Part shown: positions 1 to 27,105 of the stretch, in pieces | Numbering within the stretch: position 1 is the stretch's first letter | Layout: the number at the start of each line of letters is the position of its first letter | Origin: a virus | Direction: 5' to 3' (one strand) | IMG/VR virus record: IMGVR_UViG_3300031857_001121 | Coordinates: 1 to 27,105 of that record | Length of the DNA: 27,105 nucleotides | Program-made: the position numbers and the translations under genes | The notes under the pieces: generated by a model | Databases searched by the model: none | What the model was told of the DNA's origin: nothing | What the model saw: only the letters and a program-made list of their open reading frames with translations

Positions 1-17
1 GTAAGTTAAGGATAATT

Positions 18-602
18 ATGGCAACTCGTTATGGATTAGTGCTAAATGGCACAACAATACAAGAATTACAGTCAGGTGATACTATCATTGGCTTAACTTC
101 TAGTACAGCACTTCAAAAAGGTGATGGCTCTACTGGTCTTACTGCTGCTACAGCAGGCACAGACTATTTAGCACCTCCTTCAGGCACAGCTATTCTAAAA
201 GCTAATAGTGGTGGTGCATTAGCAAATGCAACTGCAGGTACAGACTATGCTAAACCTGATACAGCATCATCATGGACAGCAGCACAAAGAGGTAGTATAT
301 CTACACTTACAGATGGTGCTACTATTACACCTGACTTTGCTCTAGCTAACAACTACACAGTCACATTAGGTGGCAATAGAACATTAGCTAACCCTACAAA
401 CTTAACTGCTGGTCAGTCAGGTTCTATCTTTGTCGTGCAAGATGGCACAGGTTCAAGAACACTCGCTTATGGTTCATTTTGGGATTTTATCGGTGGCACA
501 GCACCTACACTTACCACAACAGCAAATGCAGTAGACCGCATAGATTATGTAGTGCGTACTACTGGTTCTATTCACGCAGTATTTACAGCTAACTACTCAT
601 AA
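18..602 (+). CDS. Tail-fibre-like virion protein with repeated ATAGTDY motifs
   Basis: A 194-residue protein rich in Thr, Ala, Gly and Ser, typical of beta-rich phage fibre or appendage proteins. Two copies of an ATAGTDY motif, followed by hydrophobic or Pro residues, lie in the first 80 residues (near residues 45 and 71). The C-terminal half has regular beta-strand patterning (YTVTLGGNRTLANP, then GSIFVVQDGTGSRTL), a pattern common in phage fibre-associated domains. An AAGGA Shine-Dalgarno precedes the ATG. The stop overlaps the next start as TAATG, so it is translationally coupled to the large adhesin-like gene. No catalytic motif is visible. Exact position in the virion is inferred from composition and neighbours. 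Confidence 0.6.
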   Translation: MATRYGLVLNGTTIQELQSGDTIIGLTSSTALQKGDGSTGLTAATAGTDYLAPPSGTAILKANSGGALANATAGTDYAKPDTASSWTAAQRGSISTLTDGATITPDFALANNYTVTLGGNRTLANPTNLTAGQSGSIFVVQDGTGSRTLAYGSFWDFIGGTAPTLTTTANAVDRIDYVVRTTGSIHAVFTANYS

Positions 603-3049
603 TGGCAATATTAAATAATAATCCTCTTATAGGTTCTGGTGGTAATCAGGGCTATAACATAAACAACTCACTTCGCTTTAGAAGTAGTGCGAGTGGAAAT
701 TTATCAAGAACACCAGCAAGTGCTGGTAATCGTCAAACATGGACTTTAAGCGTTTGGGTTAAAAGAGGCAATTTAGGCTCTCAAAATGTAATTTTTGGTG
801 CACATCCTTCTGACATAGCTTTTATGGGATTTTATAGCGATAATACATTTTATTATGATGTTCAACCATCAGCTACACGTTATCGTAGAACAACTGCCGC
901 AATATTTAGAGACCCTTCTGCTTGGTATCACGTTGTCTTTGTAGCAGATACTACTAATGCAACGAATACAGAACGATTAAAAGTTTATATTAACAATGTT
1001 CAATACCCTTTTAGTACAGACCTTACTGCAACAGGATATATTCCTCAAAATACTCAATTAAATTGGAATGATAATGTTATTCATAGAATCAGTGCTTATG
1101 GTAGTGGAAGTGCATTATTTTTTGATGGATATTTAGCTGACTTTAACTTCATTGACGGTCAAGCCCTAACACCATCATCATTCGGTTCTACAAACTCAAC
1201 CACAGGCGTATGGCAACCAGCTAAATACACAGGCACTTATGGCACTAATGGCTTCTACCTTAAATTCTCTGACATAGCTACTACATCAGGTTCTAATGCA
1301 GGACTAGGTAAAGACTTCTCTGGTAATAGTAACTACTGGACTACAAACAATATCTCTGTCACATCTGGAACAACGTATGATGCTATGACAGATAGTCCTA
1401 CTAATACAAGTGCGACTGTGGCTAATTATGCAACGCTGAATCCGTTAAATAAAGACTCTGGTATAACAGTAACTCAAGCTAATTTACAGGCAACAGGTTC
1501 TGTTGGTAGTGTTGATAGAACTATATTTTCAACTATGTCTATTCCATCAAGTCAAAAAATATATTTTGAAGTTGTTGCAGTTACAGGGTCAAGTGGTGGA
1601 AATTATTTTTCCGTAGGTATTGCTCCATCTACATTAAGTTTATCTGCTCTAGTTGGTACAACTGGTTCATTTAGTATTGAAAGTAATCAAGCAGTAGATT
1701 CTTTAAAACGAATTTCTGGAACTGGTACAAGCTATGGTGCTGGAACTAATTTTGCGACAAATGACATTGTTCAAGTTGCAATAGACCAAGCTAATGGAAA
1801 AATTTGGTTTGGCAAAAATAACACTTGGTTTGATAGTGGCAACCCTTCTGCTGGAACTAATCCAGCTACATCTACAGTATCAACTTCAACAGAATATTTT
1901 CCAGCAGCTACATTTTATAATAATGGTCCTACATTAGCATTTAACTTCGGTCAAAGACCATTCGCATACACACCACCTACAGGCTTTGTAGCACTAAATA
2001 CATTTAACCTTCCTACAAGCACTATTGTAAAAGGTAATACTGTGATGGATGCAACGCTATATACAGGGACAGGTAGTTCTTTATCAGTAACTAATACAAG
2101 TGCTTTTAAACCAGACTTTGTATGGGTAAAGGGTAGAAGTGGTGCTACAGACCATGCTTTATATGACTCTGTTCGTGGAACTACTATAGACTTGGTTTCT
2201 AACTCTACAGCAGCAGAAACAACACAAGCGCAAGGTTTAACTGCTTTTGGCACAGGTGGATTTACTGTAGGCACATTAGCTAAAATGAATACTAATGGTG
2301 CAACTTATGTAGGCTGGCAATGGCAAGCTGGTCAAGGCTCAACATCAAATATTACTGTAAACCAATATGGTTCTACACCTTCAATAGCATCTACTGTATC
2401 TGTAAACACAACTGCTGGGTTTAGTGTAGTGACTTGGGCAAATACTAGCACAAATGCAACTATTGGTCACGGACTTGGTGTTGCACCTAAGATGATTATT
2501 GCTAAAAATAGAACAGGAACAGCTGATAGCTGGTTAGTTTATCATAGTGCGTTAGGAGCAACAAAATTTTTAAGACTAGAGTCAACTGCTGCAGAGGCTA
2601 CTAATATAGTTGTATGGAATAATACAGCACCTACATCAACAGTATTTAGCATAGGAACAGGTTTAGTTACAGGAAATTTTGTAGCCTATTGCTGGGCAGA
2701 AATAGCAGGGTTTAGTAAAATAGGAAGCTACACAGGTAATGGTTCTACAGATGGTCCGTTTATATATACAGGGTTTAGACCTAAATTTATATTATATAAA
2801 GCAAGTGGTTCTGCAGAATCATGGATGATATATGATACAAGTAGAAACCCTTATAATGTAACAAATTTAGCATTAGCACCTCAATCATCAAGTGCTGAAT
2901 TTGAAACAGCATCTATTAATAGAGCAATGGATATTTTATCTAATGGATTTAAACCTCGTGGAAGTGATGGAAATATTAATAGCTCAGGTGCTACATACAT
3001 TTACGCAGCATTTGCAGAAAACCCATTTAAAAACGCACTAGCAAGATAA
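602..3049 (+). CDS. Large LamG/SPRY-type tail fibre or adhesin
   Basis: An 815-residue virion protein with several jelly-roll-like modules. Residues ~45-185 (TWTLSVWVKRG, FFDGYLADFNFIDG) read as a LamG/concanavalin-like domain. Residues ~300-450 (KIYFEVVAV, YFSVGIAPS, IWFGKNNTWFDSG) resemble a SPRY domain. The C-terminal third holds two similar blocks (FKPDFVWVKGRSGATDHALYDSVRG and VAPKMIIAKNRTGTADSWLVYH) plus a third, FRPKFILYKASGSAESWMIYD. This repeat is widespread in marine and freshwater phage fibres. Such modules bind glycans or surface proteins, so a host-recognition role is likely. No enzymatic motif seen. It lies between a fibre-like gene and an assembly-type gene. Confidence 0.75.
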   Translation: MAILNNNPLIGSGGNQGYNINNSLRFRSSASGNLSRTPASAGNRQTWTLSVWVKRGNLGSQNVIFGAHPSDIAFMGFYSDNTFYYDVQPSATRYRRTTAAIFRDPSAWYHVVFVADTTNATNTERLKVYINNVQYPFSTDLTATGYIPQNTQLNWNDNVIHRISAYGSGSALFFDGYLADFNFIDGQALTPSSFGSTNSTTGVWQPAKYTGTYGTNGFYLKFSDIATTSGSNAGLGKDFSGNSNYWTTNNISVTSGTTYDAMTDSPTNTSATVANYATLNPLNKDSGITVTQANLQATGSVGSVDRTIFSTMSIPSSQKIYFEVVAVTGSSGGNYFSVGIAPSTLSLSALVGTTGSFSIESNQAVDSLKRISGTGTSYGAGTNFATNDIVQVAIDQANGKIWFGKNNTWFDSGNPSAGTNPATSTVSTSTEYFPAATFYNNGPTLAFNFGQRPFAYTPPTGFVALNTFNLPTSTIVKGNTVMDATLYTGTGSSLSVTNTSAFKPDFVWVKGRSGATDHALYDSVRGTTIDLVSNSTAAETTQAQGLTAFGTGGFTVGTLAKMNTNGATYVGWQWQAGQGSTSNITVNQYGSTPSIASTVSVNTTAGFSVVTWANTSTNATIGHGLGVAPKMIIAKNRTGTADSWLVYHSALGATKFLRLESTAAEATNIVVWNNTAPTSTVFSIGTGLVTGNFVAYCWAEIAGFSKIGSYTGNGSTDGPFIYTGFRPKFILYKASGSAESWMIYDTSRNPYNVTNLALAPQSSSAEFETASINRAMDILSNGFKPRGSDGNINSSGATYIYAAFAENPFKNALAR

Positions 3050-3062
3050 CAAAGGAAAAATT

Positions 3063-3599
3063 ATGTTTTTATTAAACGGAAAACACTTACCAGAAGGAGT
3101 AGGCTTTAGAGACGCTAATGGCACACAGTATGCGTCTAACTGGCTTAACCTATCTACAGAAGAAGAAAAACTAGCTATTGGTATTACATGGGTAGCTGAC
3201 CCTGTTCGTGCAGATGATAGATTCTACTGGGATGGTGATATTAATAACCCTAAAGCTCTTGAAGACAAGCTAGAAGTCAAAGAAGATGGCACACCACTCT
3301 ATAAACAAGTGTATGATAAAGCTACAGAGTCTATGGTTGACACTACAGAACAAGTCGTCACTAAAGGTTTAAAGTCTAATTTTATCTCTCAAGTTAAAGA
3401 TACAGCAGGTTCATTATTAGCACAAACAGACTGGTATATTATTCGTAAAGCAGAACGTAACGTAGATATTCCTGAAGAAATAGCTTTAAAACGCACACAA
3501 ATCGTCACAGAAGCGAATAGATTAGAAACTGATATCAAAGCATCAACTACTGTAGAAGGTCTTATAGAGGTATTAAACGCACAAAACTGGGGTGAATAA
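3063..3599 (+). CDS. Tail-fibre-assembly-like / DUF4376-like protein
   Basis: 178 residues, preceded by AAAGGA. The N-terminal half contains short segments found in small fibre-adjacent proteins (FLLNGKHLPEGVGFRDANGT, ITWVADP). The C-terminal half is helical, with the DWYIIRKAER and IPEEIALKR signature seen in phage fibre-assembly and DUF4376-type proteins (the Q/T-DWY-x-x-R-x-x-E arrangement). Known members accompany fibre genes and probably aid fibre folding or attachment. Its place directly after the 815-residue adhesin, with a one-base stop/start overlap to the next gene, fits that. Whether it is a chaperone or a virion part cannot be told from sequence alone. Confidence 0.55.
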   Translation: MFLLNGKHLPEGVGFRDANGTQYASNWLNLSTEEEKLAIGITWVADPVRADDRFYWDGDINNPKALEDKLEVKEDGTPLYKQVYDKATESMVDTTEQVVTKGLKSNFISQVKDTAGSLLAQTDWYIIRKAERNVDIPEEIALKRTQIVTEANRLETDIKASTTVEGLIEVLNAQNWGE

Positions 3600-4258
3600 T
3601 GTTTGGTATATCCGCATTTGCTGAAACCTCGTTTAGTACGCTAGGCAAGATTGGTGGCATAGTATTAGCTACTGCACAAGTAAATGCAGACGCTACCGTT
3701 ACAGCTAATGCTAATGCGATAAAACCATTTAGTGCTGCTATTACAGCAGACGCTACTGTTACAGGTAGTGCAACAAGAATAAGATTAGATAGTGGTTCTA
3801 TAAACGGAACTGCTAATGTAAGTGCTGTTTACTTACGCATAAGAGATGCTGTAGGTTCTATTACAGGTAATGCGACTGTAACTGCTCTAGGTTCATTTGA
3901 GGCAAGTGGTTCAGCAAGTATTACTGCTAATGGTCAAGTAGAACTTAATTATCTACGCATCAGAACAGACGCTGGAAATATTACAGGCATAACAACTGTA
4001 TCTTGTTTAGCAGGTTATGAAGTAAGTGGTGAAGCACAAGTAGTCACTAATGCTAGCGTCTATTGTCTAGGTGGTATTATCACAGGTTCAAGTGCATCTA
4101 TCACACCTATAGCCACAGTAACAGCAAACGGAATTATACAAGGTGAAGGATGGACACCTGTGACACCATCTTCAGATACATGGACAGCAACATCACCAAG
4201 TTCAGACACATGGACAACAATTTCACCATCATCAGATATATGGTATAGACAAGGATAA
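3599..4258 (+). CDS. Repetitive beta-strand virion protein with PSSDTW tail repeats
   Basis: 219 residues, mostly degenerate repeats of about 20-30 residues with the pattern G-S-I-T/N-G-x-A-x-V-T-A, for example ITADATVTGSATRIR, INGTANVSAVYLRIR, ITGNATVTALG. This suggests a stacked beta-structure fibre. The last ~35 residues carry three near-identical units, TPSSDTW, SPSSDTW and SPSSDIW, followed by YRQG. It lies in the fibre cluster, sharing a one-base overlap with the upstream gene and only 3 bases from the collar gene. No catalytic motif is seen. The role as structural fibre or decoration protein is inferred from composition and location. Confidence 0.55.
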   Translation: MFGISAFAETSFSTLGKIGGIVLATAQVNADATVTANANAIKPFSAAITADATVTGSATRIRLDSGSINGTANVSAVYLRIRDAVGSITGNATVTALGSFEASGSASITANGQVELNYLRIRTDAGNITGITTVSCLAGYEVSGEAQVVTNASVYCLGGIITGSSASITPIATVTANGIIQGEGWTPVTPSSDTWTATSPSSDTWTTISPSSDIWYRQG

Positions 4259-4261
4259 AAA

Positions 4262-5011
4262 ATGGCAAAAACCAAAATTTCAGAATTTAGCTCAACAGCC
4301 GCAGATAATACGGATATTACCAATATCAATATTGCTGAAGGTTGTTCACCAGCTAACTTAAACAACTCCATTCGTAGTTTAATGGCATTACTAAAAGACC
4401 AACAAACAGGTGCTAGTGGTGACCCATTTACAGTTGCAGGTACATTAGTATCGTCAGGCACAGTAGACATTACAGGTGCATTTAGACTAGACGGCACAGC
4501 AGGTGCTAGTGGTCAAGTATTGTTATCGGCAGGTGGTAGCACAACACCTACATGGGGTAATATGTTTGTAGCTGGTATGATAATGCTATGGTCAGGTTCT
4601 TCAGCAACTATTCCTAGTGGTTGGGTATTATGTGATGGCACAAACTCTACACCAGACTTACGTAACCGTTTTGTAGTAGGTGCTACATCTACATACGCTG
4701 TAGGTGCTACAGGTGGTAGTGCTAATGCTATTGTCGTATCTCATACACATACTGCAACAGTCGCAACAACTTCACTTACTGGTGAAATTAGTAGCCAATA
4801 TTCTAACGGTAGTAATTTTGGTGGCACAACTGGTGTTTTCTCACAATCAAACTATTATGTAGATGGTGATGGTGGTGAAACAAGAAATGGTAGAACTATT
4901 TACTTTGACGGTTCTCATAACCATACAGCAACTATTTCTACAGAAGGTGCAAGTGGCACTAATGCTAACTTACCTCCTTACTATGCTCTCTGTTACATTA
5001 TGAAGACCTAA
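4262..5011 (+). CDS. Phage tail collar domain fibre protein
   Basis: 249 residues. The N-terminus (NINIAEGCSPANLNNSIRSL, residues ~20-40) is a recurrent phage fibre attachment module. Residues ~100-150 hold the classic tail-collar signature: an AGMIMLWSG start, IPSGWVLCDG, then TPDLRNRFVVGA. An HTHTATV segment and a C-terminal LPPYYALCYIMK complete the fold. This family (phage tail collar, also called microcystin-dependent protein family) includes short tail fibres of T4-like phages and many podovirus fibres. It should act at the virion surface in host contact. It ends 2 bases before the nozzle-type gene. The family call is firm; the receptor is unknown. Confidence 0.88.
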   Translation: MAKTKISEFSSTAADNTDITNINIAEGCSPANLNNSIRSLMALLKDQQTGASGDPFTVAGTLVSSGTVDITGAFRLDGTAGASGQVLLSAGGSTTPTWGNMFVAGMIMLWSGSSATIPSGWVLCDGTNSTPDLRNRFVVGATSTYAVGATGGSANAIVVSHTHTATVATTSLTGEISSQYSNGSNFGGTTGVFSQSNYYVDGDGGETRNGRTIYFDGSHNHTATISTEGASGTNANLPPYYALCYIMKT

Positions 5012-5012
5012 T

Positions 5013-6623
5013 ATGCCTACACAACGTATAGCATTTAAAGAATGGTTACCAGACCAACCTAGCATTTTAGACTCTGTATCAGAAGCTAACAATGTTATTC
5101 CACTCGCTGTAGGTTATGGTCCGTTTAAGTCAGCAGTAACTTATTCAGGTGCAGCATCAGAAAACCTAAATAACTGCTTTGCTGCTAAACTAGACAATGA
5201 TGTATTTATTTTTGCTGGTGGTGCTACTAAACTATTTAGAGTAGACAATGATGACTTATCTTTAATAGACGAGTCTAAAGCAGGTGGATATACAGGTTTA
5301 AATAGATGGCAATTCTTACAATTTGGTAGCCTTGCAATAGCATCTAATGGCTCTGAAAAGATACAAGCGTTTGACGTAAACAGTTCTACAGCTTTTGCAG
5401 ATGTGAGTTCAGAAGCACCTATCGCTAAATACATTACAGTAGTTCGTGACTTCGTAGTTGCAGGTAATATTGGCGCAGGTACATCACCTAATAAAGTGCA
5501 ATGGTCAGGTATCAATGATGCAACCACATGGACTACAACTGCTACATCACAATCAGACTATCAAATAATTCCTGATGGTGGTGATATAACCGGTGTTGTC
5601 GGTGGTGAGTTTGGTATCGTATTCCTAGAAAAAGCCATTGTGCGTATGTCATATATTGGTACACCACTTATATTCCAATTTGACACTATCTCTCGTAACG
5701 TAGGCTGTATAGAAGGTAACTCTATTGCACAATACGCAGGTACAGCTTATTTCTTATCAGATGACGGTTTCTATGCTACCAATGGTCAAACATTAACTGG
5801 TATTGGTGCTGAAAAGGTAGATAGATACTTCTTTAACAACGCTAACATTGGTGATATTGACTCTATATCAGCAGCAGTAGACCCTGAACGTAACCTTGTT
5901 ATTTGGAATTATACTAACGTATCTGGTGGTCGTTCATTACTTATCTATAACTTTGAAACACAAAAATGGTGTGAAGCTGATACAGATGTAGACTATTTAT
6001 CTACACTTGCTACTCCAGGTGCAACATTAGATGGTCTTGATTCTGCTTACAATGTTACAGCAGGTTCATTTACAATAGGAAAACAATATACAATTAGAAG
6101 TGTAGGCACAACAGACTATACACTTATAGGTGCAGTCGCTAACACAGTAGGCGTATTATTTACAGCTACCGGTGTAGGTTCAGGTACAGGTGTAGCCATA
6201 GATATGGCAGCTTCAGCAGCAGCTTTAAAAACATCTGATACACTTGTAACTACACTAGACGATAGACTATATAAAGGTGGTAAGTTCTTATTTGGTGGTG
6301 TTCGTGATACTAGAATTATCACATTTACAGGAACATACGCTACAGGTTCTATTATTACTAATGACCTAGAATATGGTTATAACTCTGTAGTCACACTTAT
6401 TAGACCATCTGTAGACAATGGTTCTGCTAACGTACAAGTTGCTAGTCGTAGAATGTTAGATGACACTATTACTTATGGTTCATCTGTATCTGCAAGTCAA
6501 GAAGATAGATGTTCTGTAAGAAGTGCAGGTCGTTATCATAGAGTAGCTTTAACACCTACAGGTGCGAACTGGTCATCTGCAATTGGTATGGATATAGACT
6601 ACTCTGAACAAGGAACTAGATAA
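5013..6623 (+). CDS. Tail nozzle / DNA-stabilisation-type protein (P22 gp10-like architecture)
   Basis: 536 residues. The N-terminus (RIAFKEWLPDQPSI, then NNVIPLAVGYGPF) and the middle (RDFVVAGNIG, VQWSGINDATTWT, GVVGGEFGIVFLEKAIVRM) form a beta-propeller-like pattern seen in short-tailed-phage nozzle and packaged-DNA-stabilisation proteins such as P22 gp10. The run GTAYFLSDDGFYATNG is typical of the family. Around residues 347-393 an extra Gly/Thr module interrupts the repeat pattern (FTIGKQYTIRSVGTTDYTLIG, ending VGSGTGVA). It looks like an inserted mobile virion domain. Position after the collar fibre and before small virion genes fits a tail-tip or nozzle role. The gp10 relationship is a fold-level inference. 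Confidence 0.6.
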   Translation: MPTQRIAFKEWLPDQPSILDSVSEANNVIPLAVGYGPFKSAVTYSGAASENLNNCFAAKLDNDVFIFAGGATKLFRVDNDDLSLIDESKAGGYTGLNRWQFLQFGSLAIASNGSEKIQAFDVNSSTAFADVSSEAPIAKYITVVRDFVVAGNIGAGTSPNKVQWSGINDATTWTTTATSQSDYQIIPDGGDITGVVGGEFGIVFLEKAIVRMSYIGTPLIFQFDTISRNVGCIEGNSIAQYAGTAYFLSDDGFYATNGQTLTGIGAEKVDRYFFNNANIGDIDSISAAVDPERNLVIWNYTNVSGGRSLLIYNFETQKWCEADTDVDYLSTLATPGATLDGLDSAYNVTAGSFTIGKQYTIRSVGTTDYTLIGAVANTVGVLFTATGVGSGTGVAIDMAASAAALKTSDTLVTTLDDRLYKGGKFLFGGVRDTRIITFTGTYATGSIITNDLEYGYNSVVTLIRPSVDNGSANVQVASRRMLDDTITYGSSVSASQEDRCSVRSAGRYHRVALTPTGANWSSAIGMDIDYSEQGTR

Positions 6624-6940
6624 TGGCACGTAGTGATATGTACCGTAAACTACCTTGGACAGGTGGTGACCCTAGAAGTGTAGCGGAAATTGTAAATGGT
6701 CTTGTAGAAGGTAAGTCTAACAATACAGGTGACTTTTCTACAGCTACAAGTACTACAACTACTACACTTTATAATGAACGTATAGGTTTTAATTCAGTTA
6801 TCTTATTTATGCCTTTAGACCATGACTCATCTCAAGAAATAAAAGACATTTACTTTACAAACTTTGCACAAGGAAGTTGTGTAGTTAATCATGGAAGTCA
6901 TGCTGTTGCAAGGAACTTTCGTTATATAATAGTAGGATGA
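6623..6940 (+). CDS. Small conserved virion-associated protein
   Basis: 105 residues, TAATG-coupled to the nozzle-type gene. It begins with a short basic head (MARSDMYRKLPWTGGDPRSV) and continues into VAEIVNGLVEGKSNNTGDF, then a Thr-rich stretch and beta strands ending FRYIIVG. This WTGGDPR-SVAEIVNGL layout is common in small genes that follow the tail-nozzle gene in podoviruses, and I believe it forms a small beta-sandwich virion part. No catalytic residues are visible. It overlaps the GNAT-like gene by 4 bases. Function assigned by context only. Confidence 0.5.
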   Translation: MARSDMYRKLPWTGGDPRSVAEIVNGLVEGKSNNTGDFSTATSTTTTTLYNERIGFNSVILFMPLDHDSSQEIKDIYFTNFAQGSCVVNHGSHAVARNFRYIIVG

Positions 6941-7335
6941 TATTACATTATATACCTAAAGACCAATTACGTTCACATTGGAACTTTATCAAGCATGGTT
7001 TAGAAATAGTTCGTTCTAAAGGACATCCTGAATGGATAGTAGAAGATGTCTATTGTGACTGCTACGAACAACGTTCTATGGCGTTTCTAGCTATCACTAA
7101 TAACCAACCTTATGGCTTTGTCGTATTACAGCCTATGGGTAATGCACTTCATGTATGGGCAGCATGGTCATCTATTAACAGCGAATTATTATTACAAGAA
7201 GCATGGCAAGAAATTCAAGCAATAGCAAAACAAGGCAGTAAAACAAGAATTACTTTTACATCTCAAAGACGTGGTTGGGATAGAAAAGCTCTACAAATGG
7301 GTTTTAAACCTTCAACATGGGAATATACACTTTAA
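6937..7335 (+). CDS. GNAT-like acyltransferase-fold protein of virion cluster
   Basis: 132 residues, ATGA-coupled to the gene before it. The layout resembles a compact GNAT (N-acetyltransferase) fold: an N-terminal helix region (LRSHWNFIKHGLEIV), strands with MAFLAITNNQPYGFVVLQ, an HVWAAW strand, a helix (LLQEAWQEIQAIAKQ), and the closing RRGWDRKALQMGFKP, which is the usual GNAT end where a Gly-Phe pair follows the last helix. Such genes commonly sit between tail and ejection genes in podoviruses. A clear acetyl-CoA loop (Q/R-x-x-G-x-G/A) is not evident, so it may be a structural descendant rather than an active enzyme. Confidence 0.55.
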   Translation: MILHYIPKDQLRSHWNFIKHGLEIVRSKGHPEWIVEDVYCDCYEQRSMAFLAITNNQPYGFVVLQPMGNALHVWAAWSSINSELLLQEAWQEIQAIAKQGSKTRITFTSQRRGWDRKALQMGFKPSTWEYTL

Positions 7336-7345
7336 GGAAAGAAAT

Positions 7346-8461
7346 ATGAAATTACTGAATTTATCTAATTGGCTTACAGGTTTAGTGGAGTCATTTACAT
7401 TTTATGGTGGTGGTGGAGGTGGCGGTCAGTCACAAACAACGACTTCTGGTATAGACCCATCTATGAGACCTTATGTAGAAAAAGGTTTATCAGAAGCCCA
7501 AAAACTCTACGAAACATATACGCCTAAATACTTTGCAGGTCCTACATTTGTAGGTCCATCTACACAAACAGAGTCAGCATTACAAATGGCAGAAGCTAAT
7601 GTTGGTGCTACTACACCTGTTATCTCACAATTATTAGGTCAACAAAGAAATGTATTAGGTGGTCAATACTTAGGACCTAACCCATATCTTGAAGCTGCTT
7701 TAAAACCTGCACAAGATTTAGCTGCAAAACAATATTTTGATGCTATAAATCAAACTAGAAGTAATTTAGCTGGCTCTGGTCGTTTAGGTTCTGGCGCACA
7801 AGTAAAACTAGAAGGATTAGCACAAGAAAACTTAGCTGATGCACTCGCTAACCAAGCAGGTACGGCAGCTTATCAAAATTATGCAACAGAACGTGGTATT
7901 CAAGAAAATACAGCTAGATATATACCACAACTTCTACAGTCAACTTATGCTCCTTCATCACAATTATTAAATATTGGTCAAGCACGTGAAGATTATTCTC
8001 AAAGAGCATTACAGTCAGATATTGACAGATTTAACTTTGAACAAAACTTACCATACCAAAGACTTGCACAATTTACATCTACAGTTGCAGGTCAACCATT
8101 AACTACTCGTTCAGAAACAACATCTAGTGGTGGTGGTAAGATTGTATGTACAGCTATGAACGCTGAATATGGTTTTGGTAGCTTCCGTAACGCTATCTGG
8201 TTAGCACAGTCTAAAGACTTAGACCCAGCATACGAAAAAGGTTATCACACACTATTCTTACCATTAGTCAACTATGCTTATAAGAGTGGTCAAAAGAATG
8301 CCCTACAACGCATTTTAAGGGGTGTTTTAGAGCATATCGCAAGACATAGGACTGCTGATATATGGAAACAAAAACGTGGTAAAAACAGAGATAATTTAGG
8401 TATGGTTTACAGATTTATTCTTGAACCTATTTGCTATGTAGTAGGAAAGGTAGGCAGATAA
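7346..8461 (+). CDS. Internal virion / DNA-ejection-type protein with KIVCTAMN motif
   Basis: Start placed at the ATG after AAGGAAAGAA (7346) rather than an in-frame codon inside the previous gene, giving 371 residues. The N-terminus has a run of seven Gly residues and QSQTTTSGIDP. The middle is a long Ala/Gln-rich helical region (for example LADALANQAGTAAYQNY). The C-terminal third starts at GGGKIVCTAMNAEYGFGSFR, a motif I recognise from internal virion and ejection-region proteins of many short-tailed phages, followed by a helical domain rich in basic residues. It is coupled by TAATG to the next Gly/Ala-rich gene. An ejection or virion-interior role is inferred from position and composition. 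Confidence 0.6.
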   Translation: MKLLNLSNWLTGLVESFTFYGGGGGGGQSQTTTSGIDPSMRPYVEKGLSEAQKLYETYTPKYFAGPTFVGPSTQTESALQMAEANVGATTPVISQLLGQQRNVLGGQYLGPNPYLEAALKPAQDLAAKQYFDAINQTRSNLAGSGRLGSGAQVKLEGLAQENLADALANQAGTAAYQNYATERGIQENTARYIPQLLQSTYAPSSQLLNIGQAREDYSQRALQSDIDRFNFEQNLPYQRLAQFTSTVAGQPLTTRSETTSSGGGKIVCTAMNAEYGFGSFRNAIWLAQSKDLDPAYEKGYHTLFLPLVNYAYKSGQKNALQRILRGVLEHIARHRTADIWKQKRGKNRDNLGMVYRFILEPICYVVGKVGR

Positions 8462-9105
8462 TGAGTGACCCAATAACAGCAGCAATGGTAGGAGCAGGTG
8501 TTGGTGGTGGCACATCTTTACTTAGAGGTAAAAGTCTAGGTTCAGCATTACAAAATGCAGCTATCGGTGGTGCATTAGGTGGTGCAGGTAGTTATCTAGG
8601 TGGTGCTATGGGTGGTGCAGGGAATGTAGGTGGTGCTGCAAAAGGTGGCATTAACTTCTCTAGCATTGGTTCTGGTTTAGGTGGCACTACAGGTCTTCCA
8701 GTAGGTGGGCAAGGAGTTAATTTAGCGTCTTTAGGTTATGATGCAACACAAGGTGCAAACTTATTAGGTAATTTTGGAACTGGCATTACGCAAACAGCTA
8801 ATCCATTATTATATTTAAGTGGCACACCTGGAGTATTAGATGATGCTATGAATTTAACAAACCCAGTTACTGATAGTGTATTTAGTAGAATGGGAACTTC
8901 TGTGATAGATTCAATCAAAGCCAATCCATTCCCAGCAGCAAATTTAGGTATGAGTGTATATGATAGAATGAATCCATCACAAGCACCATTACAACCATCT
9001 CCAATGCAAAGCGCACAGCAACTTATAAGTGGTCAAACTCCTGTGCCTACTCCACAATTTAACAGTTTACTACAAGCATCACGCAGACCAATTTTCATAG
9101 GATAA
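8461..9105 (+). CDS. Gly/Ala-rich ejection-type membrane-active protein
   Basis: 214 residues from the ATG that overlaps the upstream stop. The first ~70 residues are almost wholly Gly, Ala, Leu and Ser (AAMVGAGVGGGTSLLRG, AAIGGALGGAGSYLGGAMGG), a GxxxG-type pattern known from phage ejection proteins and small membrane-associating virion proteins. The C-terminal part is Pro/Gln-rich (PSQAPLQPSPMQSAQQLIS) and ends in a short basic tail. It sits among the other ejection candidates, 3 bases before the next gene. It probably inserts in or contacts the cell envelope during DNA entry; this is inferred, not shown. Confidence 0.5.
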   Translation: MSDPITAAMVGAGVGGGTSLLRGKSLGSALQNAAIGGALGGAGSYLGGAMGGAGNVGGAAKGGINFSSIGSGLGGTTGLPVGGQGVNLASLGYDATQGANLLGNFGTGITQTANPLLYLSGTPGVLDDAMNLTNPVTDSVFSRMGTSVIDSIKANPFPAANLGMSVYDRMNPSQAPLQPSPMQSAQQLISGQTPVPTPQFNSLLQASRRPIFIG

Positions 9106-9108
9106 ATC

Positions 9109-10380
9109 ATGGCAATATTTGATAACTTTTCAAACCCATTTGAAGGTATGACACCTTTTGGTAGCACTATACCTACTGGTATTTTAAGCGAAGCAGATGA
9201 ATCAAAGCTACGTAATCAAGCATTGTTTCAAGGGTTATTAGGAACTGCTGCTACATATTTAGCTACGCCTAAAAACTTAGGTGCAGGTTCGCCATTACCA
9301 TATATTGGAAAAGCATTTTTAGGTGGTATGAACGCATCTCAAGATGTTGTAGATAGGGCTTTACTTGCTCAATATAGAAAACAATTAGCAACAGCAAGAG
9401 ATGATAACTTATATAATGTAGACGGTGCGTTAGTAAATAGAGCAGGTCAAGTTGTTTATCAAAGTCCTACTAAAGAAAAAGAAAGAAAAACAGCAGTAGT
9501 TGATGGCGTATTAGTTGATGCTAATACAGGAGAAAAAATATACGAGTCTACTAAACAACCTAAACTTAATACAGATATTATTGACGTTGGTGGTAAAAAA
9601 ATTCTTATTAATAAAGATACTGGCGAACCAATACAAGAATATAAGATAACAGGTGGTGGGTTAGGATTAAAAGATATTTATGGTGAACCACAAAAAGATG
9701 CAAGTGGTAAATTAGTTTACATTCCAAAAATACCTGGTTATCCAGTTAGAGATATGAGTGGTAATATTATTCAAGGTGATGTTCAATTAGCAGAAAAAGA
9801 CGTAAAACCTCCTACAGAAGAGCAGTCAAAAGCTAGAACATTTTATAAGCGTATGGAAGGTGCTACAAGCGTATTTAATAAACCTGCTTTAGATGCAAAA
9901 GGCAACCCTATACTAGACGCTAATGGAAATCCATTAACTGTTGAACAAGTTGCTGGAAAACCTGAAATTGGTGCTGAAATTGCAGGAGCATTGCCTATAG
10001 TAGGTGGAGTTGCAAAAAGAAGTGCAGAATCACCTAATAGACAGCTTTATAGACAAGCACAAGAAAATTGGGTAACAGCTAACTTACGTAAAGAGTCTGG
10101 AGCTGTTATTGGTGCAGAAGAAATGCAACAAGAAATTAAAAAATACTTCCCACAACTTGGTGAAGGACCTGAAGTTATTGCTCAGAAAGCTGAAGCTAGA
10201 AGAATAGCTGAAGAAGGCATGAAATTAAATGCTAATTTTCCAGCAGAAAAAACAACTGAGCCAACACAAAAAACACAACCAAAGCAAACATCAACCAAGG
10301 GATTAAAAATTGGTCAAGTTGTTAATGGTTTTAAATATTTAGGTGGAGACCCTAATAATCAAAATTCTTGGAGTAAATAA
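9109..10380 (+). CDS. Large virion/ejection-type protein with GPEVIAQKAEAR helix motif
   Basis: 423 residues. The N-terminus (MAIFDNFSNPFEGMTPFG) leads into a hydrophobic stretch LFQGLLGTAATYLATP and an Ala/Gln helix. The centre consists of short beta-hairpin-like repeats (VVDGVLVDANTGEKIYES, DVGGKKILINKDTGEPI). Residues ~325-380 contain LRKESGAVIGAEEM followed by YFPQLGEGPEVIAQKAEARR, a combination common in uncharacterised virion proteins of podoviruses and some prophages. A Thr/Gln/Lys linker and a short C-terminal GQVVNGFKYLGGDP end it. It overlaps the next gene by one base. An ejection-complex role is inferred from context. Confidence 0.5.
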   Translation: MAIFDNFSNPFEGMTPFGSTIPTGILSEADESKLRNQALFQGLLGTAATYLATPKNLGAGSPLPYIGKAFLGGMNASQDVVDRALLAQYRKQLATARDDNLYNVDGALVNRAGQVVYQSPTKEKERKTAVVDGVLVDANTGEKIYESTKQPKLNTDIIDVGGKKILINKDTGEPIQEYKITGGGLGLKDIYGEPQKDASGKLVYIPKIPGYPVRDMSGNIIQGDVQLAEKDVKPPTEEQSKARTFYKRMEGATSVFNKPALDAKGNPILDANGNPLTVEQVAGKPEIGAEIAGALPIVGGVAKRSAESPNRQLYRQAQENWVTANLRKESGAVIGAEEMQQEIKKYFPQLGEGPEVIAQKAEARRIAEEGMKLNANFPAEKTTEPTQKTQPKQTSTKGLKIGQVVNGFKYLGGDPNNQNSWSK

Positions 10381-12032
10381 TGGCAGCAAATCCATGGGAA
10401 ATGAATTGGCAAACAGAGCAAGCTCCATCTCAACAAGGTGGTATGCCTTGGCAAATGAACTGGAAGGAAGATAAGAAACAAATAGATTTTAGTATTCCTA
10501 CAGAAGAAGCATTACGTACAAGCTCTGTAAAAGAGCAACCTGTAACTAGAAGTTATACAGATGAATTAAAAAGACAATTAGGTCTTACTGCTCGCTATTT
10601 AACAGAAGGCGTTGTAGGAACTGGAGATATTCTTACTTCACCTATTCGTGCATTAGGAAATGCTATTCTTCCAGAAAGTTTACAAGCTAAACCATTAGCA
10701 CCAGCTTTAACTAGAAATTTACCACAGCCAGAAACTACTATGGAAAGAATGGTAGCAGGTCCATCACGAGCTTTAGCAAGTACATTAGGCACAGGAGGTA
10801 TTGGAGCATTAGCAAAACCTGTGTCACAACTAGGTAAAACTATTCAACAAGCATTTACAGCTAACGCACCTACGCAAGCAGCAGCAGCTACAGGCGGTGG
10901 TTTAGGACAAGCAAGTGTTGCAGAATTAGGTGGTGGTCAAGTTGCTCAAACAATAGCAGGATTGGGTGGAAGTCTTGCAGGTGCAGGAATTATCAGACCA
11001 AAGGCTACTGGTCTGTCTACTCAACAATTACAAAATGCTACTAGAGATGAAACACTTAAATTAGGCAGAGATGCTGGTTATGTTGCATTGCCTACAGATG
11101 TAGGTGGTAGAAAAACAGGTCGTTTCTTAGAAGGTGTATCTGGTAAATTCAAAACAGAAGAATTAGCTAGTGCTAGAAACCAACAAGTTACTAATAACCT
11201 AACTAAACGATATTTAGACTTACCTGAAGATACTCCATTAACAACTGAAGTATTAGAAAATGCTAGAACATCTGTATATCCTGCTTATGAAGCAATTGCT
11301 GAAACAGGAACTATTAATCTAGGCAGTAAAAACCCATTCTCTAATATTGTTACCGGTATTAATAAAGTCACAGGTGGTAAAAATGCACTTATGCAAGATA
11401 TACCTGATACATATACTATGGATGCTGCAACAGCTATTCAAAAGTTAAAAGAGTTACGTAGTGATGGTAGTGCTTACTTGCGTTCAGGCACTAACATTAT
11501 GAAACCTAACCCTAAAGAAGTAGCACGTGGTAATAGATATTTAGCTGAAGCAGATAAGTTAGAAAAAGCTATTGAAAACCATGTTGTTAAATTAGGTCAA
11601 CCAGAACTTATCAATCAATTTAGAGACGCAAGAAGATATATTGCTAAAACATTTACAGTAGAAAAAGCATTAAATCCACAAACAGGAACTGTAGATGCTA
11701 AAAAGATAGCTAAACAATTAGACCAAGGTGTTCCTATCACAGATGAATTAGCATTAGTAGGTAAATTTGCTAAAGCATTTCCAAAGACAACAAAAGTAGT
11801 TGCAGAAGCTCCTGCTCCATTTTCAGCATTAGATTTATATGGTGCTGGTGCTGGTGCTGGTGTTGATATACTTACAGGTATTCCTGCATTATCTCTCTTA
11901 GCTCCTGCAAGAATTGCATCAAGATATGGTTTAATGACACAACCAGGTCAAAGACTTCTTGCAACACCACAATATACGCCAAGAACAGCGCCATTTGTGC
12001 CATATCAAGGCTTACTTAATATTCAAGAATAA
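10380..12032 (+). CDS. Large virion/ejection-type protein with PW-x-MNW repeats
   Basis: 550 residues. The first 30 carry two near-copies of a tryptophan motif (NPWEMNW and MPWQMNW), a short-repeat head seen in several phage ejection-type proteins. A long Ala/Gly/Gln region follows (for example GGGLGQASVAELGGGQVAQT), then a mostly helical domain (residues ~270-480) with TAIQKLKELRSDGSAYLR and KEVARGNRYLAEADKLEKAI. A small GAGAGAGVDILTG segment near the C-terminus could contact membrane. It is the last gene of the virion block; the holin-like gene starts 9 bases later. No enzymatic motif seen. Role inferred from place and composition. Confidence 0.5.
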   Translation: MAANPWEMNWQTEQAPSQQGGMPWQMNWKEDKKQIDFSIPTEEALRTSSVKEQPVTRSYTDELKRQLGLTARYLTEGVVGTGDILTSPIRALGNAILPESLQAKPLAPALTRNLPQPETTMERMVAGPSRALASTLGTGGIGALAKPVSQLGKTIQQAFTANAPTQAAAATGGGLGQASVAELGGGQVAQTIAGLGGSLAGAGIIRPKATGLSTQQLQNATRDETLKLGRDAGYVALPTDVGGRKTGRFLEGVSGKFKTEELASARNQQVTNNLTKRYLDLPEDTPLTTEVLENARTSVYPAYEAIAETGTINLGSKNPFSNIVTGINKVTGGKNALMQDIPDTYTMDAATAIQKLKELRSDGSAYLRSGTNIMKPNPKEVARGNRYLAEADKLEKAIENHVVKLGQPELINQFRDARRYIAKTFTVEKALNPQTGTVDAKKIAKQLDQGVPITDELALVGKFAKAFPKTTKVVAEAPAPFSALDLYGAGAGAGVDILTGIPALSLLAPARIASRYGLMTQPGQRLLATPQYTPRTAPFVPYQGLLNIQE

Positions 12033-12041
12033 GGAACAGTA

Positions 12042-12200
12042 ATGGTAAACAACGATACAGATTCACGTTTAAGTACACATGAAGAAGTTTGTGCTATTCG
12101 CTATGAGCAAATTAATGCAAGGCTCAAACGCCTCGAACAAATCCTTTTAGGCACAGCAGGTTTTGTTATTGTCTTTTTGTTGACACAACTATCAAAATGA
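12042..12200 (+). CDS. Tiny XhlA/holin-like membrane protein
   Basis: A 52-residue protein with AAGGAACAG just before its ATG. The N-terminal half is polar and helical (SLSTHEEVCAIRYEQI-type pattern: RLSTHEEVCAIRYEQINARL), followed by LKRLEQILLGTAG and one transmembrane segment FVIVFLLTQL at the C-terminus. A short coiled-coil head plus one C-terminal membrane helix is the plan of XhlA/haemolysin-type small phage lysis proteins. The stop overlaps the next start (ATGA). It is the first gene after the virion block, the usual place of holin functions. Similar proteins are known as hypothetical or XhlA-like; the lysis role is probable. Confidence 0.65.
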   Translation: MVNNDTDSRLSTHEEVCAIRYEQINARLKRLEQILLGTAGFVIVFLLTQLSK

Positions 12201-12526
12201 AACAATTTCTCATGGCAGTTACTTTAGTATTGCTATGGTTGTTTTTATATGACTATGCAGACGGTAAAGAGTTACCAAAAGAAATGTCTATGAAAACAGA
12301 TGTAGGTGAAGTTGTGCTTACTACAGAAGAATGTATCTTTATAAAGATGGGTTTAAGAAACTATCCTTATGCTGCATACGCTACTGAAAAAGGTAAAGCT
12401 AACCACGAAGGATGTTGGCGTAAAGATGATGTCAATGGTATGTCATCTGTCTTAATTTACTTTCCTGAAATAGACTCTACAGCAGTATATAACCCACAAC
12501 TATTTAGCCCACGTTCAACACTATGA
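12197..12526 (+). CDS. Membrane-anchored or secreted lysis-cassette protein
   Basis: 109 residues, ATGA-coupled to the holin-like gene. The N-terminus is an uncleaved anchor or signal peptide (MKQFLMAVTLVLLWLFLYDY), followed by a polar periplasmic domain with two Cys (EECIFIKMG and HEGCWRKDD), possibly a disulphide. The residual domain ends SVLIYFPEID. Size and topology would suit a spanin-like or envelope-stress component, but no Rz pattern is present and no lipobox is visible. It overlaps the metalloprotease gene by 4 bases. Function unknown. Confidence 0.5.
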   Translation: MKQFLMAVTLVLLWLFLYDYADGKELPKEMSMKTDVGEVVLTTEECIFIKMGLRNYPYAAYATEKGKANHEGCWRKDDVNGMSSVLIYFPEIDSTAVYNPQLFSPRSTL

Positions 12527-12882
12527 CATTTATAACTGAAAACAATATAGCGAACTTGTATGACACACTTATACAATTCCCTGTGTTTGACGAATATAAA
12601 CTCCCACCAGCATCTAAAGTGGACTTCGTAGTAGTGCATGACGATACTATCTGTGGTCAATATGAACCACCAGAGTCAGGTGAACCACATATTATCACTA
12701 TATCTACTGCAAAGTGCGGACATTTAGATACTGTCATCAAGACCATCTGTCACGAAATTATCCACATGATATGTTATCTTGAATCCCCTAAAACCGAGAA
12801 ATACACAAGTCACAAAGGTTTATTCTTAAAACTACAAAAGAGAGTAGCTAACACACTTGGCTACGACCCTAAAGAACTATAA
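12523..12882 (+). CDS. SprT-like zinc metalloprotease-fold protein
   Basis: 119 residues. The zincin motif HEIIH spans residues 77-81 (context ICHEIIHMICYL), with Glu78 as the catalytic base and a third His at residue 97 in SHKGLF. This matches the compact SprT-like/WSS1-like family seen in many phages. The rest has the usual beta-rich lead (VDFVVVHDDTICGQYEPP). It may cleave a protein during lysis or DNA-protein crosslink repair; the target is unknown. It is coupled to the gene before by ATGA, inside the lysis cassette. The HExxH plus downstream His makes the metal-binding call strong. Confidence 0.75.
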   Translation: MTFITENNIANLYDTLIQFPVFDEYKLPPASKVDFVVVHDDTICGQYEPPESGEPHIITISTAKCGHLDTVIKTICHEIIHMICYLESPKTEKYTSHKGLFLKLQKRVANTLGYDPKEL

Positions 12883-12892
12883 GGAGAATATC

Positions 12893-13258
12893 ATAGACCC
12901 TGTAACCATATTAGCAGCATTAGGACCATTAGCAGTAGACTTAGGTAAGTCACTTATCAATCGCTTTATAGCACCTGACCAATTCAAACCAGCTACTATA
13001 GAACAATACGCTCAGATGAAACAAATTGACTTAGAGTTTTTTAAAGTAATGAATGAAGCTGGTGGTGGTAATCCATCATATCCATGGGTAGAAGCTATTG
13101 TAAGACTCATGCGACCATTTATTGGTTTATTAGTATTAGCAACATGGGCTACAATGCACCTACAAGGTATCGCAACACCTGAAGTAGATAACTTTGCAAG
13201 TGCTGTAGGTTTCTATCTCTTTGGGGAACGTAGTTTATTCTACATTAAAAAGAAATGA
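12893..13258 (+). CDS. Holin superfamily III-like membrane protein (possible ATA start)
   Basis: Start is unusual. The strong AAGGAG site at 12881-12886 stands 6 bases before an in-frame ATA, giving (M)DPVTILAALGPLAVDLG, a normal beginning for this family. The only conventional candidate is a TTG at 12857, which lies upstream of the Shine-Dalgarno and overlaps the previous gene by 26 bases. From ATA the product is 121 residues: an amphipathic N-terminal segment, a cytoplasmic region, then RPFIGLLVLATWATMHL as a transmembrane helix and FASAVGFYLFGERS as another. The LMRPFIG...G-x-RS layout resembles the GTA/holin superfamily III. It is in the lysis cassette, coupled by ATGA to the next gene. 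Confidence 0.6.
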   Translation: MDPVTILAALGPLAVDLGKSLINRFIAPDQFKPATIEQYAQMKQIDLEFFKVMNEAGGGNPSYPWVEAIVRLMRPFIGLLVLATWATMHLQGIATPEVDNFASAVGFYLFGERSLFYIKKK

Positions 13259-13413
13259 TAGTCTTAAACATACTTAACTTTATCGGTTTAGCTATACTTA
13301 AATTATTAGTCGTATGCCTATTATTCGTGGCTATGGGTTTCTCTATTCTATTTATGTATGCTATGCAATATCTCACACAGGCTCTAACGTATATAGACAA
13401 ACATGTTAATTGA
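13255..13413 (+). CDS. Small hydrophobic membrane protein of lysis cassette
   Basis: 52 residues, starting in the ATGA overlap with the holin III-like gene and overlapping the DUF5675 gene by 11 bases. Almost the whole chain is hydrophobic (LNILNFIGLAILKLLVV, then LLFVAMGFSILFMYAM), enough for one long or two short transmembrane helices, with a polar C-terminus (YIDKHVN). It is probably a holin partner, antiholin or pinholin-like peptide. No sequence family recognised; supported by tight coupling to both neighbours. Confidence 0.5.
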   Translation: MIVLNILNFIGLAILKLLVVCLLFVAMGFSILFMYAMQYLTQALTYIDKHVN

Positions 13414-13792
13414 AGTAAAAAGGTTTGAGTTTAAAGACACATATACTGTAGGAAAAATGTATATAGATAATATATACGAATGTTACACGTTGGAAGATGT
13501 TGTTAGAAAAGGAGCTAAAGTAAATGGACAAACAGCTATTCCTACTGGCACTTATAACCTCATTATTAATCATAGCAATCGTTTCAATAGGGATTTACCT
13601 TTACTAGAAAACGTGCCTAATTTTACCGGTGTTCGTATTCATGCAGGTAATACATCAGCTCATACAGAAGGATGTATATTAGTAGGCACAACATGGTCAG
13701 GTAAAGACTTTATTGGCAATTCAAGAGTAGCGTTTAACAAACTATTTGAGAAGCTCAAGAAAGCTAAAAAAGTCACAATTAAGATATGCTAG
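13403..13792 (+). CDS. DUF5675 family protein, probable cell-wall-active lysis protein
   Basis: 129 residues. I recognise the DUF5675 layout: an N-terminal beta region (VKRFEFKDTYTVGKMYI), a central YTLEDV, AIPTGTYNLIINHSNRF, and the core VRIHAGNTSAHTEGCILVG, with His80, His87 and Cys91 grouped as in L,D-transpeptidase-like folds. The family is common beside holins in phages and is thought to act on the cell wall, although the reaction is not established. It follows the small membrane protein with an 11-base overlap and closes the main lysis cassette. Confidence 0.7.
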   Translation: MLIEVKRFEFKDTYTVGKMYIDNIYECYTLEDVVRKGAKVNGQTAIPTGTYNLIINHSNRFNRDLPLLENVPNFTGVRIHAGNTSAHTEGCILVGTTWSGKDFIGNSRVAFNKLFEKLKKAKKVTIKIC

Positions 13793-13893
13793 ATTATCTT
13801 ATATGCGACATATTGTGCGCTATTACTCACTTTAAATACGTGTTTCTAATGCTAATTTTATATCTAGTATATAATAAAGTATCTCAACAATAG
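13786..13893 (+). CDS. Putative tiny membrane peptide
   Basis: A 35-codon frame starting 7 bases before the end of the DUF5675 gene and ending exactly where the ribosome binding site (AGGGGA) of the exonuclease gene begins. The product is hydrophobic (YLICDILCAI, then YVFLMLILYLVYNKV), compatible with one membrane helix. The upstream Shine-Dalgarno is weak. It fills an otherwise empty 110-base gap and copies the style of other small membrane peptides in this genome, but could be chance coding. Within it, TATAAT at 13870-13875 has no convincing -35 partner. Confidence 0.35.
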   Translation: MLDYLICDILCAITHFKYVFLMLILYLVYNKVSQQ

Positions 13894-13902
13894 GGGAACT
13901 GT

Positions 13903-14643
13903 TTGAAGATATTACTTTTAGATATAGAGTGCGCACCAAATCTTGCAACAGTATGGGGAATATGGCAGCAAAACATTGCACTTAACCAACTCCTAGAGTC
14001 ATCATATACATTATGCTATGCAGCTAAATGGTATGGTGAGAAAAAGATTATGTTTGACTCTGTATATAAGTCAGATAGAAAAGCAATGCTCAAGTCTATT
14101 CACTCTCTTATGGATGAAGCTGACGCAATCGTTCACTATAATGGCAATAGGTTTGATATACCTATGCTTAATAAAGAGTTCCTAGAAGCTGGTATGCCAC
14201 CTCCTAGCCCTGCTAAACACATTGACTTACTACAAACATCTCGTAGCAAATTTAGATTCGTTTCTAATAAACTAGACTATATTGCACAGCGTTTAGGTCT
14301 TGGTAAAAAGACAGCACATGAAGGTCATGAGTTATGGCTTAAAGTTATGAATAACGATAGGTCAGCATGGAAACGCATGGAAGAATACAATAGGAATGAC
14401 GTTGTATTGTTAGAGAAAGTATATGACAAGTTTAAAGGTTGGATAAGTAATCATCCTAATCACAATCACTTTTCAGAAGAAAGAGTATGCCCTAGCTGCG
14501 CAAGTCATAAAGTGCAACAACGTGGTTATGCTGTATTAACTGGTGGAAAGTATCCAAGATTCCAATGTCAATCTTGTGGTTCTTGGTTCAGAGGTAATAA
14601 AAAAGTAACAACAGATAAGTCAGAAAAATTTGTTAAAATATAG
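13903..14643 (+). CDS. DnaQ-like 3'-5' exonuclease with C-terminal zinc ribbon
   Basis: TTG start, preceded by TAGGGGAACTG. The 246-residue protein begins with the DEDD exonuclease motif I (LLLDIE, Asp7 and Glu9), has motif II at HYNGNRFD (Asp85) and motif III at YNRNDV (Tyr162, Asp166), placing it in the DEDDy ribonuclease-H-like exonuclease fold. The last 55 residues add a four-Cys zinc ribbon: CPSC at 196-199 and CQSC at 222-225. Such ribbons bind nucleic acid. It could act in replication proofreading, nucleotide recycling or host DNA/RNA degradation. It sits between the lysis cassette and the minus-strand block. No polymerase is visible in this window. Confidence 0.8.
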   Translation: MKILLLDIECAPNLATVWGIWQQNIALNQLLESSYTLCYAAKWYGEKKIMFDSVYKSDRKAMLKSIHSLMDEADAIVHYNGNRFDIPMLNKEFLEAGMPPPSPAKHIDLLQTSRSKFRFVSNKLDYIAQRLGLGKKTAHEGHELWLKVMNNDRSAWKRMEEYNRNDVVLLEKVYDKFKGWISNHPNHNHFSEERVCPSCASHKVQQRGYAVLTGGKYPRFQCQSCGSWFRGNKKVTTDKSEKFVKI

Positions 14644-14650
14644 GACAGTT

Positions 14651-14827
14651 ATGCAACGTTCAGAAGTAGAAATTATCTGCAATCACATGTTAGGTAGAGT
14701 GATTGTATCCTGTGAAGCATTACATGGTGATAGCACTATAGTCATCACATTAGATGACGATAGCCTAATTGAAATTAGTGGTGAAGAGTTATCTATCTAT
14801 GGCGAACTAACGCCTAGAGATGATTGA
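14651..14827 (+). CDS. Small hypothetical acidic protein
   Basis: 58 residues from the ATG preceded by AGGACAG; an in-frame TTG at 14630 would lie inside the exonuclease gene. The product is beta-rich and acidic (RVIVSCEALHGD, IVITLDDDSLIEISGEEL), like small OB or Sm-type folds, but I do not recognise a family. Its last 31 bases overlap, on opposite strands, the end of the minus-strand nuclease gene. This is the junction where the plus and minus transcripts converge, with no clear terminator between. Confidence 0.55.
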   Translation: MQRSEVEIICNHMLGRVIVSCEALHGDSTIVITLDDDSLIEISGEELSIYGELTPRDD

Positions 14828-15177
14828 TACCAAATATTAATAAAGTCTTTTAGCTTATCTACACCATGACCAAGTATAGCAAGTTTATCTTGACTAACTT
14901 TATAAAACTCATTTACTTCAGTTCCTGTATTATCGCTATATCCATTTATCACTAACACAGTAAACTTATCATGGTTTGCTAGTGCTTTTAAAAGTATCTT
15001 TTGACCTAAAGATATTTCTTCATTTTTACGCTTCCATTCTCCAATAAGAAAATATCCACGTCTTTCAAAAACCATGTCAATGTTAGATGGCATGGCTTTA
15101 GGATTGTCTAGTATTACACCTTTTAAAAACCCAAAGTCTGTATGACTAGCATACGCATTACGCATTGCATTAGACAC
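14797..15177 (-). CDS. Small PD-(D/E)XK nuclease-like protein
   Basis: Start is GTG at 15177, with ATG at 15165 as an alternative; 126 or 122 residues. The core NIDMVFE (Asp34) followed by FLIGEWK (Glu47, Lys49) and a Gln59 (SLGQKILL) make a PD-(D/E)XK nuclease pattern with a trailing Q, as in Hjc-, VRR- and restriction-endonuclease-like families. The strand FTVLVINGYSD and a polar helix follow. A junction resolvase or DNA-end trimming role would fit the recombination operon, but the target is unknown. It is last in the minus operon and overlaps the secreted peptide gene by 8 bases. Confidence 0.65.
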   Translation of the reverse strand: MSNAMRNAYASHTDFGFLKGVILDNPKAMPSNIDMVFERRGYFLIGEWKRKNEEISLGQKILLKALANHDKFTVLVINGYSDNTGTEVNEFYKVSQDKLAILGHGVDKLKDFINIWYQSSLGVSSP

Positions 15178-15328
15178 AAACTACAGTACCATTAGGATGT
15201 AATTGACATACAGTCACAGAACCATCTGGTGCTAGTATAGTCGTAGTTTGAGCCAAAGCCTTTTCAGTTCCCCATATAGCTAATGCAGCCATCACTACAA
15301 TAAATATCCAATATATCTTATTCATCAT
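15170..15328 (-). CDS. Small secreted protein with C-terminal Cys pair
   Basis: 52 residues starting at tandem ATGATG inside the end of the DUF3310 gene. The N-terminus is a good signal peptide or anchor (IYWIFIVVMAALAIWG), possibly cut after EKALA. The mature part reads TTTILAPDGSVTVCQ and ends NGTVVCV, with two Cys that could bridge. I recall this TTTI-APDGS-x-x-x-CQ...VVC pattern from small genes of marine and freshwater phages and bacteria, function unknown. It would act in the periplasm. Overlap with both neighbours (11 and 8 bases) supports reality. Confidence 0.65.
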   Translation of the reverse strand: MMNKIYWIFIVVMAALAIWGTEKALAQTTTILAPDGSVTVCQLHPNGTVVCV

Positions 15329-15593
15329 CAAATCTTTCTAAGATAGCTTCCACTTCAGGTGGGTTAATAGCATCTTCATCTCTAGTAGCTTCTAATAGCT
15401 TATTCTTATACCAATCAGACTTCTCTAAATCTTGCTGTGGATTATCTTTAAACGGATAACGTAAGTCATACTTTAACTTACATCCTTTTAGATACCCAAT
15501 ATATTCTTCTTTTGTTAAACGACTTTTAATTACGTCTATTGCTTCTATACCACCTACCATGTAATGTGGAGGTCTATTCACCATATCTACCAT
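15318..15593 (-). CDS. DUF3310 family protein
   Basis: 91 residues, preceded by AAGGGGATAGTT. It carries the DUF3310 signature in order: NRPPHYMVGGIEAIDVIKSR (residues 6-25), then LTKEEYIGYLKGCKLKYDLRY and DLEKSDWYKNKLL. The family is widespread in phage early and replication modules and has been linked to nucleotide-metabolism or MazG-like contexts in some annotations, but no activity is proven. It lies between two small membrane or secreted peptide genes. Family call is strong; function is open. Confidence 0.85.
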   Translation of the reverse strand: MVDMVNRPPHYMVGGIEAIDVIKSRLTKEEYIGYLKGCKLKYDLRYPFKDNPQQDLEKSDWYKNKLLEATRDEDAINPPEVEAILERFDDE

Positions 15594-15595
15594 AA

Positions 15596-15712
15596 CTATC
15601 CCCTTATAAAAAATAAATCAATCACCTGATACGTACCATAAAAAAAGCCTATTATACTACCAATTACTAAAATCCATATAATATAATCAATTACTTTTTC
15701 CAGAATTTCCAT
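15596..15712 (-). CDS. 38-residue single-pass membrane peptide
   Basis: Starts inside the end of the upstream winged-helix-like gene (22-base overlap) and stops 2 bases before the DUF3310 start. The product has a short charged head (EILEKVIDY) and one strong transmembrane segment IIWILVIGSIIGFFYGTY, with a short tail ending IRG. The Shine-Dalgarno for the next gene (AAGGGG) lies in its own 3' end. No family recognised. Tight packing and the clear membrane helix support it as a real gene. Confidence 0.55.
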   Translation of the reverse strand: MEILEKVIDYIIWILVIGSIIGFFYGTYQVIDLFFIRG

Positions 15713-15918
15713 GCTTCATTCCTTTTAAATAATCCATTACGTTCACCGTATGGAGTTGGTTTAGGTAAAGTAATATATCCTTGTCTTTCTAAATTAGATA
15801 GCCTATGTCTATTAGTTACGCAATTTTGAATAATATCTTTTAACGTACAATTAGGATGAGTATTTATGTACGACTTAATAAAGTTAGCTTGTCTTTGCTC
15901 ATCTAACTTTGTATACAT
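15691..15918 (-). CDS. Winged-helix-like protein, paralogue B
   Basis: 75 residues. Helical N-terminal half (FIKSYINTHPNCTLKDIIQN) followed by NRHRLSNLERQGYITLPKP and a basic tail. The helix-turn-helix plus short wing (L-x-x-x-G-YITLPKP) is a small DNA-binding pattern. It is a diverged copy of the gene directly upstream (15899-16162): both share HP near residue 21, N-x-x-R-x-x-x-L, G-x-ITLPKP and a P-x-G turn. The two genes overlap by 20 bases. Probably a transcriptional or DNA-binding accessory; target unknown. Confidence 0.6.
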   Translation of the reverse strand: MYTKLDEQRQANFIKSYINTHPNCTLKDIIQNCVTNRHRLSNLERQGYITLPKPTPYGERNGLFKRNEAWKFWKK

Positions 15919-16162
15919 TATATTTCATTCCTTTTTTAGAGGCATTTACTTCAGCCCTATCAATATTAAAATACTTAGCCCAATTACTTTTACTTCCTTT
16001 TGGCATTGGTTTAGGTAGTGTAATTAATCCTTTTTTATCTAATTCTCTAACTCTAGTATGATTGCCAAATGCGTGTAATATAACATGGTTTCTTCCTGCT
16101 GTAGGATGTTCTTCCATATATTTATTTACTATGTCTATTAATTGTTCATCAGTTACTTGCAT
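15899..16162 (-). CDS. Winged-helix-like protein, paralogue A
   Basis: 87 residues. It contains EQLIDIVNKYMEEHPTAGRN, then HTRVRELDKKGLITLPKP followed by MPKGSKSNW, the same helical DNA-binding layout as its downstream neighbour. The copies differ mainly at the C-terminus, where this one has an extra basic stretch (ASKKGMKYNVYKVR). A tandem duplication followed by divergence is the simplest reading. It overlaps the 49-residue upstream gene by 14 bases, so translation is coupled. No enzymatic feature. Confidence 0.6.
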   Translation of the reverse strand: MQVTDEQLIDIVNKYMEEHPTAGRNHVILHAFGNHTRVRELDKKGLITLPKPMPKGSKSNWAKYFNIDRAEVNASKKGMKYNVYKVR

Positions 16163-16298
16163 TTTTTATTCCATGAGCTTGTTCTAGTAATCTTGCAAAT
16201 CTAAATATTCTATCTATTGTAACCAACTGGTCACCTTTTCCAAATGCTTCTTTATATATCTTAATTATTTCTTCTTGCGTTAATGCTTTAGAGTCCAT
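16149..16298 (-). CDS. Small conserved phage protein (FRFARLLEQAHG motif)
   Basis: 49 residues overlapping the gene upstream by 11 bases and the winged-helix gene downstream by 14. It reads LTQEEIIKIYKEAFGKGD followed by IDRIFRFARLLEQAHGI. A helix ending R-FARL-L-x-x-H or E is a frequent signature of tiny phage early proteins of unknown role. The strong overlaps at both ends and the recognisable motif support it as real despite the small size. Confidence 0.6.
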   Translation of the reverse strand: MDSKALTQEEIIKIYKEAFGKGDQLVTIDRIFRFARLLEQAHGIKNASN

Positions 16299-16533
16299 TA
16301 TTGCTTTCAATCAATCGTTGTGTTGCTTCTGAATACTTATTCATTGATTTATATTCTTCTATCTTATCACCTCTAAATAACGGTGTAATCTTAATATGAT
16401 GTGTTGCATTTTTGAGGTCATTAAGATATGACAGTTCTTTAGGATGAAATGACCACAGGTAAGACTTTTTAAGGTCACCAGACTTAACATCAAACTCTTC
16501 ATAAAGCCATGCTACAGGTTCTTTTTTAGCCAT
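16288..16533 (-). CDS. Small phage protein, AKKEPVAWLYEE type
   Basis: Start placed at the ATG in the TAATG overlap with the SleB-like gene, giving 81 residues; a longer in-frame start lies within that gene. It begins MAKKEPVAWLYEEFDVK, an N-terminus I associate with short phage early proteins, and continues with a Trp/Tyr-rich strand (KSYLWSFHPKEL) and a charged C-terminus (RGDKIEEYKSMNKY). No catalytic motif recognised. Role unknown. Confidence 0.5.
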   Translation of the reverse strand: MAKKEPVAWLYEEFDVKSGDLKKSYLWSFHPKELSYLNDLKNATHHIKITPLFRGDKIEEYKSMNKYSEATQRLIESNNGL

Positions 16534-16916
16534 TAGTAAAACACCATCCTTCCTATGTGAGTAATTTTTTGATGACCAAACCACGAATGTTTCGGCATAA
16601 TGGAATCATCATGGAAGTATAAAGCATTTGCAACTGGGTTAGCATATTTATGAAATACAATTGCATCAAGCACCAATAGTTGCGTTTCAAGATACGTCTT
16701 TTTATCAACCTTCTTATGGCTCTCGTCTGTAACGCCAATAAATTGCCCAGAAGCATAAATAACAGAGCATACATCACGACCCCAAAGACCAGATTTGACA
16801 CGATTACGAATAACATTAATGACACCTAGCTTCTCCTCTAATGTTCTATTATTAACTTCGTGATACACAGCAGTAGCATAGCACGAAACTTCTAGTTCTA
16901 AGTTATGTATATCCAT
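16533..16916 (-). CDS. SleB-type cell wall hydrolase
   Basis: 127 residues, preceded by AAAGGTC. It matches the SleB/hydrolase_2 family: AVYHEVNNRTLEEKLGVINVIRNRV (residues 16-40), with Glu20 in the position of the catalytic Glu, then VCSVIYASGQFIG, and a closing IGRMVFY. Family members are lytic transglycosylases acting on peptidoglycan in spores or as phage endolysins. There is no signal peptide, so it would need a holin or another route. It sits in the minus-strand operon, far from the holin cassette, directly left of pqqA. The family call is good; use as the main endolysin is inferred. Confidence 0.78.
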   Translation of the reverse strand: MDIHNLELEVSCYATAVYHEVNNRTLEEKLGVINVIRNRVKSGLWGRDVCSVIYASGQFIGVTDESHKKVDKKTYLETQLLVLDAIVFHKYANPVANALYFHDDSIMPKHSWFGHQKITHIGRMVFY

Positions 16917-16937
16917 TACAGACCTTTCATGGTTTTC

Positions 16938-16969
16938 TTGTGTCTAGTAAACCCATATAAGCGTATAAT
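16938..16969 (+). promoter_or_regulatory. Predicted promoter for pqqA
   Basis: A perfect -10 hexamer TATAAT at 16964-16969, preceded by a weaker -35-like TTGTGT at 16938-16943 (20-base spacing, long) or GTGTCT at 16940-16945 (18-base spacing). Transcription would start near 16976, about 27 bases before the pqqA start, leaving room for AAGGAG at 16990-16995. The orientation is opposite to the surrounding operon, so the peptide appears to have its own start signal. Confidence 0.55.
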
Positions 16970-17002
16970 TCTACTATAAATCTAAAAGAAAGGAGAAACG
17001 CC

Positions 17003-17074
17003 ATGTGGACATCACCATCAGCAACTGAAATGCGCTTTGGATTTGAAGTAACTATGTACGTAATGAACAAGTAA
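17003..17074 (+). CDS. pqqA: PqqA, pyrroloquinoline quinone precursor peptide
   Basis: A 23-residue peptide starting MWTSPSATE and ending MRFGFEVTMYVMNK (residues 10-23). This is the PqqA pattern: MW at the start, Pro5, Arg11, Gly13, then E-V-T-M-Y with Glu15 and Tyr19 separated by three residues, then a short basic end. In known PqqA, PqqD presents the peptide to the radical SAM enzyme PqqE, which links this Glu to this Tyr; PqqF/G proteases, PqqB and PqqC finish PQQ. Length and residue numbers equal those of 23-residue bacterial PqqA. AAGGAG lies 7 bases before the ATG. It lies alone on the plus strand within a minus-strand operon, with a promoter before and a terminator after. No other pqq gene is in the window, so host enzymes would process it. 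Confidence 0.93.
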   Translation: MWTSPSATEMRFGFEVTMYVMNK

Positions 17075-17080
17075 ATAAAT

Positions 17081-17104
17081 AGGGGAGGTCAAACTCCCCT
17101 TTTT
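17081..17104 (+). terminator. Intrinsic terminator of pqqA (perhaps bidirectional)
   Basis: A perfect 6-bp GC stem GGGGAG/CTCCCC (17082-17087 with 17094-17099) plus a flanking A-T pair, six-base loop GTCAAA, and a run of five T. It starts 7 bases after the pqqA stop. Read on the minus strand the stem is followed by ATTTATTTA, moderately U-rich, so it could also reduce transcription of the minus operon toward the SleB gene. Confidence 0.88.
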
Positions 17105-17105
17105 A

Positions 17106-17351
17106 CTAGAAGGGCAAATCTGAATCATCTGCACCTTCAACTGCTGGTTTACTTCTTGTTTCACCCTGAGTTTCTTTCATTTGTACAGAACCGCTAATAA
17201 ATTTGCCGTTCTTACCTTCTCTAATCCAACCACTAATTCTAAATTCAATACCATCTACGTTAGCAGTTCCTGTGTAATCAGGTCGTTTAGGATTGTCACC
17301 CTTATCGTTTTTAAATAACGTAAACGTATTCGTGTTGTCATATTCAGCCAT
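17106..17351 (-). CDS. Short SSB-like single-strand DNA-binding protein
   Basis: 81 residues. A single OB-fold-like core (NTFTLFKNDKGDNPKRPDYT, GTANVDGIEFRISGWIREGK, KFISGSVQMKE) ends in an acidic tail DDSDLPF. That tail matches the SSB C-terminal tip (D-D-x-I/L-P-F), which recruits partner enzymes. It is shorter than E. coli SSB (178 residues), having little linker. Placement beside YqaJ exonuclease and a strand-annealing candidate fits a recombination or replication set. It overlaps the YqaJ gene by 8 bases and ends 1 base beyond the pqqA terminator. Confidence 0.75.
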   Translation of the reverse strand: MAEYDNTNTFTLFKNDKGDNPKRPDYTGTANVDGIEFRISGWIREGKNGKFISGSVQMKETQGETRSKPAVEGADDSDLPF

Positions 17352-17937
17352 CTAATTGCTCCTTTGGAAATAATAATTTATCTTCTTTTAAATCTATGTC
17401 AAATATAGGTTTGCGTTTCCAACGTGTAGGCTCTACATTATCTTCTACAAACTTCATAAATTCTAACGCTAAAGGTTTATACCAGTCAAACCATTCTTTG
17501 CTTCTTTCAATAATTTGTATAGTAATACCTTGTGGTGTCCACACTACAAAATAACATCTTGGCGCACCACATACTTCCATTTGTAACTGTGTTTGGAAAT
17601 AATAACGGTCTGGAATCATACCATAAAACTCTTGACTATATGGACATTTGACTTCTATTGGAAGTCTGTTTAGGAAACCATCTGGACTAGCACCTAGCGG
17701 TAAATCAGGATGTACTATAAGTTTATTACCAGTTTCAGTAATCTCTCCCATAGCCTTTTCAAATTCACATATAGCTAAATGCTCATGTAGATTACCCCAT
17801 TCAGTCATCTCATTACCTTCAAATGGAGCTTCTCTTAAAGTCATTTGACGCCATAATTTTTGTCTCTCATATACAGATGCCCAGCAATTGCTGGCTGTAA
17901 TAATATTATGACGTCTATTATCTGTTAAATGACTCAT
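17344..17937 (-). CDS. YqaJ-type viral recombinase / exonuclease
   Basis: 197 residues. The lambda-exonuclease/YqaJ fold is marked by TASNCWASVYER near the N-terminus, WGNLHEHLAICEFE (Glu52 region), ASPDGFL (Asp86) and LPIEVKCPY (Glu95, Lys97), then RYYFQTQLQMEVCG, the usual Y-x-x-Q-x-Q motif. This is a PD-(D/E)XK nuclease that degrades one strand from a DNA end to leave 3' tails for annealing. It overlaps the annealing candidate by 4 bases and the SSB-like gene by 8, so all three parts of a phage recombination system are adjacent. Family call is firm. Confidence 0.9.
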   Translation of the reverse strand: MSHLTDNRRHNIITASNCWASVYERQKLWRQMTLREAPFEGNEMTEWGNLHEHLAICEFEKAMGEITETGNKLIVHPDLPLGASPDGFLNRLPIEVKCPYSQEFYGMIPDRYYFQTQLQMEVCGAPRCYFVVWTPQGITIQIIERSKEWFDWYKPLALEFMKFVEDNVEPTRWKRKPIFDIDLKEDKLLFPKEQLDG

Positions 17938-18455
17938 GCAGACTTCTTGAGTTCGTTAGCATAGTCACGTAATTTAGTTTGTGCGCCAGGTGTTAATTTA
18001 AAAAACGCTTGTTTTAACTCACCACGTTTTGCAGCTTCTTCTAAATTGTTTTTAGCAATCTCTAATTGTTCTTCTGTAAGTTCTTCTACAACAGGATTGT
18101 TTTGTTGATAGATAGCATTAACAACTTCATTAGCGGATGCAAACTCTGTGCCACCAATGCCAAGACAAGCTAAAGCACGACCTATAGCAGATGTTTCGCA
18201 ATTCTCTACATAAGATGTGCCATTAATTTGGCTAGACTTTCTAAACTCTTGTGCATGACCTGTAGCAAATGTTTGCACACCTGAGTCTGTATGTAATCCT
18301 ACATAAGCCTTAACAATACATTGGTCATCATCAATCTTAACTATTTCAGTTGTTAGAAAGTAATTAGGAAACTTCTCTCTAAATTCTTGAACACGTAATG
18401 CAACTGTCTTATATTCTTTACCTCTAATATTTACTACGCCTTCTTTACTCATCAT
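17934..18455 (-). CDS. Probable single-strand annealing / recombination mediator protein
   Basis: 173 residues from the first of two adjacent ATGs, with GGAGAG ahead. The middle carries ATGHAQEFR, INGTSYVENCETSAIGRAL and LGIGGTEFASANEV. This ENCETSAIGRALA-x-LG block is widespread in phage proteins adjacent to YqaJ-type exonucleases and SSBs, and I believe it belongs with the Rad52-like or Erf-like annealing group, though such sequences are often left as hypothetical. A polar helical C-terminus follows (EELTEEQLEIAKNNLEEA). The close pairing with the exonuclease is the best evidence for an annealing role. Confidence 0.65.
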   Translation of the reverse strand: MMSKEGVVNIRGKEYKTVALRVQEFREKFPNYFLTTEIVKIDDDQCIVKAYVGLHTDSGVQTFATGHAQEFRKSSQINGTSYVENCETSAIGRALACLGIGGTEFASANEVVNAIYQQNNPVVEELTEEQLEIAKNNLEEAAKRGELKQAFFKLTPGAQTKLRDYANELKKSA

Positions 18456-18625
18456 TTCTCTCCTGTTGTTTGGTTTCTATCTCGTGTAGTTCCTGCATCA
18501 CTTGTTGGTAAAACATCAACTCTTCCATTTGCTCTCTCCCTTTCATCAAATCTTCTGTTAAATTCTTCTAAGTCTTTCCATACCTCTGGTAATATTTCAG
18601 CTATACGCTTTAAACCATCCGCCAT
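18452..18625 (-). CDS. Small charged hypothetical protein
   Basis: 57 residues from the ATG that follows a GGGGGT Shine-Dalgarno; an in-frame upstream ATG at 18667 is less likely because it would pass through the small membrane peptide gene. Composition is highly charged and helical (KRIAEILPEVWKDLEEF, NRRFDERERANGR) with a polar tail. It overlaps the annealing gene by 4 bases. No family recognised. Confidence 0.5.
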   Translation of the reverse strand: MADGLKRIAEILPEVWKDLEEFNRRFDERERANGRVDVLPTSDAGTTRDRNQTTGEK

Positions 18626-18678
18626 ATTATATACCCCCAAAATATAAAAAGAAACAACCATAACCATTTATTCATCAT
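18610..18678 (-). CDS. 22-residue membrane peptide
   Basis: Starts at tandem ATGATG after a clear AGGAGAAAC site and overlaps genes on both sides (11 bases upstream, 16 downstream). The product is almost entirely hydrophobic and aromatic (KWLWLFLFIFWGYIIWRM), a single membrane helix. Very small, but the strong ribosome site and membrane pattern support it. It is one of several such peptides at the head of this operon. Confidence 0.5.
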   Translation of the reverse strand: MMNKWLWLFLFIFWGYIIWRMV

Positions 18679-18778
18679 GTTTCTCCTGTTGGTCTAGTTT
18701 ATGATAGGCTTCCTGTTCTTGTTGTTCAAGACGTTCCATATCATCTAAATATTCGTCTGGGTCTAAGTGGCGTTCCAT
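18668..18778 (-). CDS. Small acidic coiled-coil-like peptide
   Basis: 36 residues, starting in a TAATG overlap with the first gene of the operon. Highly charged and helical: RHLDPDEYLDDMERLEQQEQ followed by EAYHKLDQQEKHDE. No membrane segment. Its 3' end carries the AGGAGAA ribosome site of the next peptide. Possibly a small regulator or host-takeover peptide; family unknown. Confidence 0.5.
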   Translation of the reverse strand: MERHLDPDEYLDDMERLEQQEQEAYHKLDQQEKHDE

Positions 18779-18873
18779 TATATAGCTCCTGCTAACTTAC
18801 CCATAACCCATATACATAAAGCTACATAAGCCCAAAATGCTATTGCTGTTACTATCATTGTTTTTATTTTCAT
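18778..18873 (-). CDS. 31-residue membrane peptide, first gene of minus operon
   Basis: Preceded by TAGGAGAGATGAC, a strong ribosome site. One transmembrane helix fills the chain (MIVTAIAFWAYVALCIWVMG) between a basic head (MKIKT) and a short tail. It is the promoter-proximal gene of the minus-strand operon and is coupled to the next by TAATG. Function unknown. Confidence 0.55.
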   Translation of the reverse strand: MKIKTMIVTAIAFWAYVALCIWVMGKLAGAI

Positions 18874-18901
18874 GTCATCTCTCCTAAAAATTGACAATTG
18901 A

Positions 18902-18930
18902 ACTTTAAGCTATAGTAAAATACCTGTCAA
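18902..18930 (-). promoter_or_regulatory. Predicted early promoter of the minus-strand operon
   Basis: On the minus strand a perfect -35 TTGACA (complement of 18925-18930) is followed after 17 bases by TAAAGT (complement of 18902-18907), a 4/6 match to the -10 box. Upstream lies an almost pure A/T block (complement of 18931-18960) that could act as an UP element. It stands about 25-30 bases before the ribosome site of the first gene at 18873. Consistent with host sigma-70 early transcription. Confidence 0.65.
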
Positions 18931-18981
18931 GAACTTTATATAAAAATTATATAATAAATATATTTGCATTTCAAAATTACT
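18931..18981. other. AT-rich divergent control region, possible origin
   Basis: The 127-base gap (18874-19000) separates the leftward recombination operon from the rightward replication operon. This part is almost all A/T, with TATATAAAAATTATATAATA and similar runs. A rightward TATAAT occurs at 18950-18955 without a clear -35. Easily melted DNA beside replication genes could serve as origin or operator, but I see no iterons or strong inverted repeats. Confidence 0.35.
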
Positions 18982-19000
18982 TGTGTTAAGGTTTTTGCCT

Positions 19001-19177
19001 ATGGAAAACTTACGCTATATTATCTTAGACGAATTTGATGGAAAACCTTTGAGAGCCTTTAGTAACAAGGCTTCTGCTAAATGGTTTCTTGAGAATAGAC
19101 CAGGATGTAAGCTCCTTGTTTTGCCTAAAGCAAAAGTTGTGCCAATGACAGAATTATATGAAGAATGTTTATTTTAA
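19001..19177 (+). CDS. Small hypothetical early protein
   Basis: 58 residues from the ATG at 19001; an upstream in-frame TTG at 18983 is rejected because the TAAGG ribosome site lies between the two. It reads YIILDEFDGKPLRAFSNKAS followed by AKWFLENRPGCKLLVLPK, a small alpha/beta protein, in which the FSNKASAKWFLENRPG part resembles small phage proteins that carry a decorated helix after two strands. First gene of the rightward replication operon. Role unknown. Confidence 0.55.
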   Translation: MENLRYIILDEFDGKPLRAFSNKASAKWFLENRPGCKLLVLPKAKVVPMTELYEECLF

Positions 19178-19186
19178 GGAGAGTAT

Positions 19187-19780
19187 ATGAAAATTAAGAA
19201 CTGGGACAAGTTTCAACATTTTAAGCATAAAAGCGATATGAAATGGTTTAAATGCTATGGTCGTGACCTATTAAATGACCCTGATTTCATGAAAATGGAT
19301 GATGTAAAACAGGCTACTTTATTCAAATTATGGTGTTTAGCAAGTGAGTCAAATGGTATTTTACCCAATGCTTATGACATTGCGTTCCGTTTAAGAAAAC
19401 CTATTGCTTTTGTAGAAAAAATACTAATAGAATTAGATACTTGGTTTATAAAAGGGGAAAATATACAAGAATTATATACAAATTATATAACAGATAAGAT
19501 AAGAGAAGATAAGATAATAAAAACCATTGTGCGTTTTGATGAGTTTTGGAATTTATATCCACCTGTTCGTAAAACTAACAAAAAAGGTTGTATGGAAAAA
19601 TGGAAAGCAAAAGACCTTGACTTAATAGCTGATAAAGTTATAGGCTATGTCAAAACTATGAAAGAAACTAAACAATGGAAAGAAGGGTTTGTGCCAGCAC
19701 CTATGACATTAATTAACCAGGAGAGGTGGGAAGATGGTAATATGCCAAAAATTAGAAACCCATGGGACAATGCGAAATGA
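19187..19780 (+). CDS. Replication initiator / helicase-loader-like protein
   Basis: 197 residues, preceded by AAGGAGAG. The N-terminal part (MKWFKCYGRDLLNDPDFMKM, then LWCLASESNGILP) matches the phage replisome-organiser winged-helix domain (W-x-K-x-x-x-DLL-x-D-x-x-F...G-x-L). The C-terminal part has FDEFWNLYPPVRKTNKKGCMEKW and PMTLINQERWED, the typical DnaT/O-like tail with the YP-x-K-x-K-x-x-A/C...L-x-x-x-RW pattern. It likely binds origin DNA and loads the DnaB-like helicase encoded just downstream (4-base ATGA overlap). Confidence 0.75.
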   Translation: MKIKNWDKFQHFKHKSDMKWFKCYGRDLLNDPDFMKMDDVKQATLFKLWCLASESNGILPNAYDIAFRLRKPIAFVEKILIELDTWFIKGENIQELYTNYITDKIREDKIIKTIVRFDEFWNLYPPVRKTNKKGCMEKWKAKDLDLIADKVIGYVKTMKETKQWKEGFVPAPMTLINQERWEDGNMPKIRNPWDNAK

Positions 19781-20691
19781 AAATTGGAGAAGCATTAGAT
19801 AAATTAACCATAACAAAAAAAGACATTAATGAATACTACAATACTGAATATGGAACTAGCGAGTTTCTTGTAAAGGATGCTTCAGTATTCACAGATGATG
19901 TTGTTAAATACTTTTCTGAAGAAATATCTTCAGGTTTGTCATTGGGCTTTGTAAAAACTGAACAAGACTTTAGGGTAAGAATGTCAGAGCTTACAATTGT
20001 AACCGGTGTAAGTTCACATGGCAAATCGTTATGGCTTTCGCAAGTCATATTAGCTCTTATGGGTCAACAAACTAAATGCTTGATAAGTAGCCTTGAGATG
20101 AGAGCTGTGCTTACTCTTTCTCGTATGATACAGCAAACCTTAAAGTCTACAGACCCCACAGAAGATTTTATTAAAAAGTTTTGCACTCGTGCATCTGACA
20201 AACTATGGATATATGACCAAACAGGAAGCACTACTACAGACGATATGATAGCTACGCTTTACTATGGCAAACATGTCTTAGGTGTAGAAGTATTTGTGAT
20301 AGACAGTCTTATGAAAATGAGTGATATATCTGAAGACAACTACGAAAAGCAAAAATTATTTATTGATAGACTTGCAACATCTTGTCGTGATTTAAACATC
20401 CATATATTTTTAGTAGCACATACTCGTAAAATGGCAGATGAAACTATAGCTCCAGACGCAACTCACATTTTAGGCAGCTCTCATATTCGTAACCTTGCAG
20501 ATAATATCTTATGCGTTTACAGATGCAAGAAAAAAGAACGTGATATTGAAAATGGTGAAAAAACTGCCGAAGAATTAAAAGGCGTTCCTGATTGTGTAGT
20601 ATACTTACAAAAACAACGTAATTATCCGATTGAAGGCAGTTGGGGATTTTATTTTGACAATAAAGGATTGAGATATAAGGAGAGTCCATGA
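19777..20691 (+). CDS. DnaB/RepA-like replicative helicase (RecA fold)
   Basis: 304 residues from the ATG in the ATGA overlap; an in-frame start at 19762 would add five residues. The Walker A is TGVSSHGKS (residues 76-84), then CLISSLEM (the S-L-E-M stretch typical of DnaB-family helicases), Walker B VFVIDS (172-177) and VAHTRK. There is only ~65 residues before the ATPase core, so the N-terminal primase-interaction domain of DnaB is missing, as in many short phage helicases. It should unwind DNA at the phage replication fork; a primase is not visible in this window. Confidence 0.85.
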   Translation: MKIGEALDKLTITKKDINEYYNTEYGTSEFLVKDASVFTDDVVKYFSEEISSGLSLGFVKTEQDFRVRMSELTIVTGVSSHGKSLWLSQVILALMGQQTKCLISSLEMRAVLTLSRMIQQTLKSTDPTEDFIKKFCTRASDKLWIYDQTGSTTTDDMIATLYYGKHVLGVEVFVIDSLMKMSDISEDNYEKQKLFIDRLATSCRDLNIHIFLVAHTRKMADETIAPDATHILGSSHIRNLADNILCVYRCKKKERDIENGEKTAEELKGVPDCVVYLQKQRNYPIEGSWGFYFDNKGLRYKESP

Positions 20692-20894
20692 CACTAGATA
20701 ATATACCAATCACAACTATCACATCTCTTTACAATGCAGTAGAATATGTTGTGCAAAGGGAAGATAAACCTAAAGAAATATTACCATTGAAAGTTAGACA
20801 AAAGTTTGATAGATGGAAACGTGAAGACTTTTACAAGGATGACCACTATAAAGAAATGTGGGATAAGAATTGGATAAACCATGACCATAAATGA
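20688..20894 (+). CDS. Small hypothetical protein
   Basis: 68 residues, ATGA-coupled to the helicase and preceded by AAGGAGAG. It has a helical N-terminus (ITSLYNAVEYVVQREDKP) followed by a basic/aromatic tail (FDRWKREDFYKDDHYKEMWD). No family recognised. It could be a small helicase accessory from position, but nothing in sequence proves that. The next gene begins within its last 14 bases. Confidence 0.5.
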   Translation: MTLDNIPITTITSLYNAVEYVVQREDKPKEILPLKVRQKFDRWKREDFYKDDHYKEMWDKNWINHDHK

Positions 20895-21054
20895 TTTTAT
20901 CAAGGAATGTAAAAAACTATTTGGAAATAATATAGAATATAAAGCTGTATCTAAAGACGGACAAGTATTTAAAACGAAAGGATGGAGAGATGATAAAGTG
21001 GACATTAAATCAGCAAAACCTACCCATGTTGTACGAGAAATTAAAATCTCTTGA
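20881..21054 (+). CDS. Small hypothetical protein
   Basis: 57 residues from the ATG at 20881, overlapping the previous gene by 14 bases and the NinB-like gene by 65 in a different frame. It reads TINDFIKECKKLFGNNIEYK followed by VSKDGQVFKTKGWRDDKVDI. The ribosome site is weak (AAACC only), so support is overlap-chain position and protein-like sequence. Unknown function. Confidence 0.4.
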   Translation: MTINDFIKECKKLFGNNIEYKAVSKDGQVFKTKGWRDDKVDIKSAKPTHVVREIKIS

Positions 21055-21346
21055 CTTCACTAAACGTTGGCGTGTCACAGTCACAGACGCTAAACTAAAT
21101 AGAAGTCTTGAACAAAACGAAAGACTATGGGAATTGTATACAAGCATAGGTCAGCATTTAGGCATAGAAAAAGACAAGATACACGAACTCATGGGATATA
21201 AATTCTTACGCTACCAAACAGAAATAGCAGGTATGCCTGTAGAACTTATAAAGTCAACCACTAAACTAACCACAAGTGAGATGACAGAATACCAGCAGCA
21301 AATAGAGGTATGGGCGCAGACTATGGGTTGGGGTTGGGATTTTTAG
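20990..21346 (+). CDS. ninB: NinB-like recombination protein
   Basis: 118 residues, with GGAGAG before its ATG. The central segment WRVTVTDAKLNRSLEQNERL (residues 27-46), then the following Trp47, is the NinB signature (R-S-x-x-Q-N-x-x-x-W). The C-terminal half (ELIKSTTKLTTSEMTEYQQQ) fits the family's S-T-x-x-L/M-x-x-x-E-M/F pattern. Lambda NinB (Orf) acts with phage recombinases and binds SSB and single-stranded DNA. Here it would assist the YqaJ/annealing set and the SSB-like protein. Stop overlaps the next GTG start. Confidence 0.8.
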   Translation: MIKWTLNQQNLPMLYEKLKSLDFTKRWRVTVTDAKLNRSLEQNERLWELYTSIGQHLGIEKDKIHELMGYKFLRYQTEIAGMPVELIKSTTKLTTSEMTEYQQQIEVWAQTMGWGWDF

Positions 21347-21627
21347 TGATATATCGTAATCAAAAACTAACTCAACTTTTAAGACAGCTACCTTGTCAAC
21401 ATTGTGGTATTATGTCTGAAACAGTTTGTGCTGCACACCGTAATGAAGGCAAAGGAATGGGTATCAAAGTATCAGATGCGTTATGTGCTGCATTATGTTA
21501 TGAGTGCCATTACACATTAGACATGGGTAAAGATTTAACAAAAGAAGAAAGACGTGACATGTGGAATAGAGCTTACGTTACTACAATGCAATATCTTTGG
21601 GAACATGAAATGATAGGGATAATATAA
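21346..21627 (+). CDS. DUF1364-like Cys/His (putative nuclease) protein
   Basis: GTG start overlapping the NinB stop; 93 residues. The layout L-R-Q-L-PCQHCG (Cys17, Cys20), then VCAAHRNEGKGMGIKVSDAL (with His31) and CYECHYTLDMG (Cys51, Cys54, His55) is that of DUF1364, an HNH-like zinc-bound family often next to NinB. A DNA endonuclease or recombination-accessory role is suggested by family and place. Alternative in-frame starts inside the previous gene exist, but GTG at the overlap is preferred. Confidence 0.7.
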   Translation: MIYRNQKLTQLLRQLPCQHCGIMSETVCAAHRNEGKGMGIKVSDALCAALCYECHYTLDMGKDLTKEERRDMWNRAYVTTMQYLWEHEMIGII

Positions 21628-21830
21628 TGGGAAAAGGAAGCGCACCAAGACCGTTTACAGATAGAGCTGTATTTGATGAAAACTTTGACAGGATATTCGG
21701 CAAGAAAAAGAAAGATGCCTATACATCACCACATCTAATAGAATACGAACTTAACAAGTCAACAGGTGAATTAGACAGATTATACGAAGGCACATCTAAG
21801 CCTAGTAGTGAGCAGTTTGATGGCGAGTAA
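21627..21830 (+). CDS. Small conserved phage protein, MGKGSAPRPF type
   Basis: 67 residues, TAATG-coupled. It begins MGKGSAPRPFTDRAVFDENF followed by IFGKKKK, an N-terminus repeatedly seen in short phage genes of the replication/recombination region. A polar tail follows with no catalytic motif. Its last 11 bases overlap the nuclease-like gene. Function unknown. Confidence 0.6.
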   Translation: MGKGSAPRPFTDRAVFDENFDRIFGKKKKDAYTSPHLIEYELNKSTGELDRLYEGTSKPSSEQFDGE

Positions 21831-22140
21831 ATCACCTACACAATTATCATTAGCTAAACTACGAGAAGAAGGATACATTGTTGATGTTGTAGAGAGATGG
21901 ATACCAGGAGCGAATATTAGAAAAGACCTCTATGGCTTCATAGATATAATAGCTTTAAAAGGCAAAGAAACATTAGTAGTTCAAACTACTTCAGCAAGTA
22001 ACCTATCGGCACGCTGTAAAAAAATAGCTGACCATGAAAATGTAGGTGCAGTTCGTGAAGCAGGTTGGACTATTCATGTGCATGGTTGGCATCAAGACGA
22101 TAAAAGGAAATGGCATTGCAAAGTGAAAGATGTATCGTGA
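21820..22140 (+). CDS. PD-(D/E)XK-type resolvase-like protein
   Basis: 106 residues from the ATG overlapping the gene before it. The core RKDLYGFIDIIALKGKETLV (Asp36, Asp42), then Q-T-T-S-A-S-N, and a basic helix ARCKKIADH match small Holliday-junction-resolvase-like phage proteins in which the usual E-x-K appears as Q-x-T/S. The final part WTIHVHGWHQDDKRKWHCKV completes the fold. Conservation of the metal-binding Asp pair suggests, but does not prove, nuclease activity. With the minus-strand nuclease this is a second PD-(D/E)XK-like small protein. Confidence 0.65.
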   Translation: MASKSPTQLSLAKLREEGYIVDVVERWIPGANIRKDLYGFIDIIALKGKETLVVQTTSASNLSARCKKIADHENVGAVREAGWTIHVHGWHQDDKRKWHCKVKDVS

Positions 22141-22481
22141 AAGAAAAGATACTAGCTTATCTTACAGAACCACGAACCATAAACGACATAGCAGAACATA
22201 TACAATCTAACTATCCTATTACAAAGAACATACTTGTAGAGATGAGAGATGCAAATGTTATTCATGCTTACAAAGATAATCAAAATAGACTCATGCACTA
22301 TTACGTGCCACAACCACATCCACTACAAATTATATTTGGACACACAGCAAACTTTACAGATGACCAGATAAAAGGCATTATCATACATAATGCAGATGAC
22401 GCTAAACATAACTTACAACAAAGAACTACACAAGAAACATTTGGACAAAGCGTAGCATATACGCTAACACAATATGATTAG
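22116..22481 (+). CDS. Winged-helix protein
   Basis: Start uncertain: TTG at 22116 has AAGGAA six bases ahead; ATG at 22110 is too close to that site and GTG at 22137 overlaps the previous stop but lacks a clear site. From TTG it has 121 residues. The N-terminal part (VKEKILAYLTEPRTINDIAE, then PITKNILVEMRDANVIHAYK) is a winged-helix DNA-binding fold. The C-terminus ends in a polar tail. It lies just before the Q-like regulator (8-base overlap) and may be a regulator itself. Confidence 0.6.
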   Translation: MQSERCIVKEKILAYLTEPRTINDIAEHIQSNYPITKNILVEMRDANVIHAYKDNQNRLMHYYVPQPHPLQIIFGHTANFTDDQIKGIIIHNADDAKHNLQQRTTQETFGQSVAYTLTQYD

Positions 22482-22803
22482 TATGGAACGTTTATTATCT
22501 ATCCTAGAAGACTGGGCTAGATGGATGAAGTCGGATAATCACAAGCTAGGTTATCCATCTAAAAGCATAGGCATGTCATCAGGTGGTGAGTCTACAAGCG
22601 AAGTGTTTGAAGAAATGTGTTCAGCTCAAGACATGAGTAACATACGCACTATACACGCTATCATACATAGCCTAGAACAAGGACAACAAGACGCTATCTA
22701 TGCTAAATACTTAGGTGCTAAACCACCACTAGCTTATCCATGGCAATTAGACATGGCATACGATAATTTACTGACCATTGCAGGAAGACGGATAAACGCA
22801 TAA
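22474..22803 (+). CDS. Q/RinA-like late transcription regulator (antiterminator candidate)
   Basis: 109 residues from ATG at 22474 (a second ATG at 22483 also possible). The sequence ERLLSILEDWARWMKSDNHK, then LGYPSKSIG, and the C-terminal sigma-70 region-4-like helix (IHSLEQGQQDAIYAKYLG, later LLTIAGRRI) match phage antitermination Q and RinA-like late regulators. Position supports this: it is the last gene of the early rightward operon and a strong promoter with a closely spaced terminator follows at once, as in lambda Q-pR'-tR'. It should allow read-through into the packaging and virion genes. Confidence 0.65.
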   Translation: MISMERLLSILEDWARWMKSDNHKLGYPSKSIGMSSGGESTSEVFEEMCSAQDMSNIRTIHAIIHSLEQGQQDAIYAKYLGAKPPLAYPWQLDMAYDNLLTIAGRRINA

Positions 22804-22808
22804 ACTTG

Positions 22809-22838
22809 TTGCACGAAAGCATAATTATATGTTATAAT
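22809..22838 (+). promoter_or_regulatory. Strong pR'-like late promoter
   Basis: TATAAT at 22833-22838 carries an extended -10 (TGT just before it) and a -35-like TTGCAC at 22809-22814 with 18-base spacing. It starts 6 bases after the Q-like gene. The predicted start near 22845 leaves about 80 bases to the terminator. Confidence 0.75.
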
Positions 22839-22844
22839 CACGCC

Positions 22845-22883
22845 TATGTGGACAATTCCTGTCCGTAAGAAACGTAATTCTAC
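22845..22883 (+). ncRNA. Short leader RNA between late promoter and terminator
   Basis: Sequence between the predicted start and the terminator contains a hairpin GGACA-ATTCC-TGTCC (22850-22864). A 15-codon frame starts at 22846 but has no ribosome site. By analogy with lambda 6S RNA this would be a short constitutive transcript and the site where a Q-type factor acts. Existence and ends are predicted only. Confidence 0.5.
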
Positions 22884-22921
22884 AAAAGCCTGACTGCACT
22901 CTCTCCGTGGTTGGGCTTTTT
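22884..22921 (+). terminator. tR'-like intrinsic terminator
   Basis: AAAAGCC followed by TGAC (22884-22894) pairs with GTTG then GGCTTTT (22910-22920), an approximately 12-bp stem including two G-U wobbles, with a 15-base loop and a T-rich tail. It stands about 80 bases after the predicted promoter, before all late genes, which would be shut unless an antiterminator acts. Confidence 0.8.
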
Positions 22922-22928
22922 CTTTTAT

Positions 22929-23108
22929 ATGACATTCTCAGTTACTATATGCACAACGTGCGGAACACCATTTGATGAAACAGGTTATGATAAATGCCCT
23001 GATTGTCAATACGACCACAGATTTATTAAGTTAAGGAAAAGTTATGAAGAAACCAACAACGAAAAAGGGCAAGATGGCGAAAGTCAGCAAAGTGATGAAA
23101 GAATTTAA
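22929..23108 (+). CDS. Small zinc-ribbon protein
   Basis: 59 residues from the ATG just after the terminator. The core ICTTCGTPFDETGYDKCPDC holds two Cys pairs (C-x-x-C and C-x-x-C), followed by YDHRFIKLRKSYEE and a polar tail. A single zinc ribbon for nucleic-acid or protein binding. The gene overlaps the DUF6496 gene by 65 bases in another frame, and no clear ribosome site precedes it (CTTTTATAT only). Role unknown. Confidence 0.55.
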   Translation: MTFSVTICTTCGTPFDETGYDKCPDCQYDHRFIKLRKSYEETNNEKGQDGESQQSDERI

Positions 23109-23220
23109 AACAGGTTCATTACATTCAGGTAAAGGTGGTAAAGTAGTAAAATCTCCTAAACAAGCTATCGCTATTGCACTTAGCGAAGCTGGTATGTCTA
23201 AAAAAAAGAAAGGTAAATAA
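23044..23220 (+). CDS. DUF6496 small basic protein
   Basis: 58 residues, preceded by AAGGAAAAGTT. It begins with a Lys-rich head (KKPTTKKGKMAKVSKV), then VMKEFKTGSLHSGKGGKVVK and SPKQAIAIALSEAGM, and ends in Lys-rich KKKKGK. The MKEF-K-x-G-x-LHSG...KQAIAIALSEAG pattern is DUF6496, common in marine and freshwater phages and bacteria. The basic charge suggests DNA binding. First of four consecutive small basic proteins. Confidence 0.75.
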   Translation: MKKPTTKKGKMAKVSKVMKEFKTGSLHSGKGGKVVKSPKQAIAIALSEAGMSKKKKGK

Positions 23221-23222
23221 TT

Positions 23223-23354
23223 ATGCCAATGGTAAACGGAAAGAAATACGCATATACTAAAACAGGTATGGCAGCAGCTAAAAAAGCAGCAAGCAAATCA
23301 GGTAAAAAAATGGTTTCTAAACCTGCAAAGAAAGCTATGAAAAATGGCAAATAA
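23223..23354 (+). CDS. Small Lys/Ala-rich basic protein
   Basis: 43 residues: MPMVNGKKYAYTKTGMAAAK followed by repeated Lys/Ala (KAASKSGKKMVSKPAKKAMK). An H1-like composition of Lys, Ala and Pro suggests DNA binding, but this can also be low complexity without function. It starts 2 bases after the preceding stop and its 3' end overlaps the next gene by 11 bases, which supports translation. Confidence 0.55.
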   Translation: MPMVNGKKYAYTKTGMAAAKKAASKSGKKMVSKPAKKAMKNGK

Positions 23355-23499
23355 GCCAGGTCTCTACGCAAACATTGCAGCCAAAAGAGCTAGAATAAAA
23401 GCTGGTTCAGGCGAAAAGATGCGCAAAGTAGGAAGTAAGGGCGCACCTACAGCTATGCAATTTAAACAAGCAGCAAAGACAGCAAAGAAAAAGAAATGA
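23344..23499 (+). CDS. Small basic phage protein, KPGLYANIAAKR type
   Basis: 51 residues. KPGLYANIAAKRARIKAGSG followed by EKMRKVGSKGAPTAMQFKQA is a widespread motif in short basic proteins of marine and freshwater phages, ending in KTAKKKK. Overlaps the genes on both sides (11 and 4 bases). Probably DNA- or protein-binding; exact role unknown. Confidence 0.65.
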   Translation: MANKPGLYANIAAKRARIKAGSGEKMRKVGSKGAPTAMQFKQAAKTAKKKK

Positions 23500-23789
23500 G
23501 TGTTTGGCAAAAGAAAGCAGGTAAGAACCCTAAAGGTGGCTTAAACGCTAAAGGTCGTGCCTCATACAATAGAGAAACAGGTGGTAATTTAAAAGCACCA
23601 GTAAAGTCAGGCGATAATCCTAGACGTGCATCTTTCCTAGCAAGAATGGGTAATATGCCAGGACCAGAACGCAAACCTAACGGTGAACCAACAAGACTAT
23701 TACTATCACTAAAAGCATGGGGAGCATCTAGCAAAGCAGACGCAAAAGCGAAAGCTAAAGCTATAAGCGCAAGAAACAAAAAGAAGTAA
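23496..23789 (+). CDS. DUF6321-like small basic protein
   Basis: 97 residues, ATGA-coupled to its neighbour. It carries WQKKAGKNPKGGLNAKGRAS, then KSGDNPRRASFLARMGNMPG and PNGEPTRLLLSLKAWGASSK, the DUF6321 pattern widely found in environmental phages near packaging genes, and a Lys/Ala-rich tail. A nucleoid-type or virion DNA-associated role is possible but unproven. One-base overlap with the glycosyltransferase gene. Confidence 0.75.
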   Translation: MSVWQKKAGKNPKGGLNAKGRASYNRETGGNLKAPVKSGDNPRRASFLARMGNMPGPERKPNGEPTRLLLSLKAWGASSKADAKAKAKAISARNKKK

Positions 23790-24496
23790 TGCTGAAATTA
23801 GATATATACGTAGGATATGACGGTAAGGTAGAACCAGTTGCATATCATAACTTTTGCCAGTCAGTTATAGAAAAGTCATCTATACCGGTAAGTTTTACAC
23901 CATTAGCATTAAACACTTTAAAAGACTACGAAGAAACACATAAAGACGGTAGCAACGCATTTATCTACTCACGCTTTTTAGTGCCATATCTAAATAACTT
24001 TAAAGGTATCGCATTATTTGTAGATGGCGATATGATATGTAGAACAGATATAGCAGAGATACTAGCGAACTTTGATAATGACGAAGCAGTCAAAGTCGTA
24101 AAGCATAACTACACAACAAAGCATCCTATCAAGTATCTAGGTGCAAAGAACGAAGACTATCCTAAAAAGAATTGGTCTTCAGTAATGTTATGGAACTGTT
24201 CACATTGGTTGAACCGTCAGCTAACACCTAAGTTTGTGCAAGAGCAAACAGGTAAATACCTACACAGGTTTGAATGGTTAAAGTATCCTGAAGAACAAGT
24301 AGGTAAGCTAGACGAAACATGGAACTGGCTAGAAACAGAATACGAATACAACCCAGATGCTAAGTTAGTGCATCACACATTAGGCACACCATGCTTTAAA
24401 GACTATCAGAATACAGACTATAGTCAAGAATGGTTTGAGACGTACCAAAGAATGATATACCCATTAAAAGGAAAAAACAGGGAAAGCGAATTATGA
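23789..24496 (+). CDS. GT8-like glycosyltransferase
   Basis: 235 residues. The N-terminal Rossmann-like part (LDIYVGYDGKVEPVAYHNF, then SNAFIYSRFLVPYLNNF) leads to the DxD metal/nucleotide-sugar motif FVDGDMICRTDI (Asp79, Asp81), and the C-terminal half has NWSSVMLWNCSHW and LVHHTLGTPCF (acceptor and catalytic region of GT8-type enzymes). It would transfer a sugar from a UDP or similar donor. Possible targets are virion proteins, DNA bases or host surface, none decided by sequence. Located between small basic proteins and the packaging genes. Confidence 0.8.
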   Translation: MLKLDIYVGYDGKVEPVAYHNFCQSVIEKSSIPVSFTPLALNTLKDYEETHKDGSNAFIYSRFLVPYLNNFKGIALFVDGDMICRTDIAEILANFDNDEAVKVVKHNYTTKHPIKYLGAKNEDYPKKNWSSVMLWNCSHWLNRQLTPKFVQEQTGKYLHRFEWLKYPEEQVGKLDETWNWLETEYEYNPDAKLVHHTLGTPCFKDYQNTDYSQEWFETYQRMIYPLKGKNRESEL

Positions 24497-24966
24497 ACTT
24501 CTTAGACTATTTAACAAATGCTATGACAGGTGCTGCACCATCTCAACAAGAACTTATGATGAGAGATATGGCTGCAAAAGGGTTATTACAGCAATCTAAT
24601 ATGGGATTAACACCTGACGAACTTAAACTATTAAGACAAAAATCAGGTGCAGCAGCAACTCCATCAGAAATTCAAGCTATTCAGAATGAAAGATTAAGAA
24701 GAGAATCAGGAGCAGCAGTAAGCCCAAGTGAATTACAACGCACTCCAGTTCAAATGCCAGAATATGTGTCTCCTAAAGGGCAAATTCCTTCAGTACAAAT
24801 GCCTCAGGTAAGAAGACAATCAGGTACATTACCACCAGTTCAGATGCCATCTATTTCATCTGGATATATGCAAAACTTAATTAATCCTGGTATGACTATG
24901 CAACAAAACTATATTGACCCAAGACTCATTGAAATGATGTATTATAGAGGGTTACTAAACCAATAA
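24493..24966 (+). CDS. Gln/Pro-rich hypothetical protein with PVQMP repeats
   Basis: 157 residues, ATGA-coupled to the glycosyltransferase. It has two near-copies of a helical unit (LLRQKSGAAATPSEIQAIQN and LRRESGAAVSPSELQ) followed by PVQMP, SVQMP and PVQMP repeats around residues 85-120, and a hydrophobic end (MMYYRGLLNQ). Composition resembles minor virion or linker proteins. No family recognised. Confidence 0.5.
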   Translation: MNFLDYLTNAMTGAAPSQQELMMRDMAAKGLLQQSNMGLTPDELKLLRQKSGAAATPSEIQAIQNERLRRESGAAVSPSELQRTPVQMPEYVSPKGQIPSVQMPQVRRQSGTLPPVQMPSISSGYMQNLINPGMTMQQNYIDPRLIEMMYYRGLLNQ

Positions 24967-24972
24967 AGAAAT

Positions 24973-25039
24973 AAGGCGAAAAGGGTCGCTCCCTGTCATG
25001 CTAACTCATGACTAGCCTTTTTATTCACCTAGTTAGGGG
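24973..25039 (+). ncRNA. Three-way junction RNA with pseudoknot over GIY-YIG ribosome site
   Basis: Closing helix AAGGC/GCCTT (24973-24977 with 25015-25019) encloses hairpin AGGG-TCGCT-CCCT (24982-24994) and hairpin GTCATG-CTAACT-CATGAC (24995-25012). The six loop bases CTAACT (25001-25006) are perfectly complementary to AGTTAG at 25031-25036, which overlaps the AGGGG ribosome site (25035-25039) of the GIY-YIG gene. It may regulate translation of that gene and, with the T run at 25018-25022, may also terminate transcripts. Structure predicted by eye only. Confidence 0.5.
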
Positions 25040-25044
25040 TAAAT

Positions 25045-25593
25045 ATGCAATACTATGTATATCAACTTATAGACCCAAGAAATAGCAAACCTTTCTATGT
25101 AGGAAAGGGTAAGGGCGAAAGAATGTATGCCCATGAGAGAGAAGCTGAAGGTAAAAGTCAGCATCCTAAATGCAGGGTTATAAGGGAAATAAAAGAATTA
25201 GGCTACGTTATAGAGTATAAGATACTCAAAAGGTTTGAAGACGAAGAACAAGCCTATTTATACGAAGCTGAAGTTATATTAGATATAGGACTAGAAAACC
25301 TAACAAACCTAGTTCATGGTGGCAATATAAACACCAATAAACGTAGTAATAATTGCGAACACAGAGCTATGGTATCTTTATTAGCAGTTATACTAAAAAA
25401 GACTCGTGGTAATTTTAGTCATAACACAATGACATTTGCAGGGTTACAATTAGATATAACTAATACTTTAAGAATTATTGTTACTAAAAACCTAGAAAAG
25501 CTATTTGCTAAGAGAGGAATAGACTGGGTATTTAATGAATTTAAGAAGCACAATGTTAATTTATATGTAATTAATCAGGAGCAACCAACCTAG
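25045..25593 (+). CDS. LEM3-like GIY-YIG endonuclease
   Basis: 182 residues, preceded by AGGGG. The GIY-YIG core reads YYVYQLIDPRNSKPFYVGKG (residues 3-22), followed by R26, H30 and YLYEAEVILD (Glu74/76 region), matching the LEM3-like subgroup with the extended DPR-N-x-K-PFYVGKGKG. The remaining ~90 residues are less conserved, with a helical end. GIY-YIG enzymes include free-standing homing endonucleases; its position between a structural-type gene and TerS, with a folded RNA before it, suggests a mobile gene. Target unknown. Confidence 0.82.
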   Translation: MQYYVYQLIDPRNSKPFYVGKGKGERMYAHEREAEGKSQHPKCRVIREIKELGYVIEYKILKRFEDEEQAYLYEAEVILDIGLENLTNLVHGGNINTNKRSNNCEHRAMVSLLAVILKKTRGNFSHNTMTFAGLQLDITNTLRIIVTKNLEKLFAKRGIDWVFNEFKKHNVNLYVINQEQPT

Positions 25594-25609
25594 CGGAGTT
25601 GCGAAAACT

Positions 25610-25939
25610 ATGGAAAATACAGAAAACTTTGAAAAAGTAGAAGGCGATTTATCAAAAGTAGAAAATCGTGGTGGTAGAAGAGAAGGTTCAGGTAGAAAGC
25701 CTGGTGTTCCTAACAAAATGTCAGCCACAGTTAAGCAAAACGTCATTGAAGTGTTTGAGCAATTAGGTGGCGTAGAACACATGAAGCAATGGGCTATAGA
25801 TAACCCTAATAACTTTTATAACATATACGCAAAGATATTACCTACACAAACTGAAATTAGTGGAGCAGATGGCTCTGCATTACCTATCGGAATAGGAATT
25901 ACTTTTGTCAAGCCAGACGATAGCTCAGTTTCCGAATAA
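25610..25939 (+). CDS. Probable terminase small subunit
   Basis: 109 residues. A basic N-terminal part GGRREGSGRKPGVPNKMS (residues 21-38) is the DNA-binding head often found in small terminase subunits and their relatives; a helix VKQNVIEVFEQLGGVEHMKQ and a second NNFYNIYAKILPTQ follow, the usual oligomerisation-type plan. It is placed directly before and overlapping the large subunit. It should recognise the packaging site and activate TerL. The ribosome site is weak (GCGGAG 11 bases ahead). Confidence 0.75.
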   Translation: MENTENFEKVEGDLSKVENRGGRREGSGRKPGVPNKMSATVKQNVIEVFEQLGGVEHMKQWAIDNPNNFYNIYAKILPTQTEISGADGSALPIGIGITFVKPDDSSVSE

Positions 25940-27105
25940 ACTAGACTTCTTATTTGAACCACACCGTTACAAAGTAGCATACGGCGGTAGAGGTTCTGGT
26001 AAGTCATGGTCTATGGCTAGAGCATTGCTTATAAAAGCAGCTAATGAGCCAACACGTGTCTTATGCGCACGTGAAATACAAAAGTCTATTAAGCAGTCAG
26101 TACATACATTACTTAACGACCAAATACAAGCATTAGGTCTAGGAGCTTTCTATGAAGTATTGGAAGCAGAGATACGTGGTCTTAATGGTAGCACGTTCAG
26201 TTTTACTGGGTTGGCTACTAATACTGTGGAGTCCATTAAGTCTTTTGAAGGATGTGATATTGTCTGGGTGGAAGAGGCACAAACAGTATCAAAGAAGTCG
26301 TGGGATATTTTAATACCTACAATACGTAAACCTAATTCAGAGATATGGGTATCATTTAACCCAAATATAGACACAGACGACACATACCAAAGATTTGTAG
26401 TTAATCCACCAGAGAACGCTAAAGTCGTTAAGGTTAATTACCAAGACAACCCATGGTTTCCTGAAGTACTAGAGATAGAACGTCAGCATAGCGAAAAGAC
26501 TAACCCTGACTATGCAAACATATGGGAAGGTGAATGTAAAGCAGCAGTAGATGGTGCTATCTATGCTAACGAGATAAGAGAAGCACAAGAGAATGGTCGT
26601 ATAACAACTGTTCCTTATGACCCAATGCTAAAGGTTCATGTAGTGATGGACTTAGGTTGGAACGATAGCATGTCAGTTATCCTATGCCAAAAAGGTGTAT
26701 CAGACTTACGTGTTATTGGTTACATAGAAGATGACCACAGAACATTAGATAGTTATTCAGCACAGTTAAAAGATATGTCATACAATTGGGGAACTATGTT
26801 CTTACCACATGACGGACAGTCTAAAGACTTTAAGCATGGCATATCAGCAGAAGATATTATGCGTAAACTTGGTTGGGATGTACGTATTGTTCCTAAACAA
26901 GATATAGAGTCTGGCATTAAACTAGCACGAATGAACTTTCACAGAATATACTTTGACAAGTCAGCAAATAGACTTGTGGAATGTTTAAAGAATTATCGCA
27001 GAAGTATAAACTCTGCAACTAACGAACCTGGTGCGCCATTACATGACGAATATAGCCATGGTGCAGACGCATTTAGATACTTATGTACTTCCATAGAAAA
27101 CATGA
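25905..27105 (+). CDS. terL: Terminase large subunit, truncated by window end
   Basis: Begins at a TTG with AGGA seven bases ahead, overlapping TerS by 35 bases; 400 residues visible with no stop before the edge. An in-frame ATA at 25920 gives the usual (M)AQFPNKLDFLF start but has no ribosome site. Walker A is YGGRGSGKS (residues 26-34), Walker B CDIVWVEEA, the coupling motif SFNPN, and the RNase-H nuclease part VVMDLGWNDS and HGADAFRY. PBSX/Phage_term_3-like architecture. The ATPase drives DNA into the head and the nuclease cuts it. Confidence 0.9.
   Translation, partial: MSSQTIAQFPNKLDFLFEPHRYKVAYGGRGSGKSWSMARALLIKAANEPTRVLCAREIQKSIKQSVHTLLNDQIQALGLGAFYEVLEAEIRGLNGSTFSFTGLATNTVESIKSFEGCDIVWVEEAQTVSKKSWDILIPTIRKPNSEIWVSFNPNIDTDDTYQRFVVNPPENAKVVKVNYQDNPWFPEVLEIERQHSEKTNPDYANIWEGECKAAVDGAIYANEIREAQENGRITTVPYDPMLKVHVVMDLGWNDSMSVILCQKGVSDLRVIGYIEDDHRTLDSYSAQLKDMSYNWGTMFLPHDGQSKDFKHGISAEDIMRKLGWDVRIVPKQDIESGIKLARMNFHRIYFDKSANRLVECLKNYRRSINSATNEPGAPLHDEYSHGADAFRYLCTSIENM

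Follow-up and report, generated by a model that had tools for sequence, protein, structure and literature searches.

Morons of lambdoid phages are added genes with their own promoter and terminator whose presence is variable among close relatives. The cofactor PQQ is made from the peptide PqqA, one peptide being consumed per cofactor while the enzymes are reusable. Methylophilaceae were described to have 3-12 pqqA genes versus one pqqBCDEFG (PMC4109929), and stand-alone pqqA copies can be highly expressed (PMC9851590). Phage PqqA is already known from the one published report that was found, on the Lake Baikal T4-like methylotroph phage population VP_266, which codes for PqqA and a methanol dehydrogenase (PMC7678222). 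PqqA was proposed there to support PQQ and methanol dehydrogenase, a role similar to that considered below. VP_266 represents large T4-like phages with a methanol dehydrogenase of their own, while the DNA described here comes from a lineage of small phages in which pqqA is a core gene. In the papers describing the methylophages Melnitz, MEP301, Venkman and MEP401/402, pqqA is not named among the phage genes.

The window, which is the whole stretch of DNA analysed, is a virus record of 27,105 b. Its minus-strand genes are ordered from a recombination block to a cell-wall hydrolase followed by small genes. The region around pqqA is organized as follows:

16533-16916, minus strand: cell-wall hydrolase (Hydrolase_2/SleB-like, phage endolysin), divergent from pqqA; PF07486 (60.6 bits), PHROG 938
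16964-16969, plus strand: -10-like TATAAT of a putative pqqA promoter, called from sequence and conserved among phage copies
16973-16978, minus strand: mirror -10-like element (ACTATA on the plus strand, TATAGT on the minus strand), TATAAT in many relatives
16990-16995, plus strand: AAGGAG ribosome-binding site, 7 b before the pqqA ATG
17003-17074, plus strand: pqqA, coding the 23-amino-acid PQQ precursor peptide MWTSPSATEMRFGFEVTMYVMNK; PF08042, TIGR02107
17081-17104, plus strand: 7-bp hairpin AGGGGAG-GTCAAA-CTCCCCT with a T-run (T4), terminator-like on both strands
17106-17351, minus strand: SSB-like ssDNA-binding protein, convergent to pqqA; PHROG 18154 (3.3e-16)
17344-17937, minus strand: YqaJ/RecE-like recombination exonuclease, sharing the operon of SSB and preceding it; PF09588, PHROG 434

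A preliminary description of this DNA had placed 189 b between the SSB-like and SleB-like genes and considered such a space exceptional in a tight operon. The size is exact and the gap (16917-17105) is the sole interval without same-strand coding in the minus-strand gene run, in which genes otherwise overlap or have small frames across their joints; the remaining apparent gaps (125, 97 and 140 b) each hold an open frame on the same strand. Uncalled small frames of the minus strand, at 15178-15317 and 15594-15690, have a signal-peptide-like (MAALAIWGTEKALAQ...) and a membrane-like (...IIWILVIGSIIGFFYGTYQVIDLFFI...) product, respectively, and might code for lysis accessories. The label SleB was retained only in part: the protein matches PF07486 but with 34.7 bits comes nowhere near the 236.5 bits required by the SleB equivalog model, and on these scores Hydrolase_2 cell-wall hydrolase or phage endolysin is the better name. 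The identity of the SSB rests on PHROG 18154/7364. The recombination block includes also a 173-amino-acid protein at the position occupied by ERF in relatives. The Rfam and tRNA searches gave no hit in the window, and the absence of a tRNA led to rejection of a tRNA-linked insertion. Host DNA in a misbinned contig was likewise rejected, given the phage genes on both sides and the hundreds of phage kin.

The gene in the gap starts at the ATG at position 17003, ends with the stop codon at 17072-17074 and is the pqqA that had been recognized there. Its product scores above the curated cut-offs of both Pfam PqqA PF08042 (E=8.8e-10; 38.8 bits, cut-off 21.1) and NCBIfam PQQ_syn_pqqA TIGR02107 (34 bits, cut-off 20), the E-value leading to rejection of a chance ORF. 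The peptide features the Glu-x3-Tyr motif (EVTMY), whose Glu15 and Tyr19 are the residues cross-linked in PqqA. Both positions are kept in 205/205 phage peptides of 23 amino acids, a count to be read knowing that the search motif itself demanded E and Y/F. The GC content of the gene is 37.5% (27/72), compared to 31-36% in its surroundings and 33-41% in most of the window, and its base composition matches that of the phage.

The predicted ribosome-binding site was found as described, and kin copies have purine-rich GGAG/AAGGA sites upstream of pqqA. The plus-strand promoter stood in part: the TATAAT at 16964-16969 is present and conserved, but no accompanying -35 passes the consensus scan. A TATAAT lies 20-75 b upstream of pqqA in 89/102 kin phage copies (9.4 expected) and in 33/108 non-kin phage copies (10.4 expected). 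Since kin copies are related, the non-kin copies and the non-homologous upstream types provide the stronger argument, and conservation of the -10 suggests that pqqA has its own promoter. The same element was found in only 1/124 host copies, and a promoter taken over from the host gene is thus unsupported. TATAAT is followed closely by its mirror, forming the dyad TATAAT-N3-A(T/C)TATA. The mirror hexamer matches at 5/6 positions or more, 0-7 b after TATAAT, in 94/129 phage copies versus 33 by shuffling, the copies not being independent. It is possible that it provides the minus-strand -10 of a divergent promoter directed toward the SleB-like gene.

Downstream of pqqA, the GC-rich terminator that had been noticed is indeed a 7-bp hairpin with a T-run and is terminator-like by prediction. 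The hairpin (17081-17100) has this character on both strands, with a better T-tract on the plus strand and a weaker one on the minus strand, and folds with z = -2.5 (plus) and -3.1 (minus). The terminator scan is not significant on its own (3 sites in the 5.5 kb scanned versus 2.4 expected), so the weight rests on position, two-strandedness and the host parallels. The suggestion that it weakens expression of the lysis-type gene might hold, and the mirror dyad just beyond offers a possible new minus-strand -10. The pqqA gap may thus be an operon boundary, with a terminator shared by SSB and pqqA and, on the hydrolase side of pqqA, a promoter firing in both directions.

Relatives of the locus were fetched by their SSB and hydrolase proteins, blind to pqqA. 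Antisense pqqA was found in 143/146 SSB-SleB gaps, a count that takes in some loci from a scan for the pqqA pattern. Of the three gaps without a typical pqqA, two have an unchanged cassette that codes for a divergent PqqA of the GMEITAY type, and the third belongs to a contig broken inside pqqA. When counted by distinct SSB-kin loci, pqqA is present in 146/151. The five exceptions are a truncated contig with a partial pqqA, the broken contig already mentioned, a contig ending in an inserted endonuclease-like stretch, a pqqA whose two substitutions escaped the motif and one unrelated SSB. The SSB of locus L114 (39%) was not accepted as an orthologue. All judgeable SSB-kin loci have antisense pqqA at the same spot, save one broken or chimeric contig, and on this distribution pqqA is a core, fixed gene of the phage lineage of the window. 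A relative without pqqA and with an equal-sized gap, which would speak against an insertion, was looked for among the relatives examined and not found. The nearest outgroup lacking pqqA among the genomes examined, MW202484 (43% SSB identity), has 14 b from SSB to the next gene. This short gap favours an old insertion of pqqA, MW202484 being a single, distant outgroup whose gene downstream of SSB differs from the hydrolase locus.

Diversity in the gene is concentrated in silent positions. The pN/pS ratio is 0.157 when all phage pqqA genes are pooled and 0.087 within the main type (about 0.09-0.16). The first phage set had been chosen by the GFEVTMY codons and was biased for peptide conservation; therefore, loci fetched by their neighbours, blind to pqqA, were used for a second check, which gave diversities of 0.072/0.047/0.272 at the three codon positions. 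By these measures the PqqA peptide is under purifying selection in phages. The flanks of pqqA were exchanged among relatives. More than one type of upstream region occurs, and the 3' end may be the GGGGAG hairpin as in the window, one of the GGGGTGTTAAACCCC types or, in many relatives, a hairpin that includes the SSB stop codon. In L396, L376, L054, L002 and other kin this last structure is a strong hairpin formed by the last SSB codons (EDVPF-stop) and the next bases, which replaces the separate terminator of the window and is possibly a two-way terminator overlapping the stop codon. Five loci (L251, L313, L359, L351 and L268) have guest genes exactly between pqqA and SSB, endonuclease-like or oxygenase-like by eye, and insertions seem to favour this site downstream of pqqA. 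Three phage PqqA peptides, those of L390, L311 and one other copy, have GMEITAY in place of GFEVTMY; the cassette of L390 and L311 is otherwise unchanged, suggesting that the gene was replaced by another paralogue.

The gene extends beyond this lineage. A codon-degenerate DNA pattern searched in IMG/VR matched at least 120 contigs, all PqqA-like, and 87/128 loci among those listed had no marker of the lineage of the window, a rough figure drawn from partial flanks. Isolated Methylophilales phages also have pqqA: P19250A, Venkman, MEP301, MEP401/402 (Zobellviridae) and four Melnitz genomes (Kyanoviridae). Methylophage isolates from four or more lineages have the gene, and in most of them it has no CDS call. 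Public records of Melnitz (L008, 2961-3056) and MW202481 (L002, 2067-2195) miss the true gene and have an antisense "hypothetical protein" called across pqqA. Other methylophages named in the taxonomy, such as MEP431-434, were not among the matches and may be absent from the collection searched; presence in all methylophages is therefore not claimed. One record labelled "Acinetobacter phage" (L009, CAKLQF020000010.1) has ppk and pqqA together with pqqB/C/D; it resembles a piece of host chromosome and was set aside. In the phages of OM43/LD28 listed above the same gene is mostly intergenic and, in Venkman and MEP301, antisense to its neighbours as in the window, while neighbours, promoters and terminators differ. 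The host of the window contig is probably a methanol-eating bacterium, given pqqA and the isolates that share it.

The phage gene is a copy of a host metabolic gene, as are auxiliary metabolic genes. PqqA was found in 100/100 sampled Methylophilaceae genomes, mostly in several copies (1-12), the closest host pqqA DNA is 94% identical, and a Methylotenera MAG contig (L173) codes for a peptide identical to that of the window. Many host copies are solitary, and a terminator-like site lies within 60 b in 108/128 of them, compared to 2/128 in shuffles. Marine Methylophilaceae hosts L146, L149 and L205 have tandem pqqA genes ~200 b apart, the last one with a terminator-like site. Host stand-alone and phage copies share peptide, length, Glu/Tyr motif and the solitary unit with ribosome-binding site and terminator; the phage copy is distinguished by its TATAAT-type upstream element and its antisense position in a recombination/lysis run. 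Linkage to pqqBCDE is usual for pqqA but not required, as the host family has stand-alone copies. None of pqqB/C/D adjoins phage pqqA copies, while the same queries find these genes in 22 host loci.

These data bear on the proposal that pqqA is a self-contained moron. Its own ribosome-binding site, -10 and putative terminator and its opposite orientation, traits that lambdoid morons can share, speak for a classic moron, meaning an optional gene of recent arrival that brings its own promoter and terminator. The mere 14-b gap of MW202484 and the occurrence of the pqqA unit in different phages point in the same direction: Venkman and MW202481 are 90.6% identical over the 85-b unit, beyond which no further flank match was found at the search sensitivity used. 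However, lambdoid morons vary between close relatives and phage pqqA does not: it is fixed in the lineage and its composition is not different from that of the phage. Host copies being mostly solitary with a close terminator, what had been read as moron design is, on sequence comparison, the own stand-alone pqqA format of Methylophilaceae. The stand-alone unit inserted with its own signals stands; its recent and optional character is largely refuted, a foreign one finds no support, and a classic moron is unlikely.

Conservation might also concern the boundary itself, that is a two-way terminator and a divergent promoter separating the recombination and lysis operons, with pqqA as a passenger. 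The two-strand hairpin, the mirror -10 dyad and the hairpins found in most relatives inspected, including the one across the SSB stop codon, agree with this, but selection acts strongly on the peptide, and pqqA persists although promoter and terminator sequences were swapped, which renders such an explanation very unlikely. The identity of up to 94% to host DNA, the exchangeable flanks with guest genes beside pqqA and the adjoining recombination genes could alternatively mean that pqqA is a homology patch, a short DNA common to hosts and phages used by phage recombination for module exchange. Free third codon positions with a conserved peptide are the opposite of what DNA homology would predict, and we consider the patch highly improbable. 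Hardly any credence is given to a decoy role, in which phage PqqA would tie up host PqqE/PqqD and reduce the flux to PQQ or other radical-SAM peptides, the phage peptides being the same as, or very near to, host peptides.

It is probable that the phage took a stand-alone pqqA unit from a Methylophilaceae host and kept it, the phage PqqA feeding host PqqBCDE to supply PQQ to methanol dehydrogenase. The unit would have been acquired as a transcription unit by an ancestor of the lineage and since fixed. During infection pqqA would be transcribed from the conserved TATAAT-type phage promoter, the missing -35 match counting against this step, and the transcript would end at the hairpin that also closes the recombination operon (ERF-position gene, YqaJ and SSB). 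Host PqqE/PqqD would cross-link the 23-amino-acid peptide at Glu15-Tyr19, and PqqB/C and peptidases would complete PQQ. This would keep the PQQ-dependent methanol dehydrogenase (XoxF) supplied, sustaining energy and C1 flux in the infected cell; in an OM43 isolate, no transcript is more abundant than that of xoxF (PMC5120137). As pqqB/C/D are missing near phage copies and found in the host loci, the phage appears to bring the consumable only, and precursor supply to host PqqBCDE is the simplest account. Against it, hosts are already equipped with several pqqA genes, which means that PqqA is not necessarily limiting.

Chances are even that pqqA is, more broadly, a common metabolic gene of methylophages, acquired repeatedly and independently without the enzymes by unrelated lineages (that of the window, Venkman/P19250A-like phages, Zobellviridae and Kyanoviridae), kept by selection and freed from host control by a phage promoter, with peptide supply limiting PQQ. 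If true, PQQ in infected cells is limited by the supply of a consumed peptide and not by enzymes. The gene is below usual gene-calling lengths and is omitted or covered by an antisense call in the public methylophage records examined, yet it belongs to the core of a freshwater phage lineage that comprises hundreds of contigs, and phages of methylotrophs can be recognized by it as a simple sequence marker. Should the mechanism hold, these phages would replenish a consumed precursor peptide and thereby sustain methanol oxidation, which accounts for a sizeable part of carbon cycling in water.

Follow-up and report, generated by a model that had tools for sequence, protein, structure and literature searches.

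An orphan pqqA gene in phages of methylotrophic bacteria and its possible role in supplying the PQQ precursor during infection

Introduction

Cyanophages carry psbA, encoding the photosystem protein D1, as a phage copy of a turned-over host component that sustains energy metabolism in infection. The psbA product is a working part of the machine, whereas PqqA is a peptide consumed to make a cofactor. Each PQQ formed uses up one PqqA, and the other pathway components act catalytically and are supplied by the host, so that a phage would need to bring only pqqA.

Phage-encoded PqqA is not wholly new. The available text of a report from Lake Baikal (PMC7678222, 2020) describes a methanol dehydrogenase and one PqqA in VP_139/VP_266, a predicted Methylophilaceae phage, and reads the phage PqqA as an auxiliary metabolic gene, as we do below. 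The VP_139/VP_266 contigs are T4-like and carry the dehydrogenase, whereas the DNA analysed here comes from an unrelated phage; moreover, this text says nothing of how widespread phage pqqA is, of its solitary unit or of a promoter box.

In the Methylophilaceae, pqqA is present in multiple copies and each of the remaining pqq genes in a single one (PMC4109929). In twelve genomes of this family we counted 1-12 pqqA copies per genome; the highest numbers were found in Methylotenera mobilis 13 (G004, 12) and in a genome of the same class (G249, 9). Five pqqA copies that differ in expression are known from a methylotroph that produces PQQ (PMC9851590). For Methylovorus, a member of the Methylophilaceae, the availability of PqqA is described as rate-determining in the part of PMC11317620 that cites Ge et al. 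One study consistently found xoxF transcripts to be the most abundant in OM43 (PMC5120137), and the demand for PQQ should therefore be high. Taken together, the multicopy host pqqA, the rate-determining PqqA and the high xoxF expression make a gene that acts through substrate dose plausible. Against this stands M. extorquens AM1, in which pqqA was reported to be dispensable (Toyama and Lidstrom 1998, cited in PMC11317620), although that work did not take orphan copies into account.

Here we analyse a pqqA gene in a viral genome and its counterparts in other phages. What is new is the breadth of phage pqqA, its selection, the lack of pqqE in the phage records searched and the host-type box shared by phage pqqA promoters.

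Results

The window encodes an intact PqqA in a free-standing unit

The window, by which we mean the whole stretch of 27,105 nucleotides (IMG/VR record IMGVR_UViG_3300031857_001121), is a genuine phage genome and not host contamination. It encodes a terminase large subunit, a DnaB-like helicase, a single-strand DNA-binding protein (SSB), a RecE-like exonuclease, a virion protein and an endolysin (PHROG matches). The pqqA gene and the elements around it are as follows.

16533..16916, minus strand: endolysin-like cell-wall hydrolase, neighbour of pqqA (PHROG 938, E=7e-12)
16926..16941, plus strand: degenerate host-type pqqA box TTCATGGTTTTCTTGT, at -77 from the ATG (host-trained matrix, 7.2 bits)
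16964..16969, plus strand: candidate -10 element TATAAT; the stretch GCGTATAATTC is kept in the relative L441
16990..16995, plus strand: Shine-Dalgarno sequence AAGGAG, 7 nt 5' of the ATG
17003..17074, plus strand: pqqA, PQQ precursor peptide, 23 codons and stop (translation, PF08042, TIGR02107)
17081..17100, plus strand: intrinsic-terminator-like hairpin AGGGGAG-GTCAAA-CTCCCCT followed by TTTT, 3' of pqqA
17106..17351, minus strand: SSB, neighbour of pqqA (PHROG 18154, E=3e-16)

The first-pass annotation had proposed a 23-residue PqqA with AAGGAG 7 bases ahead, and both the sequence and the family models bear this out. Translation of 17003-17074 gives MWTSPSATEMRFGFEVTMYVMNK followed by TAA, with MW at the start, Pro5, Arg11, Gly13, Glu15, Tyr19 and NK at the end. 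The peptide exceeds the cut-offs of Pfam PF08042 (38.8 bits against 21.1, E=8.8e-10) and of the equivalog model TIGR02107 (34 bits against 20, E=1.8e-8), so the family-level match on which the identification depends is present. It was the only PqqA match within the 27-kb record (E=2.5e-10), and no PqqA match was found among 14 control genomes. We conclude that 17003-17074 is an intact, true member of the PqqA family.

Both neighbours of pqqA lie on the opposite strand, which gives the gene the appearance of a free-standing unit. The consensus promoter scan listed no promoter at TATAAT 16964-16969. Terminators were found behind 15 of 40 phage and 32 of 40 host pqqA genes, compared with 2-3% of shuffled sequences, and a Shine-Dalgarno-like site precedes 161 of 187 viral pqqA genes. 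Host PqqAs of the Methylophilaceae are the same as those of the phages in length, sequence, reactive Glu/Tyr, ribosome site and terminator, and a search of this family, which the first-pass annotation had named as host, returned the identical peptide MWTSPSATEMRFGFEVTMYVMNK in Methylotenera. The window copy differs from the host genes in its setting: it lies in a phage genome, as an orphan, beside opposite-strand SSB/recombination and lysis genes.

Over the replication region, the window is closest among named DNA records to the spring-water phage MW202481, another carrier of pqqA, and part of this region matches the phage Venkman, whose host is OM43 strain H5P1. From this relatedness we infer that the host is probably a methylotroph of the Methylophilaceae. 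The terminase counts against this host: its closest match among named records is another spring-water phage (55%), followed by Pseudomonas phages (54%), which are its closest relatives among named records with a host. The window proteins that were examined included no dehydrogenase. By eye, the window also encodes a glycosyltransferase-like protein (23789-24496, plus strand) and a GIY-YIG-like endonuclease (25045-25593, plus strand).

pqqA is present in unrelated phages of Methylophilaceae

A tblastn search with the window peptide over 50,697 phage records gave ten good matches: Venkman, MEP301, P19250A, MEP401, MEP402, four Melnitz isolates and MW202481. The gene is thus present in every completely sequenced Methylophilaceae phage that we identified in the collection (P19250A, Venkman, MEP301, MEP401/402 and Melnitz); NCBI taxonomy names a few further ones, and MEP431-434, possible exceptions, were absent from the collection. 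These phages belong to unrelated lineages, for instance Zobellviridae (MEP401/402) and the T4-like Kyanoviridae (Melnitz). Phages of SAR11, Vibrio or Pseudomonas are the nearest terminase relatives of Venkman, MEP301, MEP401 and the window phage, and these relatives were absent from the PqqA matches in the 50,697 records. Enterobacterial and alphaproteobacterial PqqA queries returned from the same records only the same phages and bacterial contamination. Two apparent matches were rejected: the Acinetobacter phage MD-2021a record (L008) is mislabelled and contains a bacterial pqqA-B-C-D-E stretch, and the Escherichia phage ERS-1 match is a GC-rich fragment lacking a start codon and the Tyr.

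In the methylophage records, pqqA is either unannotated or overlain by a spurious hypothetical ORF on the opposite strand, and the PHROGs library holds no PqqA family. The prediction that gene callers would miss so small a gene therefore holds for the complete methylophage genomes. With 23 codons and no entry in a main phage protein library, pqqA stayed invisible and was overlooked in every completely sequenced methylophage examined.

A scan of IMG/VR confirmed at least 588 viral contigs as PqqA-encoding, and 80 of these loci together with the isolates fall into 26 DNA clusters. The viral pqqA contexts matched a single bacterial locus, L106, which appears to be a viral contig misbinned into a bacterial MAG; L105 and L136 were treated as suspect.

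For a denominator, phages were picked by their terminase and not by PqqA. In the window-terminase group, pqqA was present in all nine contigs of at least 35 kb and in 12 of 20 contigs over all sizes. The Venkman-terminase group had it in five of seven, and the MEP401-terminase group in two of 12 contigs, with a 42.8-kb relative lacking the gene. pqqA is thus found almost throughout the window group and is common among the Venkman-type phages. Its patchy distribution in the MEP401 group indicates that the gene is not essential.

Phage pqqA is under purifying selection and keeps the reactive residues

Using 28 sequences (24 distinct) from isolates and terminase-selected contigs, we obtained a dN/dS of 0.12, and third codon positions vary freely. 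Phage pqqA therefore evolves as a protein under purifying selection, with a dN/dS of about 0.1. A first value of 0.07 came from pattern-selected loci; it was biased because these loci had been selected by their peptide, and was set aside and replaced by 0.12.

In Methylorubrum PqqA, the pair cross-linked by PqqE is Glu16/Tyr20 (PMC10906245). Loss of the corresponding Glu15 or Tyr19 in phage homologues would speak against a PQQ precursor, and all 188 viral PqqAs keep the Glu-x3-Tyr pair, although the pattern-found contigs were partly selected for it.

Many phage pqqA promoters share a box with host pqqA promoters

Host pqqA promoters share the 16-nt box CTCATGATTTTACTTA, which is almost exclusive to pqqA in the host genomes and is common to most phage copies. 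Words of the ATGATTTT type emerged de novo, by word counts, from host and, separately, from phage pqqA upstream regions. A CTCATGATTTTACTTA matrix was trained on 38 bacterial upstream regions only and used with a threshold of 9 bits; the suspect contigs L105, L106 and L136 had been removed from the first training set and the matrix retrained. Of 41 non-redundant upstream regions of phage pqqA, 33 had a site of at least 9 bits, compared with 3.6% of 497 upstream regions of other ORFs on the same contigs (Fisher P=4e-32, a value that is only indicative since the phage sequences are related).

In P19250A, MEP301, Venkman and Melnitz (the latter two scanned in part), the best site in all scanned DNA lies 65-99 nt before pqqA, with the score possibly raised in Venkman and MEP301, where the box abuts a divergent gene start. 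In MW202481 another site scores higher than the one at pqqA, and no box was found upstream of pqqA in MEP402. The window pqqA has no site above 9 bits upstream, its best being the degenerate 7.2-bit site listed above.

Across the 16.3 Mb of eight host genomes, TCATGATTTTACKTA occurs nine times without a mismatch, each time 93-161 nt ahead of a pqqA. As the consensus was derived from pqqA promoters, the telling part is that there is no other exact site. No box within one mismatch was found in three OM43-type genomes. Upstream of xoxF, searched in HTCC2181 only, the box was not found (best site 4.7 bits). The box is a candidate operator for a regulator of PQQ supply.

Two kinds of inverted repeat were seen in pqqA leaders. 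TACACA..TGTGTA lies before the ribosome site in L012, L059, L064, L068 and L080, and AGTCTTG..CAAGGACT pairs over the ribosome site in L002, L003, L063 and L427. Such repeats are possible mRNA stabilisers or translational switches.

Phage PqqA probably adds to the supply of PQQ precursor

We consider it likely that phage pqqA serves as an auxiliary metabolic gene by increasing the dose of a consumed precursor, the effect on PQQ itself being deduced from the pathway. A phage of Methylophilaceae carries the gene as a mini-transcription unit with ribosome site, 23 codons and terminator. During infection, this unit would be transcribed from a high template copy number. Host PqqD would bind the peptide, host PqqE would cross-link it, and host PqqB, C and F/G would complete its conversion into PQQ. 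More PQQ would then keep the PQQ-dependent methanol dehydrogenase (XoxF/MxaF) charged, which could sustain the supply of energy and carbon until lysis. A host without pqqB-E would not fit this scheme. PqqE scored above its cut-off in seven of eight Methylophilaceae genomes, the exception being a MAG, and the window host is placed in this family by relatedness; in 24 viral records no PqqE was found.

Support for this role also comes from one 72-kb viral contig (L052) in which pqqA, at 10001 and with a 17-bit box, is accompanied by a gene for a PQQ-dependent alcohol dehydrogenase of the methanol-dehydrogenase type (608 bits over an open frame).

L052:2103-3977, plus strand: PQQ-dependent methanol-dehydrogenase-like gene
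L052:4057-6897, plus strand: formate-dehydrogenase-like large protein, directly downstream of the dehydrogenase (by eye)

The region is flanked by genes for a phage-type ribonucleotide reductase, DNA ligase, endonuclease and GroEL, and its combination of dehydrogenase and pqqA agrees with the Lake Baikal report (PMC7678222).

Because the phage brings the substrate alone, any dose effect is conceivable, including a lowering one. The peptide might flood PqqD/PqqE as a decoy, or the box, present in many copies once the phage DNA replicates, might titrate a host regulator, so that PQQ is lowered or methylotrophy reprogrammed. We regard this as improbable: a pure decoy need not keep the cross-linked Glu and Tyr that all 188 peptides retain, purifying selection acts over the whole peptide, a pure DNA titrator needs no ORF, and one pqqA phage contig also has a methanol dehydrogenase. 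It is very unlikely that phages exploit a second role of PqqA unrelated to PQQ, as a lanthanide-linked peptide, signal or regulator. An involvement of orphan PqqA in lanthanide uptake has been speculated upon (PMC11317620), but the idea is without direct evidence and the conserved features are those needed for processing by PqqD/PqqE. Least probable of all is that pqqA and its promoter are a small mobile cassette or attachment-site remnant of no benefit, as its many unrelated DNA contexts (26 clusters) and the dispersed pqqA copies in hosts might suggest, since the copies are uniformly intact and selected (dN/dS about 0.12), the gene is present in the T4-like Melnitz, near-universal in the window's own group and tied to one kind of host, and tyrosine integrase (PF00589) was found in none of 34 records, the window included, for which reason an attachment-site origin was rejected. 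Retention of the entire substrate signature makes all three alternatives less well supported.

The presence of pqqA in nearly all known Methylophilaceae phages, often with a host-type switch, suggests that it keeps the methanol metabolism of the host running during infection. A cofactor precursor, that is a consumed peptide and not an enzyme, would then be a recurrent phage lever on the one-carbon metabolism of abundant marine and freshwater methylotrophs. Cultured phage-host pairs, such as Venkman or Melnitz with H5P1 and MEP401 with FZCC0133, make phage pqqA genetically testable, and the gene is a possible marker for predicting the hosts of uncultured phages.

Other PqqA types occur in viral contigs and enterobacterial prophages

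A scan with gammaproteobacterial PqqA revealed 82 further viral contigs with other PqqA types, some of them 188-340 kb in size (L448, 340 kb; L455, 217 kb; L470, 188 kb). Among the stretches examined, a pqqBCDE neighbour was present in one of 80 loci. The hosts are possibly other PQQ-dependent bacteria. Loci with these types are L443-L484, L487, L496-L517, L521 and L522.

YncD/PqqU is the importer of PQQ and a known phage receptor. Eleven of these further contigs are enterobacterial prophages, roughly 40 kb in size, whose pqqA, MWKKPAFIDMRLGLEVTLYISNR, is complete and has AGGAGGG as well as a terminator. In four that were examined, some 150 nt separate pqqA from a preceding gene that breaks off at almost the same codon each time and matches YncD/PqqU (PDB 6v81, E=2e-20; 9c4o, 3e-16). 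Judged from these junctions, the prophage seems to use pqqU as its insertion site and to bring pqqA along. No E. coli genome matched the prophages.

On balance we lean towards a broader reading in which Methylophilaceae have a dedicated pqqA regulon of dispersed paralogues with one operator, CTCATGATTTTACTTA, read by a regulator. Many unrelated phage lineages would have independently acquired pqqA with this operator, or evolved it, and so wired the supply of PQQ precursor into host control. PqqA dosage would then be a general takeover point for phages, including marine and enterobacterial ones and prophages inserted in the PQQ-importer gene.

The enterobacterial pqqA prophages are L489:1-700, L494, L495:1-540 and L519, with the relatives L485, L486, L488, L490, L491, L493 and L520. 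One 52-kb phage contig (G048) carries two different pqqA genes, at 1948-2004 and 40838-40894, with differing upstream regions.

Follow-up and report, generated by a model that had tools for sequence, protein, structure and literature searches.

The ribosome-binding sites of I-TevI, segB and mobE in T4-like phages are hidden by RNA structures (PMC2988022). Beyond T4, how the damage and cost of free-standing homing nucleases are restrained in phages is poorly known. The window analyzed here (the whole stretch of DNA under study, a 27.1-kb phage record from IMG/VR) carries, directly ahead of a GIY-YIG nuclease gene, an RNA element that recurs in front of other phage nuclease genes and that is best read, with a probability of roughly 0.8 and on the strength of sequence comparisons, as a cis-acting leader RNA conserved ahead of the free-standing homing-type nuclease genes of phages, in which the kissing of two hairpin loops (those of P3 and P4) would lock the Shine–Dalgarno (SD) sequence and hinder the 30S subunit.

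Locus and Predicted Fold

The intergenic stretch 24967–25044 is bordered by a short gene of unknown function (24493–24966) on the left and by the nuclease gene (25045–25593) on the right, downstream of which there are a small gene and then the terminase large-subunit gene. The 182-aa nuclease also matches a homing endonuclease PHROG (phrog_314, E 3.6e-9). The features of the locus are given below, the other loci compared being designated by L numbers.

24967–25593, plus strand: mobile cassette (leader and nuclease), which L044, L019, L050 and L047 lack between the flanking genes
24973–25019, plus strand: three-way junction core (P1, P2, P3) of the leader RNA, from the minimum free energy (MFE) fold and the match of covariance model R1
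24973–24977, plus strand: P1 5′ strand AAGGC, partner 25015–25019, from the MFE fold, covariation and the L225 variant
24978–24981, plus strand: junction GAAA, its GAA strongly conserved in alignment A2, partly forced by the search pattern
24982–24994, plus strand: P2 hairpin AGGG-TCGCT-CCCT, from the MFE fold and variant P2 in other copies
24995–25012, plus strand: P3 hairpin GTCATG-CTAACT-CATGAC, its loop (25001–25006) predicted to kiss the P4 loop, with all 7 P3 pairs covarying
25015–25019, plus strand: P1 3′ strand GCCTT, from the MFE fold
25020–25026, plus strand: TTTATTC spacer separating P1 from P4, with a T-run (25018–25022) that overlaps P1
25027–25040, plus strand: P4 hairpin ACCT-AGTTAG-GGGT, its loop (25031–25036) predicted to pair with the P3 loop, from the MFE fold of the 78-nt element and the family test
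25035–25039, plus strand: SD AGGGG of the nuclease, within the P4 loop and stem, from the sequence
25045–25593, plus strand: gene of the 182-aa GIY-YIG nuclease, Pfam PF22945 (LEM-3_GIY-YIG), E 3.6e-13

The upstream gene (window 24493–24966; homologues L003–L030) keeps its ends among relatives, i.e., its start and ...YIDPRLxxxMYYRGLL, and is strongly variable in the length and sequence of its middle. The gene after the nuclease (window 25584–25610; L044, L006, L100, L091) has a conserved leader of its own, reading GGGCAACCAACCTAAGGGAGTTGC in the empty-site relatives, with a GCAAC/GTTGC hairpin enclosing the ribosome site; the nucleases of L006, L100 and L091 stand directly behind this host leader, which they seem to use instead.

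RNA folding of 24973–25022 returns exactly the three helices (5, 4 and 6 bp) and the tight junction claimed in the preliminary description: P1 (24973–24977/25015–25019, 5 bp), P2 (24982–24985/24991–24994, 4 bp) and P3 (24995–25000/25007–25012, 6 bp) leave only GAAA (24978–24981) and TA (25013–25014) unpaired at the junction, with zero bases between P2 and P3. This fold is at −15.5 kcal/mol (z −2.37; 7/200 shuffles are equally good), the whole 78-nt element folds with a z of −1.47, and about 1.5% of shuffles of the window sequence contain, within 30 nt, a complement to the whole loop; the window copy alone is weak evidence, being mildly unusual, whereas at the family level the signal is far beyond chance. 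A hammerhead-type ribozyme was considered and rejected, the window being without a CUGAUGA core.

The P3 loop CTAACT (25001–25006) is, just as had been claimed, the exact reverse complement of AGTTAG at 25031–25036, which overlaps the AGGGG SD and lies 8 nt ahead of the ATG at 25045. Overlooked in the preliminary description was a fourth hairpin, P4, already present in the MFE structure of the 78-nt element, the 3′ strand of which carries the SD in the window. Because the paired site sits in the P4 loop, the interaction would be a loop–loop kissing one, with the SD at the edge of the P4 loop and in the 3′ strand. MFE folding alone is blind to such a kiss, as nested folding excludes kissing pairs.

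Distribution of the Leader

Loci of relatives were fetched using the upstream protein, the nuclease and the terminase, and a blastn search of these loci with the 78-nt element found it in L042, L071, L090/L024 and L056/L058 (93–97% identical in the best copies). The core of these first copies then served as a pattern for scanning 2.9 million contigs of IMG/VR, and 30 sequences were used to build a covariance model, R1; the window was among them, so that its match to R1 (24971–25021, 58.4 bits) is that of a training sequence. The scans and R1 together yielded 79 copies (54 distinct sequences), nearly all of which are directly 5′ of a nuclease start codon. True copies score 38–73 bits, whereas chance pattern matches score below 30 bits and are without the P3 hairpin or the loop complement (L145, L154 and L174–L176 were left out as such). 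Since GGCGAA, GGG (later relaxed), GCTCC or GCTCCC, and TAGCC were set in the search patterns, the conservation of the core is overstated; furthermore, the E-values of R1 and of the second model, R2, are rough, and divergent copies escape the fast genome search (record W02 yielded none, though L225 matches in cmsearch).

In the 257 Gb of GTDB bacterial and archaeal genomes, a similar core pattern was matched four times, with one match being real (L173) and the other three being attributable to chance by their model score and absent loop complement; as the pattern is this rare there, the leader element belongs to phages. None was found in the plasmids searched for the leader. A DNA search of isolate phages with the window leader and three other leaders gave one true match, in Escherichia phage EP_H11 (OP688485, L171; leader at 22496–22573 of OP688485), and among seven isolate relatives of two nuclease families the leader is present in L225 only. 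A 114-kb phage contig (IMGVR_UViG_3300043464_001836, G002) has as many as seven model matches, the weakest of which (L223, 14.8 bits) retains a 5-bp loop complement; each of these leaders has its own matched loop and site, and the downstream ORFs read there are mostly HNH-like paralogues (57–61% identical where compared). Zero covariance-model matches were obtained from Rfam 15 at the gathering score, a relaxed Rfam search of the window and L125 gave chance-level matches only, and a literature search, the scope of which did not extend to a 2017 list of 224 candidate RNAs, found no earlier description.

Compensatory Changes across the Family

In alignment A2, 92.9% of the cells are paired, where shuffles give 69.8% and slid controls no more than 53%, and both sides of a pair have changed in 113 cells, as opposed to 36 in shuffles and at most 24 in slid controls (identical sequences were removed from the covariation counts and other kinship was left uncorrected, with the swap control and the pairs of close relatives described below serving as safeguards). 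All seven P3 pairs covary, and so do the outer P1 pairs (e.g., both sides of pair 4/54 of A2 have changed in 12 sequences). P2 and the inner P1 pairs are invariant in the A2 set, where they were fixed by the search patterns; outside the strict pattern, P2 reads GAGG/CCTT (L139, L210, L212), GGA/TCC (L222) or GGAG/CTCC (L223), and P1 reads AGAGC/GCTCT in L225 and has a U-G closing pair in the L168 copy at 3066. In alignment A4, comprising all five helices, 93.9% of the cells are paired, above the 74.3% found in shuffles and the maximum of 53.5% found in slid controls; covariation is seen at 5/6 pairs of the kissing helix and at 3/4 of P4.

The P3 loop forms at least six Watson–Crick pairs with its own site in 27/34 distinct combinations, compared with 2.3% of swapped combinations, and there are 25 different fully complementary 6–7 nt loop/site combinations, in which positions 3–5 use all four bases. 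Relative to the window, L056/L058 show a compensatory change (loop CTAATT, site AATTAG), and such changes separate even close relatives: CCGCTT/AAGCGG versus CCGTTC/GAACGG in L137/L138, whose proteins are 92.7% identical, and CTAATT/AATTAG versus CTAACT/AGTTAG in L108/L110, whose proteins are 89% identical. The full complement is missing, with 5 bp only, in L125, L127, L140 and L149/L168. The spacing between the GCC and the site varies from 6 to 16 nt in the family, and that between the paired site and the ATG from 3 to 11 nt (mostly 6–8). P1, P2, P3 and the loop complement thus all change extensively among homologues and are compensated nearly every time, rather than being broken without compensating changes, the outcome that the preliminary description had named as speaking against it.

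P4 is TATTCT-AAGCGG-AGAATA in EP_H11, TAACA-GGAAAG-TGTTA in L133, TATTC-AGTTAAG-GAATA in L144, TACTC-TTGCAG-GAGTA in L167 and TTCCT-TTGACG-AGGAA in L214, and its stem reaches at least 3 bp in 40/42 distinct copies. The mean P4 stem is 4.1 bp versus 1.9 in swaps, and 0/5000 flank permutations reach 4.1 (best 3.05), this permutation test being the main guard against over-reading, as P4 had been noticed on the same copies later used for the test. R2, which includes P4, recovers the window through P4 at 50.9 bits, with the window outside its training set. On its own, P4 amounts to about −1 to −5 kcal/mol in most copies. P3 and P4 are, by sequence, hairpins with wholly complementary 6–7 nt loops, i.e., a predicted kissing complex. 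Loop pairing near an SD can also activate translation, as it does for repZ of IncI-type plasmids, and pairing of a loop to an SD-proximal site by itself fits repression and activation alike; a pseudoknot exposing or positioning the site and thereby raising translation nevertheless seems improbable here, as the SD is within a P4 stem/loop stabilized by the kiss, which should hinder the 30S subunit.

The T residues behind the closing helix had been proposed as a second, terminator-type function, whereby P1 and the T residues would end transcription before the nuclease as an intrinsic terminator or attenuator, and the window does have TTTTT at 25018–25022 after the junction and a terminator-like match at 24995–25012. 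This proposal fares poorly in the family, where only 28/54 copies are T-rich after P1 (at least five T in 8 nt), few or no T are found in L125, L139 (first copy), L161 and L155, and a stem with a conserved U-tract, as expected of an intrinsic terminator, is not observed; the loop-to-SD pairing and P4 would, moreover, be needless for termination, which is very unlikely to be the function of the leader.

The unpaired part of the core presents another alternative: the conserved junction (GAA, the TNGCT loop and TA) might bind a phage or host signal that makes or breaks the lock, as in a riboswitch-like or protein-responsive switch. The core does seem conserved beyond its helices, and this extends to copies detected by the model and not by the pattern (the L168 copy at 3066 and L224), but L225, in which the loop pairing is intact, has a different P2 loop and P1, and L223, in which it is likewise intact, has GACA and a longer P2. 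As no Rfam family matches and there is no ligand candidate, such a switch is a possibility that we regard as rather doubtful.

Genes behind the Leader and Its Mobility

Each of the first copies (L042, L071, L090/L024, L056/L058) is directly 5′ of the ATG of another nuclease, these being a different GIY-YIG protein, an endonuclease VII and an HNH_3 protein that are 24–26% identical to the window nuclease in a forced global alignment. Downstream Pfam matches, some of them weak, comprise HNH_3, Endonuclease_7, HNH_repeat and the GIY-YIG types LEM-3, T5orf172 and MUG113, and the PHROG matches, some also weak, comprise endonuclease VII, HNH and other endonuclease families. Most of the scanned downstream proteins match a nuclease family in Pfam or PHROGs, if only weakly, with two exceptions: in EP_H11, the leader precedes a 303-aa ORF without a family match, in which a GIY-YIG-like stretch can be discerned by eye, and in L155 (4153–4667, minus strand) it precedes a gene for a replication protein (phrog_26426) instead of a nuclease, the L155 leader being complete, with matched loops CATCAC/GTGATG and a P4 of ACCT/AGGT. 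The link to a mobile nuclease drawn in the preliminary description, therefore, holds and widens to several nuclease families, the leader lying directly 5′ of homing-type nuclease genes (homing itself being putative). Solo copies without an ORF are found in tRNA regions (L126:2806–2922 and L150:2084–2200, minus strand); upstream of both there is a similar short hairpin sequence, TAGCTGG(A/T)TA(A/G)CTCAACCAG. Translational coupling to the upstream gene was considered and rejected: in the window, P1 and the upstream stop codon are 6 nt apart, but stops in the family are located from +2 to −189 nt and none was found for 7/54 copies, and with positions so variable or missing, such coupling is not general.

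In the empty-site relatives L044, L019 and L050, the flanking genes are about 40 nt apart and the leader and the nuclease are both missing, and L047 has the same empty junction. Homology between EP_H11 and the empty relative IME392 stops at L171:1492, about 7 nt before P1; this boundary and the empty-site comparison place the leader at the 5′ end of the insert. Within the window phage group, the CTAACT and CTAATT leader types each occur with several nuclease families, and for at least two families both types have been seen; leader and gene thus recombine. Sister nucleases at the same phage locus can be without a leader (L006, L020, L067, L100), which makes the leader favored, not obligatory.

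In two phage groups the leader lies at the 5′ edge of the cassette, and unrelated nucleases have it in common; both could also be expected if its hairpins were recognized as DNA during insertion. The leader, however, directly precedes the ATG on the coding strand, its paired loop in a fixed position at the SD, and it is present as one copy per gene, with none found at the 3′ end, so that a DNA-level mobility signal has to be considered extremely improbable.

A promoter-like sequence of 36–44 nt ends right at the leader in EP_H11 (22459–22496; L171:1460–1497) and has five further occurrences in the first 49 kb of EP_H11; the mRNA may accordingly start with the leader.

Discussion

The comparisons establish, as far as sequences can, the fold, the loop–loop pairing, the location of the SD in P4 (i.e., in an RNA helix conserved by compensation), the placement of the leader and its presence or absence as a unit, and the interpretation offered in the preliminary description is, overall, supported at this level. 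That the leader represses translation is inferred by analogy with the structures of T4-like I-TevI, segB and mobE. In such a mechanism, P4, weak alone, would be locked by the kiss with P3, which the junction would hold in place; it is because P4 alone is weak that the kiss is the likely lock. Binding of the 30S subunit would be hindered, and the nuclease would be made rarely, or only once the lock opens, perhaps through an elongating ribosome, through a late transcript of reduced length or through the binding of a factor. Several observations sit less comfortably with the SD-locking leader: masking of the SD would require less conservation than the core displays (some of it imposed by the search patterns), some complements are incomplete, L126 and L150 are ORF-less, L155 has the leader before a replication gene and some sister nucleases are leaderless.

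As the same fold precedes several kinds of mobile nuclease gene, the leader looks like a portable volume control for selfish genes. More tentatively, and with odds that we would put clearly below even, it might represent an undescribed RNA family acting as a portable control module for selfish nucleases, i.e., a three-way-junction sensor whose lock opens on an infection-specific signal, a timing device spread by recombination. One RNA fold, most of whose helices clearly covary, being reused by several nuclease families and travelling with them points to selection for self-restraint acting on selfish genes. The leader would offer a compact kissing-loop translation switch (putative, and made testable by the EP_H11 copy), as well as a new marker for such cassettes in unannotated phage DNA.

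Among the known systems, the HEARO/omega-RNA of IscB-type HNH nucleases is likewise a structured RNA beside the HNH gene of a mobile element; these, however, are long guide RNAs associated with one protein family, whereas the leader described here, at about 70 nt, stands ahead of nuclease folds that are unrelated to one another, is paired to its own SD and has no Rfam match. Hiding of the SD by tertiary pairing, three-way junctions and loop kissing all occur among the preQ1-II, SAM-II and purine fold riboswitches, from which the leader differs in its topology and in having no metabolic gene, no known ligand and no Rfam match. Two loops of 6–7 nt paired over their whole length are found in TAR/TAR* and RNAI/RNAII, but here the kiss would be intramolecular and on the ribosome-binding site. 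There is also a likeness to I-TevI, I-TevII, I-TevIII, segB and mobE of Aeh1, where an RNA structure likewise hides the ribosome site of a phage homing endonuclease (PMC2988022); those T4-type structures are described as separate local structures, which late promoters escape, whereas the leader in the window and its relatives is a single homologous fold, a three-way junction with a predicted P3/P4 kiss, which many nuclease families have in common across diverse phages.
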